A stretch of DNA of 64,000 nucleotides from Sulfitobacter sp. DSM 110093 (GTDB taxonomy: Bacteria; Pseudomonadota; Alphaproteobacteria; Rhodobacterales; Rhodobacteraceae): contig NZ_CP085167.1 in assembly GCF_022788715.1 (NCBI RefSeq), positions 62,001 to 126,000 on the forward strand. The letters run 5' to 3'. Position numbers and translations under genes: made by a program. A model generated the notes under the pieces. The model was not told where the DNA came from, searched no databases, and worked only from the letters and a program-made list of their open reading frames with translations. This document shows positions 1 through 64,000 of this stretch, in pieces (within the stretch, counting starts at the first letter, position 1; every line of letters starts with the position of its first letter).

Positions 1-123
1 ACTTACGGCCGTATCAGAAAAATTATCGTCTGACGCTTCGGCCATGGCAGTGGCATATGCATCGGCGCAAGCACCACCCGTAACCATCGCCAAGGCGATT
101 AGGGTGCTTGTCATACTTCTCAT
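1..123 (-). CDS. exported protein, N-terminal fragment cut by window edge
   Basis: Reading the minus strand from 123 gives 41 codons that run off the left edge with no stop. The start reads MRSMTSTLIALAMVTGGACA, a short basic head followed by a hydrophobic stretch, which looks like a Sec signal peptide; residues after it are acidic and serine-rich. A GGGGGA purine run lies about 7 bases upstream of the ATG at 123 and supports this start; a second in-frame ATG at 114 is possible. What the mature protein does cannot be told from this fragment. Confidence 0.5.
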   Translation of the reverse strand, partial: MRSMTSTLIALAMVTGGACADAYATAMAEASDDNFSDTAVS

Positions 124-187
124 CTAATTCATCCCCCATATGCAGCCGTTACACTCACGACAAAGGAGGACAGAAGTTTCAAATTTA

Positions 188-886
188 TTAGTTTAATTTT
201 ATCCGCTTGGTGAAAAGCTTCTCATAATAGGGCATAGCCTCTTCCAAGACCTCTTGTTGAGCGCGGTCGAGTTCCTTCAATGCTCCTTCGGGGCCAGCAA
301 AACCGGTGCTTTTGTGGATTGTCCCGTACCAATGCGGCGCCCATACGCCGTCTTCAGGTCGTGGCCCGGCAGACCAGCGCAACATTGCGGGATCAAAGGT
401 TAAATTTAGCGCCGCGCATAGCTTGCGCAGCATACCTTCGGGGTTCGCGCGGATATCGGCACTATCAATGATCACCCCGCCAAGATGTTCATACAACATG
501 GCCTGACGTTCAAAACCAATATCGGCTAAGCTCGGCTCTTCGCGTTTTTCTGCGTAGCTGGAGATCACCCGCGCGGGATGCCGGATGAGGTGAACGTTCA
601 CACAATCCTTCGCCCAATCCAGCGGGAACCCATCGATCATATGCTGCGCCATATGTTTCATATAAAGATGCCGCGCGCCGTCCTGTACAAACCCATTGGG
701 GACCAATGCAGGGTCTTGTTCCTGTGCAGCCAGCACCACGCCGCGCATCGGGTGGTCCAGACCAGTGACCTTCAGATAGGCTGCATAAAAAGGCTCATCT
801 ATCGCGGTAAAGTCCTGACGCGCCCCAAAACTATACATCATCGCCGTACTCAAATTGCGTGGCCCGGACCACATCGCGATACGCAT
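188..886 (-). CDS. sulfotransferase-family P-loop protein
   Basis: A 232-residue protein resembling the sulfotransferase fold. Residues 6-20 (WSGPRNLSTAMMYSF) occupy the place of the 5'-phosphosulfate-binding loop that binds PAPS in sulfotransferases, and residues 99-112 (HLIRHPARVISSYA) resemble the 3'-phosphate-binding motif with its Arg and Ser. Related bacterial proteins are usually annotated only as sulfotransferase family or as P-loop proteins, and the acceptor is unknown. No signal peptide or membrane segment is seen, so it should be cytoplasmic. The ATG at 886 is preceded by GGGAGAG. It is divergent from msrA, with about 150 bases between them. The family call is fairly safe; the reaction is not. 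Confidence 0.65.
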   Translation of the reverse strand: MRIAMWSGPRNLSTAMMYSFGARQDFTAIDEPFYAAYLKVTGLDHPMRGVVLAAQEQDPALVPNGFVQDGARHLYMKHMAQHMIDGFPLDWAKDCVNVHLIRHPARVISSYAEKREEPSLADIGFERQAMLYEHLGGVIIDSADIRANPEGMLRKLCAALNLTFDPAMLRWSAGPRPEDGVWAPHWYGTIHKSTGFAGPEGALKELDRAQQEVLEEAMPYYEKLFTKRIKLN

Positions 887-1039
887 GACACTCTCCCAAT
901 TGCAGTTCAGCCCGCGAGGCTAGAAAGATCACCGCTCTAAGCCAAGTGGTAAATTGCCTTCACCACAGCGTGACTTTCCCCGTCTCGGCCTTGCGCTACC
1001 TACGTCTCAGCGGCAACCCTATGCCAGAGGAGGACCACC

Positions 1040-1705
1040 ATGTTCCGAAAATCAATGTTCAAACCCGCGATCCTGACCCTTGCCATCACACTTGGGTTCG
1101 TGGCGCAAAACCGCCCCGCTGCAGCGGCAGAGACTGAAGTGCTCACCGTAGCAGGCGGCTGCTTTTGGTGTGTAGAAGCGGATTTTGAATCCGTGAAAGG
1201 CGTAAAAGAAGCCGTTTCAGGCTTTGCAGGCGGCCGCACCAAAAACCCCACTTACAAAGAAGTCACCGGCGGCAACACCGGCCACTATGAGGCGGTGCAG
1301 ATCCAATTCGACCCTGCCGTGGTCAGCCGCAATACGCTGCTCGATCTGTTTTTCCGTTCGGTTGATCCTACGGACGCGGGCGGTCAGTTTTGTGACCGTG
1401 GGGATAGCTATCGCACAGCAATCTTTGCTGGCAACGCCGCCCAGAAAAGCGCGGCAGAAGAAGCAAAGGCCGGAGCACAGGCCGCACTTGGCACCCAGAT
1501 CGTGACCCCGATCCTTGGCGATACACCCTTCTATCCGGCCGAAGATTACCACCAAGACTACTACAAAAGCAGCGAACGACTTGCGTTCAGCAGTGTTGGT
1601 GTAGCGGTTAAGAAATCTGTGGCCTACAAACGCTATCGCAACGGCTGTGGCCGTGATGCGCGCGTAAAACAGCTTTGGGGCAGCGCTGCGCCCTTTGTCA
1701 AATAA
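1040..1705 (+). CDS. msrA: peptide-methionine (S)-S-oxide reductase, exported
   Basis: MsrA reduces methionine S-sulfoxide in oxidised proteins. The active-site motif GCFWC is at residues 40-44 with the catalytic Cys in second place; GHYEAV (81-86) and YHQDYY (170-175) are further family signatures, and Cys203 in GCGRD near the C-terminus is a likely recycling cysteine. Residues 1-30 form a basic and hydrophobic leader ending in PAAAA, a Sec signal peptide, so the 221-residue enzyme is probably periplasmic rather than cytoplasmic. AGAGGAGG sits 7-8 bases before the ATG and fixes the start. It stands alone, convergent with the ribokinase-family gene 15 bases downstream. Confidence 0.92.
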   Translation: MFRKSMFKPAILTLAITLGFVAQNRPAAAAETEVLTVAGGCFWCVEADFESVKGVKEAVSGFAGGRTKNPTYKEVTGGNTGHYEAVQIQFDPAVVSRNTLLDLFFRSVDPTDAGGQFCDRGDSYRTAIFAGNAAQKSAAEEAKAGAQAALGTQIVTPILGDTPFYPAEDYHQDYYKSSERLAFSSVGVAVKKSVAYKRYRNGCGRDARVKQLWGSAAPFVK

Positions 1706-1720
1706 GCTCTAATTCATCAG

Positions 1721-2596
1721 TTAGATACTAAAATCATGATCTCCGATCTCTTTCAGGTCGGGGATCACATCTGCAGTTCCGTGGCGCGTGACCATCAAGG
1801 CTCCGGCCCGCATCGCCAGATCGATTGCCTGCGGCATGTTCATTCCCCGGTCCAGCCCGGCCACCAGATAACCAGTAAAAGTGTCCCCCGCCCCCGTCGT
1901 ATCCACTGCATCAACCTTATAAGCGGGGAAAGATTCAACACGGTGTGCGTTGTTAGAGACCCATTCGCAGCCTTCCGAACCCAACGTCACCACGATATCA
2001 TCGACGGGCAATTGACGCAGCTCACCCCCGGTGGCGGCCCGAAGCTGCGCTGCTTCGACCTCGTTTAGCACCAGCAGATCAATCTGTTCGATGATTGCTG
2101 TCACGGCCTCGGGATCAAACGGTGCCGCCGCATAGGCCAGATGCAAGCCCAAAGTCTTGGCCGTCTGCGCTGCGAAACGCTGACCGTTGGTTTCGTTTTG
2201 CATCAACAGCCAGTCGCCCGCAGATGCCTCACTCAGCGCCGCGCCTATCATCTCTTCGGTGATTTCATGATTGGTGCCGGGGAAGATAACGATATTGTTC
2301 TCACCTTCCAGATCCACCGCGATATTGGCATGGCCCGTCACGCCCTCCATCAGGGTGATATGCGCCGTTTCCACCCCATATTCCAGCAGCCGCTCCAACG
2401 CCCAGCCGCCATCGGCACCAAGCGCACCAACATGCATGATGCGCGTCCCGGCCCGCGCGGCGGCGACCGACATATTGGCCCCCTTACCGCCCAGACCCTG
2501 ACGGAAATCACGGGCTGAAACCGTCTCTCCCGGTCCCGGCAGATGAGGAAGCAAATAAAAGTTATCCGCGTTAATAGAGCCGAGGTTCCAGATCAT
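1721..2596 (-). CDS. ribokinase-family (PfkB) carbohydrate kinase
   Basis: A 291-residue PfkB-fold sugar kinase. The first family signature is visible as GGKGAN at 36-41, and the second as DTTGAGDTF at 232-240, where Asp238 is the catalytic base and the Gly-Ala-Gly forms the anion hole. Overall pattern is closest to ribokinases, which phosphorylate ribose with ATP, but the true sugar or nucleoside cannot be told. Its ATG overlaps the stop of the malic enzyme gene by one base (TGATG), so the two are almost certainly cotranscribed and translationally coupled. No sugar transporter or nucleosidase gene lies nearby to hint at the substrate. Confidence 0.8.
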   Translation of the reverse strand: MIWNLGSINADNFYLLPHLPGPGETVSARDFRQGLGGKGANMSVAAARAGTRIMHVGALGADGGWALERLLEYGVETAHITLMEGVTGHANIAVDLEGENNIVIFPGTNHEITEEMIGAALSEASAGDWLLMQNETNGQRFAAQTAKTLGLHLAYAAAPFDPEAVTAIIEQIDLLVLNEVEAAQLRAATGGELRQLPVDDIVVTLGSEGCEWVSNNAHRVESFPAYKVDAVDTTGAGDTFTGYLVAGLDRGMNMPQAIDLAMRAGALMVTRHGTADVIPDLKEIGDHDFSI

Positions 2597-4893
2597 CAGC
2601 CCACCTTACAGGCCGCAAGAATGGCCATGTTGAGAATGTCATTCGCCGTAGAGGTCGAAGAGCAAATCTGGATCGACTTATCGAGCCCCGTAAGAATCGG
2701 ACCGATCACCGTCGCCCCCGCCATTTCCTGCATCAGCTTGACCGAAATGCTGGCCGAGTGCCGCGCAGGCACGACCAAAATATTGGCAGGACCAGTGAGC
2801 CGCGAGAATGGGTAGTTCGCTTGGCTGGCTGCGTTCAGCGCCACATCCACCGTCATCTCGCCTTCGTATTCAAAGTCAACGCCGCGCCGATCAAGCACTT
2901 CGGGGGCAAGATGCATTTTCTCGGCCCGTTCAGATACCGGATACCCGAAAGTAGAGAAGCTGACGAAAGCTACACGCGGCTCAAGCCCCAGATGCCGTGC
3001 CACCCGCGCACCGCTTTCGGCGATATTGGCCAGGTCATTCTCGTCCGGCCACTCATGCACAAGTGTATCAGCGATAAAGACGATACGTCCCTTATGCAGT
3101 AATGCCGTGATCCCAGCGGCACCTGCTTCGGCATTGGCATCAAACACGTGGTTTAACCGTTCCAAAACATGCGCGGACTTGCGGGTGGCCCCGGTCACCA
3201 GACCATCGCCATGGCCATGTGCCAGCATCAGCGCCGCATAGACGTGGCGGTCGCGCGAGGCGAGGCGGTGGATATCTTTGCGGTCAAACCCTTTGCGCTG
3301 CAAGCGGCCATATAGGAAATCTTTGTACGTCTCCAAATGCTGGGTATTGGCAGCGTTCACCACTTCCAACTCGCGCACTGCGTCTTCCATGCCGGAGGCT
3401 TCGAGTTTCGCGCGTACATCCTCTTCGCGGCCTACGACCAACGCTTTGCCCAACCCGGCGCGTTGATACATCACCGCCGCACGCAGAACCTTGGGGTCAT
3501 CGCCTTCTGCAAAGATCATCCGTGCTTGGTTCGCCCGCGCCCGTGCATTGATTCCACGCAGAATGCTCGCGGTCGGATCCATCCGTGATTTTAGGCCCAG
3601 TTCGTAAGCGTCCATATCAATTATCGGACGGCGCGCAGCACCGGTGTCCATCCCTGCCTTGGCGACTGCGGGCGGAATACGGTGAATCAAGCGTGGGTCA
3701 AAAGGCGTGGGGATGATGTAATCACGCCCAAAGGTCAGTGTCTTACCATAGGCCAGCGCGACTTCGTCCGGCACATCCTCACGGGCCAATTGCGCCAATG
3801 CGTGCGCACAGGCGATCTTCATCTCGTCGTTGATGGCCCGCGCATGGATGTCCAGCGCACCACGGAAGAGATAGGGAAAGCCCAGCACGTTGTTGACCTG
3901 ATTAGGGTAATCCGAACGTCCGGTGGCAACGATGGCGTCCATCCGAACCTCATGTGCCTCTTCCGGCGTGATCTCTGGATCAGGGTTCGCCATGGCAAAG
4001 ATCACCGGATTGTCGGCCATAGAGGCTACCATGTCGGGCGTCACAGCGCCTTTCACAGAGACGCCAAGGAAAACATCCGCTCCCTTCATCGCCTCTTCGA
4101 GACTCCGCAGCTCGGTGTTCGCGGCATGGGCCGACTTCCACTGGTTCATCCCCTCGGTACGGCCTTGATAAATCACACCTTTGGTATCGCACATGATGCA
4201 ATTGTCATGTTTCGCACCCATCGCTTTCAGCAGTTCCAAACAAGCGATCCCAGCGGCCCCTGCACCGTTCAGCACGATCCGCACATCTTCGATCTTTTTG
4301 CCCGACAGGTGCAGCGCGTTGATCAAACCGGCGGCACAGATCACCGCTGTCCCGTGCTGGTCGTCATGGAAGACGGGGATGTCCATTTCTTCCTTCAGAC
4401 GCTGTTCGATGATGAAACACTCAGGCGCTTTGATGTCTTCGAGGTTGATGCCACCAAAGGTCGGCCCCATCAGCTTGCAGGCATTAATGAAGGCTTCGGT
4501 ATCCTCGGTATCCAGTTCAATATCGATAGAGTTCACATCGGCGAAGCGTTTGAACAGCACCGCCTTGCCCTCCATCACCGGCTTGGACGCCAGCGCGCCG
4601 AGGTTCCCCAAGCCCAGCACCGCCGTCCCGTTGGAGATCACTGCGACGAGGTTGCCTTTGTTAGTATAATCATAAGCCGTTTCGGGGTTTTCCGCGATCG
4701 CCTCGCAGGGCACGGCCACACCGGGGGAATAGGCAAGGCTAAGGTCGCGCTGCGTGGTCATCGGCACGGTGGCCGAGATCTCGAACTTGCCGGGCGTCGG
4801 TTCAAGGTGAAAGGCAAGCGCCTCTTCAGAGGTGATACGGTTCTTTCTTGTCACGACATAACCCTTTTTCTGCTTCCAAATCTTCTTAGCCAC
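2596..4893 (-). CDS. maeB: NADP-dependent malic enzyme, fused to phosphotransacetylase-like domain
   Basis: Malic enzyme oxidatively decarboxylates malate to pyruvate. At 765 residues it has the long MaeB architecture: a malic domain with SPGVAVPCEA (56-65), FHDDQHGTA (175-183, metal and substrate region) and the nucleotide-binding GAGAAG (210-215), followed from about residue 430 by a phosphotransacetylase-like domain that in this family is regulatory (acetyl-CoA sensing) rather than catalytic. The start is GTG at 4893 with no clear Shine-Dalgarno sequence, but no better start is available and the reading MAKKIWKQKKGY fits. It is divergent from mutS and leads a two-gene operon with the PfkB kinase. 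Confidence 0.93.
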   Translation of the reverse strand: MAKKIWKQKKGYVVTRKNRITSEEALAFHLEPTPGKFEISATVPMTTQRDLSLAYSPGVAVPCEAIAENPETAYDYTNKGNLVAVISNGTAVLGLGNLGALASKPVMEGKAVLFKRFADVNSIDIELDTEDTEAFINACKLMGPTFGGINLEDIKAPECFIIEQRLKEEMDIPVFHDDQHGTAVICAAGLINALHLSGKKIEDVRIVLNGAGAAGIACLELLKAMGAKHDNCIMCDTKGVIYQGRTEGMNQWKSAHAANTELRSLEEAMKGADVFLGVSVKGAVTPDMVASMADNPVIFAMANPDPEITPEEAHEVRMDAIVATGRSDYPNQVNNVLGFPYLFRGALDIHARAINDEMKIACAHALAQLAREDVPDEVALAYGKTLTFGRDYIIPTPFDPRLIHRIPPAVAKAGMDTGAARRPIIDMDAYELGLKSRMDPTASILRGINARARANQARMIFAEGDDPKVLRAAVMYQRAGLGKALVVGREEDVRAKLEASGMEDAVRELEVVNAANTQHLETYKDFLYGRLQRKGFDRKDIHRLASRDRHVYAALMLAHGHGDGLVTGATRKSAHVLERLNHVFDANAEAGAAGITALLHKGRIVFIADTLVHEWPDENDLANIAESGARVARHLGLEPRVAFVSFSTFGYPVSERAEKMHLAPEVLDRRGVDFEYEGEMTVDVALNAASQANYPFSRLTGPANILVVPARHSASISVKLMQEMAGATVIGPILTGLDKSIQICSSTSTANDILNMAILAACKVG

Positions 4894-5023
4894 GAACAGA
4901 GTTCAGCACAACGCAAGCGCCGCGTCAGGGAAAATCGCACGACAAAGACCGCCCATCGCGCTGCACCCCCCTTTCGCTGCGTCGGGGGGTTTTGTAGGGT
5001 CTGCGCTGCAACAGGGGGCAGCC

Positions 5024-7669
5024 GTGCAGACAGAAAAAGTAACGCCAATGATGGCGCAATATCTTGAGCTTAAAGCGGACCACGCGGATGCGCTGTTGTT
5101 CTACCGCATGGGCGATTTCTATGAGATGTTTTTCGATGACGCCGTTGCCGCGGCCGAAGCATTGGATATCGCGCTGACCAAACGTGGCAAGCATCAGGGT
5201 AAAGACATCGCCATGTGCGGCGTGCCGGTCCATGCCGCCGAAGGCTATCTGCTGACCCTGATCCGCAAAGGGTTTCGCGTAGCTGTCTGTGAGCAGATGG
5301 AAAGCCCAGCCGAGGCCAAGAAGCGCGGGTATAAGTCGGTCGTGAAGCGCGATGTGGTGCGGCTGGTCACACCCGGCACGCTGACCGAAGAGAGCCTGTT
5401 GGAAGCGCGCCGCCATAACTACCTCGCCGCCTTTGCCGAAGTGCGGGATGCCTGCGCAATGGCGTGGGTCGATATCTCAACCGGGGCGTTTCACGTGATG
5501 CCACTGGCGCAGGTTCGTCTTGGGCCAGAACTAGCGCGGCTTTCCCCGTCTGAGTTGATCGTTTCCGAGGCAAAAGAGAATGAATTGCACGAGGTCGTCT
5601 CTGATTTCGGCATTGCACTGACTGGGCTGGCGCGATCCGCGTTTGACAGCACTAGCGCTGAAAAACGTATCTGCGATCTGTTCGATATTGCCACGTTAGA
5701 GGCGTTCGGGACCTTCACCCGCGCCGAAGTTTCCGCGATGGGAGCGGTAATAGAATACCTCACGATCACGCAGCGCGGCAACTTGCCCCTGCTGCGCCCC
5801 CCACAGAAAGAGGCCGAAGCCCGTACCGTTCAGATCGATGCGGCGACCCGACGCAATCTGGAACTGACACATTCGCTTAACGGCGGACGCGCCGGGTCGC
5901 TCCTGTCGATCATGGACAATACCGCAACAGCCGGGGGCGCGCGTCTGTTGGAGCGGCGGATCTCAAGCCCCTCGCGGGTGGTCGATGTGGTCAACGCCCG
6001 CGCCGATGCGGTCAGCTTTGCTTTTGACACCCCCCGCGTGGCGCAGGATATCCGCGAACGTCTGCGCAATGTGCCCGATCTTGACCGCGCGTTGTCACGT
6101 CTTTCATTGGATCGTGGGGGCCCGCGCGACCTTGCCGCTATTCGCAACGGCCTAATCGAAGCTGAGGCATTGCATCAGTCCCTAACCCAGCACGATCTGC
6201 CAGATCTTCTACGCGACGCCGCCGAAGGGCTGCAAGGCCATGGCGATCTGATTGACCTGTTGGATCAGGGTCTGGTGGCAGAGCCGCCCTTGATGGTGCG
6301 CGATGGTGGTTTCATCGCGCCGGGGTACGATGAAGACCTAGACGCCGCGCGTGAGCTACGCGACGAAGGCCGCGGCGTCATCGCTGGCATGCAGCAGCAA
6401 TTTGTCTCTGATACCGGGATTTCTTCGCTGAAAATTAAGCATAATAACGTGCTGGGCTACTTCATCGAATGCACCTCGACCCACGCGGAAAAAATGCTCT
6501 CTGCTCCGCTGTCAGAGACGTTTATCCACCGTCAAACAACCGCCAATCAAGTACGCTTTACCACGGTCGAACTGTCAGAGTTGGAGACTAAAATCCTTAA
6601 CGCTGGCAATCATGCGCAGGAAATTGAGAAACGGCTCTATGAACGTCTACGAAGTGCGATCTTAGATCAGGCCGCCGAGATCGGCCAAGCGTCTTCCGGT
6701 CTGGCCGAAGTCGATCTGGCCGCTGCATTGGCTGACCTCGCCCGTAGCGAAAACTGGACCCGCCCCCGCGTCGACATGAGCCGCGCATTTGAGATCGAAG
6801 GCGGGCGGCATCCGGTTGTAGAGCGTGCATTGGCACAGCAATCAGGTGAACCCTTTATCGCCAATGATTGCGATTTGGGGGCTGAGGGTGACGCCGCTAA
6901 TATCTGGCTGCTAACCGGCCCCAACATGGCGGGTAAATCGACATTTCTCCGCCAAAACGCTTTGATTGCGCTGATGGCCCAGATGGGCAGCTTCGTGCCC
7001 GCAAGCTCGGCCCATATCGGCATCGTCAGCCAGTTGTTTAGCCGCGTTGGTGCGTCGGATGATTTAGCGCGGGGTCGCTCGACCTTTATGGTTGAAATGG
7101 TCGAAACAGCCGCGATCCTGAACCAAGCAGACGACCGTGCGCTGGTGATCCTTGATGAGATCGGGCGCGGCACGGCCACCTATGACGGCTTGTCAATCGC
7201 ATGGGCCACGCTTGAGCATCTGCACGACGTGAACCGCGCTCGCGCGCTATTTGCCACGCATTACCACGAAATGACGGCGCTGGCGGGCAAGCTGCCAGGG
7301 GTCGACAATGCCACGGTGGCGGTCAAGGAATGGGAGGGCGAGGTCGTCTTTTTGCACGAGGTGCGCAAGGGTGCCGCTGATCGGTCCTACGGCGTGCAAG
7401 TGGCGCAGCTGGCAGGCCTGCCCGCCCCGGTCATCGCCCGCGCCCGTGTGGTGCTCGAAGCGTTAGAAAAGGGCGAACGCGAAGGTGGCGCCACTCAGAA
7501 AACGCTAATCGACGACCTGCCGCTCTTTGCGGTCAGCCCTGCCCCACAGCCGAAGGCGAGCAAATCCTCCGCAGTTGAGGAAAAACTGAAAGAGATCATC
7601 CCCGATGAACTTTCCCCCCGTGAAGCGCTTGAGCTGATCTATAAACTTAAAGAGGCGGCCAAATCCTGA
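5024..7669 (+). CDS. mutS: DNA mismatch repair protein MutS
   Basis: MutS recognises mismatches after replication and recruits MutL. The 881-residue protein shows the mismatch-reading motif FYE at 32-34 (DFYEMFF), the Walker A loop GPNMAGKS at 632-639, and the Walker B/signature DEIGRGTATYDG from 711. The C-terminus ends in a helix-turn-helix-like dimerisation segment (SPREALELIYKL). The start is taken as GTG at 5024, with CAGGGGG about 7 bases upstream; an ATG at 5048 would give a protein eight residues shorter and cannot be excluded. The stop codon sits in the loop of a terminator-like hairpin shared with convergent grpE. Confidence 0.97.
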   Translation: MQTEKVTPMMAQYLELKADHADALLFYRMGDFYEMFFDDAVAAAEALDIALTKRGKHQGKDIAMCGVPVHAAEGYLLTLIRKGFRVAVCEQMESPAEAKKRGYKSVVKRDVVRLVTPGTLTEESLLEARRHNYLAAFAEVRDACAMAWVDISTGAFHVMPLAQVRLGPELARLSPSELIVSEAKENELHEVVSDFGIALTGLARSAFDSTSAEKRICDLFDIATLEAFGTFTRAEVSAMGAVIEYLTITQRGNLPLLRPPQKEAEARTVQIDAATRRNLELTHSLNGGRAGSLLSIMDNTATAGGARLLERRISSPSRVVDVVNARADAVSFAFDTPRVAQDIRERLRNVPDLDRALSRLSLDRGGPRDLAAIRNGLIEAEALHQSLTQHDLPDLLRDAAEGLQGHGDLIDLLDQGLVAEPPLMVRDGGFIAPGYDEDLDAARELRDEGRGVIAGMQQQFVSDTGISSLKIKHNNVLGYFIECTSTHAEKMLSAPLSETFIHRQTTANQVRFTTVELSELETKILNAGNHAQEIEKRLYERLRSAILDQAAEIGQASSGLAEVDLAAALADLARSENWTRPRVDMSRAFEIEGGRHPVVERALAQQSGEPFIANDCDLGAEGDAANIWLLTGPNMAGKSTFLRQNALIALMAQMGSFVPASSAHIGIVSQLFSRVGASDDLARGRSTFMVEMVETAAILNQADDRALVILDEIGRGTATYDGLSIAWATLEHLHDVNRARALFATHYHEMTALAGKLPGVDNATVAVKEWEGEVVFLHEVRKGAADRSYGVQVAQLAGLPAPVIARARVVLEALEKGEREGGATQKTLIDDLPLFAVSPAPQPKASKSSAVEEKLKEIIPDELSPREALELIYKLKEAAKS

Positions 7670-7679
7670 CCGCCTCTTT
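7649..7679. terminator. bidirectional hairpin terminator between mutS and grpE
   Basis: A 10-bp perfect stem, AAAGAGGCGG (7649-7658) with CCGCCTCTTT (7670-7679), and an 11-base loop that contains the mutS stop codon. The A/T ends of the stem can serve as U-tracts in both directions, so it can end mutS transcripts and those of convergent hrcA-grpE. Confidence 0.65.
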
Positions 7680-7698
7680 CAAAGATATCTGACTGAGC

Positions 7699-8262
7699 TT
7701 AGCTCGCCGGGGTCGAAGACACCCCAACCTGCGCGGGGCGCAGCAGACGGTCGTGCAGCATGAAGCCTTCGGCGGCGACCTGAATGATCTCGCCCGCCAC
7801 GGTGCCAGGCACGGGGGCCTCAAACATCGCTTCGTGGTGCTTCGGGTCGAACTTATCGCCAACCTCGGGTGCAATCACTTCGATGCCGTGCTTTTTGAAA
7901 ACGCTTAGCAGCTCACGCATTGTCAGCTGGATACCCTCCAACAACGGACCCAAGGCTTCGCGCTGTTCATCCGTCGTGGTTTCCAACGCGCGTTTCATGT
8001 TGTCGTAGACCGGCAGCATGTCGCGGGCCAGCTTAGAGCCGCCGTAGTTCTCGGCTTCGCGCCGGTCTTTGTCGGACCGCTTGCGCGCGTTCTCTGCATC
8101 GGCCAGCGCGCGCATGAAACGGTCACGATACTGGTCGCGCTCGGCGCGCAACTCTTCCACCGCAAGGGCTTCTTCGTCGATCTCGGCCATGTCTTCGGCG
8201 TATTCTTCAGCTTCGGCGCTGTCGATCTCGTCCAAAAAGTCGTTTTCTTTCGGCTCTGCCAT
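7699..8262 (-). CDS. grpE: GrpE, nucleotide exchange factor for DnaK
   Basis: GrpE drives ADP release from DnaK. The 187-residue protein has an acidic N-terminal region, a long charged helix (about 35-110) for dimerisation, and the C-terminal beta domain with the family signature around KFDPKHHEAMFEAP and the closing segment EGFMLHDRLLRPAQV. It lies 9 bases downstream of hrcA in the same orientation, the normal hrcA-grpE heat-shock arrangement. dnaK and dnaJ are not in the window. Confidence 0.95.
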   Translation of the reverse strand: MAEPKENDFLDEIDSAEAEEYAEDMAEIDEEALAVEELRAERDQYRDRFMRALADAENARKRSDKDRREAENYGGSKLARDMLPVYDNMKRALETTTDEQREALGPLLEGIQLTMRELLSVFKKHGIEVIAPEVGDKFDPKHHEAMFEAPVPGTVAGEIIQVAAEGFMLHDRLLRPAQVGVSSTPAS

Positions 8263-8271
8263 GTTCCACCT

Positions 8272-9336
8272 CTAGTTCCGGTCGGAAATCAGCTTTCCCA
8301 CCAGTTGTGCCGTGTAATTCACAATCGGCACGATACGTCCATAATTTAAGCGTGTCGGGCCAATGACACCCACGGCTCCGATCACCTTACGATCAGCGTT
8401 CATATAAGGGGAAACGACCAGAGAGGAACCCGAAAGTGAGAAAAGTTTGTTTTCTGACCCGATAAAAATGCGCACACCGTCCCCATCTTCGGCCAGTTCG
8501 AGGAATTCGGCAATGTCCCGCTTGCGCTCTAGGTCGTCAAACAGGCTGCGGATACGGTCGAGGTCTTCGGCCTCCCCCTCTCCACTCAGCAGATTCGACC
8601 TGCCTCGGACGATCAAGCGTTCAGGATGCTCCCCTTCCCCGTCCCACAGGACCGCGCCACTTTCGACCAGTTGCTGCGCCAGCACGTCAATCTCTTGGCG
8701 GCGCTTGGCGATCTCTTGTTTGATGCTTCGCTGCAATTCACTGATCGTCTTTCCTTCGACAAAGGCGTTGAGAAAATTCGCCGCCTCACGCATCGAACTT
8801 GGGGTTTGGCCCGGCGGCGGGGTAAACAGCCGGTTTTCCACATGCCCATCCGAGAAAACCAACACCACCAGCGCCCGATCCGGCGAAAGTGAGACAAATT
8901 CGATGTGTTTGATCGGCGCTTCGTGCTTTGGCGTCAACACTAAGGAAGCGCCATGAGTAACGCCCGATAGGGCCGAACCGATACGATCCAACAACCCACC
9001 GACATCAGAGGAATTGTTACCCAATGTCGCGTCGATCTTCTCGCGGTCCAGCTCAGTAGGGTCGCCAATCTCGATCATGCTATCGACGAACATCCGCAAT
9101 CCCAACTGCGTCGGAATACGCCCGGCAGAGACATGCGGACTGTCCAACAGACCCAGATATTCGAGATCTTGCATCACATTGCGGATCGTCGCAGCGGACA
9201 CTTTTTCACTGAAATCCCGCGTGAGCGTCCGCGAACCGACCGGATCACCGTTTTCCAGATATCCTTCTACCACCCGGCGAAACACTTCGCGGGACCGGTC
9301 ATTCATGTCTTTCAGCAGTTCAGGCGTGTTTTTCAT
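8272..9336 (-). CDS. hrcA: heat-inducible transcription repressor HrcA
   Basis: HrcA represses chaperone operons by binding CIRCE inverted repeats and needs GroEL for activity. The 354-residue product has an N-terminal winged helix (SREVFRRVVEGYLENG, then DFSEKVSAATIRNVMQDLE) and the longer GAF-like and dimerisation portions typical of the family. It is the first gene of hrcA-grpE. A good sigma-70-type promoter lies just upstream. I could not find a CIRCE repeat (TTAGCACTC-N9-GAGTGCTAA) upstream, so this operon may not be autoregulated; groESL is elsewhere. Confidence 0.95.
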   Translation of the reverse strand: MKNTPELLKDMNDRSREVFRRVVEGYLENGDPVGSRTLTRDFSEKVSAATIRNVMQDLEYLGLLDSPHVSAGRIPTQLGLRMFVDSMIEIGDPTELDREKIDATLGNNSSDVGGLLDRIGSALSGVTHGASLVLTPKHEAPIKHIEFVSLSPDRALVVLVFSDGHVENRLFTPPPGQTPSSMREAANFLNAFVEGKTISELQRSIKQEIAKRRQEIDVLAQQLVESGAVLWDGEGEHPERLIVRGRSNLLSGEGEAEDLDRIRSLFDDLERKRDIAEFLELAEDGDGVRIFIGSENKLFSLSGSSLVVSPYMNADRKVIGAVGVIGPTRLNYGRIVPIVNYTAQLVGKLISDRN

Positions 9337-9356
9337 CTATGCTCGCTCTCATGTCT

Positions 9357-9385
9357 AATAAAGGTACAAGCCGGGCAAACGTCAA
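9357..9385 (-). promoter_or_regulatory. predicted sigma-70 promoter of hrcA-grpE
   Basis: On the minus strand TTGACG (9385-9380) and TTTATT (9362-9357) are separated by exactly 17 bases, five and four of six matches to the -35 and -10 consensus. The predicted start of transcription is roughly 15 bases upstream of the hrcA ATG. No RpoH-type or CIRCE element is evident around it. Confidence 0.45.
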
Positions 9386-9446
9386 TCGGGGTTGCATCAA
9401 AGCCTTGTGGGGCGGTATCCCCGGGCAACATTAAAAAGGATATGTC

Positions 9447-10160
9447 ATGCGTCCCTCTGGCCGGAAACTCGATGAAATGCGCGCCGTCTCGATCGAGACA
9501 GGTTTCACCAAACATGCTGAAGGTTCGGCCCTGATCAAAATGGGCGACACCCATGTGCTTTGCACCGCTACAATCGAGGACCGCGTGCCCCCGTTTATCA
9601 AAGGCTCCGGTCTGGGCTGGGTGACCGCAGAATATGGCATGCTGCCCCGTGCGACCAACACGCGGATGCGCCGAGAGGCCGCTTCGGGCAAGCAAGGGGG
9701 TCGCACGGTCGAGATCCAGCGCCTAATCGGCCGCGCCCTGCGCGCAGGCGTTGACCGGTCTGCTCTGGGCGAGCGTCAGATCACCGTCGATTGTGACGTG
9801 CTTCAGGCCGATGGCGGCACGCGCTGTGCGTCGATCACCGGCGGCTGGATTGCGCTGCGTTTGGCGGTGAACAAGCTGATGAAAGCGGGTGATGTCGTCT
9901 CTGATCCACTGGTTGATCCTGTCGCCGCGGTAAGCTGTGGTATCTATGCGGGCCAACCGGTGCTTGATCTCGACTACCCCGAAGACTCTGAGGCAGGCGT
10001 TGACGGTAACTTTATCATGACCGGTTCGGGCAAGTTGATCGAAGTCCAGATGAGCGCCGAAGGCTCTACCTACACCCGTGACCAGATGAACCAACTGATG
10101 GACCTTGCCGAAAAAGGCGTTGGTGAATTGGCGGAAATCCAGAAATCGGTTACTGCATGA
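9447..10160 (+). CDS. rph: ribonuclease PH
   Basis: RNase PH trims tRNA 3' ends by phosphorolysis. The 237-residue protein begins [20 protein letters not shown], the standard family start, and contains [18 protein letters not shown], the Arg-rich phosphate and RNA-binding region, and [19 protein letters not shown], which holds the catalytic acidic residues. AAGGAT precedes the ATG. It is divergent from hrcA and overlaps rdgB by four bases (ATGA), forming an rph-rdgB-hemW operon that is common in alphaproteobacteria. Confidence 0.97.
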
Positions 10161-10768
10161 CCCGCACATTCACCGAAAACCGTATTCTGATTGCGACGCA
10201 TAACGCTGGCAAGCTTGAGGAAATGGGCCAACTCTTTGCACCCCATGGGGTGACCGTGGTCGGCGCGGCAGAGATGCAGCTGCCCGAGCCGGAAGAGACT
10301 GAAACCACTTTCGTGGGCAATGCGCGGATCAAGGCACATGCTGCCGCAAAGGCCACTGGAATGCCCGCCCTAGCCGACGATTCAGGCATCGAGGTTGAAG
10401 CGTTGGGTAACGCCCCCGGTGTCTATACCGCCGATTGGGCCGAGACCGAAAATGGCCGCGATTTCATCATGGCCATGACCAAGACCCACGATCTCCTAGA
10501 AGAGAAAAACGCCCCCCACCCTCGCCGTGCCCGCTTCTGTGCGACCTTGGTACTGGCGTGGCCGGATGGCCATGATGAGGTATTCGCTGGGAAGGTTAAC
10601 GGCACCCTAGTCTGGCCCATGCGCGGTAAGCAGGGTCACGGATATGATCCGATATTCCGGCCGGATGGACATGACATCACCTTTGCCGAGATGGACGCCG
10701 ATCAGAAAAACAGCATCAGCCACCGCGCTGATGCCTTTGCCAAATTGATTGCGGGCTGTTTTGGCTGA
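10157..10768 (+). CDS. rdgB: non-canonical purine NTP pyrophosphatase (RdgB/HAM1)
   Basis: RdgB hydrolyses dITP, ITP and XTP to monophosphates and so keeps damaged purines out of DNA. The 203-residue product shows the family motifs: [14 protein letters not shown] near the N-terminus, [20 protein letters not shown] with the catalytic Asp, [16 protein letters not shown], and [10 protein letters not shown] at the C-terminus. The start overlaps the rph stop (ATGA), so translation is probably coupled. Confidence 0.96.
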
Positions 10769-11915
10769 AGATTGGCAACAGGGCGGCTTCGGTCTTTATA
10801 TCCACTGGCCATTTTGCGAAGCGAAATGCCCCTATTGCGACTTCAATTCGCATGTCAGCCGTACAATCGACCAGCGCGCTTGGCGCGACGCCTACCTAAG
10901 CGAATTACAGCGCGCTGCCGATGAAACCCCGGGGCGTGTGCTCAACGCGGTTTTCTTCGGTGGCGGCACACCCAGCCTAATGGACCCTGACGTCGTGGCA
11001 GACATTATTTCTGCCATTAGACGCCACTGGCCCACAGCCAATGATCTCGAAATCACACTCGAGGCCAATCCCGGCTCTGTAGAGGCAAGCCGCTTCGCCG
11101 CCTATCGGCAGGCGGGCGTTTCACGGGTCTCGATGGGCATTCAGGCCCTAAACGACGCGGATCTTAAACGTCTTGGTCGGCTACACTCGGCCCAAGAGGC
11201 TATGACAGCCTTTGATATTGCACGCGGCACGTTCGAGAGGGTGAGCTTCGATCTTATCTACGGTCGGCAGGATCAAACCGCTGCCCAGTGGAAAGCAGAG
11301 CTAAAGCAGGCCCTATCCCTCGCGATAGACCATATTTCCCTCTATCAACTTACAATCGAACAAGGCACTGCATTTGGGGATCGGTACGCGCGCGGCAAGC
11401 TGCGTGGCCTGCCGGACGAAGACCTCGGCGCGGATATGTTCACCTTGACGCAGGACATCTGCAATGAAATGGGCATGCCCGCCTATGAGGTTTCAAACCA
11501 TGCACGGGACGGTGCACAATCCCGGCACAACCTGATCTATTGGCGTTATGGCGACTACATCGGAATTGGCCCCGGTGCGCATGGAAGAATAACCTTGGAC
11601 GGTCAAAAGCTAGCTACGGTGGCCTATAGCAATCCGCAGCGCTGGCTTGATGGTGTTTCGAAGTGCGAATCCGAAAAGCCCAGAGCAATGATAAGCAGGA
11701 GCGAACAAGCAACCGAGTTTCTTTTGATGGGCTTACGCCTGAAAGAAGGCGTTGACCTCAACCGCTACGCCGCCATTGCCGGGCATGAAATTGATCAAGA
11801 CGCTGTCAATCACTTGCAAGACCTCGGTATGGCGGCGCGCGAAGGTGATCGATTAACCGTTTCAGATCAGGGCGTTATCGTATTGAACGCCGTGATCGAA
11901 ACGCTTCTTCCCTAG
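10749..11915 (+). CDS. hemW: heme chaperone HemW, radical-SAM family
   Basis: HemW is a HemN-like radical-SAM protein that acts as a heme chaperone rather than as coproporphyrinogen oxidase. The iron-sulfur motif CxxxCxxC is present as CEAKCPYC at residues 23-30, followed by FFGGGTPSLM, the SAM-binding glycine motif, and GIGPGAHGR. The start is uncertain: no ATG is available before the conserved FGLYIHWPFC, and the candidates are TTG at 10749 or TTG at 10761, both inside the end of rdgB, with weak ribosome sites. The end overlaps convergent parB by four bases. Confidence 0.9.
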   Translation: MRAVLAEDWQQGGFGLYIHWPFCEAKCPYCDFNSHVSRTIDQRAWRDAYLSELQRAADETPGRVLNAVFFGGGTPSLMDPDVVADIISAIRRHWPTANDLEITLEANPGSVEASRFAAYRQAGVSRVSMGIQALNDADLKRLGRLHSAQEAMTAFDIARGTFERVSFDLIYGRQDQTAAQWKAELKQALSLAIDHISLYQLTIEQGTAFGDRYARGKLRGLPDEDLGADMFTLTQDICNEMGMPAYEVSNHARDGAQSRHNLIYWRYGDYIGIGPGAHGRITLDGQKLATVAYSNPQRWLDGVSKCESEKPRAMISRSEQATEFLLMGLRLKEGVDLNRYAAIAGHEIDQDAVNHLQDLGMAAREGDRLTVSDQGVIVLNAVIETLLP

Positions 11916-12811
11916 GCTCCGCCCAACAGGCGGCAGATCTCGTCCAACTGATCAAGCGATGTATAATGCAATGTTACCTTGCCAGCTTCTTGGCCGGACT
12001 TGTGGTCCAAAACCACCTTCATTCCGAGGTTGGCTGACAAATCGCCTTCAAGCGCCTGTGTGTCAGCATCTTTCTCTGAGCGCTGCGAGAGACGGTCTTT
12101 ATTTACCATATTACCACGCTCGCCAGCATGGTCTTTCTTGACCAAAGCCTCGGTCGCCCGTACAGATAGACCGCCCTTGACGACTTGCTGAGCCAATTTC
12201 ATCGGGTCTTTCGCCGGGATCAGGGCCCGCGCGTGGCCAGCACTCAGCTCATTCTGGCGAACCATCTCTTGAACAGGGTCAGGAAGGTTCAAAAGCCGCA
12301 GCAAATTTGCAATATGACTCCGGCTTTTTCCGAGCGCCTCGGCCATCTTTTCCTGTGTATGCCCGAACTTGTCCATCAACTGTCGATAGCCAGCAGCTTC
12401 TTCTACCGAGTTCAGGTCCGCACGCTGAATATTCTCAATGATTGCAACTTCAAGAACTTCAACATCGGTGAATTCGCGCACGATGACCGGTAGGCTATGA
12501 ACCTTCGCAATCTGTGAGGCACGCCAGCGGCGCTCACCGGCAACGATTTCAAAGTTACCATCGCTCATCGCACGAACGATCAGCGGTTGGATAACGCCCT
12601 TCTCGCGAATTGAAGCCGCAAGATCGTCAAGATTATCTTGCTCAAATCGCTTACGCGGCTGGTCCGGATTTGGCTTGATCCGCTCAATTGGGATGAACTG
12701 CTCCGCCGCCGCGGCCCCCTTAGCGGCAACGCTTTCTGTCTCTGCTACATCAGCCATCAGCGCCGAAAGCCCCCGGCCAAGGCCCCGTTTACGCTCTTGT
12801 CTATCTGCCAT
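11912..12811 (-). CDS. parB: chromosome partitioning protein ParB
   Basis: ParB binds parS, hydrolyses CTP and spreads as a clamp to mark the origin region for segregation. The 299-residue protein has the N-terminal GRGLSALMAD (ParA-contact region), the CTP-binding motifs around GERRWRA (92-98) and ENIQR (126-130), a helix-turn-helix at about 152-172 (TQEKMAEALGKSRSHIANLL), and a C-terminal dimer domain. It is the last gene of the mnmE-mnmG-rsmG-parA-parB block, 12 bases after parA. Two perfect parS sites, its expected targets, lie upstream in rsmG and mnmG. Confidence 0.97.
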   Translation of the reverse strand: MADRQERKRGLGRGLSALMADVAETESVAAKGAAAAEQFIPIERIKPNPDQPRKRFEQDNLDDLAASIREKGVIQPLIVRAMSDGNFEIVAGERRWRASQIAKVHSLPVIVREFTDVEVLEVAIIENIQRADLNSVEEAAGYRQLMDKFGHTQEKMAEALGKSRSHIANLLRLLNLPDPVQEMVRQNELSAGHARALIPAKDPMKLAQQVVKGGLSVRATEALVKKDHAGERGNMVNKDRLSQRSEKDADTQALEGDLSANLGMKVVLDHKSGQEAGKVTLHYTSLDQLDEICRLLGGA

Positions 12812-12823
12812 ACTGCCACCTTA

Positions 12824-13621
12824 TTAACCATTGTTTTTTGTTAGCTCCGACGCCAAGTCCCGGTAAGCCACCGCCCCTTTCGAGGAAGGGTCATAGCTTA
12901 GAACTGGCATGGCAAAGCTTGGCGCTTCACTTACCCGAACATTCCTTGGGATCATTGTTTGGAAGACGAGTTCTCCCAAATTCGCGCGTGCGTCATTCTC
13001 GACCTGTTGCGACAGGTTATTGCGCCGATCGTACATCGTAAGAAGGACCCCCTCAATGCGCAGGTCTTTGTTCCCACTTTGGCGGACCTCACGGATTGTG
13101 AGCATAAGCTGCGATAGCCCTTCGAGTGCGAAGAATTCGCTTTGTAACGGGACGAGCACAGAATGCGCAGCAATCATCGCATTCACCGTCAAAAGGTTCA
13201 AAGACGGAGGACAATCAATGAGGATATAATCGAAATGGAACTGATCCATCTGAGTTTGGCGCAAAGCGTCATGGAGGAGGAAGCTTCGTTTTTCATTCGC
13301 GAACAGTTCGATATCAGCGGAGCTGAGGTCCACGGTTGCCGGTACGATGAAAAGACCTTCGGTTTCGGTCTTCTGTATAACCTGTTCCGGCTCGATATCG
13401 TCTAGAAGAAGTTCGTATGTTGTATACTCGCGATCCTCAACCTCGATCCCGAGACCCGTGGATGCGTTCCCCTGCGGGTCGAGGTCCACGACAAGGATCC
13501 GCTTCCCAGCTTCGGCGAGCGCAGCAGCTAGATTAATTGTAGTGGTCGTTTTCCCAACACCACCTTTCTGGTTCGCAATAGCGATGATTTTTGGTCCGGT
13601 TGGCCGGGAAAGGTCAGACAC
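12824..13621 (-). CDS. parA: chromosome partitioning ATPase ParA
   Basis: ParA is the Walker-type ATPase that moves ParB-parS complexes. The deviant Walker A box KGGVGKTTT is at residues 19-27 with both signature lysines (Lys19 and Lys24). The DYILIDCPPSLNLLTVNA Walker B region is in the middle, and LVPLQSEFFALEGLSQL follows. At 265 residues it has the short chromosomal type without an N-terminal DNA-binding extension. Its start overlaps the rsmG stop by eight bases, so it is translated as part of the gid-par operon. Confidence 0.97.
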   Translation of the reverse strand: MSDLSRPTGPKIIAIANQKGGVGKTTTTINLAAALAEAGKRILVVDLDPQGNASTGLGIEVEDREYTTYELLLDDIEPEQVIQKTETEGLFIVPATVDLSSADIELFANEKRSFLLHDALRQTQMDQFHFDYILIDCPPSLNLLTVNAMIAAHSVLVPLQSEFFALEGLSQLMLTIREVRQSGNKDLRIEGVLLTMYDRRNNLSQQVENDARANLGELVFQTMIPRNVRVSEAPSFAMPVLSYDPSSKGAVAYRDLASELTKNNG

Positions 13622-14219
13622 GAGTGATTTCCTTGATTTTCAAAATGGCCGCGTCTGGGTCTGTCTTACTTTGAATAGCATCGCATTCATAAGACCACAG
13701 GTGCCGCGCAGCTTCATCTTCTTCCTTCCAGCTTTTGCCTTTGGGAAAAAGTGCCACGCCCAACGGATCAAGATGCATCTCACAGAAACCAAGGAGGCTC
13801 GTAAGATCACTTAATGCACGTGCCGAGAGGACATCCGCTTGTTGGTACTGGAGTAGCTCTATCCGTTCATTCTCTACCGTGGCAGAAAGCTCTAACTCCC
13901 GGATCGCCGTACGTAGAAAGGCACACTTCCTCTGGTCGCTCTCGACAAGCGTAACTTTAAATCTCTCTTTTTCTTGATTGAGTATGGCCACCACAATTCC
14001 GGGAAACCCTCCGCCGCTGCCTAGATCCACCCAGTGACCTTCGGTTTTGACAAGCGAGAAGATCTGGGTCGAATCCATGATGTGCCGTTCCCAGAGTTCG
14101 TCCAAACTGGTTTTAGAAACCAGGTTGATTTTCGGGTTCCACCTTCGAACTAGCTCGGAAAACATGTTCAGCTTGTCAAATGTTTCACGTGAAACATTTA
14201 GCGCTTCGAGATCGCTCAT
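13614..14219 (-). CDS. rsmG: 16S rRNA (guanine-527-N7)-methyltransferase RsmG
   Basis: RsmG (GidB) methylates N7 of G527 of 16S rRNA using SAM. The 201-residue protein shows RHIMDS (45-50) and the SAM-binding loop [11 protein letters not shown] (64-74). Its ATG overlaps the mnmG stop (ATGA). Codons 8-13, encoding N-V-S-R-E-T, are a perfect parS site, so the N-terminal protein sequence is constrained by centromere function. Confidence 0.96.
14181..14196. promoter_or_regulatory. parS: parS centromere site 1, inside rsmG
   Basis: The sequence TGTTTCACGTGAAACA is the perfect 16-bp palindromic parS consensus bound by chromosomal ParB proteins. It lies within codons 8-13 of rsmG, about 0.6 kb upstream of parA and about 5 kb from the predicted origin. 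Confidence 0.95.
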
Positions 14220-16087
14220 GCAGACTTCTTCCTCTCGCCCCGTTTAATCCGCGCTAGAATCAATGTAAGCGCAGCTGGAGTCATTCCGTCTATTCTAGCC
14301 GCCTGAGCCATTGTTTCGGGTCGCGCCTGCGAAATCTTGAACTTTAACTCATTCGAGAGACCTGAGAGTTCATTGAAGTCAAAAGAATTTGGGATTTCAA
14401 GCATCTCATCTTTTTTCAGGACGTCGATCTCTTTTCGCTGGCGCTCAATATAGGTTGCGTATAGCGCATCGCGTTCGACCTGCCGGCGAACCTCGTGCGA
14501 AAAGTCAGCAAGCTGAGGTACAAGCGGGATCAGGTCCTCAAACAGGACATTGGGAAAGGCCAATACCTGCAGCCCAGTCCGCTTTGATCCATCTTGATTG
14601 ACGTTGATGCCGGAAGAAAGAAGTTCGTTAGGAATAAATACCCGCTCAGACAAAAGCGCCTTAGCAAGTTCAAGCGATACAACTTTCGCTTTGAAACTCG
14701 TCATTCTTTCCTCTGAAACACACCCGAGTTCTAGACCCACCGGAGTCAACCGCTGGTCGGCGTTATCAGCGCGCAAGGACAATCTGAATTCTGCGCGGGA
14801 TGTGAACATGCGATACGGCTCTGTGACGCCACGGGTTGTAAGATCGTCGATCATTACGCCGATATAACTATCAGACCGGCTGAATGCGACACTATCCCGA
14901 CCCTGTGAGGCAAGCGCTGCATTCAATCCCGCTACCAGACCTTGCGCAGCTGCTTCCTCGTAACCGGTTGTGCCGTTGATCTGACCGGCTAGGTACAAGC
15001 CTGGCACGGACCGCACAGATAAAGTTAGCGACAGCGCCCGGGGATCAACGTAATCATACTCGATTGCGTAACCCGGCTGAAGAATAACCGCGTTCTCCAA
15101 ACCGACCATACTACGGACATAGGCTTCTTGCACATCTGCAGGCAGTGACGTTGAGATACCGTTTGGATATACAGTATGGTCGTCCGCCCCTTCGGGCTCT
15201 AGAAAGACCTGGTGAGATTCTTTGTCAGAAAAGCGCACCACTTTATCTTCGATTGAGGGGCAGTAGCGCGGCCCTATCCCATCGATATGCCCCCCATACA
15301 TCGCCGACCGTTCGAGGTTGTCACGGATGATTTCGTGAGTCTTTGGATTGGTATGCGTGATACCGCAGGCAACTTGGGTGGCTGAGATATGTTCCGACAT
15401 AAACGAAAAAAGAATAGGTTCTTCGTCTCCCGGCTGTGTCTCTAGAGCATCCCAGTTTATAGTACGGCCGTCTAGCCGTGGGGGGGTGCCAGTTTTCAGT
15501 CGGCCCATCGGAAGATCGAAGGAATCGATCCTCTCGGCCAACCTAACGGAAGCCTTATCTCCCATCCGGCCCCCATGATGGGATTCGTCGCCGATATGGA
15601 TCACACCCCGCAAGAACGTACCTGTCGTCAGAACCACCGAACCGGAACTTAGCTCTCTCCCGTCTGCAAGACAAACGCCAGTTACAGACCCAGCGTCAAT
15701 CAAAAAATCAATAACCTCTCCTTCAACGATCGAGAGGTTCGACTGTGATTCAATTTCGCGAAGCATTTCGTTGCGATAGATCTTTCGATCAGCTTGCGCG
15801 CGCGGGCCTTGAACTGCCGGCCCCTTTCTCCGGTTAAGAAGGCGAAATTGGATGCCGGCCTTGTCTGCTACGCGACCCATCACGCCGTCCATAGCATCAA
15901 TCTCACGGACCAGATGGCCCTTGCCCAAACCACCAATTGCGGGATTACAGGACATTACACCAATGCCATCGCGGCTCATTGTCACCAGTGCGGTATTGGC
16001 CCCTAGGCGAGCGGATGCGTGAGCTGCCTCAGCGCCCGCATGCCCCCCACCAATCACGATCACATCAAAATGTTTCACGTGAAACAC
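14216..16087 (-). CDS. mnmG: tRNA uridine-34 5-carboxymethylaminomethyl modification enzyme MnmG
   Basis: MnmG (GidA) works with MnmE to add carboxymethylaminomethyl groups to wobble U34 of tRNAs, using FAD, NADH and 5,10-methylene-THF. The FAD-binding [10 protein letters not shown] is at residues 13-22, [19 protein letters not shown] follows, and the C-terminal helical MnmE-binding domain is complete (623 residues). The start is ambiguous: GTG at 16087 has a GGAG only one or two bases upstream, whereas GTG at 16078 (giving [12 protein letters not shown]) has the same GGAG at a normal eight-base spacing. A perfect parS spans both candidates. The stop overlaps rsmG. Confidence 0.96.
16071..16086. 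promoter_or_regulatory. parS: parS centromere site 2, at the mnmG start
   Basis: A second perfect TGTTTCACGTGAAACA palindrome. It covers codons 1-6 of mnmG as read from the GTG at 16087, and contains the alternative GTG start at 16078. It is 1.9 kb from parS site 1 and about 3.5 kb from the predicted origin. Confidence 0.95.
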
Positions 16088-16091
16088 TCCA

Positions 16092-17378
16092 TCATTTACC
16101 TACGCAAAAACTGGTGAAGATCTCATCCAGTAAGTTTTCAACATCAATTCGCCCGACAAGAGTTTCAAGCGCTCGTATGGCGAACCGAAATTCTTCCGCT
16201 GCCAGATCATAGCTATCCGGCCCTAGGCTTAGAATAGCATCAACTTCCGACAAACACGAGACAGCTTCCTCTAAAGCGACGCGATGTCGCTCATGGGTCG
16301 CTAAACCAATGGTAGAACTCCGTTCAGAAAGGGTTGACCGGATCCGATCAATAAGTTCGGACACGCCCAGCCCGGTTTTTCCCGAAATCCCATCACCCAT
16401 GTCGCCAGTGAGATCTGCCTTAGGTCTCAACACGATATCCTCAGGCGTTGGGGCAATCATAAGTGTCTCCCCCGACGACGCAAGGAAGACCCTTAAATCG
16501 GCCGACTTTGCGCGCGCAATCGCTCGCTCAACACCGATCGATTCGATCTGGTCCTCGCTATCACGCAAGCCAGCTGTGTCGAGAAGAGTGACTGGAAGCC
16601 CCCCGAGGTCCATCCGTACTTCAATAACGTCTCGGGTGGTTCCAGCGATTTCTGATGTTATCGCTGCATCACGACCGGCAAGCGCGTTAAGAAGAGTCGA
16701 TTTTCCAGCATTAGGCGCACCGATGATCGCAATCTCAAAGCCGCTTCGCACACGTTCAGCGACATGAGTTCCGCTAATTTCGGCTTTAAGTTCCGCACTC
16801 ACCTTTTGGAGCAATGCATCGACTTCAGGGGTCACATCAAGCGGAACTTCCTCATCCGCAAAGTCGATTGTGGCCTCCAACAAAGCAGCCGCCCTAATCA
16901 GATCTTTGCGCCAATATTCAACCCGTGCGCCGAGGTGCCCGGACAGAACCCGGACCGCTTGCTTTCGCTGAGCTTCGGTTTCGGCTTCGATCAAATCCGC
17001 AAGTCCTTCGACCTGGGCCAGATCAAGCTTTTCGTTTTCTAACGCCCGCCGCGTAAACTCTCCAGCGTCGGCCATTCGGGTATCTGGGAAATCCGATAGC
17101 AACGACAGCATCGCACGGACCACGGCGATTGAGCCGTGGAGGTGCAGTTCAACCACATCCTCGCCGGTAAACGAATTCGGCTCAGGAAAGCTCAGCACCA
17201 AGGCCTGATCGATAACCTCTCCATCAGCGCCCCGCAGGGTACGCAGTACGCTATCGCGCCCGATCGGGCGTTTACCGGAGATCTTGTGCGTGATCCCAAA
17301 GGCCTGCGGACCTGAAATGCGGATCACCGCAATCCCGGCACGGCCCGGCGCTGACGCTTGGGCGAATATCGTATCCAT
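16092..17378 (-). CDS. mnmE: tRNA modification GTPase MnmE
   Basis: MnmE (TrmE) is the GTPase partner of MnmG in U34 modification. The 428-residue protein begins [20 protein letters not shown], with the folate-binding N-terminal domain, and has an embedded G domain with GAPNAGKST at 220-228, the switch-II DTAGLRD at 267-273, and the C-terminal catalytic CVGK (425-428). It lies directly upstream of mnmG with only a few bases between them, so the two partner enzymes are made together. Confidence 0.97.
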
Positions 17379-17410
17379 AATTCACTAACCTACTGTTATC
17401 TTTAAATAAC

Positions 17411-18682
17411 TTAGGTGTTCATAGAGTCGAAGAAGTCAGAATTTGACTTTGTTTGCTTTAGTTTACCCAGCAGGAATTCGATCGCGTCAGTCGTGCCCAT
17501 CGGGTTGAGAATACGGCGCAACACGAACGTCTTTTGGAGGTCGACTTTATCGACCAATAGGTCTTCTTTCCGTGTGCCGGATTTAAGAATGTCGATCGCT
17601 GGGAAGACGCGTTTGTCAGCGATCTTGCGATCAAGCACGATTTCAGAGTTACCGGTACCTTTAAACTCTTCAAAGATCACTTCGTCCATCCGGCTGCCCG
17701 TATCGATCAGCGCAGTCGCGATGATGGTGAGTGAGCCGCCCTCTTCGATATTCCGTGCGGCACCAAAGAAGCGTTTCGGGCGCTGCAATGCGTTGGCATC
17801 CACACCGCCGGTCAGAACCTTGCCGGAGGACGGTACAACGGTGTTGAACGCACGCCCCAAACGCGTGATAGAATCGAGGAGGATCACGACGTCACGCTTA
17901 TGTTCGACAAGACGTTTGGCCTTTTCGATCACCATCTCGGAAACGGCCACGTGACGGGTCGCGGGTTCGTCAAAGGTGGAAGACACAACCTCCCCCTTCA
18001 CCGAACGCTGCATGTCGGTGACTTCTTCGGGGCGTTCATCGATCAGCAAGACGATTAAGTAACATTCTGGGTGATTTTTTTCGATGCTGTTTGCGATGTT
18101 CTGCAACAACACGGTTTTACCTGTGCGCGGTGGGGCCACGATCAGCGAACGCTGGCCTTTACCGATTGGCGACACAAGGTCGATAATCCGGGCTGAGCGG
18201 TCCTTGATCGTCGGGTCGTCGACCTCCATCGTCAGGCGCTCATCGGGGTACAGTGGCGTCAGGTTCTCAAAGGCAACCTTGTGGCGTGCTTTTTCGGGCG
18301 CTTCGAAGTTGATCTTGGTCACTTCAGTCAGCGCGAAATAGCGTTCGGTGTCGTCAGGCGCTTTGATCAACCCTTCGATGGTGTCCCCGGTGCGCAGCGA
18401 CCATTTGCGTATCATGTCGGGCGAGACATAGATGTCATCAGGGCCCGGCAGGTAGTTTGCTTCCGGAGAGCGCAGGAAACCGAATCCATCTTGCAACACT
18501 TCCAAGACACCGTCGCCTGAGATCTCCCAACCATCATCCGCGCGTTCGCGGAGAATTTGGAACATCATCTCGCCTTTACGCATGGTCGATGCGTTTTCGA
18601 TTTCCAGCTCTTCGGCCATGGCGAGCAGGTTTTTCGGCGTCTGCGCCTTAAGATCAGCGAGGTTCAGCGTTTCGATTGTCAT
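17411..18682 (-). CDS. rho: transcription termination factor Rho
   Basis: Rho is the hexameric RNA helicase that ends transcription at rut sites. The 423-residue protein has the N-terminal Rho_N segment ([18 protein letters not shown], 15-32), the cold-shock-like RNA-binding fold with [15 protein letters not shown] (58-72), and the ATPase core with APPRTGKT at 183-190. The ATG at 18682 is downstream of a sigma-70-like promoter. rho between hemJ and mnmE is the usual order in Rhodobacterales. Confidence 0.98.
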
Positions 18683-18772
18683 GGGGCATCCTGTTCAGCC
18701 GCAGCAGAATGCGGGCTGGTCGATCATTTGAATGTGGCAAGCAGAAACCGCCCCGGACGGGACAGTGGCGCA

Positions 18773-18801
18773 GATATAGGCAAGGGTGGCGCTTGAGTCA
18801 A
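18773..18801 (-). promoter_or_regulatory. predicted sigma-70 promoter of rho
   Basis: On the minus strand TTGACT (18801-18796) and TATATC (18778-18773) are 17 bases apart, five and four of six consensus matches. This leaves a leader of about 85 bases before the rho ATG, in which self-attenuation by Rho is possible, as known for rho leaders in other bacteria. Confidence 0.5.
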
Positions 18802-18806
18802 TTGCT

Positions 18807-19256
18807 TCAGAATTTCACGATGACAGAGAAGACGATAACGATCATCAGCAGCGTCGGAACTTCGTTCAGCATGCGAAACTGACGGCCAGTGACGCTACTT
18901 TGGCCCTGTTCGACCGACTTTACCTGTTTTTTTAGCCAAACATGGAAAACCGTCATTGCGATGACGCTTGCGCCTTTCGTCCAAGGCCAGATCATCGTCC
19001 AGTCCACAATTCCGGGCGTTAGAACGAGGGCGAGGCCGAAAACCCATGTTGCCATCATCGCGGGCCGCATGATGACCTGAGCGAGCTTGTATTCCATCAT
19101 CGAGAAAGTGTCGTGCATTTGACCGGCGGAACCGGCCTGTTCCACGTGATGCACGAAAAGACGTGGAAGATAAAACAGCGCGGCCATCCAACTGATGACG
19201 GACACGATATGGAGCGCTTTGATCCACGGATAGGCAAAGCTGAGAAGGTCAAACAT
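18807..19256 (-). CDS. hemJ: protoporphyrinogen oxidase HemJ
   Basis: HemJ is the membrane-bound protoporphyrinogen IX oxidase used by many bacteria that lack HemG and HemY-type oxidases. The 149-residue protein has about four hydrophobic segments. The N-terminal stretch WIKALHIVSVISWMAALFYL contains conserved His16, and LFVHHVEQ and VIMRPAMMATWVFGL also fit the family. The gene is immediately left of the predicted replication origin and reads away from it. Confidence 0.93.
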   Translation of the reverse strand: MFDLLSFAYPWIKALHIVSVISWMAALFYLPRLFVHHVEQAGSAGQMHDTFSMMEYKLAQVIMRPAMMATWVFGLALVLTPGIVDWTMIWPWTKGASVIAMTVFHVWLKKQVKSVEQGQSSVTGRQFRMLNEVPTLLMIVIVFSVIVKF

Positions 19257-19278
19257 GGGTAGGGCTCCGGTGTGCGTG

Positions 19279-19325
19279 CTTCTTTCTTAATAAATAAGAA
19301 AAGAGAAAAGATGTAGTTGATTGTA
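19279..19325. other. AT-rich tract, candidate DNA unwinding element
   Basis: About 45 bases dominated by A and T in an otherwise GC-rich genome. It includes the inverted repeat TTCTTA-ATAAA-TAAGAA at 19284-19300 and then purine-rich AAGAGAAAAGA. It lies next to the DnaA boxes, as expected of the segment that melts first, but it also overlaps the hemJ promoter region. Confidence 0.55.
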
Positions 19326-19397
19326 GGGATGCGGATTCCTGTGGATTAATGATTTATACCATTGGTTATCAACAGGTGAACAAACTTCGCGGACCCC

Positions 19398-19406
19398 TGT
19401 GGAAAA
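19398..19406 (-). promoter_or_regulatory. DnaA box in oriC
   Basis: TGTGGAAAA on the plus strand, which reads TTTTCCACA on the minus strand and matches the DnaA consensus TTWTNCACA in full. Confidence 0.75.
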
Positions 19407-19654
19407 AACCTCTCCGATTCGGGAAAATTTAAATCCTTCAAAGACTTGTCAGCGTATTTTCCGGGGGACAAAATGTATCGAACCGGGGATAACCAGTGAA
19501 CTTGAGAGGTTATACGCACAAGTAGCTTATCCCTATCCATCGGGGTGGGAATCGGCGACAAAAACCGCGACTCGGGGCGAGATTTGCGGGCTTGTGCTGT
19601 CAACGTTTATCTCGCAGAACAAATCCTCAAGATTTGCGCCAGTTCATCACAGGG

Positions 19655-19663
19655 TTATCCACA
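19655..19663 (+). promoter_or_regulatory. perfect DnaA box overlapping the maf start codon
   Basis: TTATCCACA, the canonical high-affinity DnaA box. Its last base is the A of the maf ATG, so DnaA bound here should also block or modulate maf translation initiation sequences or transcription. Confidence 0.85.
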
Positions 19664-20262
19664 TGCCGAAAAAAATCGTCCTCGCCTCCGGCTCGGAGAT
19701 ACGTGCACAGCTGCTGGCCCAAGCCGGGGTTGAGCATGAGGTGATCCCGGCGCGGATAGATGAAGAGATGATCACCGCCGCACTGCGAGCTGAAGGTGCC
19801 AAGCCACGCGATATCGCCGATACATTGGCCGAGATGAAGGCCCGTAAGATAAGCGAAAAGAACCCCGGCGCACTGGTCCTCGGCTGCGATCAGGTATTGG
19901 AGCATCGCGGCGAGATGTTGCACAAGCCACGCGACCGCGATGATGCCATCACCCAGTTGCTGCAGCTTCGCGGGGGCCGGCATTCTCTTTTGGCGGCTGC
20001 GGTGCTTTACCAAGACGGTGAACCACTTTGGCGGCATATTGGGCAGGTGCGACTGCGAATGCGCGAAGCGACCGACGCTTATATTGCCGACTACGTCGAT
20101 CGAAACTGGGAGAGTATCCGTCACGCAGTGGGCTGCTATAAGTTAGAAGAAGAAGGCGTACGACTGTTCAGTCAAATCGAGGGGGATTACTTTCACGTCC
20201 TCGGTATGCCATTTCTTGAGTTGCTGAACTATCTGACGCTGCGCGGAGACCTCGAGACATGA
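19663..20262 (+). CDS. maf: Maf-family nucleoside triphosphate pyrophosphatase
   Basis: Maf proteins hydrolyse modified or canonical pyrimidine NTPs to monophosphates. Starting at ATG 19663 gives 199 residues, with KKIVLASGSEIRAQLLAQAG at the N-terminus (the nucleotide-binding ASGS start), a central VLGCDQV with the catalytic Asp, and HKPRD. The frame stays open upstream to 19399, but the upstream part has no homology-like features and is origin DNA, so the start is placed at MPKKIV. It overlaps aroE by four bases (ATGA) and heads a maf-aroE-coaE-dnaQ operon. Confidence 0.92.
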   Translation: MPKKIVLASGSEIRAQLLAQAGVEHEVIPARIDEEMITAALRAEGAKPRDIADTLAEMKARKISEKNPGALVLGCDQVLEHRGEMLHKPRDRDDAITQLLQLRGGRHSLLAAAVLYQDGEPLWRHIGQVRLRMREATDAYIADYVDRNWESIRHAVGCYKLEEEGVRLFSQIEGDYFHVLGMPFLELLNYLTLRGDLET

Positions 20263-21092
20263 GCCTGTCGAAAATCCCCCTTGCTGGAGTGATTGGATCA
20301 CCCATCGCGCATTCCAAATCGCCGCAGTTGCACGGCCATTGGCTAGAGACCTACGGTATTGCAGGCCATTACGTCCCCCTTGATGTTGAGCCGAGCGATC
20401 TGGAAGAGGTGCTAAGAACGCTGCCCAAGATGGGCTTTGTTGGGGTGAACCTGACCCTTCCGCATAAAGAAGCAGTGATGAAGATTGCAGATCTCATTAC
20501 TGATCGCGCCACACTGATCGGCGCGGCCAACACATTGATATTTCGTGCAGATGGCAAAATCCATGCGGACAATACGGATGGCTACGGGTTTATCGAAAAC
20601 CTCAAAGTTGGCGCACCTGAATGGGATCCGAAGGCCGGGACGGTGGCACTGCTGGGCGCAGGCGGCGCGGCGCGGGCTGTGGTTTCTTCGCTTCTTGACG
20701 CGGGCGTGCCTGAGATCTGCCTGTCGAACCGGACCCGCGTGCGCGCCGAACAATTGCAGCACGACTTTGGCAGCCGCGTGAAGGTTGTCGATTGGGTGCA
20801 GGCAGGCAATATGCTGGCGCACGCGAATTTAGTAGTGAACACCACTTCGCTTGGCATGATCGGCAAAGGGGCATTGCGTGTGCCGCTGGACGGCTTGCGC
20901 CCTGGCACAGTGGTGACAGATCTCGTTTATACGCCCCTGCGCACGCATCTTTTGGAAACGGCCGAGGAAATGGGCTGCGTCACGGTCGACGGCCTTGGCA
21001 TGTTGCTCCACCAGGCGGTCCCCGCGTTTGAGCGTTGGTTTGGCCAACGGCCAGAGGTTGACCGCGCCACGCGAACGGCGGTGCTGCGCTGA
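20259..21092 (+). CDS. aroE: shikimate 5-dehydrogenase
   Basis: AroE reduces 3-dehydroshikimate to shikimate with NADPH in aromatic amino-acid synthesis. The 277-residue protein has GSPIAHSKSPQLH (13-25, shikimate binding), NLTLPHK with catalytic Lys70, DNTDGYG with catalytic Asp107, and the NADP loop GAGGAARA (133-140). The start overlaps maf and the stop overlaps coaE by one base, so the operon is tightly coupled. Confidence 0.96.
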   Translation: MSLSKIPLAGVIGSPIAHSKSPQLHGHWLETYGIAGHYVPLDVEPSDLEEVLRTLPKMGFVGVNLTLPHKEAVMKIADLITDRATLIGAANTLIFRADGKIHADNTDGYGFIENLKVGAPEWDPKAGTVALLGAGGAARAVVSSLLDAGVPEICLSNRTRVRAEQLQHDFGSRVKVVDWVQAGNMLAHANLVVNTTSLGMIGKGALRVPLDGLRPGTVVTDLVYTPLRTHLLETAEEMGCVTVDGLGMLLHQAVPAFERWFGQRPEVDRATRTAVLR

Positions 21093-21682
21093 TGTTCCAC
21101 CTGGGGCTGACCGGATCGATCGGCATGGGCAAGTCGACCACGGCAAAGATGTTCGCCGAGGAAGGCTGTGCAGTTTGGGACGCGGATGCGGCGGTGCATC
21201 GGTTATATGCCGCCGGTGGCGCGGCTGTGGCGCCGATGCAGGGGGCTTTTCCGGCGGCAATAGAAGCGGGCAGCGTTTCACGCAGCGCGTTGAAAGAGAT
21301 AATCGCCACCGATCCCACCGCCCTGCCCCGGATTGAGGCGATTGTGCATCCTTTGGTGGCCCAAGACCGCGCGGCTTTCCTTGCTGATGCCACCAGCGAC
21401 ATTGCTGTTCTCGACATTCCGCTGCTGTTTGAAACCGGCGGTGAGGCTGCGATGGATGCGGTGGCCTGCGTGATTATCCCCGACACCCTCCAACGCGACC
21501 GCGTGCTTGCCCGTGGCACCATGACCGAAGTGCAATTCGACGCCATCCGCACCAAGCAGATGCCCGCCAAAGAGAAATGCGCACGAGCACACTATGTGAT
21601 AGAGACCGACACGCTTGATCATGCCCGCGCGCAGGTCCAAGCGGTGATCCGCGATATAAGGGAAAAGCTAAGCCATGCGTGA
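21092..21682 (+). CDS. coaE: dephospho-CoA kinase
   Basis: CoaE phosphorylates dephospho-CoA in the last step of coenzyme A synthesis. The 196-residue protein has the Walker A loop GSIGMGKST at 8-16, the WDADAAVH substrate region with Asp30 and Asp32, and the lid-region PLLFETGGE. Its ATG shares the last base of the aroE stop. Confidence 0.95.
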   Translation: MFHLGLTGSIGMGKSTTAKMFAEEGCAVWDADAAVHRLYAAGGAAVAPMQGAFPAAIEAGSVSRSALKEIIATDPTALPRIEAIVHPLVAQDRAAFLADATSDIAVLDIPLLFETGGEAAMDAVACVIIPDTLQRDRVLARGTMTEVQFDAIRTKQMPAKEKCARAHYVIETDTLDHARAQVQAVIRDIREKLSHA

Positions 21683-22364
21683 AATCGTGCTCGATACCGA
21701 AACCACTGGTTTTGATCCCGAAAGCGGCGACCGTATCGTCGAAATCGGTGCAGTTGAGTTGATGAACCATATGGCCACCGGCGAGACCTATCATCAGTAC
21801 ATCAACCCCGAACGCGGAATGCCCGAAGAGGCGTTTCAGGTGCACGGGTTGGGCGACGACTTCCTGCGCGACAAACCCAAATTTGCTCAGATCGGCAAAT
21901 CGTTCCTTGATTTTATTGGCACATCAAAGCTGATCATTCACAATGCCGCTTTCGATATCAAATTCCTAAATGCCGAGCTGCGCTGGATGGGCCTGCCGCA
22001 GATCCCATGGGAACAAGCGCTCGATACGCTGGAAATTGCCCGCAAGCGTTTCCCGGGCTCGCCCGCGTCGCTTGATGCGCTCTGCCGCCGCTTTGGCATC
22101 GACAATACATCGCGGACCTTGCACGGCGCGTTGCTCGACAGTGAAATTCTGGCCGAAGTTTATTTGGAGTTGATCGGCGGGCGGCAGCCCGATTTTGCGC
22201 TATCGTCTGCTCCTGAGCAGAAGGCCGGTCAACCGGACACACGCTGGACCCCGAAACCGCGGCCCAATCCCCTGCCCTCATGTCTGACAGAGGCCGAAGC
22301 CGCCGCCCATTCCGAGTTTATCGGTAAATTGGGCGACGACGTGCTGTGGAAACAGCTTGGTTAA
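21675..22364 (+). CDS. dnaQ: DNA polymerase III epsilon subunit, proofreading exonuclease
   Basis: DnaQ is the 3'-5' proofreading exonuclease of the replicase. All three exonuclease motifs are present in the 229-residue protein: ExoI with Asp7 and Glu9 (LDTETTGFDP), ExoII with Asp94 (HNAAFDIKF), and ExoIII with His150 and Asp155 (HGALLDSE). The region after residue 190 should bind the alpha subunit. It overlaps coaE by eight bases. A proofreading gene about 2 kb from oriC is normal for this order. Confidence 0.95.
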   Translation: MREIVLDTETTGFDPESGDRIVEIGAVELMNHMATGETYHQYINPERGMPEEAFQVHGLGDDFLRDKPKFAQIGKSFLDFIGTSKLIIHNAAFDIKFLNAELRWMGLPQIPWEQALDTLEIARKRFPGSPASLDALCRRFGIDNTSRTLHGALLDSEILAEVYLELIGGRQPDFALSSAPEQKAGQPDTRWTPKPRPNPLPSCLTEAEAAAHSEFIGKLGDDVLWKQLG

Positions 22365-22367
22365 CGC

Positions 22368-22850
22368 TTAGGCGTCGGCTTTTGGCGGGTTTTCGGCCTG
22401 ACGGCGCGCGACTTCGTTGCGGTAAAGCGACAGGAAGTCGATGTTCTCAAGGTTCAGCGGCGGGAAGCCACCGTCACGCGTCACGTCGCTGACAATGCGG
22501 CGCAAGAACGGGAAGATCATGCGCGGGCATTCGATCAGCAGGTAGGGGTGCATCTGCTCCTCGGGGACGTTGTCGACCTGAAAAATGCCGACATAGTCAA
22601 TTTCCAACACGAAAAGCGTTGCGTCGCCGTCTTTCGCCTTTGAGGTGATGTTCAGCTTGATCGCCGTCTCATACTGGCTTTCCCCGGGGCGCTTTTTCGC
22701 GTCGAGGTTCACCTGAACCTGAACGTCAGGTTGCACATCCGCAGGCGCACCCTTTTGCGCCATGATGTTCTCAAAGGACATGTCGCGGATGAACTGGCCC
22801 AGCACGCGCATCTGCGGTTGTTTGGGTTGCGGTGTTTCGTTTTCTGCCAT
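22368..22850 (-). CDS. secB: protein-export chaperone SecB
   Basis: SecB keeps precursor proteins unfolded and delivers them to SecA. The 160-residue protein has the family core, with RDMSFENI near residue 23, VQVNLDAK, and the C-terminal ECPRMIFPFLRRIVSDVTRDG stretch split by normal family spacing. It is convergent with dnaQ, with three bases between the stops. Confidence 0.95.
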   Translation of the reverse strand: MAENETPQPKQPQMRVLGQFIRDMSFENIMAQKGAPADVQPDVQVQVNLDAKKRPGESQYETAIKLNITSKAKDGDATLFVLEIDYVGIFQVDNVPEEQMHPYLLIECPRMIFPFLRRIVSDVTRDGGFPPLNLENIDFLSLYRNEVARRQAENPPKADA

Positions 22851-22915
22851 GGTCTGTGTCCTGTTGTGGTTAATATCTTAAATCTACCCGGACTTAGCAG
22901 GTCGGCACGGGCCGC

Positions 22916-23416
22916 TCAATCCTTTGTCCAGCCGGATGGCCCTTTGGTCTGGCGTGGCTGTTCGGGAATCTCATGAAAATCGCCGTCGATCACATCGCCA
23001 CGCGGATCGCGTCTACCCTGGGGGCCGGGGCGCGGGCCCATACCGGCGCCGGGCGTGCCAAAGCTTTGGATGTTCACACGGTCACGGATCGCACGGTAGG
23101 CCGTCGCCCGAAAGCTCGGGATCAGGAAGGCAAAGCCGACTGCATCGGTGAAAAAACCCGGCGTCAGCAAAAGTGCGCCGGAAAAAAGGATCATCGCGCC
23201 ATGTACCAAAGGTTCCGTCGGGTCGCGCAGATCAGAGAAAGAGCTGCGCAGTTGCCCCATGGCTATTGCCCCCTGAGAACGCACCAACCACGTGCCCAGA
23301 ATGGCAGTGAATACCACAACGGCAAGTGTCCAGCCGAGCCCGATAGCGCCTCCGACTTGGATGAAAAGCGTGATCTCGATAAGAGGCACGGCGATAAATG
23401 CGATCAATAGCCACAT
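22916..23416 (-). CDS. fxsA: FxsA family membrane protein
   Basis: FxsA proteins are small membrane proteins of unclear function; the E. coli member relieves phage T7 exclusion when overproduced. Starting at ATG 23416 gives 166 residues, with two or three hydrophobic segments (MWLLIAFIAVPLIEITLFI, then LGWTLAVVVFTAILGTWLV) and the family's R-x-QG motif after the second, followed by a glycine and arginine-rich cytoplasmic tail. AAAGGA lies at good distance upstream. A longer frame from 23467 exists but adds a non-membrane leader that does not fit the family. Confidence 0.85.
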   Translation of the reverse strand: MWLLIAFIAVPLIEITLFIQVGGAIGLGWTLAVVVFTAILGTWLVRSQGAIAMGQLRSSFSDLRDPTEPLVHGAMILFSGALLLTPGFFTDAVGFAFLIPSFRATAYRAIRDRVNIQSFGTPGAGMGPRPGPQGRRDPRGDVIDGDFHEIPEQPRQTKGPSGWTKD

Positions 23417-23520
23417 GCGGCAGGGTCCTTTCGCTGGGGGCAGAGTGGACTTGCCCCGGTCGAACACCTACATAAGAGCTTAACTCGCATGTTTCCATGC
23501 CACCCCTGAATGAGGTTTCG

Positions 23521-24180
23521 ATGAATTCTCCCCTGATACAGCTTCTGGTGCTTGCCGGTATCGCCGTATTCCTGATCCTGCGCCTGAAAAATGTGCTCGG
23601 CACACGTGAAGGTTTTGAAAAGCCTCCTGTCAGCGATCAAACGCCCGCTGCCCGCAGTGGTCCGTCGTTCGAGGTGATCGAAGGCGGACCGGATCTCGAT
23701 ATTACCGATCACGTCCCCGAAGACAGCACTTCGGGCAAAGCGCTTGCCGAGATGAAGCGCGTTGAACCGTCTTTTGGTGTGAACGATTTCTTGCAAGGCG
23801 CACGCGGCGCTTATGAGATGATCGTCATGGGCTATGAGCGCGGCGATCTTGCGGAAATTCAGCCTTTCTTGGCCGAGGATGTATACGAGAGCTTTGTTGA
23901 CGGTGTGGCCGCCCGCGAAGACCAAGGGCTGACAATCGAGGCCAATTTCATCGGCGTGCGTGAACTGGAGCTGATTGACGCCAGGATGGATGAGGGCACG
24001 AACGAAGCCGAACTCACCATTCGCTTTGTCGGCGAATTAACCTCGGCGGTGCGCAACCGTGAAGGGGAGATTGTCGAAGGCAGCGTCAACGAAATCAAAC
24101 GCCAAAAAGATACATGGGTCTTCGCCCGTGTCATGGGCTCGGATGATCCGAATTGGCTGCTGGTTTCCACAGACGGGTAG
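23521..24180 (+). CDS. Tim44/TimA-like domain protein, membrane-anchored
   Basis: A 219-residue protein with one N-terminal transmembrane helix (PLIQLLVLAGIAVFLIL) and a C-terminal domain like the membrane-binding domain of mitochondrial Tim44, beginning around FGVNDFLQGARGAYEMIVMGYERGDL. The bacterial relatives are widespread in alphaproteobacteria next to secB and fxsA; a role at the inner membrane in protein handling is proposed but not settled. The start is ATG 23521, preceded by TGAGG. It is divergent from fxsA and its end overlaps mltA. Confidence 0.82.
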   Translation: MNSPLIQLLVLAGIAVFLILRLKNVLGTREGFEKPPVSDQTPAARSGPSFEVIEGGPDLDITDHVPEDSTSGKALAEMKRVEPSFGVNDFLQGARGAYEMIVMGYERGDLAEIQPFLAEDVYESFVDGVAAREDQGLTIEANFIGVRELELIDARMDEGTNEAELTIRFVGELTSAVRNREGEIVEGSVNEIKRQKDTWVFARVMGSDDPNWLLVSTDG

Positions 24181-25214
24181 CGCGTGCCCTTTGCGCATTT
24201 GCGCTGTTGGCCGGTGTATCAATGAACACGCCGGCCACAGCAGAAGTGCATTATACGGTTATGGATTTCGACCAGCTTGACGGCTGGGCCGACGATGACC
24301 ACGCCGCCGCGTTTGAGGTTTTCACCAGCACCTGCGGGGATATGAAAGACATCGACTGGCGTGCGCTGTGCAAGCTGGCGAAAGACGGATTAGACCCGCG
24401 CCAGTTCTTTGAGCTTTTCTTCCGACCAGTGCTGATGGAAGATGGTCAAGACGCGCTATTTACCGGTTATTTTGAACCAGAACTTGATGGTGATCTCTAC
24501 CCTTCTGCGCGTTTCCAGTATCCGATCTACGCCATGCCGCCCGAGGCCGAGGAGGTTCGCCCGTGGCTGACCCGACGCGAGATCCTAGACGGCGAAGTGA
24601 TGCGCAACCGGGGGCTGGAAATCGCATGGGTCGATGACCCGGTGGAGCTTTTCTTTCTGCAAATTCAAGGTTCTGGTCGTATCCGCCTGCCCGATGGCAG
24701 CTATCTGCGTGTCGGCTATCGCGGTGCCAACGGCCATGATTACCGTTCGGTCGGGGTCGAATTGGTGCGGCGCGGGGTTTATGAGGCGCATCAAGTAAGC
24801 GCCGATGTGATTAAGAACTGGGTGCGCCGTAACCCCGAGGATGGTCGCGAATTGCTGTATCACAACCCGTCCTATGTATTTTTCCGTGAGGTTAGCCGCG
24901 TGCCCGCCGATAAAGGGCCGCTGGGGGCGATGAACCGCTCTATCACCACCCTACGCAGCGTCGCAGTGGACCCGGCCTATGTCCCACTGGGTGCGCCGGT
25001 ATGGTTAGAGAAAGAAGGCAAGAAACCGATGCGTCGTTTGATGGTTGCGCAAGACACCGGCTCGGCCATCAAAGGCACGCAGCGTGCTGATGTATTTTTT
25101 GGCACCGGAGACAAGGCAGGCCGCGCCGCTGGGCGCTTGCGCGATCCGGGTCGGATGATGGTGCTGATGCCAATCCAACGCGCCTATGCTTTCTTACCCG
25201 AAAGCGCGATATGA
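24153..25214 (+). CDS. mltA: membrane-bound lytic murein transglycosylase A
   Basis: MltA cleaves peptidoglycan glycan strands and makes anhydro-muropeptides. The protein has the MltA core (GYFEPELDGD, LQIQGSGRIRLPDGS, RVGYRGANGHDY) and the 3D-type C-terminal catalytic region DTGSAIKGTQRADVFFGTG, where the Asp in RADVFFG is the expected catalytic acid. The start is placed at TTG 24153, inside the end of the Tim44-like gene, because it gives a plausible signal peptide (VARALCAFALLAGVSMN); the only early ATG (24222) would remove it. Anhydro-muropeptides feed the AmgK/MurU salvage genes found further along. Confidence 0.9.
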   Translation: MAAGFHRRVARALCAFALLAGVSMNTPATAEVHYTVMDFDQLDGWADDDHAAAFEVFTSTCGDMKDIDWRALCKLAKDGLDPRQFFELFFRPVLMEDGQDALFTGYFEPELDGDLYPSARFQYPIYAMPPEAEEVRPWLTRREILDGEVMRNRGLEIAWVDDPVELFFLQIQGSGRIRLPDGSYLRVGYRGANGHDYRSVGVELVRRGVYEAHQVSADVIKNWVRRNPEDGRELLYHNPSYVFFREVSRVPADKGPLGAMNRSITTLRSVAVDPAYVPLGAPVWLEKEGKKPMRRLMVAQDTGSAIKGTQRADVFFGTGDKAGRAAGRLRDPGRMMVLMPIQRAYAFLPESAI

Positions 25215-25795
25215 AACGGCGGCGGTTAAATGACGATGACCTAGCGCTTTGGCGCCGGGTGACCGAGCGGACTGAAAAGCTGGAAATGAGCAAGCTTTTC
25301 ACGCCCGAAATCGACGCGCCCGCCCCTGCCCCGCCACAGGTGCGACGGGCCAAGATAACGCTTCAGGGCAGCAAACCCCAGACGACCGCGAAAAAGCGCA
25401 GCAACGATCTGCGCCCCACCTTGAGTGAACAGATGAAGGCCGCACCCGTTCAGATGGATCACAAGGCTTTCGGCAAGATGAAACGTGGCAAGCTGCGCCC
25501 CGAAGGCCGGATTGACCTGCATGGCATGACGCTTGACCGCGCGCATCCCGCGCTGAACGGCTTTATCATGGACGCCCACGCGCGCGGCAAACGGCTGGTG
25601 CTGGTGATTACCGGCAAGGGCAAACGCCGTGACGAAGGCGGGCCGATCCCCGTGCGCGATGGCGTGCTGCGCCATCAGGTGCCACAATGGCTGGCGATGC
25701 CGCCGCTAAGCGCGTTGGTGCTGCAGATTACACAAGCCCATATCAGCCATGGTGGCGGCGGCGCATACTACGTCTATCTACGCCGCCATCGTTAA
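25211..25795 (+). CDS. Smr domain protein
   Basis: A 194-residue protein with a disordered, basic N-terminal half and a C-terminal Smr domain: RIDLHGMTLDRAHPALNGFI carries the LDLHG-type motif and VITGKGKRRDEGG the glycine-basic loop. Stand-alone Smr proteins are nucleases or RNA-binding factors, and recent work on family members points to ribosome rescue and mRNA cleavage, but nothing here fixes the role. The start overlaps mltA by four bases (ATGA), so both come from one message with the Tim44-like gene. Confidence 0.85.
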   Translation: MKRRRLNDDDLALWRRVTERTEKLEMSKLFTPEIDAPAPAPPQVRRAKITLQGSKPQTTAKKRSNDLRPTLSEQMKAAPVQMDHKAFGKMKRGKLRPEGRIDLHGMTLDRAHPALNGFIMDAHARGKRLVLVITGKGKRRDEGGPIPVRDGVLRHQVPQWLAMPPLSALVLQITQAHISHGGGGAYYVYLRRHR

Positions 25796-27009
25796 CGGGG
25801 CAGCCAAGGTTTATAGCGGTGGATCGCCCATGTCGCGAGACCGGCGGCGATTAGGTAATACACTGCAATTGGAAGCATTTGCTGCGGGAAATCGACGCCA
25901 AGGTCAATGAAAAGCCCCGTAACCCCCGGCCCAATAGCCGACCCAAAGACCATCAGTGCCGCTGCAACCGCTTTGATCGAACCCACATGCCGTGTGCCGT
26001 AATATTCCGCCCAAAACGCCGCCGGTGCAGTCGATTGCATCCCCTGCCCGGCACCAAAGATCACCAACGCGATCCCTGCCATCCACAGCGTATCGGCATA
26101 GGCCAATACAACGAAAGACAACGCAAAGGGCAGCATCTGTATGCGCAGCACGCGGCTGACGCCAAAGCGGTCGATCGCCCAGCCGGAAAGGAACGTACAG
26201 GCCACCGCCGATAGAGTGTAAACCGGCATCAGCGCCACAAACTCGACCAGCTCCCAGCCCTTCACCTCGGTTAGGTGCACCTGTTGAAAGAACAGCGCCG
26301 TGCCCCATGCTGCGGGGCCGATGGCCATCGGGATCATCATCCAGAATAAGCCAGAGCGCAGCATTTCACCCCGTGTCCAATGGCGCCCGTTCATGCCCGC
26401 GCGCTGCGCCTGATCGGCCATGCTTTGCGGTGTTCGCTCTTGCCGTAGCAGCAGTAGGATCGCGGGGATCGTCAACACCACCAGCACCGCAGCCAGCACC
26501 CAAAGGCTACGCCAATGAGAACTGGCGAAAAGCGCTACAAAAATCACTGGTAGAAATGCCTGACCGGCCGCGAAACCCATTGAGGAAAGCGAAAGCGCCT
26601 TCCCGCGCGAGGCTTCGAACCAGCGGACCATGGCGACCTGTCCCAGCTGAGACATCATCCCCTGTCCGGTCAGCCGCAGTGCATAGATGACAAAGATCAG
26701 CGCGATCCAGTTTGGCACCGCTGCCATTGCCAAACAGGCACCAGCAAGCGCCACCATCACGCCAAAGGCCAGCGCCCGGACGCGGAACCGGTCCGTCAGC
26801 ACCCCGGCCCAAACCATGGTTATCGCCGAAAGCGTGGTGCCAACGGTATAGATGCCACCCCATTGACCGTCACTTAGGCCGAAATCACCCTTTATCACCC
26901 CCGCAAACAGAGAGATGAAATAGGTTTGCCCATAAGACGAGGTAAAGGTGAGCAAGAAACCAGCCAGCAGAAACAGCCAGTTACGCCGCAAAAATCCAAG
27001 GTACTCCAT
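25792..27009 (-). CDS. MFS transporter
   Basis: A 405-residue major facilitator protein with about twelve hydrophobic segments. The loop after helix 2 (AGVLTDRFRVRAL) is the classical MFS motif A. The pattern is closest to carboxylate or oxalate/formate antiporter-like carriers, but the substrate is not deducible. The N-terminus (MEYLGFLRRNWLFLLAGFLL) starts at ATG 27009, with AAAGGGG upstream. This ribosome site and start codon are in one arm of a nine-base-pair hairpin. The stop overlaps the convergent Smr gene by four bases. Confidence 0.82.
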   Translation of the reverse strand: MEYLGFLRRNWLFLLAGFLLTFTSSYGQTYFISLFAGVIKGDFGLSDGQWGGIYTVGTTLSAITMVWAGVLTDRFRVRALAFGVMVALAGACLAMAAVPNWIALIFVIYALRLTGQGMMSQLGQVAMVRWFEASRGKALSLSSMGFAAGQAFLPVIFVALFASSHWRSLWVLAAVLVVLTIPAILLLLRQERTPQSMADQAQRAGMNGRHWTRGEMLRSGLFWMMIPMAIGPAAWGTALFFQQVHLTEVKGWELVEFVALMPVYTLSAVACTFLSGWAIDRFGVSRVLRIQMLPFALSFVVLAYADTLWMAGIALVIFGAGQGMQSTAPAAFWAEYYGTRHVGSIKAVAAALMVFGSAIGPGVTGLFIDLGVDFPQQMLPIAVYYLIAAGLATWAIHRYKPWLPR

Positions 27010-27033
27010 GCCCCTTTCATCGCCGGGGCATGG
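27006..27033 (-). promoter_or_regulatory. hairpin covering the MFS gene start codon
   Basis: CCATGCCCC (27006-27014) and GGGGCATGG (27025-27033) are perfect inverted arms around a 10-base loop. On the minus-strand message the second arm contains GGGG of the Shine-Dalgarno sequence and the start ATG, so folding would hide the translation start. It could also just be a weak end for hslVU transcripts, though no T-run follows. Confidence 0.35.
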
Positions 27034-27047
27034 AGGAAAGGGAAGCC

Positions 27048-28355
27048 CTAAAGAACGTAGCGGCTAAGATCCGTCGAACGGGTCAATTCGCCCAAGTTCT
27101 TTTCAACAAAATCCGCATCGACGGTGATCTCTTGCCCCGAACGGTCTGGCGCGTCGAACGAGACTTCCTCGAACACCCGTTCCATCACGGTATAGAGCCG
27201 CCGCGCACCGATGTTTTCAACCGACGTGTTCACATCCGCCGCAATTTTGGCCAGCGCTGCGATGCCTTCTTCGGTGAAGGTGACGGTCAGTTGCTCTGTC
27301 TCCATCAGGGCAGTGTATTGGCGGGTCAGGGCGTTGTCGGTTTCGGTCAGGATGCGGACAAAATCCTCTTCGGTCAGCGCCCGCAGTTCCACGCGGATCG
27401 GCAAACGGCCCTGAAGTTCGGGCAGCAGATCCGATGGTTTAGCGATGTGGAACGCACCCGAAGCGATAAAGAGGATATGATCGGTTTTCACCGGGCCATG
27501 TTTGGTCGAAACGACTGTGCCTTCGATCAGCGGCAACAGATCGCGCTGCACACCTTCACGTGAAACATCACCACCACGCGCGTCAGAACGGGCGCAGACC
27601 TTGTCGATTTCGTCAAGGAATACGATACCGTTCTGCTCTACGGCTTCGATGGCGGCGCGGTTCACGGCCTCATCATCCAGCAGTTTGTCGGCCTCTTCGC
27701 CCAACAGCACCTCATAGCTGTCAGCAACGGCGAGGCGCTTTTTAGTGGTACGCCCGCCCATGGCTTTGCCGAACAAATCGCCAAGGTTCATCATCCCTGC
27801 GCCGCCGCCGGGTTGGCCGGGAATGTCCATCATCGGGAACGGGCTGGAGGTGTCGGCGACCTCAAGCTCGATCATCGTGTCGTCCAATTCACCGTTGCGG
27901 AGTTTCTTGCGGAACATCTCACGCGTTCCATCACGGGCGTCAGTCCCGGCGATGGCGTCGATCACGCGCTCTTCGGCGGCTTGCTCTGCCTTGGTCTTCA
28001 CATCCTCGCGCATGAATTCCCGGGTCATGGCGATAGAACTGTCGAGCAGATCGCGGATGATCTGTTCGACGTCCCGGCCGACATAGCCGACTTCGGTAAA
28101 CTTGGTGGCTTCGATCTTAATAAACGGCGCACGGGCCAACTTGGCTAAACGGCGGCTGATCTCGGTCTTACCGACGCCGGTGGGGCCGATCATCAAGATG
28201 TTTTTGGGATACACTTCGTCGCGCAGATCATCCGACAGCTGCTTGCGTCGCCACCGGTTGCGCAGCGCCACGGCGACGGCGCGTTTGGCGTCATTCTGGC
28301 CGATGATATAGCGGTCCAGTTCGGATACGATCTCGCGGGGGGTCAGGTCAGTCAT
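27048..28355 (-). CDS. hslU: HslU, ATPase subunit of the HslVU protease
   Basis: HslU (ClpY) unfolds substrates for the HslV peptidase. The 435-residue protein has the Walker A loop GPTGVGKT at 57-64, Walker B in [11 protein letters not shown], the sensor region (GRLPIRVEL), the I-domain between them, and the C-terminal LSRYVL tail that inserts into HslV. It overlaps hslV by four bases. The [10 protein letters not shown] region is encoded by sequence with a 13-of-16 match to parS. Confidence 0.97.
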
Positions 28356-28912
28356 GCGGTGATTTTCTCCACGGTGAGTTTGCCGTTGGTGTAGACGCAG
28401 ATGTCGGCGGCGATCGCCATGGCGTCGCGGGCGATGGTTTCGGCATCACGGTCGCTTTCCATCATGCCGCGTGCCGCGGCGAGGGCGTAGTTCCCACCCG
28501 AACCAATCGCGGCGACTTCGTGCTCCGGCTCCAGCACATCGCCCGCGCCGGTGATGACCAGCAGGTCTTTCCCGTCGGTCACGATCAACATCGCTTCCAG
28601 CTTTTGCAGGTACTTATCGGTGCGCCAGTCCTTCGCCAGCTCAACACTCGCACGGGCCAGTTGCCCCGGTGTCGCTTCCAGCTTGGCCTCCAGCCGCTCC
28701 AGCAGTGTAAACGCATCGGCAGTAGAGCCCGCAAACCCCGCCACAACGTCATAGCCGCCGGGGCTAAGTTTGCGCACTTTGCGCGCGGTGCCTTTGATTA
28801 CGGTCTGGCCAAGGCTGACCTGTCCGTCACCGGCAATCACCACTTCGCCGCCTTTTTTGACGCCAATGATCGTGGTCCCGTGCCAACCGGGGAAATCGTC
28901 GTTCTGTGCCAT
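28352..28912 (-). CDS. hslV: HslV, peptidase subunit of the HslVU protease
   Basis: HslV (ClpQ) is the proteasome-like threonine peptidase. With start at ATG 28912 (AGGAGG seven bases upstream) the product is 186 residues, beginning [18 protein letters not shown]. The catalytic Thr is expected at residue 13 after removal of a 12-residue leader, longer than the single Met of the E. coli enzyme but common in alphaproteobacteria. [20 protein letters not shown] and [14 protein letters not shown] are family signatures. A longer frame from 28954 is rejected on the ribosome site. Confidence 0.96.
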
Positions 28913-29012
28913 GGGGCCTCCTGTCGCTTGGCGTCTATATGGCCCCCGTGGCAAGGCAGGACAAGGGCAGCGGCGCTTGTGGGCGGACGGGCGGCGGTCT
29001 AGCCTCTGCGCT

Positions 29013-29915
29013 ATGCAGGATCGCGCCCACGTTGATATCTATCTGGAACCCCCACTGCGGGAGAGCGCAGAAGCTGGCGCACATAACTTCATTAGTAAAG
29101 TCGCCCGTGTTCTTGTGAATGCCCAACTTAGGGTCACATACCGCAATATCGACGACCCTTTAGGTGACCCAAATGGCCTATCACTGACCCATATGGCCCC
29201 TGCCCCAACGGCGCACGGCTTGGTGTTTCGCCGCTGCTACCACTACCCGTTCTGGCAGATCGAAGCGCGACCAGAGCGTTGGCTATGGGATGTGGCCCAA
29301 TCCAAGTTTGATCCAGTGAATATCGACCCTGAGGCTGTAAAACGGTTCTATAAATTTTGGCAAAAACGCCTGTTTGGCGAAGCTCCGCAACAAGCTCGCC
29401 GGGATGGGCCGATCTATGTGCCGCTACAGGGCCGCCTGTTACAGCGGCGGCCGTTCCAATCGTGCAGCCCGCTAGCGATGTTAGGGCATACGCTCGCGCA
29501 CTGCCCGGGCGCTGTTGTGGCGGCCTTGCACCCAAAAGAAGCCTATAGTTCAGAGGAGTTGTCGGCGCTTGAAAGCCTTGCAGCGCGGCACCCGCGTCTA
29601 ACCCTGACATCGGGTGATATGGAGCTTCATTTGCAGGGCTGCGATTTTGTCGTGACCCAGAATTCTGCGGCTGCTTTCTCAGGGTATTTCTTTGGAAAAC
29701 CGGCCCTGTTGTTTGGTGAAATCGACTTTCATCATATCGGTGTCAGGGCAGATCTGGCAGATCTCAGCCACAGCTTTGCCGTTGCTCAACAGGCTACGCC
29801 GAATTTCGCGGCTGATCTATGGTGGTTCTGGCAAGAGAACTGCATCAACGCAGGTCGGGCGGAGGCCGAGAAGAAGATTGCCGCAAGGTTTCGTCGCTTT
29901 GGCTGGCCGGTGTAG
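29013..29915 (+). CDS. capsular polysaccharide synthesis-type protein (GT-B-like)
   Basis: A 300-residue protein whose second half looks like the KpsC/KpsS capsule family or CDP-glycerol-transferase-like GT-B fold: [17 protein letters not shown], then [19 protein letters not shown], with the typical phospho-sugar-binding Asn-Ser-Ala-Ala and the Gly-Lys-Pro turn. Such enzymes transfer Kdo or sugar phosphates to lipids or capsule chains. It starts at ATG 29013; the frame is open further upstream but that part overlaps hslV on the opposite strand. No other capsule gene is nearby. It ends at a strong terminator shared with trxA. Confidence 0.6.
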
Positions 29916-29924
29916 CCCCCAATG

Positions 29925-29953
29925 AAAAGGGCGCCCCGAAAGGCGCCCATTTT
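29925..29953. terminator. bidirectional terminator, capsule-type gene and trxA
   Basis: GGGCGCC (29929-29935) and GGCGCCC (29942-29948) form a seven-bp GC stem with a six-base loop, flanked by AAAA on the left and TTTT on the right, so it works as an intrinsic terminator in both directions for the two convergent genes. Confidence 0.85.
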
Positions 29954-29982
29954 CGTAACGATAATTCAGTAAATTACTGAAT

Positions 29983-30303
29983 TTAGATGGATTCTTCGAT
30001 CCAGCTTTGCAGAGCGGCCTTTGGGCGCGCACCAGCAAGGTTCGATACGACCTGACCGTCTTTAAAGATGAACAGCGCCGGAATACCGCGCACGCCAACC
30101 TGAGCGGGCGAGTTGGGGTTTTCGTCGACGTTGACTTTAACGATCTTCACGCGGCCGTCCATTTCAGCCGAAAGCTCTTCCAGCGAAGGGCCAATTTGTT
30201 TGCACGGGCCGCACCATTCGGCCCAGAAATCGACCAGAACCGGAATGTCCGAATTTTTGACTTCGGCGTCGAAAGTGTCGTCGGTGACTGCGACGGTTGC
30301 CAT
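29983..30303 (-). CDS. trxA: thioredoxin
   Basis: A standard 106-residue thioredoxin that donates electrons to disulfides in the cytoplasm. The active site WCGPCK is at residues 30-35 with Cys31 and Cys34, and the cis-Pro loop is in [12 protein letters not shown]. It is the last gene of a long minus-strand run after addA, which is its usual neighbour in Rhodobacterales; 36 bases separate them. Confidence 0.96.
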
Positions 30304-30339
30304 GATGCTCTCCTGACAGGAATGGGTTGAGGCCTGAAC

Positions 30340-33300
30340 CTATGAACGCATGGCAGTGGCGTCAAGATATGGCAGGGCACGCATCGCATTTGTCACGATA
30401 TCGTTGGGTAACATCATCAGGGCGGGTGTTGCTGTCCACAGAATTGCCGTCTCGATCTGTTGGTCGGGGTAGATTTGCCGCAGCATATGGGCATAGGCCC
30501 CCATTTGGCGCAACAACCCGTCCGGGCAGGCATCCGGTGCGCCGGGAACCACTCGGTTGGTCTTGAAATCCACCGCGAGGATGTGATCCTCGGTAATTAC
30601 CAGCCGGTCAATCGTCCCATGCAGACGCTGCGCGCCCAAACTGCCGGTGACGGGCACTTCAGCAAGAGCAGTGTCAGCAAAAAGTGCGAGAAGGGCAGGG
30701 GCGCTTAGAACGGCGTCGGCTTCATCCTGTGCCCTGGCGATCATTTCTGTTGGATGATGTCGTGCCAAGCGGTTTAGGAATATCTCACGCGCATCGGCAT
30801 CCATCAACGGGAGATGTTCAAGCAATTCATGCACCAAAGTGCCGTAGCTCAGCGCGGTATCCATGTCGAACCCCGCTTCCCCCGCCAGCGCCTTTGCCCC
30901 GCCAAGATCGGAGGGCGATAGAGTTTTGGCCTCACCGCTTGGCGCGGGGGCACTACGTGTAAAAATAGGGTCTAGCTGGGGCGTTGTGACGATTTCCTCT
31001 GGTGTATCAACAATGTCGAGCGCATCCCAATTGCCCTGCTGATAGCGTAGCGTGCCATCGTCTCCCGACGGCTCTGCCTTCAGCCGGGTCAAAGCGGCAG
31101 CGGTGATCTGGTACCAAGAGGATTCATCTTTCGATAGCTCCCCCGCAGCCGCCACAATCAGCCATTTTTCAGCCCGCGTCATCGCGACATAGAACAGTCG
31201 AAGCCGTTCTTGAAGCGCAGCCTCTTTCATTTCATCCAGCCGTGTCCGCATCGGTTGCGGTGTATCATCTGCTGCGGCTTTCCATACGGGAGTGCCGCCA
31301 ACGGTAATGATCTCATCCTTGATCGTAACATCGCGCCGCCCGGTGTCGGGCAGGATCACGATGGGCGCTTCCAGCCCCTTGGCGCCATGCACCGTCATCA
31401 CCCGGATCTGGTTCGAGGCGCTGTCGATCTGGCGTTTAATCTCCAAATCATCGGTTTGCATCCATTGCAAGAACCCGGTCAAGCTGGGCACTGCGCCGCG
31501 CTCATAAGAGAGGGCTTGGCTTAGCATTGCGTTGATGCCGTCTTCGGCCTCTGGGCCTAGCCGCGCCAGCAGTTTGCGACGGCCATCATGGCGGGTAAGA
31601 ATGCGTTCAATCAGATCATAGGGGCGGAGGTAATCTACTTGCGCTCGCAGGTCGCGCAGCACGGCGAGCGTAGGGGCATGATCCTCCGTTTGGTTGCGCA
31701 GTGCCTGCCAGAGATGATCCTCTTTACGGTAATGTGCGACGCTGAAAAGGTCTTGCTCTGACCATCCGAAAAGCGGCGATTTTAGCGCGGTGGCGAGTGA
31801 TAGATCATCATCCGGTGTTGCCAAGAACGACAGGATTGCGGCCAGATCACGCACCGCAAGCTCGGCCCCAACCTTAAGCCGATCCGCCCCGGCGATGGGC
31901 AGTTCCGCTGCTTTGCAAGCGCGGATAATTTCGGAGAATAGGGCGGAGCGGCGCTGCACGAGGATCAGAAAATCCCCCGGTTGGATGCGACGCCGCGCCA
32001 ATCCGCCTTTGGCGTCATCGGGCAGGTAATGTTCTTCGGTCGTCAGATCTTTGATGCGCCGCGCGATGCGTTCCGCCAGTTGCACTGTGTGATGCCGCGC
32101 GCTGCGGCGGTCTACGGGGTCGGTCCAATCGCCTTCCTCATCGGGGCCAGCCTTTTCGATAAAGGGCCAAAGGTCGACGCGGCCGGGCAGGCGGTCCTTA
32201 AAGGCCAGATGCCCGTCATTCGTGAAACCGGGCTGAATCTCTGGGTCAAACACCCCATCGACTGCCTGCAAGATCGCCGAAGAAGAGCGGAAGGAATACG
32301 CAAGGCTGCGGCGTTGGAAAAACTGCCCCGCTTCGCCGATCTTCTGCTCAAAGGCCGCGCCTTTACGGTCCAGTTCTTCAGGGTCCGCACCTTGGAACGA
32401 ATAGATCGACTGTTTCTTGTCACCTACGACGAACAGCGTCCGGTCCACCTCATTGCGGGCCCCGGCACCGGAGTAAAACTCATCCGTCAGCCGTTCGATC
32501 ACATCCCACTGGCGCGGAGAGGTATCCTGCGCCTCATCTACCAGGATGTGATCAATGCCGCCATCGATCCGGAAAAGCACCCAAGCAGCCACGGCTTTGT
32601 CAGTCAACAGGGCGCGGGCTTTGAGGATCAGATCATCGAAATCAAGCCAGCCCCGCTTTTGTTTTTCATCCGCATAACGCGCAAGGAAACGGCTCGCAAA
32701 ACGGTGCAGCACATAGGTTTTGCGCGCCGCTTTCAGGGCAAGCCGCGCCTCGCGGGCGTCCTCAACCCGTTGCATCAACTGCTCTAGCTGCGGCATTTGT
32801 TCTGCGATGACCTTTTGCGTCGGTTTTGTTGGAAAACTGCCGATCTTAGCGGTAAAGGGCGCTTTGGCTCCGCTGCCAGTCAGCAGGGTGCTTTCCAGTT
32901 GGGGCAGGGCCGAGAGATCGTAATGTTTGACCTCTTGCAAGGCCGCGCCCGCTTTGCCGTCATTGCCGCCCTTGGCCAACAGATGCGGGATGATTTCTGC
33001 CATCATCGCCGCTTCGCTGCCGAGGAAGACGGAACCGGCGATGCTGTCTTCGGTCAGGTCTTCGGGTTGGTCAAAAAGCGCTAGGATCTCGGCCCATGAC
33101 CGCGCTTCGGCAAAAGCGTCACGCTGGCCGACGATGCTGCGGGTCAGGCTGGCGAAATCCTCGCCAGTGTAGTGCCGCGCGATATCGGCCACCAAATGCG
33201 CGTCTTCGCCTTCGGCCATTTCATCCACGATCTCTGCGCGTAGTAGGTCGGCGGCCCGGTCTTCGATCTCAGTGAACTGTGGGCTGACCTGCGCCTCCAG

Positions 33301-33711
33301 CGGGAAACGCCGCAAGAGGGCCGCGCAGAAGGAGTGGATGGTTTGAATTTTCAGCCCGCCGGGCGTCTCAATCGCGCGGGCGAAAAGGGTGCGGGCATTG
33401 CGCAGCTGATCGGGCGTCAGCTCCCCGTGTACGCCAAGATCGGCCAGCGCACTGCGCAACGCTTCATCCTTCAGCATCGCCCATTCGCCCAAGCGTTTGA
33501 ACAGGCGGTTCTGCATCTCTGATGCGGCGGCTTTGGTATAGGTCAGGCAAAGGATATGCTGCGGTTCCACATCATCCAGCAACAACCGCGCCACGCGGTC
33601 GGTCAGCACGCGGGTCTTGCCAGAGCCTGCATTCGCGGTCAGCCAAGTGGAAGCATCAGGCCGCGCTGCCTCAATCTGGGCCCGGGTTGCATCGTTGAAA
33701 TTACGCATCAT
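30340..33711 (-). CDS. addA: AddA, helicase-nuclease subunit of the AddAB recombination enzyme
   Basis: AddAB resects double-strand breaks for RecA, replacing RecBCD. AddA has the UvrD-type Walker A AGSGKT with Lys32, the Walker B VDEAQDTS, helicase motifs such as FVVGDKKQSIYSFQGADP and MTVHGAKGLEAPIV, and a C-terminal PD-(D/E)XK nuclease ending with ILAVDFKTNR. Start ATG 33711 overlaps the addB stop as ATGA, giving 1123 residues; a frame opening at 33750 lies inside addB and adds nothing family-like. Confidence 0.95.
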   Translation of the reverse strand: MMRNFNDATRAQIEAARPDASTWLTANAGSGKTRVLTDRVARLLLDDVEPQHILCLTYTKAAASEMQNRLFKRLGEWAMLKDEALRSALADLGVHGELTPDQLRNARTLFARAIETPGGLKIQTIHSFCAALLRRFPLEAQVSPQFTEIEDRAADLLRAEIVDEMAEGEDAHLVADIARHYTGEDFASLTRSIVGQRDAFAEARSWAEILALFDQPEDLTEDSIAGSVFLGSEAAMMAEIIPHLLAKGGNDGKAGAALQEVKHYDLSALPQLESTLLTGSGAKAPFTAKIGSFPTKPTQKVIAEQMPQLEQLMQRVEDAREARLALKAARKTYVLHRFASRFLARYADEKQKRGWLDFDDLILKARALLTDKAVAAWVLFRIDGGIDHILVDEAQDTSPRQWDVIERLTDEFYSGAGARNEVDRTLFVVGDKKQSIYSFQGADPEELDRKGAAFEQKIGEAGQFFQRRSLAYSFRSSSAILQAVDGVFDPEIQPGFTNDGHLAFKDRLPGRVDLWPFIEKAGPDEEGDWTDPVDRRSARHHTVQLAERIARRIKDLTTEEHYLPDDAKGGLARRRIQPGDFLILVQRRSALFSEIIRACKAAELPIAGADRLKVGAELAVRDLAAILSFLATPDDDLSLATALKSPLFGWSEQDLFSVAHYRKEDHLWQALRNQTEDHAPTLAVLRDLRAQVDYLRPYDLIERILTRHDGRRKLLARLGPEAEDGINAMLSQALSYERGAVPSLTGFLQWMQTDDLEIKRQIDSASNQIRVMTVHGAKGLEAPIVILPDTGRRDVTIKDEIITVGGTPVWKAAADDTPQPMRTRLDEMKEAALQERLRLFYVAMTRAEKWLIVAAAGELSKDESSWYQITAAALTRLKAEPSGDDGTLRYQQGNWDALDIVDTPEEIVTTPQLDPIFTRSAPAPSGEAKTLSPSDLGGAKALAGEAGFDMDTALSYGTLVHELLEHLPLMDADAREIFLNRLARHHPTEMIARAQDEADAVLSAPALLALFADTALAEVPVTGSLGAQRLHGTIDRLVITEDHILAVDFKTNRVVPGAPDACPDGLLRQMGAYAHMLRQIYPDQQIETAILWTATPALMMLPNDIVTNAMRALPYLDATAMRS

Positions 33712-36665
33712 TCCAGATCCTCTGGCTTGGCCGCTGTGGTGCCATCCCATTCGCCAAAGCGGGCCAATTGGTCATAGTTTCCTGCAAACCCATCGCTTTG
33801 CACCATGCGCCGGGCGGTAAACCCTTGGCCTTCGTCAAGGTAGCGCGACAGTAGCGCATGCAGACCAGCGAGCACCTCTTGGGGGTTTTCCTCATCCAAG
33901 GGGGCGGGCACTTCGACGGGTTTGGAGCCCAAGCCGATGAAGGCCGCATGCGCCACATGGGCCACGCCCACCTCGGGAAACCCTCCACGTTCGACCATCG
34001 CCGCTTCGATCAGCAGTTGTTTGTCGAACAACCGCTGTTCCTTTTTGCCCGGCGGCGTGCCGGTCTTGTAATCATAGATCAGCACATCGCCGTCTTCGGT
34101 CTGGTCGATCCGGTCGGCAAAACCGCTGAGGGTAAAGCCGAGGTCCGCGAAGGTATAACTGCCGCGCGCGCCCTGCTCAAAAGCGACGGGGCTGGAGAAA
34201 TCCGCGCGGGTCCGCTCGCGGGCGATGAACCAATCAGCGATCCGGTCGATCCGCGCCAGCCACATGGCGCGGGCAGCGGGCCAAGGGGCTTCCTCCTCCA
34301 AAACCTGAGAGGCAACTTCGAGAAGGGTTTCACGGGTTAGCCGCGCTGGATCGCGCGCCACCAGCTTTACGAAGTCCTCCATTATGCGGTGCAGAACAAT
34401 ACCGCGCACGGGGGCGTCGGGTGACTGCACCAGCGGGTTTATGGCGCGCAGTTTCAGACTGTGTTTGGCATAGATGGCATAGGGATCGCGGATCAGCGTC
34501 TTGACCTCAGTCACCGACAACTTGCGGGGCCGCGCCGCCCGTGGGGGCCGGGGCGACGGGCGCGGCGCGGCGGCGGTACGCTCCACTGTTTCCAAGGCAC
34601 GCACCTGATCCAGCCAATAGCCGCCGCGTTGCTGCATTGCTTTCCATGCTTCCGGTCCACCGGTTTCGCCCAACCCCCCCAGCAGGTTGCCCAGCCGGTT
34701 CAACCAGCGCGAAGGCACCATTTCGGCTTCATCCGAGCGGATCGCGCGGGTGATCCAAACCTCGGGGCTAGCGATCGCCTGTTGGTAGTCATGCGCCGAA
34801 AGACCGACGCGCCGCTCGGGCAGCAGCAGGCCCGCCTTCTCGCGCATTTGGCGGTTCAGCCACGGATCGGGTGGCGGTGCTTCGGGCCAAGTGCCTTCAT
34901 TAAGGCCGCCAAGGATGACCAGATCAGCGCCCTGAACCCGCGCCTCCATCGTGCCCCAGATCATGATGTCGGGGTGCGGGGTGTCGGCCTCGCGCACCTC
35001 TTCTTGGGACAGCAGCGCGCCCAACAAATCGGCATAATCAGCCGCATTCATCGCGCCGCCGTGCACGGCGTGTTCGGTGAGGTTTGCCATCACAGCTTCC
35101 GCCGCAATGCCAGCGCCATGTTGCCAGAGCAGGTGATCGGGGTCGGCGGGTTGTCCGGCGGCGATCCTTTCGGCCAGCGCCAAATGTGCGGCGACGCAAT
35201 CGGGCAGGGGCCGCTCACCGGGGGCGTCATGGCCGGGGAAAACCTCGCCCAGCCAAGCAACCCAATCGCGGAAACCGCTGGGGTCTTCCATCCGCTTTGC
35301 CGCGCGTTCCGCGATTTCGGTCAACCCTTCGGCGTCGGGATAGGGCAGCCCGTGACGCCGGATCTCGGCCTCCAACCGCTGGGTATAGAGCTGGTGAAAG
35401 TTCCGCCCCGCGCCGCTGTGTGTCAGCGGATGTTTCAATAGGGTCAGCAGCGCTTCGGCATCCAGTTTCCGGACAAACAGCGCCGCCACATGGCGCAGGA
35501 ACCGCCCCGGAGGGGACAGTTGCAGCGGCATCCCGGCACTATCATCGGGAAGGATATTCCACCGATCAAGGGCTGCGGTAACCTGCCGGGTCAGCATCCG
35601 GTCGGGCGTGATCAACGCGGCTTTCACCCCGTCTTCGGCAGCTTGGCGCAGACGCAACGCAATGGCCAGCGCTTCGACCCGCGGCGTGGGCGCTTCGATC
35701 AGGGTGATGTCAGCCGTGGCACCATGTAGGTCTTCCAGCTTTGGCCCCTCATTCAGCCAAGCATGGGTGACCGGCGCAGGCCGGAGCGAAAGCGACAGCA
35801 GCTTGTTACGTGCCGCAGAAACGGCAGGCATGTCGCACCACGGTTCAATCGCCCCCCGCGAAACGCCGAGCATATTCATTAGCTTGCGGAAACGGTATTG
35901 CGGATGATCTTCGGCCAAAAGCGCCTGATCTAATTCGTTCCAAACGGCGGTCGGCATCTCGAAATCGAACCCAGGCAGGATGATCGCGCCTTGGGGCAGG
36001 CGGGCCACGGCCTCCATCAGCAAGGCGGTCGTGCCGCGCGAACCGGTGGAGCCTGCAAGGATCACCGGATGCTGCGGTGGATTGTCCTGCCAACGGGTAA
36101 TGATCCGGGCGACCAGTTGACGCCGCCGCGCCTCGGCGTCGGGGCGGGTGGTGGTCTGGCCAAGATAGTCATGGGCGATGGCAAGAAAACGCTGCGCACG
36201 CTCCCAATGGGCCGAAAGGTGACCCACGTCCAGCCCGGCCACGGTTTCGGGCGAAACGCCTTCGCCCTGCATCTCGTCGATCAACCCGGCAAGGCTGTCA
36301 GACAGTGCATAAAGTGACGCACGCGGCGCGAGATCCGGCGCGGCATCCAGCAGGCGCGAGACCAGTTGAATTAGTTCGAGCCGCCGTTGCAGGGGCGGTG
36401 TCGGCGCTGGCAGGGCAACACCGGGCGCCAATGCGTCAAGGTCGGTAATCAGCCGGATGCGTGGCAGGAAGCCTGCCGGACCCGCATCAAAATCATGGCG
36501 CAATCGGCGTGCCATGCGGTTGGTGTTCACGATGAGTTCGACCCGCGCCATCGCCTCGGGCGGGCCGTTTTCCAGACGTTCGCAGAGCCCGCGCACCAAC
36601 CCGCGCGGGAAGTCGACGCCGGGGGCTAGGCCGAAGATGCGGGGTGTCTCTTGCGGCTCAAACAT
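33708..36665 (-). CDS. addB: AddB, subunit of the AddAB recombination enzyme
   Basis: AddB is the second large subunit of AddAB and carries the second nuclease. With ATG 36665 the product is 985 residues, beginning MFEPQETPRIFGLAPGVDFP. A degenerate helicase portion is followed by ILGGLNEGTWPE and by a C-terminal PD-(D/E)XK nuclease with VLHRIMEDF and VLIYDYKTGTPPGKK, where the Asp-Tyr-Lys is the catalytic motif. It overlaps the murU-like gene by eight bases and addA by four. The pattern matches the alphaproteobacterial double-strand break repair protein AddB family. Confidence 0.94.
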   Translation of the reverse strand: MFEPQETPRIFGLAPGVDFPRGLVRGLCERLENGPPEAMARVELIVNTNRMARRLRHDFDAGPAGFLPRIRLITDLDALAPGVALPAPTPPLQRRLELIQLVSRLLDAAPDLAPRASLYALSDSLAGLIDEMQGEGVSPETVAGLDVGHLSAHWERAQRFLAIAHDYLGQTTTRPDAEARRRQLVARIITRWQDNPPQHPVILAGSTGSRGTTALLMEAVARLPQGAIILPGFDFEMPTAVWNELDQALLAEDHPQYRFRKLMNMLGVSRGAIEPWCDMPAVSAARNKLLSLSLRPAPVTHAWLNEGPKLEDLHGATADITLIEAPTPRVEALAIALRLRQAAEDGVKAALITPDRMLTRQVTAALDRWNILPDDSAGMPLQLSPPGRFLRHVAALFVRKLDAEALLTLLKHPLTHSGAGRNFHQLYTQRLEAEIRRHGLPYPDAEGLTEIAERAAKRMEDPSGFRDWVAWLGEVFPGHDAPGERPLPDCVAAHLALAERIAAGQPADPDHLLWQHGAGIAAEAVMANLTEHAVHGGAMNAADYADLLGALLSQEEVREADTPHPDIMIWGTMEARVQGADLVILGGLNEGTWPEAPPPDPWLNRQMREKAGLLLPERRVGLSAHDYQQAIASPEVWITRAIRSDEAEMVPSRWLNRLGNLLGGLGETGGPEAWKAMQQRGGYWLDQVRALETVERTAAAPRPSPRPPRAARPRKLSVTEVKTLIRDPYAIYAKHSLKLRAINPLVQSPDAPVRGIVLHRIMEDFVKLVARDPARLTRETLLEVASQVLEEEAPWPAARAMWLARIDRIADWFIARERTRADFSSPVAFEQGARGSYTFADLGFTLSGFADRIDQTEDGDVLIYDYKTGTPPGKKEQRLFDKQLLIEAAMVERGGFPEVGVAHVAHAAFIGLGSKPVEVPAPLDEENPQEVLAGLHALLSRYLDEGQGFTARRMVQSDGFAGNYDQLARFGEWDGTTAAKPEDLE

Positions 36666-37350
36666 GGGTACCTGCCAACAGACCTTCGGCGAGGGCAATG
36701 CCGCCGGGGTGACCCACATCGCACCAACGTCCTTCATAGGACAGGCCAAACACCCTCTCGCGGTGCAGCATCATGTCCCATATTAGGTTAAGCGAGAATG
36801 CATCGGCCTCAATCTCAGCCAGAAGATCGGTTCTAATGATCTGTACCCCACCATAGACTTGCCCCGGCCCCCGTTTAAGGCGGCCATCTGTTGCGATGGT
36901 GAAATCGCCCTCGCCACCGTGACCAAGAGTGTTTTCCAGCGGCACCGTCATCAAAAGCGCATCCATTCGTGCCGGATTCCATGCGGCGCGCAGGCTCTCT
37001 AATGGGTTTGGTCCTGCCCAGATTGCGTCACTGTTCATGGTGAAAACCGGATCTGAGCCCAGCAGAGGCAGCGCATTGCGCAGCCCGCCGCCGGTATCGA
37101 GGATGTCAGGCGTCTCAGTGATCGTCTCGACGCCTTGTGCGCGCAGATGTGTGTCTAGCTGATCGGGCAAGTAATGCAGGTTCGCGACGATCCGCGCAGG
37201 CGAAACCGCTTGGGCAAGGTCAAGCGCGTGGTCAATCAGCGGGCGACCGGCGACCGGCACCATCGGCTTGGGCTGGTTTTGGGTAAGATGCTTCATGCGC
37301 GTGCCGAACCCGGCAGCAAACATCATGATGGCGTCGGGGTACTCGCGCAT
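36658..37350 (-). CDS. murU: nucleotidyltransferase, likely MurNAc-1-phosphate uridylyltransferase
   Basis: A 230-residue sugar-1-phosphate nucleotidyltransferase. MMFAAGFGTRMKHLTQNQPK near the start is the nucleotide-binding signature with the catalytic Arg and Lys. MurU makes UDP-MurNAc from MurNAc-1-phosphate in the recycling route that bypasses MurA. The assignment as MurU rests on its position directly after an AmgK-like sugar kinase, the standard pair, since the fold alone cannot separate sugar substrates. Start ATG 37350 overlaps amgK by 28 bases; upstream frame extension is rejected. Confidence 0.78.
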   Translation of the reverse strand: MREYPDAIMMFAAGFGTRMKHLTQNQPKPMVPVAGRPLIDHALDLAQAVSPARIVANLHYLPDQLDTHLRAQGVETITETPDILDTGGGLRNALPLLGSDPVFTMNSDAIWAGPNPLESLRAAWNPARMDALLMTVPLENTLGHGGEGDFTIATDGRLKRGPGQVYGGVQIIRTDLLAEIEADAFSLNLIWDMMLHRERVFGLSYEGRWCDVGHPGGIALAEGLLAGTHV

Positions 37351-38336
37351 TGGCTTTTCAAATGCTCCAGAAAATCGGGGGTAGGATGGGGCAGTGCGCC
37401 CGCGATACTGTCTGCCACAGTGGATAGCGCGGGATGGCTTAGGTTGTGTTGCAAATGTTGCCAAACACGGGGGATCAGGTCGACATAATGCGGTTTGCCA
37501 TCGCGTATGCAGAGGCGGGCAAAGATACCGAGGATGCGCAGGTTGCGCTGCGTACCAAGCAGAGCATATGCGTGCCGGAAGGCGGTTTCGTCCTGCCCGG
37601 TCTGGGCAAGATAATAGTCCACTATCTTTGCTTCGGTCGCGCGCGAAACATCGCGGCGGGCATCTTGCAGGATCGAGACAAGATCATAGGCCGGGTGGCC
37701 CAGCAGTGCATCTTGGAAATCTAGCAGGCCCACACGCGCGGCCCCTGTACGCTGTGGCAACCAAAGCAGGTTTTCGGCGTGGTAGTCGCGCAGGATCACG
37801 ACTTTGGGCGCGGCATCCAATGCGGTTGCAAGAGGGTGAAAGGCCTGCTCAAAAGCGGCGTTTGGGCCTTGCCCGCTGTCCGGCGCATAGAAATCGAACG
37901 CAGGGGCCGCCATTTCAGTGAGCCAATTGGCATCGCAGATCGGCAGATCGGGCAGGGGCGCGGCATGGAGTTGGACCAGCACGTCGGTCGCGGCACGGTA
38001 AAGCGGAAGTTCCTGAGCAGGATCGGTTGCCATCAGCCTGGCAAATAATGCGTCACCAAGGTCTTCGATCAGCAAGAGCCCGTGGTCGCTGTTTATGTGG
38101 TAAATTTGGGGCGCGCTGAGGTTGTTGGCCGTCAGATGTTTAGCAACCTGAAAGAAGGGGCGCACATCTTCGCCGCGGTCAGGCGGGGCGTCCATCAATA
38201 TTGCAGTTTTACCATTCGTTCTGCGAAGCCGATCATAACGCCGGTTTGAGGCGTCACCGGCCAGCAGTTTTCGCGTGGCATCAGACCAGCCTGCATTTCG
38301 CAGGAAGGTTTCGATCAGGGGGGTGCGCTGGGTCAT
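37323..38336 (-). CDS. amgK: aminoglycoside-phosphotransferase-fold kinase, likely AmgK
   Basis: A 337-residue APH-fold kinase. VILRDYHAENLLWLPQ is the catalytic loop with the Asp-x-x-x-x-Asn pattern, and VGLLDFQDALLGHPAYDLVS carries the metal-binding Asp. AmgK phosphorylates the anomeric carbon of MurNAc and GlcNAc, feeding MurU. The ATG at 38336 overlaps the tsaE stop (ATGA). The tsaE-amgK-murU order is conserved in this order of bacteria. An antibiotic-resistance role is not implied: these kinases are chromosomal and act on cell-wall sugars. Confidence 0.8.
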   Translation of the reverse strand: MTQRTPLIETFLRNAGWSDATRKLLAGDASNRRYDRLRRTNGKTAILMDAPPDRGEDVRPFFQVAKHLTANNLSAPQIYHINSDHGLLLIEDLGDALFARLMATDPAQELPLYRAATDVLVQLHAAPLPDLPICDANWLTEMAAPAFDFYAPDSGQGPNAAFEQAFHPLATALDAAPKVVILRDYHAENLLWLPQRTGAARVGLLDFQDALLGHPAYDLVSILQDARRDVSRATEAKIVDYYLAQTGQDETAFRHAYALLGTQRNLRILGIFARLCIRDGKPHYVDLIPRVWQHLQHNLSHPALSTVADSIAGALPHPTPDFLEHLKSQCASTPTPS

Positions 38337-38806
38337 CTGTGCCACTCGACCAACTTGTCGGCCCAATCGGCGCCAATCCATTTGGCGGTCAGTGTGCGGG
38401 TGTCTTCTTCGGCGTCCGGGGCAAGGGTGATGTGCAGCGCCCCGTGGGGTGCGAGCGGCCCCAGACGATCCGGCCATTCCACCAGACAGATCACATCGTG
38501 GAATGCGTCAATCAGCCCCAGTTCCTCAATCTCATGGGTAGAGGTTAGCCGGTACAGGTCAGCGTGCCAGATCGCGCCGCCTTGCACCTCATAAATCTGC
38601 ACCAGCGTGAAGGTGGGCGAGGGGATGTCTTCGGGATAGTCGAGCAGTTCAGAGATTAACGCACGAGCGAAATGGGTTTTACCCGCTCCAACATCGCCGC
38701 TGAGCAGGACAACATCGCCGGGGGATAGACGGCGGGCCAATTGCCGCGCGTGCTGGGCGGTCTCATCCGGGCCGCTGAGCAGGAGGGAAAGTGTATCTTC
38801 GGACAT
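38333..38806 (-). CDS. tsaE: tRNA threonylcarbamoyladenosine synthesis ATPase TsaE
   Basis: TsaE is the ATPase that assists TsaB and TsaD in making t6A37 in tRNAs. The 157-residue protein has Walker A GDVGAGKT at 37-44, and SPTFTLVQIYE and WHADLYRL, both family hallmarks. Its partner gene tsaD is in this window at 49.6-50.7 kb, while tsaB and tsaC are not. Confidence 0.95.
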   Translation of the reverse strand: MSEDTLSLLLSGPDETAQHARQLARRLSPGDVVLLSGDVGAGKTHFARALISELLDYPEDIPSPTFTLVQIYEVQGGAIWHADLYRLTSTHEIEELGLIDAFHDVICLVEWPDRLGPLAPHGALHITLAPDAEEDTRTLTAKWIGADWADKLVEWHR

Positions 38807-38862
38807 GCCCCATGCTTAGCGTGCCGACGCGCAGCCGCAAGATCAAAGCGGATGGAGGTGCC

Positions 38863-40389
38863 TTACTCGGAGGGGGGCCGCTGGTCGCTTGCCATAGGGG
38901 CGGCAGAGCGATCCTGTCTGGCCGCGCCAACCGGGATCGGGCGAAAGCGCACGAGCGTCGCGCCTGAGGCGATGGCTGATACTTCGCATGATAGCGGCCC
39001 GCCTTGGAGAGGATAGATGGGCATGTTCCAGCCCGCGCGGTCCCCCCGGCACATGACAAATTCAGCGATGTCGGGCCAAAGCGGATTTGCCGTTGACATT
39101 TCCCGCCAAACACGGATGGCGTCATCAATGGTTATCTCGGCAAAGCTTTTATCGGGGTCTTGTTTCCACCGGGCGCGATATGCAGCGTTGCAGACCGTCA
39201 GCACGCCGGAAGCTGAAAAGACGGCGAAACCGTCCTCTAATGTGTCAAGAAGGCTTTGGCTTTGCTCAAGTTCGGCGCGAAAATTGCGGGTTAGGGTAAC
39301 CTCGGCAGTGATGTCTTCGATCAGAAAGGCGGTGGCTCCATCTGGATGAGGGCGCCCCCGAATGCTGTAGGTCTGACCGTTTTCGAGGGACCATGTCTCT
39401 TGATAGCGCCCATCGGTCGCGGCGGCGATCACCTCTGCGATCTCTTGCCGCCAGTTCTTGTAGTTCTTCGGCTCTGGCATGCGGCGGCTTTCGCGCAGTT
39501 AATCAAAGAAAGACACCATTGTGGGTCGGGCGCTGAGGAAGGGTGCGGGCAACGCGGTAAGGTCAACCAAGGCCGGATTGAACAGCGCCAACTGCCCGTT
39601 TCGGTCAAAGATTGCCAAGCCGATGGACAGATGCGCAAAGGTTTTGGCGAGGGTCTGGACAAAGTTGCGTTGTGCTTCCTCAGCGGCGACAACGGCATTG
39701 ATGCAGGTGGCGTGGTAAATCTGCAGATTATCTTCGCTGGTGGTGGTCAGCGCGTACCAATCCGGCTTTTCCCCTTGGGCACTGCGCAAGCAGACGCGGT
39801 TGGGGTGATCGGGCGACGGCGTGCTGAACAGGGCGGCGCCCCCGCATTCAGGATCATGCTGCGCCTTTTGTTTCAGCGCCGCATAGGCCTTGTTGTGCCA
39901 GATGATGCGTCCGCCTGCCTCGGTTTGCCATGCGGGGTTTGGGCTGCTGTCGCTGGCGCGGCGCAGGGCGGCGAGTGTGGTAAATGTTTCCTCTGTGATT
40001 TCTTCTGCCGCGCGGGTCTGTGGCAGGTGCAACCAACACAGCGCGTCCCGCCATGTGATACGAAGTTCTGGCGGGCTGTCCCCATCTTCGGCGGCGAGCG
40101 TCAGATTTCCGGTGGCCCCATGGCGGGGGGAGGCAGGGAATTCGGGAAACCGCGTTAACAGCGCCTCGCGAATGTCCTCCCAATGGTGATAACCGGGGGC
40201 GAGGGCAAAGCGGGTGAGGGCGTTGTCGGACCCGTGGATCAGGTGCCCATCCTCGAAAAGCAGGCTCATGTCGTCGATATCTGGGGGGGCTTTCGTTGTA
40301 CGCGTACCGAGGGTGCTAAGCCACCAAAGGGCGACCAAAGCAGATACGCAGGCTGCGGCAAGCACAATGAGAACGTCTGGCAATGCCAT
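38863..40389 (-). pseudogene. PAS-domain sensor protein gene, interrupted by one in-frame stop
   Basis: Read from ATG 40389, the frame encodes an N-terminal membrane helix (ALPDVLIVLAAACVSALVAL) and PAS-like segments for 296 codons ending TMVSFFD, then a TAA at 39501-39499. The same frame continues without another stop through L-R-E-S-R-R to MPEPKNYKNWRQEI (ATG 39480) and a clear PAS region (SLLDTLEDGFAVFSASGVLT), ending at 38863. Without the TAA it would be one 508-residue PAS protein. The fragments at 39499-40389 and 38863-39480 may both be made, but the downstream ATG has a poor ribosome site. No kinase domain is seen. A true nonsense mutation, or a sequencing error, fits equally. Confidence 0.8.
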
Positions 40390-40438
40390 GACGGAAAACC
40401 CTTTCGGCAAATGCGACGCCTTACCTTGGAGACCAAAG

Positions 40439-40455
40439 GTTAACGCATCGTTAAC
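40439..40455. promoter_or_regulatory. perfect CtrA-type binding site upstream of the PAS gene
   Basis: GTTAACG-CAT-CGTTAAC is a perfect inverted repeat and also a full match to the CtrA consensus TTAA-N7-TTAAC, on both strands. It is centred about 58 bases upstream of the PAS gene ATG at 40389, in the 86-base gap after the regB stop. CtrA is the cell-cycle response regulator of alphaproteobacteria, and in Rhodobacterales it controls motility and gene-transfer functions. Confidence 0.65.
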
Positions 40456-40475
40456 AAATTCTCCTGAGCCCGTCG

Positions 40476-41867
40476 TTAAACGGTCAGACGTTGGTTTTCC
40501 CCGAACACATTGTCATCTGGGCCAAGGTCGAGCAGGTGGCGCGACCAGACCACTTCGACCACGGCCCCACTGCCTGCTGGCGGCAGCCCGCGCAGCCAAC
40601 CACTGTCTGATCCATTGGCAAATCGTAGCCGCGCACCGGAACGCTCTAGAAAGGTCTTGGCAATAAAAAGCCCCAGCCCCATGCCCTCATATTCTGGACG
40701 CGCAGGTTCGCTTGTCGTGCCGCTGCGGCGGCGCAGGAAGGGGTCCCCAATCCGGCCCAAATGCTGCGGGGGGAAGCCGGGCCCGTTGTCGATGATCCGC
40801 ACTGAAATATCATCGGTCGACCATTCAGTTTCGATCCAAACGGTGGTTTCGGCAAAATCCACTGCGTTCTGCACCAGATTGCGCAGACCGTGGATGATTT
40901 CGGGTTTGCGTGGAATGGTTGGCGGGCGCCCGTGGTCTCGGGCCATCGGATTGTCGGAAAAAATGACCGTCTTGCCCCGGTCCAAATGCGGCTCTGCGGC
41001 CTCTTTTACCACGGCTGTCAGCTGCGCGCGCTGCATGTGCAGGTCGTCTTTGCCAATGCGCCCCATGTCGCGCATAATATCGCGACAGCGGTCAGCCTGA
41101 TCGCGGATCAGTGCGGCGTCTTCGGCTAGATCTGGGCGGTCTTCCAGATCGTTCAGCAATTCGGAACTGGCCAGCTTGATTGTCGCCAGAGGCGTGCCCA
41201 ATTCATGCGCGGCAGCGGCGACAACTCCGCTAAGGTCCGACAGTTTCTGTTCGCGCGCCAACACAAGTTGTGTTGCCGAAAGTGCGTCTGCCATCGAATG
41301 CACCTCAGAAGTCACGCGCCGCGAATAGGCGCTGGTAAAGACGATTGCGATCAGCAGGGCGGCCCAATGGCCAAAGACAAAGATACCGGGCTGGCGCAGC
41401 ACATCACCCGATTGCGTCACCAGCGGCAGATGCCACAACGCCAGTACCGACGCCGCGATAATCGCCGTCGCGCCCAAAACCAGTGTCGAACGTAGGCTAA
41501 GCGCAGTTGCCGAGATCGTGACCGGCGCCAACAGCAGTAGCGCAAAGGGATTGTTAAGCCCCCCAGTTAGCCCCAGCAGCAGGGTGAGCTGCAAAAGGTC
41601 AAACAGCACCATGGCGAGGTTCTCACGCTCGGACAGGCGTTTGTTCTGCGGAAAGACAAAAGCCGCTACTAGATTGCCCACCACAGAAACGCCAATGGTC
41701 ATATAACAAAGGCCAAAGGCCAGTTGCAGGCCAAGCGCCGATTGCGCGACGGTCACGGCAGTCAACTGCCCGGCGATGGCGAACCAACGCAGCACGATCA
41801 TGGTGCGCAGCCGGATCCAACTGGCGCGGGTGCGCCCGTCGAGGGGCCGAATATTTGCCTGCGTCAT
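40476..41867 (-). CDS. regB: redox-sensing histidine kinase RegB/PrrB
   Basis: RegB senses the quinone pool and cellular redox state and phosphorylates RegA. The 463-residue protein has about six N-terminal membrane helices. GGLNNPFALL (102-111) is the quinone-binding signature, the phosphoacceptor is His221 in the H box AAHELGTPLATIKL, Cys261 in DQADRCRDIMRDMGR is at the place of the redox-active Cys of the family, and the ATPase part has DNGPGFPPQH and GMGLGLFIAK. It is divergent from senC and regA, the canonical locus layout. Confidence 0.96.
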   Translation of the reverse strand: MTQANIRPLDGRTRASWIRLRTMIVLRWFAIAGQLTAVTVAQSALGLQLAFGLCYMTIGVSVVGNLVAAFVFPQNKRLSERENLAMVLFDLLQLTLLLGLTGGLNNPFALLLLAPVTISATALSLRSTLVLGATAIIAASVLALWHLPLVTQSGDVLRQPGIFVFGHWAALLIAIVFTSAYSRRVTSEVHSMADALSATQLVLAREQKLSDLSGVVAAAAHELGTPLATIKLASSELLNDLEDRPDLAEDAALIRDQADRCRDIMRDMGRIGKDDLHMQRAQLTAVVKEAAEPHLDRGKTVIFSDNPMARDHGRPPTIPRKPEIIHGLRNLVQNAVDFAETTVWIETEWSTDDISVRIIDNGPGFPPQHLGRIGDPFLRRRSGTTSEPARPEYEGMGLGLFIAKTFLERSGARLRFANGSDSGWLRGLPPAGSGAVVEVVWSRHLLDLGPDDNVFGENQRLTV

Positions 41868-41966
41868 CTTAGCCCCATCACTTTATTGCGTCTTGCATCA
41901 CCTGCGATCTAGCGTAGGTCTGCGGCGAAACACGATCAAGAGCGGCCGATGGCCCGGAGGACTGAC

Positions 41967-42581
41967 ATGAAACGGATGATTGCATTTGGTGCGGTTGGGG
42001 TTGCAGCAGTATTTCTGGCGGGCACGGCCTTTATGGTGCTGCGCGGCGAGGATGACGCCTATGCCTCTTGTCGGACGAGCCAAGTGGCGGGTGGCGATAT
42101 CGGCGGGCCGTTTGAACTGGTCAACGGCGCCGGCGAGACCGTGACCGATGCTGATGTGATTTCCGAGCCTGCGTTAATCTATTTCGGCTATACCTCTTGC
42201 CCCGATGTCTGCCCTTTGGATGTGGACCGCAACGCAGCGGCGACCGAGATTTTGGATGAGCGCGGCCAAAGCATTACGCCTGTCTTCATTACCGTCGACC
42301 CCGCGCGCGACACGCCCGAAGTGGTCGGTGACTTTGCCGAAGTGATGCATCCGCGTATGGTGGGGCTTACCGGTTCGCCTGAGCAAGTCAAAGCGGCCAG
42401 CCAAGCTTACCGTACCTACTACAAGGCCCATCCAGCAGATGAGAATGGCGAATACCTCGTCGATCACTCGACCTTCAGTTATCTGGTCATGCCCGAGGAA
42501 GGCGTCGTCGAATTTTTCCGCCGTGAGGTGCGCCCCGAACAAATGGCCGACAGCATCGGTTGCTTCCTCGATCAAAGCTGA
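41967..42581 (+). CDS. senC: SCO1/SenC/PrrC copper-binding assembly protein
   Basis: SenC/PrrC helps place copper in cytochrome c oxidase and modulates RegB signalling. Start ATG 41967 has GGAGG at six bases and gives 204 residues. There is an N-terminal membrane anchor (MIAFGAVGVAAVFLAGTAFM), the copper and thiol motif CPDVC with Cys78 and Cys82, and a distal His in DHSTFSYL. An earlier in-frame ATG at 41949 lacks a ribosome site. It is transcribed divergently from regB and in line with regA. Confidence 0.94.
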   Translation: MKRMIAFGAVGVAAVFLAGTAFMVLRGEDDAYASCRTSQVAGGDIGGPFELVNGAGETVTDADVISEPALIYFGYTSCPDVCPLDVDRNAAATEILDERGQSITPVFITVDPARDTPEVVGDFAEVMHPRMVGLTGSPEQVKAASQAYRTYYKAHPADENGEYLVDHSTFSYLVMPEEGVVEFFRREVRPEQMADSIGCFLDQS

Positions 42582-42633
42582 AATTGACCCGCCGCGATAG
42601 CCGCCCCATATTAGCCTTGGAGAGGGGACGTTG

Positions 42634-43182
42634 ATGCAGGATATTTCCGACTTAGGCCCAGACCGCAGCTTGCTTCTGGTTGATGACGATGAGCCGTTTC
42701 TGCGCCGCTTGGCCAAGGCGATGGAAAAGCGTGGTTTTGAAGTGGAGACCGCAGGCTCTGTCGCGGCGGGCAAAGCCATTGCAACTGCGCGCCCCCCGGC
42801 TTTTGCGGTTGTTGATCTGCGGCTTCAAGATGGCAATGGCCTCGACGTCGTCGAAGTGCTCCGTGACAAACGCGCCGATGCGCGGGTTGTCGTGCTGACG
42901 GGCTATGGCGCGATTGCCACGGCGGTTGCCGCGGTGAAATCAGGGGCCACGGATTACCTCTCAAAACCGGCTGACGCGAATGACATCGTGAATGCGCTTT
43001 TGGCCACCGGGGGGGACCTACCCGAACCGCCGGAAAACCCGATGAGCGCGGATCGCGTGCGGTGGGAGCATATCCAGCGGGTCTATGAGCTTTGCGATCG
43101 CAACGTCTCGGAAACCGCGCGGCGGCTGAACATGCACCGGCGGACCTTGCAGCGCATCTTGGCTAAACGCTCACCGCGCTAA
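42634..43182 (+). CDS. regA: response regulator RegA/PrrA
   Basis: RegA is the two-domain response regulator that turns on photosynthesis, respiration, nitrogen and carbon fixation genes at low oxygen. The 182-residue protein has the receiver domain with acidic pocket LLVDDDEP and the phosphoacceptor Asp61 (VVDLRLQDG), a proline-rich linker, and a Fis-type helix-turn-helix at the end (NVSETARRLNMHRRTLQRIL). The ATG at 42634 has GAGAGGGG upstream. Its stop overlaps the convergent acetyltransferase gene. Confidence 0.96.
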   Translation: MQDISDLGPDRSLLLVDDDEPFLRRLAKAMEKRGFEVETAGSVAAGKAIATARPPAFAVVDLRLQDGNGLDVVEVLRDKRADARVVVLTGYGAIATAVAAVKSGATDYLSKPADANDIVNALLATGGDLPEPPENPMSADRVRWEHIQRVYELCDRNVSETARRLNMHRRTLQRILAKRSPR

Positions 43183-43658
43183 AGCTCGAACCGTTTCCAG
43201 ACTTTATCAACACGCGTGCCGTCGGCCAGCGTGCAGTTGGGCAGGCGGCGGAAATCTTCGAACCCGCGGCTTTGGTAATAGGCCAATCCGCCCGGATTGT
43301 CGGCGCGGATGATGGCGTGGATATGGGCATAGCCTAGGTCTCGGGTAGCTTGTTTCGTCTTCTCGAACAGTGCCGATCCGATGCCGAAGCCCGTCTCTCC
43401 CACTCGTACAAATGTTGCCACGTCTACACCGCCCTCGGGCAGATCTGGATGCGGCTCTATATATTGAAACCCTTTGAGCGTCCCGCGCTCATCCTCGGCC
43501 AGATGCCACGCGCTGTCTGGTGCTGCCATCCAGCCCTGCAATTCGCGCGGGGTGATGGGGGTGACCATCGCAGTGGTGCCGCCCTTGGCGATGATCGCAT
43601 TCAACAGATCGGCCAAGGCGCGCGTATCAAGGGCCCCGGCATGGCGGATGTGGATCAC
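43179..43658 (-). CDS. GNAT-family N-acetyltransferase
   Basis: A 159-residue single-domain GNAT protein. The acetyl-CoA-binding motif A is visible around FVRVGETGFGIGSALFEKTK, and HAIIRADNPGGLAYYQSRGF is the usual motif B region. The start of the gene overlaps the HD-domain gene stop by four bases, so they form an operon. The substrate is unknown; the pattern is that of phosphinothricin or amino-acid acetyltransferase-like GNATs. Confidence 0.8.
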   Translation of the reverse strand: MIHIRHAGALDTRALADLLNAIIAKGGTTAMVTPITPRELQGWMAAPDSAWHLAEDERGTLKGFQYIEPHPDLPEGGVDVATFVRVGETGFGIGSALFEKTKQATRDLGYAHIHAIIRADNPGGLAYYQSRGFEDFRRLPNCTLADGTRVDKVWKRFEL

Positions 43659-44251
43659 GCCATTTCGCCCAACAGCGCCTCATGGCGTTGGGTGAATTCA
43701 TTCCGTACTTCGACGGGCGGGCGCAGCAGGATGTTTAGCCCCTGCATCAGCGTTGCATCCGGACGGCCAAAGAAACGGGTGGCTTCGGCCTCAGAAAATC
43801 CCGCGATCTGGCTGGCCTCCATCCACGCGCTAACGCGGTCGGCCTTTTTGATCTGCTGTTTGACGCGCACTGGCAAGCTGGCGGGCAGGCCAAACCTGAC
43901 ATGCACGGCAGTGGTCAGCCGGTCATCCAAGGCGCGATAATCCGGCCCCACGGCAGCCTTCACGGGCGAGATCATATCGCCGATCACATATTCGGGTGCG
44001 TCATGCAGCAGCGCGGCCAAGCGCCATTTTGCAGGCGCGCGGGGGGCGATCCGGGCAAAGATCGTCTCGACCAGCAGCGAATGTTCGGCGACTGAATAGG
44101 CATAGTCGCCCCGCGTCTGCCCGTTCCAGCGGGCGACGAAGGCCAGCCCATGCGCGATGTCCTCAATCTCAACATCCACCGGGGTCGGATCCAGCAGATC
44201 TAGCCGCCGACCTGAGAGCATCCTCTGCCACGCGCGGGGTTTCTGAGCCAT
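43655..44251 (-). CDS. HD-domain phosphohydrolase
   Basis: A 198-residue protein starting at ATG 44251 (AAGGAAGGA upstream). The metal-binding HD residues are visible in DYAYSVAEHSLLVETI and LAALLHDAPEYVIGDMISP, with a distal Asp further on. This is the pattern of YfbR-like 5'-deoxynucleotidases and related small HD hydrolases. A longer frame from 44290 is open but lacks a ribosome site. No linked gene identifies the substrate. Confidence 0.75.
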   Translation of the reverse strand: MAQKPRAWQRMLSGRRLDLLDPTPVDVEIEDIAHGLAFVARWNGQTRGDYAYSVAEHSLLVETIFARIAPRAPAKWRLAALLHDAPEYVIGDMISPVKAAVGPDYRALDDRLTTAVHVRFGLPASLPVRVKQQIKKADRVSAWMEASQIAGFSEAEATRFFGRPDATLMQGLNILLRPPVEVRNEFTQRHEALLGEMA

Positions 44252-44329
44252 CGCGATGCGGTCCTTCCTTGGTAATCCTTTGGGAACCATTGCCCATTAC
44301 ACCCTGTTCATCCCACGAAGGAGATAATC

Positions 44330-44632
44330 ATGAAACCCGTTTTTTCCGGTACGATACTTGCAGTTACCTTGGCCAGCCTCGCAGGTGCTGCACAGGCAGA
44401 AGAAGTCTGCATGCCCGCCAAGGAAATGAAGTCGGCCCTGATCGATTGGTACGGTGAAGAGCCTGTGCCGGGTCAGCGGGACGACAACAGCCAACTCTGG
44501 GCATCGGATCAATCGGGCACATGGACCTTGGTTAAGACATTGGCCGACGGCAATGCCTGTGTGCTGGCCCAAGGCGATGACTGGATGGCGGGTCTTTCGG
44601 GCGATAAGCAACTGGCCGCTCTTCAGCGTTGA
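44330..44632 (+). CDS. small exported protein, function unknown
   Basis: A 100-residue protein with a clear Sec signal peptide (MKPVFSGTILAVTLASLAGA, cleavage likely after AQA). The mature part has two Cys, at EEVCMPAKEM and GNACVLAQGDDW, which could form one disulfide in the periplasm. GAAGGAGA precedes the ATG by about nine bases. I do not recognise a named family. It lies between the HD gene and ahcY but has an 85-base gap to ahcY and may have its own promoter. Confidence 0.72.
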   Translation: MKPVFSGTILAVTLASLAGAAQAEEVCMPAKEMKSALIDWYGEEPVPGQRDDNSQLWASDQSGTWTLVKTLADGNACVLAQGDDWMAGLSGDKQLAALQR

Positions 44633-44717
44633 GCCTGCGGGGGTCGTTCTCCATTCACATTGAGAATTCGCGGCGAAGGTGCTAACCGCCCTGCAACACT
44701 TCAAACAGGAGCGCCGC

Positions 44718-46109
44718 ATGGCCCACGACTATATTGTTAAGGATATCAATCTGGCGGCCTACGGGCGCAAAGAGCTGGACATCGCCGAAACCGAGATGCC
44801 GGGCCTAATGGCTCTGCGTGATGAGTACGGTGAAAGCAAGCCGCTGAAAGGGTCGCGGATCGTCGGCTCGCTGCACATGACCATCCAGACCGCCGTTCTG
44901 ATTGAGACGCTTGTCGCACTTGGCGCGGATGTGCGTTGGGCATCCTGCAACATCTTCTCTACCCAAGACCACGCCGCGGCGGCGATTGCCGAAGCGGGCG
45001 TTCCGGTCTTCGCGATCAAAGGCCAGTCGCTGGTTGAACATTGGGATTACCTCGACAAATCCTTCATGTTCCCGGAAGGCCCGAACCTGATCCTCGACGA
45101 TGGCGGCGATGCGACGCTGTACATTCTGCTGGGTGCGCGGGTAGAGAATGGCGAAGATGAGCTGATCTCCGTTCCCAAGTCCGAAGAAGAAGAAGCGATC
45201 TTCGCTCAGATCAAAAAGCGTATGGCAGAAAGCCCCGGCTGGTTCACTAAGATGCGTGAGCAGATCAAAGGCGTTTCTGAGGAGACAACCACTGGCGTGC
45301 ACCGCCTCTATGATCTGGTGAAACAGGGCCAGCTGCCCTTCCCTGCGATCAATGTGAACGACTCTGTCACTAAGTCGAAGTTCGACAATAAATACGGCTG
45401 TAAAGAGAGCCTCGTCGACGGTATCCGCCGGGCCACCGACACGATGATGGCCGGTAAGGTCGCTGTTGTGATGGGCTATGGCGATGTGGGCAAAGGCTCT
45501 GCCGCAAGCTTGCGCGGTGCGGGTGCCCGCGTGAAAGTGACCGAGGTCGACCCGATCTGCGCGCTACAAGCCGCGATGGACGGTTTCGAAGTCGTGCTGC
45601 TGGAAGATGTCGTAGCCACCGCCGATATCTTTATCACCACCACCGGCAACAAAGACGTGATCCGCATCGAGCATATGCGCGAGATGAAAGACATGGCGAT
45701 CGTTGGCAACATCGGCCACTTCGACAACGAAATCCAAGTCGCCGCGCTGAAGAACCACAAGTGGACCAACATCAAAGAACAGGTGGACATGATCGAGATG
45801 CCGAATGGCAATCGTCTGATCCTGCTCTCCGAAGGGCGCCTGCTGAACCTCGGCAACGCCACCGGCCACCCGTCGTTCGTGATGTCAGCCTCCTTTACCA
45901 ATCAGGTGTTGGCGCAGATCGAGCTCTGGGAAAACACTGACAAATACGGCAATGACGTCTACATCCTGCCCAAACATCTGGATGAAAAAGTTGCCCGTCT
46001 GCACCTCGATCGGATCGGCGTGAAGCTGTCAAAGCTGAACCCGGAGCAGGCTGCCTATATCGGTGTGACCCCCGAAGGTCCGTTCAAGCCTGAGCATTAT
46101 CGCTACTAA
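44718..46109 (+). CDS. ahcY: adenosylhomocysteinase
   Basis: AhcY splits S-adenosylhomocysteine into homocysteine and adenosine and so keeps methylation running. Starting at ATG 44718 (ACAGGAG six bases upstream) gives 463 residues. [15 protein letters not shown] with the catalytic Asp, [17 protein letters not shown], the NAD-binding [10 protein letters not shown], and the C-terminal KPEHYRY with the cofactor-contacting Lys and Tyr are all present. The protein has the bacterial insertion typical of the longer form. It ends at a strong terminator. Confidence 0.97.
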
Positions 46110-46143
46110 TCGGTCGGTTCACCGCCCTTTCGTAAGAATAACC

Positions 46144-46180
46144 ACGCCGTCTTGCATATAGCAGGGCGGCGTCTTTCGTT
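46144..46180 (+). terminator. terminator of ahcY
   Basis: A 12-bp stem with two GU pairs, ACGCCGTCTTGC (46144-46155) against GCAGGGCGGCGT (46161-46172), five-base loop ATATA, followed by CTTTCGTT. It is 35 bases after the ahcY stop. Confidence 0.8.
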
Positions 46181-46312
46181 TAACTATTGAAAGTATGTAT
46201 ATAAATCCTCTCTCGGCGGATTCAGGCAGATATCCGCGCGCTCCGGGTAGGAAGCGGAACATAGTCATCCAGGCGGTGTTTCTTCCCCAGACCATTACAA
46301 AGGAGTTCGAAA

Positions 46313-47224
46313 ATGAAACGTACATTCCTGAAATCGACCGTAGCAGCCCTAGCTCTGACAGCGGGCACCGCTTTCGCACAGACTGCCGACACCACTGCTG
46401 GTGCAGCAGCAAATGCCGAAGCAACCGTCTCTGGTGAAACCGTGACCAACACCGCCGACGATCTTGGCGCATCGGTTGAAAAAGAAGCTGAGCAAACTGC
46501 CGAAATGTCGCGCGAAAATTCAGATGATTACGAAGGGACAAACGACCCGGAGGCAACTGATGAAGTGCTGACCGCGCCGACCGAAAGCGCAGAAATCGAC
46601 GGTGATACCGAAGTCGATAATGACGCTGAACTGACCGCCGAGACCGAAGAAGTGGCGCCAACCACAGACGCCGAAGCGGATCTGGCCGGGAACGCTGATT
46701 CAGAGTCGAATTCGTCACTGAGCACCGACACAAGCGGCACAACGACGACTGAAACCGATACCGATGTCGCTGCTGAGGAAAACGCCGATGTCGATAGCGA
46801 AATGACCGCTGAAGTCGAAGGCGAGAATGAAACTGACCTGACTGAAGATGTCGCTTCCGATACCGAAGCTGACATGGAGACAGACGTCACACGGACCGAC
46901 ACCGGCATGAGCAACGCCTTTTCCGGCATGGTCGTAGGTGACTTGGTTGGCCTGACCGTTGTCGAAGCTGACGGTGATACCATCGGTGACATTGATTACG
47001 TGATCCAAACCGACACAGGCTATGCCGCAGTCGTTGGCGTGGGTGGTTTCCTTGGCCTTGGCGAACATACCGTCGCCGTACCGCTTGAAGAAATCTCTAT
47101 GGCGGCTGAAAATGACCTGAAGCTGAGCACTTGGACCAAAGCCGAGTTGGAAGCGCAGCCAGAGGTTGATGAAAGCCAGCTCGAAGGGCTTGAAGACGAC
47201 GTCAGCCTTGACGACGCATCCTAA
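46313..47224 (+). CDS. exported acidic PRC-barrel protein
   Basis: A 303-residue exported protein with three parts: a Sec signal peptide (1-22, cleaved after AFA); a low-complexity acidic region at about 23-200, dominated by Glu, Asp, Thr and Ala and with hardly any Lys or Arg; and a C-terminal PRC-barrel-like domain (about 203-275, GDLVGLTVVEADGDTIGDID). PRC barrels act in photosynthetic reaction centres and in RimM, and many exported ones have unknown roles. AAAGGAG precedes the ATG. The acidic region may tether or bind cations in the periplasm; this is inference. Confidence 0.8.
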   Translation: MKRTFLKSTVAALALTAGTAFAQTADTTAGAAANAEATVSGETVTNTADDLGASVEKEAEQTAEMSRENSDDYEGTNDPEATDEVLTAPTESAEIDGDTEVDNDAELTAETEEVAPTTDAEADLAGNADSESNSSLSTDTSGTTTTETDTDVAAEENADVDSEMTAEVEGENETDLTEDVASDTEADMETDVTRTDTGMSNAFSGMVVGDLVGLTVVEADGDTIGDIDYVIQTDTGYAAVVGVGGFLGLGEHTVAVPLEEISMAAENDLKLSTWTKAELEAQPEVDESQLEGLEDDVSLDDAS

Positions 47225-47247
47225 AATACGGACGGATTTTTAGCATC

Positions 47248-47275
47248 GAGGCGTCCCTTTGGGGCGCCTCTTTTT
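47248..47275 (+). terminator. terminator of the PRC-barrel gene
   Basis: A ten-bp stem, GAGGCGTCCC (47248-47257) with GGGGCGCCTC (47261-47270), a three-base loop and TTTTT at 47271-47275. Confidence 0.9.
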
Positions 47276-47396
47276 CGTGCTCAGCATGGGGCTACAAACG
47301 GCGGCGAAATAAATCTTTTGCAAAACAGCGATATGACTTTAGGCTCCCGTCTCAGGAACCCCTGCGGGGCCGAAGTTTACTATTGGGAGAGATGTT

Positions 47397-47738
47397 ATGG
47401 GCAAGCGTGATGAATGGATCGCGAAATACGCCGAAGACCTGAAGAACAAATGCGGCATGGATCCAGACATGGACCTATTGACCAAGGTGACTATCGGTTG
47501 CGGTCCGTCGATCTATAATGCCGACGCGCAAACAGTGTCTTCCAGCGACACGGCGGAGTTGAACACCGTGAAGGACAATTTTCTGATCAAGAAACTCGGC
47601 CTGCCGGATGATGAACATCTGATGGGCGGTATTCAAAAAGCGATAGAAACCTATGGCCGTTCCGAGCGGAACAAATACCGCGCCGTGGTTTATTATATGC
47701 TGGTCAAACACTTCGGCAAAGAGTCGGTTTACGGCTGA
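47397..47738 (+). CDS. DUF2853 family protein
   Basis: A 113-residue cytoplasmic protein recognised as DUF2853, a small alpha-helical family common in alphaproteobacteria and Bacteroidetes, with no assigned function. It starts MGKRDEWIAKYAEDLKNKCG, and KVTIGCGPSIYNADAQTVS and IKKLGLPDDEHLMGGIQ are the conserved core. GGGAGAG precedes the ATG. It stands alone, with its own terminator just downstream. Confidence 0.8.
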   Translation: MGKRDEWIAKYAEDLKNKCGMDPDMDLLTKVTIGCGPSIYNADAQTVSSSDTAELNTVKDNFLIKKLGLPDDEHLMGGIQKAIETYGRSERNKYRAVVYYMLVKHFGKESVYG

Positions 47739-47774
47739 GCAAGCCCTTAGAATAGCTTAACAAATCCTTTCTTG

Positions 47775-47809
47775 AAGCGCGCGCTTGGTTAAGCGTGCGT
47801 TTCGTTTTT
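47775..47809 (+). terminator. terminator of the DUF2853 gene
   Basis: AAGCGCGCGCTT (from 47775/47776) pairs with AAGCGTGCGTTT around a GGTT loop, a stem of about 12 bp with GU pairs, followed by CGTTTTT. Confidence 0.8.
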
Positions 47810-47859
47810 GAACGGGCTTTGACATAGTCGAAAGTTGCGCGAAACAGTCGGTTCGGCTA

Positions 47860-47969
47860 TCCATCTTGTATCGGCCTGCTAGGGCAGATCAACGTATAAA
47901 GAACATGTGTGGTGGTTTTGGGAGCACATGGGGTGAGAAGGGTTCTGGCGGGGTGCCGGAACCCTTTTT
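47860..47969 (+). ncRNA. candidate small RNA with its own terminator
   Basis: No protein gene fits between the DUF2853 terminator (47809) and the EVE gene (stop at 47999, opposite strand), yet a second strong plus-strand terminator lies here. Upstream of it is a smaller hairpin, CATGTG (47904-47909) with CACATG (47925-47930). A perfect TTGACA is at 47819-47824, but a good -10 at the right spacing is not evident; TATAAA occurs at 47895-47900. A small RNA of roughly 70-130 bases is plausible, with 5' end unknown. It could also be a backup terminator for DUF2853. Confidence 0.35.
47938..47969 (+). terminator. orphan intrinsic terminator
   Basis: A 12-bp stem with one GU pair, AAGGGTTCTGGC (47938-47949) with GCCGGAACCCTT (47955-47966), loop GGGGT, ending in a run of five T (47965-47969). 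Only the plus-strand direction has the T-run. Confidence 0.85.
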
Positions 47970-47998
47970 CGTTTCACAATGGTCAAAACCTGCTGGCC

Positions 47999-48418
47999 CT
48001 AGGGTGCCGTTTTGCCCAGAGCGCAGATCAACTCCCATTCCGCGTCCGTTACCGGCTGCACCGATAGGCGGGAGTTTTTCACCAGCACCATATCCTCAAG
48101 TCGCGGATCGGCTTTGATCTTATCCAAGGTGACCGGAACGGCGAAAGACCGTACCGCCTTGATGTCCACGCATTCCCAACGCGGATCATCTGTGCTGCTG
48201 TCGGGGTGTGCTTCGGCGCAAACTTCAACGATGCCAACGATCTCTCGGTCTTTCTGCGAGTGGTAGAAGAACCCCAGATCGCCAAGCTTCATCTCGCGCA
48301 TGAAGTTGCGGGCTTGGTAGTTGCGCACGCCGTCCCATTCCTCACCCGCGTCGCCTTTGGCCTTCTGGTCGGCCCAGCTCCATGTTGCGGGTTCGGATTT
48401 GAACAACCAATAGGCCAT
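47999..48418 (-). CDS. EVE domain protein
   Basis: A 139-residue EVE-fold protein. MAYWLFKSEPATWSWADQ and WDGVRNYQARNFMREM are the family hallmarks, with conserved aromatic residues for base binding. EVE and YTH-related domains recognise modified nucleotides in RNA or DNA; in bacteria some sit in defence systems, but most, like this one, are solitary housekeeping proteins. The ATG overlaps the YciI gene stop by one base, and it is the last gene of tsaD-gpsA-YciI-EVE, an order found in many alphaproteobacteria. Confidence 0.88.
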   Translation of the reverse strand: MAYWLFKSEPATWSWADQKAKGDAGEEWDGVRNYQARNFMREMKLGDLGFFYHSQKDREIVGIVEVCAEAHPDSSTDDPRWECVDIKAVRSFAVPVTLDKIKADPRLEDMVLVKNSRLSVQPVTDAEWELICALGKTAP

Positions 48419-48690
48419 CAGCCGATCACCCGGTTCCAGTGGGTCAGGGTGACGCTCTGGAACAATCCGGCCTTGGCATAGGGGTCATTCGCGGCCCAAT
48501 CTTCGGCTGCGGCCATGTCAGGCACATCCAGAATGATGAGCGAGCCGATCATGCTGCCTTCGCCGTTCAAGAGCGGGCCAGCCTGGGCCACAGCATCGCT
48601 GGATTTGAGGTAGGCAAGGTGATCGGGCCGGTTTTCCTGACGGATCGGCAGGCCATCGGCTTTGTCATGGGCGATTAGGGCAACAAACAT
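48418..48690 (-). CDS. YciI-like protein
   Basis: A 90-residue ferredoxin-like-fold protein of the YciI family. VALIAHDKADGLPIRQENRP carries the conserved His-Asp pair that gives the family its proposed hydrolase or dehalogenase-like activity, and DVPDMAAAEDWAANDPYAKAG holds the second conserved Asp-Pro-Tyr. The real substrate is unknown. It lies one base after gpsA and overlaps the EVE gene. Confidence 0.82.
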   Translation of the reverse strand: MFVALIAHDKADGLPIRQENRPDHLAYLKSSDAVAQAGPLLNGEGSMIGSLIILDVPDMAAAEDWAANDPYAKAGLFQSVTLTHWNRVIG

Positions 48691-48691
48691 A

Positions 48692-49645
48692 TCATTCTTC
48701 CTTTAGTGGGCGGGTCAGCAGAGATTTCATAGCGCCAGCCACATCTAACTGGTTGTCGAGCAATCCGGCAACTGCACGCGTAATCGGCATGTCGAGCGCG
48801 GCCTCGCGGGCCAGCGCATCGACAGCTCGTGCGGTGGCGGCGCCTTCGACCGTGGTCGACGGGTCAAAGGGCGTGCCTTGGCCCAGCGATTGCCCCAGCC
48901 GGTAGTTGCGCGATTGCTCGGACGTACAGGTCAATGTCAAATCGCCAAAGCCTGAAAGCCCGGCAAGCGTAGTGGGTTCGGCGTTTAGATGCGCGGCAAG
49001 ACGCTGCATTTCGGCATATCCGCGCGTCATCAGGGCCGCTCGTGCGCTTTCGCCCAGACCCGCCCCAATCGCGGCCCCGCTTGCGATCGCGACCACGTTC
49101 TTCAGCGCTCCACCTAATTCCGCACCGATTGTATCCGTGGTGCGGTATAGCCGCAGGTTCGCGGTGGTCAGTTCCGCTTGAAGGTATTTTCCTGAATCTG
49201 CATCTGCGCAGGCCAAGGTCAGCGCCGTGGGCAACCCCCGCGCGATATCGGCGGCAAAGCTTGGCCCCGTGAGGATCGCAGCCTTCGCATCGGGGATCGT
49301 CTGCGCAATCACGCTCACTGGTCCGACACCGCTGCTGAGTTCGATGCCCTTGCAGCAGGCAACCAGATGTTTCCCGTGAAGCAGGGTCGCGTGTTCTTCC
49401 AGTACGCTGCGCAGCTTTTGCATCGGGACGGCAAGCAGCAGTATGTCCGCTCGACACCCGAGGGTGAGGCTATTGGTCACCGAAAGGCGATCGGGAAATG
49501 GGCAGTCCGGCAGACGTTTGCTATTCTCGCGTCGGTCAGCCATGTCGCCTGGATCGCGGGCCCAGAGTGTCACCGGACCTTTGCCCGCCAGCGATATCGC
49601 CAGCGCCGTGCCAAAGGCCCCTGCGCCCAGAACCGATACGCTCAT
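48692..49645 (-). CDS. gpsA: glycerol-3-phosphate dehydrogenase [NAD(P)+]
   Basis: GpsA makes sn-glycerol-3-phosphate from dihydroxyacetone phosphate for phospholipid synthesis. Starting at ATG 49645, which overlaps the tsaD stop (ATGA), it is 317 residues with the NAD-binding [11 protein letters not shown] at the N-terminus, the catalytic Lys in [16 protein letters not shown], and [21 protein letters not shown] frame opening at 49705 lies in tsaD and is discarded. Confidence 0.96.
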
Positions 49646-50745
49646 GCTTTGGCCCCCTTCTTGCCGCTGCCCAACATCGACGGCCGCGCAGTGTCTAATG
49701 GCCAACGCGGGCGGGCCGAAAGCGTCAGATCATCGGGCGCGCGCAGTACCGCTTGCTCTCCGGCTGCAAAAGCGATCATCGCGGCGTTATCAGTGCAAAG
49801 CGTCAGCGGCGGAGCGACAAAACGTGCCTCTTGCTCGGCAGCAACAGTCTCTAACGCTGCACGAATTGACTGGTTAGCAGCGACACCCCCAGCGACGCAC
49901 AGACCCCGCGCGCCTTCTGCCGGATACTCTGCAAAGGCGCGGCGTGTCTTATGGGCCAACACATCAACCACAGCGGCTTGGAACCCTGCCGCTAAATCCG
50001 CCTGATCTTGCCGCGTCAGCCCGCCATGGGCGGCCACACATTTGTCACGGGCGCGTAGCACAGCGGTTTTCAGACCCGAAAAGGACATGTCGCACCCTTC
50101 ACGATCCAACAGCGGACGCGGCAGGGCGAAGCGTTTGGCGTCGCCCTCCTGCGCGCATTTTTCGATCGAAGGTCCACCGGGCTGCGGAAGGCCCAATAGC
50201 CGCGCGACCTTGTCAAATGCCTCGCCCGGCGCATCATCAATTGTGCCGCCGAGGCGGTCAAAACTCTCAGGCCCGCGGACCAGCAGGAACTGGCAATGAC
50301 CGCCCGAAACCAGTAGCATCAAATAGGGATAGGGCACATCATCAGTCAGTCGCGGCGTCAGCGCGTGGCCGGCCAGATGGTTGACCCCGTAAAGCGGCTT
50401 GCCCGTCGCTGCTGAAAGCCCCTTGGCGCACATCACGCCCGAGACCACGCCGCCGATCAACCCCGGCCCCGCAGTAACGGCGATGGCGTCGATCTGCGGC
50501 AGGGTGATCCCGGCCTCGGCCAATGCATCCTCTACACAGTGATCTAATTTCTCTGCATGGGCGCGGGCGGCGATTTCGGGGACGACACCGCCAAAATCGG
50601 CGTGCAATTCGGTCTGGCCCGCAACGACCGACGCCAGAACCGTGCCGCGTCCGTCTTCTTCCATACGCACAACGGCTGCTGCCGTATCGTCGCAGCTGCT
50701 TTCCAAACCAAGGATCAGGCGTGTCTGGGATTGGCGATAGGGCAT
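49642..50745 (-). CDS. tsaD: tRNA N6-adenosine threonylcarbamoyltransferase TsaD
   Basis: TsaD transfers the threonylcarbamoyl group to A37 of tRNAs that read ANN codons. With ATG 50745 the product is 367 residues. [14 protein letters not shown] is the N-terminal ASKHA signature, and the metal-binding His residues are in [13 protein letters not shown], matching the HxxxH-like motif; [12 protein letters not shown] and [13 protein letters not shown] follow. It leads the operon with gpsA and is divergent from hemD. tsaE is 11 kb away. Confidence 0.96.
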
Positions 50746-50821
50746 GGGGGGCTTTCCGTTGCAAGGCACCTGCACCGCAGGTAACACCGCTCTCACGCGC
50801 AAACAATGCCGGAGCCTTGCG

Positions 50822-51520
50822 ATGCCACAGCCAAGATTGCTTCTGACCCGCCCGCAACTCGGTGCTGCGCAGTTTCTGGAACGTCTTTCTCCTGCGCTGC
50901 GCATGGGGGCTGTTGTCTCTCCGCTGGTTGAAATTGCGCCGACCGCTGTGCTGGTCGACCTTGCGCCGTTCGCCGGGGTGATCTTCACTTCCGCAAATGG
51001 GGTGGCCCATGCGCCAGCGGGGGGTGGAATGCCTGCCTATTGTGTCGGGCCGCAAACCACGGCGGCGGCGGCTAAATCAGGTTGGCAGGCAGAAATGGCG
51101 GGGTTGGACGCCGAAGCAATGATAGCGAACCTATCGGGGCGCACCGATATTGGGCCGCTTCTGCATCTTGCCGGTCGTCATCGACGCGGCGATATTGCTG
51201 GAATTTTAAGCGCTTCGGGTGTGACCACACAGGTTGTGATTGTCTATGAACAGAACCTGATGCCGCTATCCCCAGAGGCACAGGCGCTGTTAGAAGGCTC
51301 TACACCGGTCATTGTGCCGCTCTTTTCGCCCCGCAGCGCGCACCATTTCGCCCAACAGGCCGCCTGCACCACCGGAGTCATGGCCGTGTCAATTAGCTCT
51401 GCCGCTGCAGAGGCGCTTGAAGCTCTGCCGCTCTATGCGCATGATGTCGCCGCAGAACCCACTGGCGAAGCCATGGCGGAAGCCGTTGAAAAACTCTTTC
51501 GCCGCACCACCTTGCCTTGA
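50822..51520 (+). CDS. hemD: uroporphyrinogen-III synthase
   Basis: HemD closes hydroxymethylbilane into uroporphyrinogen III with inversion of ring D. The 232-residue protein starts [18 protein letters not shown], the usual opening, and has [25 protein letters not shown] and [14 protein letters not shown], the family's weakly conserved blocks. hemC, its usual upstream partner, is not here. HemD sequences diverge strongly, so the call also leans on the mitofilin-like and HemY-like genes that follow in the same order as in other alphaproteobacteria. Confidence 0.87.
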
Positions 51521-51591
51521 GGGGCATAGGTATGCCGGGTAAGCTCGCCTTTGCGAGTGAATGACAGGTTCAGAATTGAAAGGCGGACGGC

Positions 51592-53139
51592 GTGGCGAAA
51601 CCCAAGAAAACGGTCAGCAAAAGCGAAGCGGACAAGACCACGGCCGATCAGACGCCATCGGTGGCGGATAAGGCGACACCAGAGGTTAAGGCCGATGCGC
51701 CAAAGACCAATGAGAGTGACGCCAAGACGCCGAGTGATGTGACGACTGACGCCCCAAAGCCCGACGCGGCGAAGCCCGAAGTCGCAAAGACCGACAGCAG
51801 TCCGGCCAAGCCAACCACAGGCAGCGATAGCCCAAAACCCGCGGCAGCAAGCGTGCCGCCGAAGCCTGATGATAAGGCCACGGCCACCAAAGCCGCACCT
51901 ATCGCATCCACCAAGGATGACAAAGCGGCTTCGGACCCGTCACCCGCTAAAGATACAAAGCCAGAGCCGACCTTGCCCAAGGGGGATGCGAAAGCTGCAT
52001 CCACATCCGCCCCTTCAAAAGACAAACCTGCCACGGATTCTTCGCCTTCGCGTGCTTCGACAGCAGCGACAAAGTCGAGCGAGCCCGCCACTAAATCGAC
52101 CGCAAGCACATCCAATAAGACAAGTACTAGCGCCAGCACATCCAAACCAACCCCAACGCCAGAGCCAGCCCCTAAAGAACGTAAACGCAGCGTGTTCTTC
52201 CCGATGCTGCTGGGTGGGGTCATTGCCGCCGGATTGGGCTTTGCCGCTTCGGAATACGACGTTCTGGGCACCCGTGCGCAAAGCGCGGCGGAACTGCAAA
52301 GCGCGATGGAGGCGCAACAGGCCCGAATCGCGGATTTGGAAGCCCGCGCTGATGAGCCCGTTACCTTCCCCGAAAGCCTCCCAAAGGTCGATGCCCTTGG
52401 CGAGGAGTTGACCGCCGCGCGGGAGACGCTTTCGGCCCTCCAGACCCAATTGGCCGAGATCGACAGCCGCCTTACCACCGTTGAAAAACAGCCCGTGAGC
52501 GGCGGTGAGAACGAAGTTGCAGTTGCGGCCTTTGAGCGTGAAATGGAAGCCCTGCGCGCTTCGGTTGCCGAACAACGTGGTGAGATTGAAGCCCTGTTGG
52601 ATAACGCCCAAAGCGCCGAAGAGGCTACTGCCGCCGCGGCAGAGGCGGCCCGCGCCCAAACTGCCGTAACCCAGATGAATGCCGCGATCAGTGCCGGACG
52701 ACCCTATGAGGCCGCGCTGGCCGAATTGCAGGCCGCCGGGGTCGAAGATATCCCCCAACCGCTTACGGACACTGCCGCTGGTGGTGTCGTGACCCTTGCC
52801 AACCTTCAGGCGCGTTATCCTGATGCGGCGCGGCAAGCGCTGGCAACCGCCCGCGCCGAAGTGCCGGACGAGGGCGAAGGGGGCGGCTTTGGCAGTTTCC
52901 TGAAACGCCAGCTTGGGGCGCGTTCGGTCGCGCCGCGCGAAGGGACAGACCCAGATGCCGTCCTGTCTCGAGCCGAGGCGGCTGTACGCGATGGGCGTCT
53001 GACCGATGCGCTGGCCGAGATCGAAACGCTGCCCGCCCCGGCGCAGGATACGATGGCGGAATGGCTTGCCGATGCGCGCGCGCGTCAGGCGACAGAAGCC
53101 GCCGCTGATGAACTCTCCCAACGCCTGACGGCCAACTGA
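51592..53139 (+). CDS. mitofilin/Mic60-like membrane protein
   Basis: A 515-residue protein of the alphaproteobacterial mitofilin (COG4223) family, relatives of mitochondrial Mic60. Residues 1-195 are low-complexity Lys, Ala, Pro, Thr and Asp repeats on the cytoplasmic side; one membrane helix follows (FFPMLLGGVIAAGLGFAAS, about 202-220), then a long coiled coil (about 230-350) and the C-terminal mitofilin-signature region. Mic60 homologues shape inner-membrane folds and contact outer-membrane proteins. The start is GTG 51592 with AAGGCGG upstream. The following HemY-like gene is 10 bases away. Confidence 0.82.
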   Translation: MAKPKKTVSKSEADKTTADQTPSVADKATPEVKADAPKTNESDAKTPSDVTTDAPKPDAAKPEVAKTDSSPAKPTTGSDSPKPAAASVPPKPDDKATATKAAPIASTKDDKAASDPSPAKDTKPEPTLPKGDAKAASTSAPSKDKPATDSSPSRASTAATKSSEPATKSTASTSNKTSTSASTSKPTPTPEPAPKERKRSVFFPMLLGGVIAAGLGFAASEYDVLGTRAQSAAELQSAMEAQQARIADLEARADEPVTFPESLPKVDALGEELTAARETLSALQTQLAEIDSRLTTVEKQPVSGGENEVAVAAFEREMEALRASVAEQRGEIEALLDNAQSAEEATAAAAEAARAQTAVTQMNAAISAGRPYEAALAELQAAGVEDIPQPLTDTAAGGVVTLANLQARYPDAARQALATARAEVPDEGEGGGFGSFLKRQLGARSVAPREGTDPDAVLSRAEAAVRDGRLTDALAEIETLPAPAQDTMAEWLADARARQATEAAADELSQRLTAN

Positions 53140-53149
53140 GGAACGAAAA

Positions 53150-54655
53150 ATGCTTTGGTCTCTTATTAAAATCGTTCTTTTCGTCGTGCTCGTGGCCGCC
53201 CTTGCGTGGGGCGCGGGCTTCTTGCTGGAAAGCCAGGGCGGTATACAGCTGACCGTGGCAGGCACTGAATACACGCTGGGGCCGCTGCAATCCGTGATCG
53301 CCGTGCTGCTGTTGATGTTTGCAGTCTGGGTGCTGCTTAAGATCGTGGCGCTGCTTTCCGCGACGTGGCATTTCCTGAACGGGGATGAGACGGCGTTGTC
53401 GCGCTACTTTGACCGCAACCGTGAGCGGAAGGGCTATGAGGCGCTGTCTGACGGGATGATGGCGCTGGCCAGTGGCGAAGGACAGGTTGCGATGGCCAAG
53501 GCCGCCAAGGCGGATCGCTATCTCAAACGCCCTGCGTTGACCAATCTGCTGACCGCGCAGGCGGCAGAGCTTGCAGGCGACCGCCGCAAGGCCGAGCGGA
53601 CCTATCGCAAGCTGGTCGAAGACGAAAAGACTCGTTTCGTCGGCGTGCGTGGCATCATGAAACAAAAGCTGGCCGACGGGGATACCGAGACGGCGCTGAA
53701 ATTGGCCGAAAAGGCATTTGCACTGAAGCCCAAGCATGAGGAAACCGGCGATACGCTGCTAAAGTTGCAGGCCGAGAAACATGACTGGACCGGTGCGCGC
53801 GGCACCCTGCAGGCAAAATACAAAAATGGCCACCTGCCGCGTGATGTGCACAAACGCCGCGACGCGGTACTGGCGCTGTCAGAGGCACGCGAAGTTATCG
53901 CCGAAGGTAACAGCATCGAAGCACGCGAAGCCGCAATTGAGGCCAACCGACTTTCCCCCGATCTGGTGCCAGCCGCCGTGATGGCCGCCCGTAGCTATAT
54001 CGAACAGGGCAAGCCACGCTATGCGGCCAAGGTACTGCAAAAAGCATGGAGCGTGCACCCGCACCCCGACCTTGCTGCCGCCTTTGCCGAAGTTCAGCCG
54101 GATGAAACCCCGCCGCAACGTATCAAGCGGTTCCGTGCGCTGACGAAATCACAGCCCGACCATCCTGAAACCAAGATGCTGCTGGCCGAATTGCACATCG
54201 CGAACGAAGATTTCCCCGAAGCGCGCCGTGCCCTTGGCAATCTGGTCGAGACCGATCCTTCTGCACGTTCCGTCACACTGATGGCCGCAATTGAGCGGGG
54301 TGAGGGCGCGTCTGATACGGTCGTCAAAGGCTGGCTGACACGCGCGTTGAATGTGTCGCGCGGGCCGCAGTGGATCTGTGAAAATTGCCACCACATCCAC
54401 GCCGAATGGAAGCCGATCTGCGAAAACTGCAAAAGCTTTGACACATTGGAATGGAAAACCCCGCCGCTGTCCGAAGTCGCCATGCCAAGTGGCGTGCAGA
54501 TGCTGCCGCTGATCGTAGGCACGCCCGAAACCACCCCGACAGAGGGCGCTTTGACGACCCGCACCGATGATATCGAAGACGCCGAATTGGTAACGGAGCC
54601 CGAGGAGCCGACGGCCACCGACGCCCCGAAAAAGGCGCCGGACCCTACAGCTTGA
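53150..54655 (+). CDS. hemY: HemY-like TPR membrane protein with zinc-ribbon tail
   Basis: A 501-residue protein of the HemY_N family, named after the proteobacterial gene in hem operons and not related to the protoporphyrinogen oxidase HemY. It has two N-terminal membrane helices (LFVVLVAALAWGAGFLL and VIAVLLLMFAVWVLLKIV), then tetratricopeptide-like helical repeats to about 400. Cys410, Cys413, Cys424 and Cys427 form a CENC-N10-CENC zinc or iron ribbon, like the C-terminal rubredoxin-type domain of the LPS regulator LapB. The actual role of this family is not settled. Confidence 0.85.
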   Translation: MLWSLIKIVLFVVLVAALAWGAGFLLESQGGIQLTVAGTEYTLGPLQSVIAVLLLMFAVWVLLKIVALLSATWHFLNGDETALSRYFDRNRERKGYEALSDGMMALASGEGQVAMAKAAKADRYLKRPALTNLLTAQAAELAGDRRKAERTYRKLVEDEKTRFVGVRGIMKQKLADGDTETALKLAEKAFALKPKHEETGDTLLKLQAEKHDWTGARGTLQAKYKNGHLPRDVHKRRDAVLALSEAREVIAEGNSIEAREAAIEANRLSPDLVPAAVMAARSYIEQGKPRYAAKVLQKAWSVHPHPDLAAAFAEVQPDETPPQRIKRFRALTKSQPDHPETKMLLAELHIANEDFPEARRALGNLVETDPSARSVTLMAAIERGEGASDTVVKGWLTRALNVSRGPQWICENCHHIHAEWKPICENCKSFDTLEWKTPPLSEVAMPSGVQMLPLIVGTPETTPTEGALTTRTDDIEDAELVTEPEEPTATDAPKKAPDPTA

Positions 54656-55094
54656 TGTCGTAGGTGACCCAGTTGGTCCGCGTGGCCAGCTTGTCATAAA
54701 CCCCACGGCCGCGGTAATTGTCCTCGGACGTGATCCACCGAACAAGGCTCCAGCCGCGTTTCTGGGCGGTTTCTTTGACGGCACCGATCAATGCATCGGC
54801 AGCTCCGCTGCCGCGGGCTTGGGGGTCGACAAAAAGATCATCAAGGAAACAGCCTGTTTTCGCGGCCAATGGCCGTGCGAAATGCCTAAAATGCGTAAGG
54901 CCGATCACGCGGCCTTCGGCGTTTTCACACACCAGCCCTTCGACCTCGGTCAGCGGGTCGTGTAGCCAAGACCAAACCCGTGCGCGCATCTCTGGCGTCT
55001 GCTCAACTTTGTAGAATTCGGCATAGCCTTGATAGAGCCGCTCCCAATCGGCGCGGTCATGGTCTTTTACGGTACGAACTGTGAGGTCGGACAT
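54645..55094 (-). CDS. GNAT-family N-acetyltransferase
   Basis: A 149-residue GNAT protein starting at ATG 55094. The acetyl-CoA-binding segment is DDLFVDPQARGSGAADALIG, and the next helix ends in the usual WITSEDNYRGRGVYDKLA motif. The N-terminal region is typical of the amino-acid or spermidine acetyltransferase-like group, but the acceptor is unknown. It overlaps the HemY-like gene tail by 11 bases in convergent orientation. Confidence 0.82.
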   Translation of the reverse strand: MSDLTVRTVKDHDRADWERLYQGYAEFYKVEQTPEMRARVWSWLHDPLTEVEGLVCENAEGRVIGLTHFRHFARPLAAKTGCFLDDLFVDPQARGSGAADALIGAVKETAQKRGWSLVRWITSEDNYRGRGVYDKLATRTNWVTYDIKL

Positions 55095-55137
55095 GGCGGG
55101 CTCCCTTCGCTGATGCGCGATCTTTGCCCTAGTTGGT

Positions 55138-55983
55138 TCAGAAATCCAGCCCAAGGTCCAGCGTTGTCGCAGAATGTGTGAGCGCGCCCATGGAGATATA
55201 GTTCACCCCCGTCGCCGCGACCTCGGCAATGCGCGGCAATGTCATGTTGCCCGAAGCCTCAAGGACAATGCGCCCATTGGCAATTCCGACCGCTTCGTAA
55301 AGCGTCTCCGTGTCCATATTGTCCAGCAGCACAACATCCGCGCCGCCTTCGTCCAAGACCTCTTCAAGCTGCGCCAGCGTGTCCACCTCAATCTCGACGC
55401 GGATCATATGCGATGCGTTGCTTTTCACCGCTTGCAAGACGGGCCGAATGCCACCGGCTGCGGCAATGTGATTGTCTTTGATTAGGATCGCATCCGAGAG
55501 GGAAAAGCGGTGGTTGAATCCACCGCCATGCAGCACCGCTTGTTTTTCGACCATTCGGAGCCCCGGCGTGGTCTTGCGGGTGCAGGTGATCCGGGTCTCG
55601 GTGTCCTTGGTCTCGGCCACGGAGGCCGCCGTCAGGGTGGCGATGCCCGACAGCCGTCCGGCAAAGTTCAACGCCACACGTTCTGCCGACAGGATCGCGG
55701 CGGCGGAGCCTTCGATCTCCATCAGCGTGTCGCCTTTGGAAATCGTGCTTCCGTCTTCTTTCAGTGTACGAACCTCGAGCGTCGGATCGACCAAGTGAAA
55801 GGCCAGCCGTGCGATCTGCATGCCTGAGACGACCCCCTCGGCGCGGGCGCGGAGGCGGGCGGAATAGGTTGTGCCCTTGGGGATCACGCTGCGCGTGGTG
55901 ACATCGCCATAGGTGCCGAGGTCTTCCATCAGCGCGGCGCGGACCAGTGGCTCAAGGATCAGGTCGGGCAGGGCGGTGGTCAT
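55138..55983 (-). CDS. nadC: nicotinate-nucleotide pyrophosphorylase (carboxylating)
   Basis: NadC makes nicotinate mononucleotide from quinolinate and PRPP. The 281-residue enzyme has CTRKTTPGLRMVEKQAV with catalytic and substrate-binding Arg and Lys, HGGGFNHRFSLSDAILIKDN, and EASGNMTLPRIAEVAATG near the end. It is the last gene of nadA-nadB-nadC; the ATG overlaps the nadB stop by four bases. Confidence 0.96.
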   Translation of the reverse strand: MTTALPDLILEPLVRAALMEDLGTYGDVTTRSVIPKGTTYSARLRARAEGVVSGMQIARLAFHLVDPTLEVRTLKEDGSTISKGDTLMEIEGSAAAILSAERVALNFAGRLSGIATLTAASVAETKDTETRITCTRKTTPGLRMVEKQAVLHGGGFNHRFSLSDAILIKDNHIAAAGGIRPVLQAVKSNASHMIRVEIEVDTLAQLEEVLDEGGADVVLLDNMDTETLYEAVGIANGRIVLEASGNMTLPRIAEVAATGVNYISMGALTHSATTLDLGLDF

Positions 55984-57542
55984 GCGGGAAGTTCCTCAGG
56001 GTTGGAGCGGAATGCGATGGCCTCGGCCAGTGTCAGAAAACTGCGCGCGGCCTCGGGAAGCGTGTCGGGATAATCAGTGCGGCAATGCGCGCCCCGGCTT
56101 TCGCGGCGGGCGAGGGCGGCGGCGGTGATCAGCGTCGCTGTGGCGGTCATGTTTTGGAGCTGGGCGCAATCAGGCTGCGCAGCTTCGATCTGTGCAATCG
56201 TGGCGAGGGCGCGTTGCAGCCCCTCCGCATCGCGCAGAACGCCGACATAGGCAGTCATGGTTTGGCGCAGCTGGGCGACGAGGGTCTCATCGGGTGTTTC
56301 GCCAGCGGGCAGGTCGGGCAGGGCCACCACGTCGGTCTCGCTCGCTCTGCATTCCTCAAGCATGTCCTGCGTCGCGCGGCGGGCAAAGACGAGCGCTTCG
56401 AGCAGCCCGTTTGATGCCAAACGGTTCGCGCCGTGCAACCCTGTCGAGGACGCCTCTCCACAGACCCAAAGCCCGGCGAGGCTGGAACGCCCGTGCGCAT
56501 CCGTGGCCACACCGCCCATGTGGTAATGTGCGGCGGCGGCCACGGGGATCGGTTGGATCACCGGGTCAATGCCGTTGCGCGCGCAGGCGGCGGCGACGGC
56601 GGGATACTCGGCCAGTACCGCCGGACCCAAGGCCGCGCGGGTGTCGAGCATGGGGCGCAGCCCGGCTTGGGTCTGGGCAAAGATCGCGCGGGCCACAATG
56701 TCACGCGGGGCGAGTTCGGCGAGCGGGTGGACCTCGGCCATGAACCGCGCCCCCTCGCTGTTGATCAGATGCGCCCCGGCACCGCGCAGGGCTTCGGTCG
56801 CCAAGGGGGCGGGGTCTTCGCCGCAATCAATGGCGGTGGGGTGAAATTGCACGAACTCTGCGTCAGCAATGAGCGCGCCCGCCCGTGCCGCCATGCCGAT
56901 CACCTGCCCGCGAATGCGGGCCGGATTGGTCGTCAGCGCATAAAGCCCGCCCGAGCCGCCACCCGCCAGCAAGACGCCCGCGCCGCGCAGCATCACGGGG
57001 GCGGAGCCTTCGGGCTGGGCCAACTCGATCTCAACGCCGGTGACTTTGGTGCCGTCGCTGTCCAAGCCGCGCGCAAGCACGCCTTCAAGCACCTGGATCG
57101 ACGGGGTATTGCGCACCCGCTCGATCAGGGCGCGCATGATCTCCGCCCCGGCCTGATCGCCCTGTACCCGCACCACACGAGCGAAACTATGCGCCGCCTC
57201 GCGGGACATGACATAGCCGCCATCGGCGCTGCGGTCGAAAGCGGTGCCAAAGTTGGTGAGGGCAAGGATATGGGCGCTGGCCTCTTCCGTCACGGTGGCC
57301 GCGACGCGCGCCTCTACTGTACCAGCACCGGCGGCGATGGTATCCAGCGCATGCGCCTCTGGGCTGTCGGCCTGTGCCATTGCGGCAGCGACGCCCCCCT
57401 GCGCCCAAGCGGAACTGGCCCCCGACCCGAGCGGATCAGGCGAGATCAGCAAAACGGGGCGCGGCGCAAGACAAAGCGCGGCATAAAGCGCGCCGAGGCC
57501 CGCACCGACGATGATGATCCTGCCGGTTGTGATCTCTTGCAC
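55980..57542 (-). CDS. nadB: L-aspartate oxidase
   Basis: NadB oxidises aspartate to iminoaspartate, the first step of NAD de novo synthesis. The 520-residue flavoprotein has the FAD motif GAGLGALYAAL near the N-terminus, GSGASSAWAQGGVAAAM, HFHPTAID-like QFHPTAIDCGED, and GEASSTGLHGANRLASNGLL, the second FAD and substrate block. It lies 11 bases after nadA. Confidence 0.96.
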   Translation of the reverse strand: MQEITTGRIIIVGAGLGALYAALCLAPRPVLLISPDPLGSGASSAWAQGGVAAAMAQADSPEAHALDTIAAGAGTVEARVAATVTEEASAHILALTNFGTAFDRSADGGYVMSREAAHSFARVVRVQGDQAGAEIMRALIERVRNTPSIQVLEGVLARGLDSDGTKVTGVEIELAQPEGSAPVMLRGAGVLLAGGGSGGLYALTTNPARIRGQVIGMAARAGALIADAEFVQFHPTAIDCGEDPAPLATEALRGAGAHLINSEGARFMAEVHPLAELAPRDIVARAIFAQTQAGLRPMLDTRAALGPAVLAEYPAVAAACARNGIDPVIQPIPVAAAAHYHMGGVATDAHGRSSLAGLWVCGEASSTGLHGANRLASNGLLEALVFARRATQDMLEECRASETDVVALPDLPAGETPDETLVAQLRQTMTAYVGVLRDAEGLQRALATIAQIEAAQPDCAQLQNMTATATLITAAALARRESRGAHCRTDYPDTLPEAARSFLTLAEAIAFRSNPEELPA

Positions 57543-57553
57543 CGGCGCGGCCC

Positions 57554-58606
57554 TCAGAGGCCAAGTTCGCGGGACAGGTCGATCATCCGCTGCACCACGA
57601 CACGGGCTTTTTCGGAGACTTCCGCCTCAACCTCGACCGCGCCGGACATGGTGTGCAGCGACCACAGCACCTTTTCGAGCGTGATCTTCTTCATGTAGGG
57701 GCACATGTTGCAGGGGCCGACGAAATCGACTTCGGGCAGCTCATCCGCGATGTTCGACGCCATGGAGCATTCGGTGACCAGCATCGCTTTCGCCGGTTTC
57801 TCGCGGTGCACATAGTCCAGAATGCCGCTGGTCGAGCCGGAGAAATCCGCCTCAGCCACCACATCTGGTGGGCATTCGGGGTGCGCGATGATGCGGGTGT
57901 CGGGGTTCCACTCGCGGTAATCGGCGATATCCTTGGCGGTATAGCGTTCGTGCACGATGCAGGCCCCGTCCCACCAGACGATGCGTTTCTCGGGCACCTG
58001 TTTGGCGATGTTCTGGGCGAGGTATTTGTCGGGCGTCATGATCACCGTGTCGCTCTCCATCGCGGCGACGATCTGCGCGGCGTTGGAGGAGGTGCAGCAG
58101 ATGTCTGACGCAGCTTTCACTTCGGCAGTGGTGTTCACATAAGTTACCACCGGCGCGCCGGGGTATTGCGCGCGCATCTGTTCGACACCCTCGGCGGTGA
58201 TGCTTTCGGCCAGCGAACAGCCCGCATCCATATCCGGGATCAGGACGGTTTTCGACGGGTTCAGGATTTTCGAGGTCTCGGCCATGAAATGCACGCCGCA
58301 TTGCACGATCACATCGGCCTCAACCTCGGTCGCTTTGATCGCCAGTTGCAGGCTGTCGCCCACGAAATCGGCGATGCCGTGGTAGATGTCAGGCGTCATG
58401 TAGTTATGCGCGAGGATCACCGCGTTGCGCTCTTTTTTCAGCTTGTTGATCGCGGCAACATAGGGGGCGTGAATGGCCCAATCGGGGGGCGAAACGACGC
58501 GGTCCATCTTGGCGTAGATATCGGCCATTTCAGCCGCCAGCGCAGGCGATGGCGCGAGGTCGTAATGGCGCTCAAGCTCGCTGGGCGAAAAGATTTCATC
58601 ACGCAT
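57554..58606 (-). CDS. nadA: quinolinate synthase
   Basis: NadA condenses iminoaspartate with dihydroxyacetone phosphate to quinolinate on a [4Fe-4S] cluster. With ATG 58606 (GGAGGGGG upstream) the product is 350 residues. Cluster ligands are visible as Cys103 in VQCGVHFMAE, the Cys of DICCTSSNAAQ and the C-terminal GPCNMCPYMK. AHNYMTPDIYHGIADFVGDS is the N-terminal substrate site. It heads the nadABC operon. Confidence 0.96.
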   Translation of the reverse strand: MRDEIFSPSELERHYDLAPSPALAAEMADIYAKMDRVVSPPDWAIHAPYVAAINKLKKERNAVILAHNYMTPDIYHGIADFVGDSLQLAIKATEVEADVIVQCGVHFMAETSKILNPSKTVLIPDMDAGCSLAESITAEGVEQMRAQYPGAPVVTYVNTTAEVKAASDICCTSSNAAQIVAAMESDTVIMTPDKYLAQNIAKQVPEKRIVWWDGACIVHERYTAKDIADYREWNPDTRIIAHPECPPDVVAEADFSGSTSGILDYVHREKPAKAMLVTECSMASNIADELPEVDFVGPCNMCPYMKKITLEKVLWSLHTMSGAVEVEAEVSEKARVVVQRMIDLSRELGL

Positions 58607-58740
58607 GGTCGGTCCCCCTCCGGCCTTGGCGCGTGTCACGGCACCGCGCTGGACACCACACCCGGCGTGCTGGCCATAGACGACTGGCGGGGTTTGGGCA
58701 AGCCAATACCCTTTATGACAGGGCGATCAGCCTCTGTGGA

Positions 58741-59613
58741 TCAGGTGAATTTGCGGAACAAACGGGTCTGATCGAACATCTCTTCCAGCCGCTCGGCCCG
58801 GTCTTTGGTGTCGGCCCAGTTGATGTCTTGCATGGCCGAAATCACGCTCTCCACCAGCAACAGTGTGGCCGCCGCGCTGTCCCAAGCCGAAGGCGCGACG
58901 ATCCGGCTGGAGAAACAGATATCGGCAAGGCTATGCACCGGGGAACGCCACTGGTCGGTGAAGAGGATGATCTTGGCCCCCCGCGCATGGGCCATTTCGG
59001 CCAGTTTCAGGGTGTTGTTCTCATATCGGCGCACGTCAAAGATAACGAAGACATCGCCTTCGCCCACGTCGAGCAGGTAATGCGGCCAAGCGTTTGAGGT
59101 GGATTGGATGTGGGTCACTTTCGGGCGGATGATCTGCGCGTGCAGGAACAGATATTCCGCCATCGTATGGGTGATGCGCCCGCCGACGATATAAAGCGGG
59201 TGCGCCGTGTCGGCGATCAGCGCACAGGCGCGGTCAAAGGTCTCGGGCTCAATCTGGCCGAGGGTATGACGGATATTGTCGATCACTGCGTCGGTGAAAC
59301 GGTTCAGCACATGGCCCGAGGGCGCGCCTTCGGTCCATGTGTCGTGTTTGGCGATGGGGTTCTTGGCCTTGGCCTTTAGCTCCTCGCGCAACTCGTTCTG
59401 AAACTCGGGGTAGCCCTTGAACCCCAGCTTCTGCACCATCCGCGCCACGGTGGGGGTCGAGACATTGGCATCCTTGGCAAGCGCCGTCAGCGGGCCGAGG
59501 CCAGAGGCGGGGTAATTCTCAAGAATCGAATGGGCGAGTTGCCGTTCCGCACGGGTCAGCCGGTCCAGCTCCTGCTGGATGCGGTCAGAAATGGTCAGCG
59601 TCGGTTCAGCCAT
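58741..59613 (-). CDS. RpiR/MurR-family transcriptional regulator
   Basis: A 290-residue regulator with an N-terminal helix-turn-helix (LTALAKDANVSTPTVARMVQ) and a C-terminal SIS domain (about 130-260) that binds phosphosugars or other ligands. The SIS part contains PLYIVGGRITHTMAEYLF and IFDVRRYENNTLKLAEMAHA. It starts at ATG 59613 (AGAGGGG upstream). It is divergent from the amidohydrolase-TRAP operon, and a 14-bp inverted repeat lies between them, so it is probably the local regulator of that operon. Confidence 0.88.
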   Translation of the reverse strand: MAEPTLTISDRIQQELDRLTRAERQLAHSILENYPASGLGPLTALAKDANVSTPTVARMVQKLGFKGYPEFQNELREELKAKAKNPIAKHDTWTEGAPSGHVLNRFTDAVIDNIRHTLGQIEPETFDRACALIADTAHPLYIVGGRITHTMAEYLFLHAQIIRPKVTHIQSTSNAWPHYLLDVGEGDVFVIFDVRRYENNTLKLAEMAHARGAKIILFTDQWRSPVHSLADICFSSRIVAPSAWDSAAATLLLVESVISAMQDINWADTKDRAERLEEMFDQTRLFRKFT

Positions 59614-59676
59614 GGATGCCCCTCTTTTGACGAGTAATAACACAAACTGAACGGCGTTGTAATAAATTCGACATTA

Positions 59677-59690
59677 TTCTGTTGACAGAA
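59677..59690. promoter_or_regulatory. candidate operator for the RpiR regulator
   Basis: TTCTGT-TG-ACAGAA is a perfect inverted repeat in the 119-base gap between the regulator and the amidohydrolase gene. A second AT-rich repeat AATAA-N8-TTATT lies just beside it. The spacing, between two divergent genes, suits an autoregulating RpiR-type protein; no binding data are implied. Confidence 0.45.
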
Positions 59691-59732
59691 GCCCCCCGCC
59701 CGAATGAGGTTTGATCAACTGAGGGGGACAAG

Positions 59733-60512
59733 GTGTCAGAGCAGACAGATCTTTCGAATGAAGCCGTCGAGGTGATCAACGCCGGGGCCAAGGCGCCGCT
59801 GGTGCTGGTCTGCGAACATGCGGCGCGTGAGATACCGGCCTGCTTTGATGGTCTTGGTCTGGATGCCGCGGCCCGTGAAAGCCATGTGGCTTGGGATCCC
59901 GGTGCCTTGGGCGTGGCCCGGGCCATGGCGCAGGATCTGGATGCGGCGCTGGTGGCGGGGCGTGTCTCGCGGCTCGTCTACGACTGCAACCGCCCGCCCG
60001 AAGCCCCTGGCGCGATGCCCGCCCAAAGCGAGATTTTCGCGATCCCCGGCAATGCCACGCTTGATGAGGCAGGCCGGGCCGAGCGGGTGACACGCTATTA
60101 CGAGCCCTTCCGCGCGACCCTTGCCGCGACGATCAAACGGGTGGATGCGCCCGCGATCGTGACGGTGCATAGTTTCACGCCCATCTACCACGGCAAACCG
60201 CGCCGCGTGGAGATTGGCATCCTGCATGACAGTGACACACGGCTGGCCGATGCGATGCTGGCCGTGGCGCCAGATTTTACGGACCTAACGGTCGAGCGCA
60301 ACGCGCCTTATGGCCCCCAAGACGGGGTAACCCATACGCTCAAGGAACATGGTTTGGTGCATGGCCATCCGCATGTCATGCTTGAGATCCGTAATGACCT
60401 GATCACAACCGAGGCCGAGCAACAGCAGATGGCCGCGATGATCAGCAATTGGCTGCGCGCCGCGCTCATGCGGCCCGAAATGAGGGACGCGATGAAGGAC
60501 GCCAAACCATGA
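59733..60512 (+). CDS. N-formylglutamate amidohydrolase family protein
   Basis: A 259-residue protein of the N-formylglutamate amidohydrolase (HutG-type) family, which uses a zinc ion to remove formyl groups from amino acids. LVCEHAARE, the family's start, holds the metal-binding His-Ala, and TVHSFTPIYHGKPR and LEIRNDLI are further conserved blocks. There are no other histidine-use genes here, so the real substrate may be another formylated or amide compound brought in by the TRAP genes. The start is GTG 59733 with GAGGGGG upstream; its stop overlaps dctQ (ATGA). Confidence 0.86.
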   Translation: MSEQTDLSNEAVEVINAGAKAPLVLVCEHAAREIPACFDGLGLDAAARESHVAWDPGALGVARAMAQDLDAALVAGRVSRLVYDCNRPPEAPGAMPAQSEIFAIPGNATLDEAGRAERVTRYYEPFRATLAATIKRVDAPAIVTVHSFTPIYHGKPRRVEIGILHDSDTRLADAMLAVAPDFTDLTVERNAPYGPQDGVTHTLKEHGLVHGHPHVMLEIRNDLITTEAEQQQMAAMISNWLRAALMRPEMRDAMKDAKP

Positions 60513-61075
60513 AATTCATGCGTGGCTATATCCGGGGCATCGACGCGATGAACCGACGGATCGGGCGGATCATGATGTATGGCATCTTTGTCCTGATGGG
60601 GGTGCTTTTGTGGTCGACGGTCAGCAAAGCATTTTTCGTGCCCTCGCTTTGGACGCTGGAAATGGCCCAATTCATCATGGTGGGCTACTACATCCTAGGT
60701 GGGCCCTATTCGATCCAGCTCGGCTCGAACGTGCGGATGGACCTGCTTTACGGCGATTGGTCGCTGCGCCGGAAGGCGTGGTTTGACCTGTTCACTGTTT
60801 TCTTCCTGATCTTCTACCTCTGTGTGCTGCTCTATGGCGCGGTCAGTTCCACCGCCTATTCGCTTGGCTATTGGGGGACCGAGCCGTTTAGCTTTTTCGG
60901 TGGGTTGGTTACGGGGGCCGAAGAGATCGGCCATATGGAAAAATCCAATTCTGCTTGGCGGCCCTACCTCTGGCCCATCAAGGTTGTGATGATCGTCGGT
61001 ATCTTTCTGATGCTGCTGCAATGTCTGTCCGAGCTGTTGAAAGACGTGCTGCGGCTCAAGGGTGAGGCCATCTGA
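60509..61075 (+). CDS. TRAP transporter small permease (DctQ family)
   Basis: A 188-residue protein with four hydrophobic segments (IMMYGIFVLMGVLLWS, MAQFIMVGYYILGGPY, FFLIFYLCVLLYGAV, VVMIVGIFLMLLQCL), the DctQ topology. It pairs with the DctM-type permease and the periplasmic binding protein that follow. The ATG overlaps the amidohydrolase stop, showing that uptake and hydrolysis are made together. Confidence 0.9.
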   Translation: MKFMRGYIRGIDAMNRRIGRIMMYGIFVLMGVLLWSTVSKAFFVPSLWTLEMAQFIMVGYYILGGPYSIQLGSNVRMDLLYGDWSLRRKAWFDLFTVFFLIFYLCVLLYGAVSSTAYSLGYWGTEPFSFFGGLVTGAEEIGHMEKSNSAWRPYLWPIKVVMIVGIFLMLLQCLSELLKDVLRLKGEAI

Positions 61076-62400
61076 TGTCCTATGAAATGATCGCGACATT
61101 GATGTTCTCATCGATGATGCTGATGCTGATTACGGGCCAGCGGGTGTTTGGCGCTATCGGCTTTATCGCCGTTGTGTCGGCGCTGCTGCTGTGGGGCGAC
61201 AAGGGGGGATATGATATCGGCTTTGCCGCCGCGATGAAGCTGATGAAGTGGTATCCGCTGCTGACGCTGCCGATGTTCATCTTCATGGGCTATGTCCTGA
61301 GCGAAAGCCGCATCGCCGATGACCTTTACAAGATGTTCCATGTCTGGATGGGCGGTGTGCGCGGCGGGCTGGCGATTGGGACGATTGGTCTGATGGTGCT
61401 GATCTCTGCCATGAACGGGCTGAGCGTGGCGGGGATGGCAATTGGTTCGACCATCGCGCTGCCGGAATTGCTGAAACGTGGCTATGACAAAAGGATGGTG
61501 ACGGGGGTGATCCAAGCCGGGTCGAGCCTTGGCATCCTCGTGCCGCCCTCGGTCGTGCTGGTGCTTTATGCGATGATCGCGCGGCAGCCCGTGGGGCAGC
61601 TGTGGCTCGCGGGGGTCATTCCGGGGCTGATGATGGCGGCGATGTTCATTGCCTACATCGTGATCCGGTGCCGCATGAACCCTGAGCTTGGCCCCATCCT
61701 CTCGGCCGAAGATCGTGACATTCCGCGCGCCGAAAAGCTGCGCCTTTTGCGCGCGGGCATCCTGCCGCTGGTGATCTTTGCGGTGATGATGGTGCCGTTC
61801 GTGCGCGGCTGGACCAGCCTTGTGGAAAGTTCGGCCATCGGTGCGGGTGCGGCCTTCCTTGCAGCGGTCCTCAAGGGCCGCATGACGCGCGAGGTTTTCG
61901 AGAACTCTGTGCGCAACACGTTGGGCATCACCTGCATGTTCATGTGGATCATCCTCGCCGCCCTCGCCTTTGGCGCGGTGTTTGACGGGCTGGGCGCGGT
62001 GAAGGCGATCGAAAGCCTGTTCACCGAGAAGATGAACCTCAGCCCGTGGATGATCTTGATCATGATGCAGCTCAGCTTCATCATCATGGGCACGTTCCTT
62101 GATGATACCGCGATGCTGGTGATCGTGGCGCCGCTCTATGTGCCCTTGGTCGGTGCGCTGGGCTTTGATCTGATCTGGTATGGTATCCTTTATACGATCA
62201 CCACGCAGATCGCCTATATGACGCCGCCGTTTGGCTATAACCTGTTCTTGATGCGCGCCATGGCTCCGCCGGAAATCACGTTGCGCGACATCTATGCCTC
62301 GATCACGCCCTTCGTTCTGGTGATGGTCTTGGCGTTGATACTCGTCATGGTCTTCCCGCAGATCGCGACATGGCTGCCCGATTACATCTACGACAAATAA
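61075..62400 (+). CDS. TRAP transporter large permease (DctM family)
   Basis: A 441-residue membrane protein with about twelve hydrophobic segments. LITGQRVFGAIGFIAVVSAL is the usual first helix pair, and GSSLGILVPPSVVLVLYAMI and ITTQIAYMTPPFGYNLFLM are the two DctM hairpin motifs with the sodium-site region. The start overlaps the dctQ stop by one base. It moves solute using sodium or proton gradients with the DctP-type receptor. Confidence 0.94.
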   Translation: MSYEMIATLMFSSMMLMLITGQRVFGAIGFIAVVSALLLWGDKGGYDIGFAAAMKLMKWYPLLTLPMFIFMGYVLSESRIADDLYKMFHVWMGGVRGGLAIGTIGLMVLISAMNGLSVAGMAIGSTIALPELLKRGYDKRMVTGVIQAGSSLGILVPPSVVLVLYAMIARQPVGQLWLAGVIPGLMMAAMFIAYIVIRCRMNPELGPILSAEDRDIPRAEKLRLLRAGILPLVIFAVMMVPFVRGWTSLVESSAIGAGAAFLAAVLKGRMTREVFENSVRNTLGITCMFMWIILAALAFGAVFDGLGAVKAIESLFTEKMNLSPWMILIMMQLSFIIMGTFLDDTAMLVIVAPLYVPLVGALGFDLIWYGILYTITTQIAYMTPPFGYNLFLMRAMAPPEITLRDIYASITPFVLVMVLALILVMVFPQIATWLPDYIYDK

Positions 62401-62450
62401 CAACGAGAGCCGCGCGAAGACGGCCTGACATTTCAACAAAGGAGAGACGT

Positions 62451-63488
62451 ATGACCACTCGCAGAAAGTTCTTATCCGGGGCCGCCGTTGCCGCCCCAGC
62501 GGCCCTTGCCGCGCCGTCCATTGTCCATGCCCAAGCGCCGATCAAATGGCGCATGCAGACCTATGCGGGCGCCGCATTGGGCGAGCAGGTGACCAAACCC
62601 GCCGTCGATTACATCAACGCCGCCGCCAATGGCGAGATGGAGATCGAGCTGTTCTACGCCGACCAGATCGTCCCCACCGGCGAGCTTTTCCAAGCCATGC
62701 AGCGCGGCACCATCGACATGGTGCATTCCGATGATGATAGCATGGCATCGCCCACACCGTTGCAGCAGTTCGGCGGGTATTTCCCCTTTGCGACCAAGCA
62801 CATCCTCGACGTGCCGGTGCTGTTTAACCAATACGGGTTGGCCGATATCTGGAAAGAAGAATACGCCAAGGTTGGTGTCGAATGGCTGTCGGCTGCGGGC
62901 CAAGACCCCTGTAACTTCAACACCACCAAAGAGATCAAATCGGTCGCCGATCTGGACGGTCTGAAGCTCTACACCTTCCCCACCGCGGGCCGCTTCCTGT
63001 CAAAGTTCGGCGTGGTGCCGGTGAACATTCCTTACGAGGACGCCGAAGTGGCGGTGCAGACCGGCGAGCTGGACGGTATGGCGTGGTCGGGCATCACCGA
63101 AGACTACACCGTCGGTTGGGCCGATGTGACCGACTACTTCCTGACCAACAACATCTCGGGCGCTTGGATCGGGTCGTTCTTTGTCAACCAGCAGCAGTGG
63201 GCCGATCTGCCGGATCACCTCAAGCAACTGGTCATGGCGGGGATCGAAGCGGGTCACACCTACCGCAACCAGTGGTACTGGGGCGGCGAGGCACGTCTGC
63301 GGGCGCAGGGCGACAAGCTCAAGCTCAGCACTGTGCCTGCCGATGAATGGGCCGAGGTCGAAAACGCGGCCAAGGACTTCTGGACAGAGATCGCCGAAGA
63401 AGGCGAAGTGCACGCCAAGATCGTGCAGATCTTCCGCGACTATAACGAAGTCATCAACAAAGCCGGTCCACCCTACACCAACGGCTGA
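62451..63488 (+). CDS. TRAP transporter substrate-binding protein (DctP family)
   Basis: A 345-residue periplasmic receptor. TTRRKFLSGAAVAAPAALAA is a twin-arginine signal peptide. The mature part has the TRAP-receptor pattern: FPTAGRFLSKFGVVPVNIPY, with the ligand-binding Arg in the usual position, and GELDGMAWSGITEDYTVGW. AAGGAGAG is well placed before ATG 62451. Several Trp residues near the binding region suggest an organic acid or aromatic or keto-acid ligand, but this is not secure. A longer frame from 62370 is rejected. Confidence 0.92.
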   Translation: MTTRRKFLSGAAVAAPAALAAPSIVHAQAPIKWRMQTYAGAALGEQVTKPAVDYINAAANGEMEIELFYADQIVPTGELFQAMQRGTIDMVHSDDDSMASPTPLQQFGGYFPFATKHILDVPVLFNQYGLADIWKEEYAKVGVEWLSAAGQDPCNFNTTKEIKSVADLDGLKLYTFPTAGRFLSKFGVVPVNIPYEDAEVAVQTGELDGMAWSGITEDYTVGWADVTDYFLTNNISGAWIGSFFVNQQQWADLPDHLKQLVMAGIEAGHTYRNQWYWGGEARLRAQGDKLKLSTVPADEWAEVENAAKDFWTEIAEEGEVHAKIVQIFRDYNEVINKAGPPYTNG

Positions 63489-63547
63489 ACCGACAACCGG
63501 GGGCGCGCTGCCAGCGCCCCCGCCTTACCCCCTGAAGTGGACAGAAC

Positions 63548-64000
63548 ATGCCCGGCACACTGACATTCGACGCGCTGAAAAAACTGGTCAAAGAGGGATC
63601 CGTCGACACGGTCCTTGCCTGCCTTGTGGATATGCAGGGCCGGTTGATGGGCAAGCGCTTCCATGCCGTGAACTTTGTTGAGACCTCTTACAAAGAGACC
63701 CATTGCTGCAACTACCTGCTGGCCACCGACCTAGAGATGAGCACGCCCGAAGGCTTTGCCTCCACCTCATGGGAGACGGGCTATGGCGACTACGTCATGC
63801 AGCCTGACCTTGATACGATCCGCCCGGTGCCGTGGCTCGAAGGGACCGTGATGGTGCTCTGCGATGTGCTGGATCACGACACGCATTCCCCGGTGCCCCA
63901 TTCCCCCCGCGCCATGTTGAAAAAACAGATCACGCGGCTGAAGGAACTGGGCTTTGACGCGATGATGGCCACCGAATTGGAGTTCTTCCTCTTCGAGCAG
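63548..64000 (+). CDS. glutamine-synthetase-family ligase, cut by window edge
   Basis: The last 151 codons of the window start a glutamine-synthetase-like protein: the N-terminal part has LVDMQGRLMGKRF (beta-grasp region) and the start of the catalytic domain is MATELEFFLF, with the metal-binding Glu of the family. The N-terminus resembles the GlnT/PuuA-type ligases that add glutamate to amines rather than housekeeping GlnA. It is 59 bases after dctP in the same direction, likely the same operon. The rest lies beyond 64000. Confidence 0.78.
   Translation, partial: MPGTLTFDALKKLVKEGSVDTVLACLVDMQGRLMGKRFHAVNFVETSYKETHCCNYLLATDLEMSTPEGFASTSWETGYGDYVMQPDLDTIRPVPWLEGTVMVLCDVLDHDTHSPVPHSPRAMLKKQITRLKELGFDAMMATELEFFLFEQ

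Follow-up and report, generated by a model that had tools for sequence, protein, structure and literature searches.

A predicted DnaA-type replication origin in the hemJ-maf spacer of the main chromosome of Sulfitobacter sp. DSM 110093

The genome of Sulfitobacter sp. DSM 110093 (4.34 Mb) is assembled in six contigs, of which the main chromosome, C1, comprises 3,434,207 bases. The 64,000-nucleotide stretch analyzed here, called the window below, corresponds to C1:62001-126000, and positions without a prefix refer to it. A gene-free spacer of 406 bp (19257-19662) separates two divergent genes, hemJ on the minus strand (18807-19256, Pfam UPF0093) and maf on the plus strand (19663-20262, Pfam Maf). 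An initial annotation of this DNA had predicted a chromosomal replication origin here, and both the position it gave and the outward direction of the genes on either side agree with the gene boundaries, hemJ ending at 19256 and maf starting at 19663. Beyond hemJ the gene order leftward is rho, mnmE, mnmG, rsmG, parA and parB, while maf is followed rightward by aroE and coaE. Among named relatives, Sulfitobacter dubius (90%) and S. delicatus (89%) come closest in the identity of Maf. The G+C content is 0.46 over the spacer and the first three maf codons; in 2-kb windows it is 0.51-0.55 across 11-21 kb and about 0.58-0.60 in most of the remainder. A search of positions 18600-20400 against Rfam, at E-values up to 1, gave no match.

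In the 407-bp segment made up of the spacer and the first base of maf, a single predicted DnaA box is perfect, four deviate at one position and six at two, in line with the one perfect and several near-perfect boxes first proposed. The perfect box, TTATCCACA (19655-19663, plus strand), overlaps the A of the maf start codon, and its place is taken by a perfect TTATCCACA in 25 of the 53 hemJ-maf loci described below. The boxes with one mismatch are TAATCCACA (19340-19348, minus strand), TTATCAACA (19366-19374, plus), TTTTCCACA (19398-19406, minus), which is replaced by a perfect TTATCCACA in three related loci (L023, L025 and L027), and TTATACGCA (19510-19518, plus). The first of these is the nearest to the probable unwinding element, and its core belongs to the best-conserved columns of the spacer, as does the TTATCC core of a weak DnaA-like site with two mismatches, TTATCCCTA (19527-19535, plus). 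Taken alone, the perfect box carries no statistical weight, since TTATNCACA occurs 29 times in the genome and the reversed control pattern 28 times. The cluster is far above chance: in 2000 dinucleotide shuffles of this segment, boxes with at most one mismatch averaged 0.32, and no shuffle had as many as the five observed. It is also the densest cluster in the 820 kb of C1 (24%) that were scanned, among them the whole window and the initial 20 kb of the contig, where dnaA lies; any other 407 bp of this sequence holds at most three boxes.

DnaA boxes between divergent genes might belong only to the hemJ/maf promoter, with DnaA acting as the transcription factor of these two genes and the true origin lying nearby, for example at the low point of the skew at 34 kb in the window or at dnaA. 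Such a role would suit the perfect box on the maf start codon, from which DnaA could repress maf. However, the scanned 820 kb, the dnaA region among them, hold no second cluster of this size, and the spacer contains a single weak sigma-70-like site, the same number as its shuffles. The comparison with relatives speaks against a promoter alone as well, as boxes at a distance from the maf start persist, the spacer length is nearly constant, and boxes and AT-rich tract remain where hemJ is gone.

This comparison is based on Maf searches, which matched 39 of 40 genomes of the genus and 145 of 149 genomes of the family. The first set consists of the best 30 of the 39 genus loci and the best 30 of the 145 family loci, giving 58 distinct loci including the present locus itself. 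In 53 of the 58 hemJ lies divergently upstream of maf, at a distance of 351-426 bp (392-426 bp in 50 of the 53). These 53 spacers, the present one included, contain 222 boxes with at most one mismatch, where 21.6 are expected, and 44 perfect boxes, where 0.84 are expected, so that the conservation of the boxes, a check proposed with the initial annotation, favors an origin. A second set comprises 80 named loci, eight of which overlap with the first set; of the 72 new loci one was too short to judge, 64 have a hemJ-maf spacer and seven lack hemJ beside the spacer. The 64 spacers have a median length of 406 bp and 232 boxes, with at least two boxes in 57 of them. In the 12 distinct loci without hemJ, five from the first set and seven from the second, the left neighbor is invariably rho. 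The rho-maf gap in these loci measures 508-601 bp, contains one to six boxes with at most one mismatch and, in all 12, a G-free run of 25-55 nt on the bottom strand. The persistence of both elements where rho replaces hemJ indicates that the origin outlasts a change of neighbor.

Plain sequence identity was tried as a further sign of an origin and rejected. The spacer is 88-92% identical to those of four close relatives, which is no argument for an origin because other spacers of the neighborhood match equally well. A 414-bp spacer at 28356-28769, for instance, is 91-93% identical in four close relatives and thus as conserved as the predicted origin.

An open frame of 88 codons, which begins at 19399 and runs into maf, raises the question of whether the right half of the spacer encodes an N-terminal extension of Maf. 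The peptide that it would encode hardly varies in its last half among the six closest genomes, a number that includes the present one. Against this, the variable columns are spread evenly over the three codon positions (18, 14 and 18 of 88 each), as opposed to 17, 9 and 54 of 88 in the first 264 nt of maf, three of the six closest genomes have in-frame stops, and the frame is open over at least 88 codons in only 6 of 53 loci. The codon-position test thus marks the frame as noncoding; a hidden gene upstream of maf was rejected, and a coding role of this half of the spacer is hardly conceivable.

The AT-rich tract reported in the initial annotation is confirmed by its stability. Stability within the spacer is lowest over the 50 bp at 19281-19330, which rank as the second least stable of the 64-kb window, and the top strand is free of C over 45 nt (19287-19331) beside the DnaA box at 19340. 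The lowest stability of any 50 bp in the window is found at 17365-17414, at the mnmE/rho junction. Judged from its sequence, the C-free tract beside the box is probably the DNA unwinding element, placed at 19281-19331. On the bottom strand, the corresponding stretch without G reaches at least 25 nt within the hemJ-proximal 140 bp of all 53 loci of the first set and of 61 of 64 in the second. Among 640 control segments, for the most part coding sequence, such a run occurs in 0.8%. When 42 loci are aligned on the motif CCTAC, the first 39 positions contain no G at all.

Read on the bottom strand from the box at 19340, the element consists of TAATCCACA, a mostly variable stretch of 13 nt ending in CC, the motif CTAC, a triplet-like stretch, and a region of pyrimidines and AT. 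The triplet-like array occupies 19310-19328 (minus strand) and starts with CCCTAC, its CTAC being 13 nt from the box. CCTAC is found in 43 of 53 loci and CATCATC in 35 of 53; the latter is absent from the clade of the present strain, where the array is degenerate. Both occur in this order within 5 nt in 22 of 53 loci. Triplets with T in the middle reach 7.4 in their longest run, compared with 4.1 in base shuffles; of the 48 loci that could be placed by pattern, 44 exceed the mean of their shuffles.

This arrangement resembles the basal unwinding system (BUS) elements described in PMC8287927, which are composed of a DnaA box, a spacer and DnaA-trios, in that a box, 13 nt ending in CC and CTAC lead through a triplet-like array into an AT-rich tract. 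It departs from them in two respects. The first is the strict trio rule, taken here as a box with up to two mismatches, a spacer of 0-16 nt and at least three in-frame triplets with a central A, and checked for the layout in which the triplets follow the box on its 3' side. Applied on the bottom strand to the hemJ-proximal box, this rule finds no match in the window and matches in 8 of 53 loci; nor does it find one anywhere in the spacer of the window on either strand. Searched anywhere in the spacers, it matches in 26 of 53 loci on the bottom strand and in 24 of 53 on the top strand, as raw counts uncorrected for chance. The second is the family consensus, in which CTACTT is followed by a phase slip of 2 nt before (ATC)3. 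As the strict rule fails at the box at 19340, the array is called trio-like rather than a BUS. The origins of the family might carry a lineage-specific unwinding module made of a DnaA box, a variable stretch, CCTAC, a triplet array and a G-free strand of about 40 nt. The rule is broken at the hemJ-proximal box in 45 of 53 loci, so that either it would need a second, out-of-register array or DnaA would open these origins somewhat differently; we offer this as a tentative and rather doubtful proposal.

On the scale of the chromosome, the base skews were followed over a contiguous 440 kb (C1:3314208..320000, which crosses the contig end and assumes a circular molecule) and in 20-kb samples elsewhere, together 24% of the chromosome. 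Over the 440 kb, the cumulative GC skew has its minimum at position 17410 of the window, 1.8 kb from the spacer, that of the purine skew is at 18696 and that of the keto skew at 27244. The GC-skew minimum proposed as a check of the origin, run over this part of the chromosome, therefore favors it, the minimum being broad: the value is -4645 at 17.4 kb and -4574, or 71 units higher, at 34 kb. The samples have a positive GC skew in 10 of 10 cases from 130 kb to 1.62 Mb and a negative one in 11 of 12 from 1.70 to 3.22 Mb, with the exception of +0.010 at 2.0 Mb. The sign thus changes around the spacer and once more at about 1.62-1.70 Mb, which places the other skew switch there, as compared with 1.80 Mb for exact opposition. 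A dif pattern has a single match, with three mismatches, at C1:3160394, away from the skew change, and so gives no information on the terminus.

The skew picture is weaker in relatives than at the present locus. Among 21 genomes, own included, the 20 kb to the left of the spacer have a negative skew in 20, and the combination of a negative left side with a positive right side is seen in 12; the local minimum over 40 kb lies at most 2.3 kb from the maf start in eight genomes and 12-20 kb to its right in 13. The breadth of the minimum, as well as the position of dnaA at C1:334, about 80 kb from the spacer, are points in favor of a mere hemJ/maf promoter with the origin elsewhere. Weighed against the box cluster and its conservation, that explanation is very improbable, and the spacer itself is preferred as the origin. 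Three equal-scoring Bac_DnaA matches in frames of 288 codons occur at C1:352265, C1:2661171 and C1:3089249; these are probably all the same IstB-like ATPase of an insertion sequence, present in three copies.

The partitioning genes parB (11912-12811, minus strand, with ParB_N, HTH_ParB and ParB_C domains) and parA (12824-13621, minus strand, AAA_31) lie to the left of the spacer, together with two perfect parS sites at 14181-14196 and 16071-16086, which bears out the earlier statement that two perfect parS and parAB are within 8 kb. A search of the whole genome at up to one mismatch found no further parS, so that both genes and the only two parS sites of the genome are located 3-7 kb from the spacer. 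A parS-like site with two mismatches is found at 49368-49383, 30 kb to the right.

The initial annotation had also counted four GANTC sites in the spacer, as targets of the methyltransferase CcrM that mark the firing of an origin. The four sites are there, starting at 19334, 19416, 19549 and 19569 (span 19334-19573), but the enrichment is wider, extending over 11.7-19.6 kb of the window, and the number is not significant alone: shuffles of the spacer contain 1.9 on average (p = 0.10), which makes four sites unremarkable for its composition. They stand out only against a chromosome depleted of GANTC, where the sampled parts have about one site per kb, or about 0.4 per spacer length. All four are kept in the five closest relatives only. 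Other members of the genus in the set have zero to three sites per spacer, with none in L032, L033, L049 and L050, and in the second set, tallied with four of its eight first-set overlaps removed, 22 of 68 spacers have none, while distant spacers contain as many as eight (L079) or 11 (two loci of the second set). GANTC as an origin mark was accordingly rejected.

The GANTC-dense stretch of low G+C (11667-19573, from parB to hemJ) lies on one side of the predicted origin only. In 21 genomes (own and 20 relatives) the 8.4 kb to the left of maf, spacer included, contain GANTC at 2.4 times the control density. Within coding sequence the excess is 1.42 (308 observed and 217 expected with protein, codon usage and third-position G+C fixed), and it is seen in 19 of the 21 genomes. 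On the parAB side the pentamer CCNGG, the one avoided most after GANTC, shows a relaxation of 1.44 compared with 1.53 for GANTC, and this near equality leaves a CcrM-specific explanation unsupported.

It could still be asked whether CcrM gates initiation, methylation of the four GANTC sites licensing or blocking DnaA in the way GATC and SeqA do in E. coli. The genome encodes a CcrM with a RAMA domain, the four sites in 0.4 kb exceed the sampled chromosomal density and persist in the five close relatives, and some distant spacers are rich in them. According to PMC3973325, the origins of Caulobacter contain GANTC motifs and overproduction of CcrM leads to extra chromosomes. The same source describes normal control of initiation in a Caulobacter strain without CcrM, which weakens GANTC and CcrM as an argument for the origin. 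Conservation of the sites among origins, by which a CcrM-gated origin would be recognized, is not found across the genus and the second set, the number of sites is usual for the composition, and the genes on the parB-hemJ side are also rich in GANTC, with CCNGG, which is no CcrM target, relaxed almost equally. Gating by CcrM is therefore unlikely. The region upstream of ccrM itself (L183:600-709, i.e. C1:441432-441541) has two GANTC sites 22-23 bp apart around TTGACC, a pair present in 30 of 30 loci examined (from the 39 of 40 genomes with a match, own included). In 8 of these 30 loci a perfect DnaA box is located about 40 bp before ccrM, on the opposite strand in two.

In PMC6699656, origins of Rhodobacteraceae are recognized by their location near the GC-disparity minimum, a local GC minimum and the vicinity of parAB. 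The hemJ-maf spacer lies near such a skew minimum and in a local G+C minimum, with parAB within 8 kb. With its DnaA boxes it is thus similar to the predicted Rhodobacteraceae origins (the Ori-Finder set of PMC6699656) and to oriC1 of Rhodobacter sphaeroides (PMC6315104); on these features, the flanking genes aside, no difference was found.

The origin of Caulobacter crescentus, Cori, is described in PMC1914354 as a 404-bp region flanked by hemE and a COG1806 gene, with DnaA boxes and CtrA sites, five of each, and an IHF site. The present spacer is of nearly the same length (406 bp), is likewise AT-richer than its genome and contains several DnaA boxes, but its flanks are hemJ and maf in place of hemE and COG1806. 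In this genome hemE is located at C1:131692, 50 kb from the spacer, and a search with the COG1806 profile (PF03618) at an E-value of 0.001 found no match. Neither CtrA boxes of the Cori type (TTAA-N7-TTAA) nor the IHF site WATCAN5WTR occurs in the spacer; one of the former is present in 13 of 53 loci and one of the latter in 17 of 53. It is plausible that the hemJ-maf spacer and Cori go back to the same ancestral origin, whose neighboring genes were lost or have moved. No paper that places a Rhodobacterales origin between hemJ and maf was found in a literature search that did not extend to DoriC, supplements or subscription articles, and the location is therefore not claimed to be unpublished.

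The features by which a DnaA-type origin is recognized, namely a box cluster above chance, proximity to the skew minimum and an AT-rich tract, are all found in the spacer. The skew minimum, the box cluster and the conservation of the boxes support the placement of the chromosomal origin between hemJ and maf, and we infer, with a probability of about 0.95, that this spacer functions as oriC of the 3.43 Mb main chromosome. It is very probably a well-conserved and ordinary DnaA-type origin with an unusual-looking melting element by one of its boxes. By analogy with established oriC biology, from which the binding of DnaA, the direction of opening, the loading of helicases and the action of ParB are taken, DnaA-ATP would bind the clustered boxes, including that at 19340-19348 and the perfect box at 19655-19663. 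From the box at 19340 a filament of DnaA would then extend leftward onto the AT-rich, strand-asymmetric tract at 19287-19331 and open it, two helicases would be loaded at the opened tract, and the forks would depart both ways. Meanwhile ParB, bound to the pair of parS sites that lie 3-5 kb leftward, would move the duplicated origins apart.

The origin of a Sulfitobacter-like chromosome is thereby narrowed to about 406 bp. The landmark formed by rho, usually hemJ, the origin and maf could serve to locate origins of the family without skew analysis, in draft genomes as well, and the conserved melting tract would offer a directly testable case for the reach of the DnaA-trio rule.
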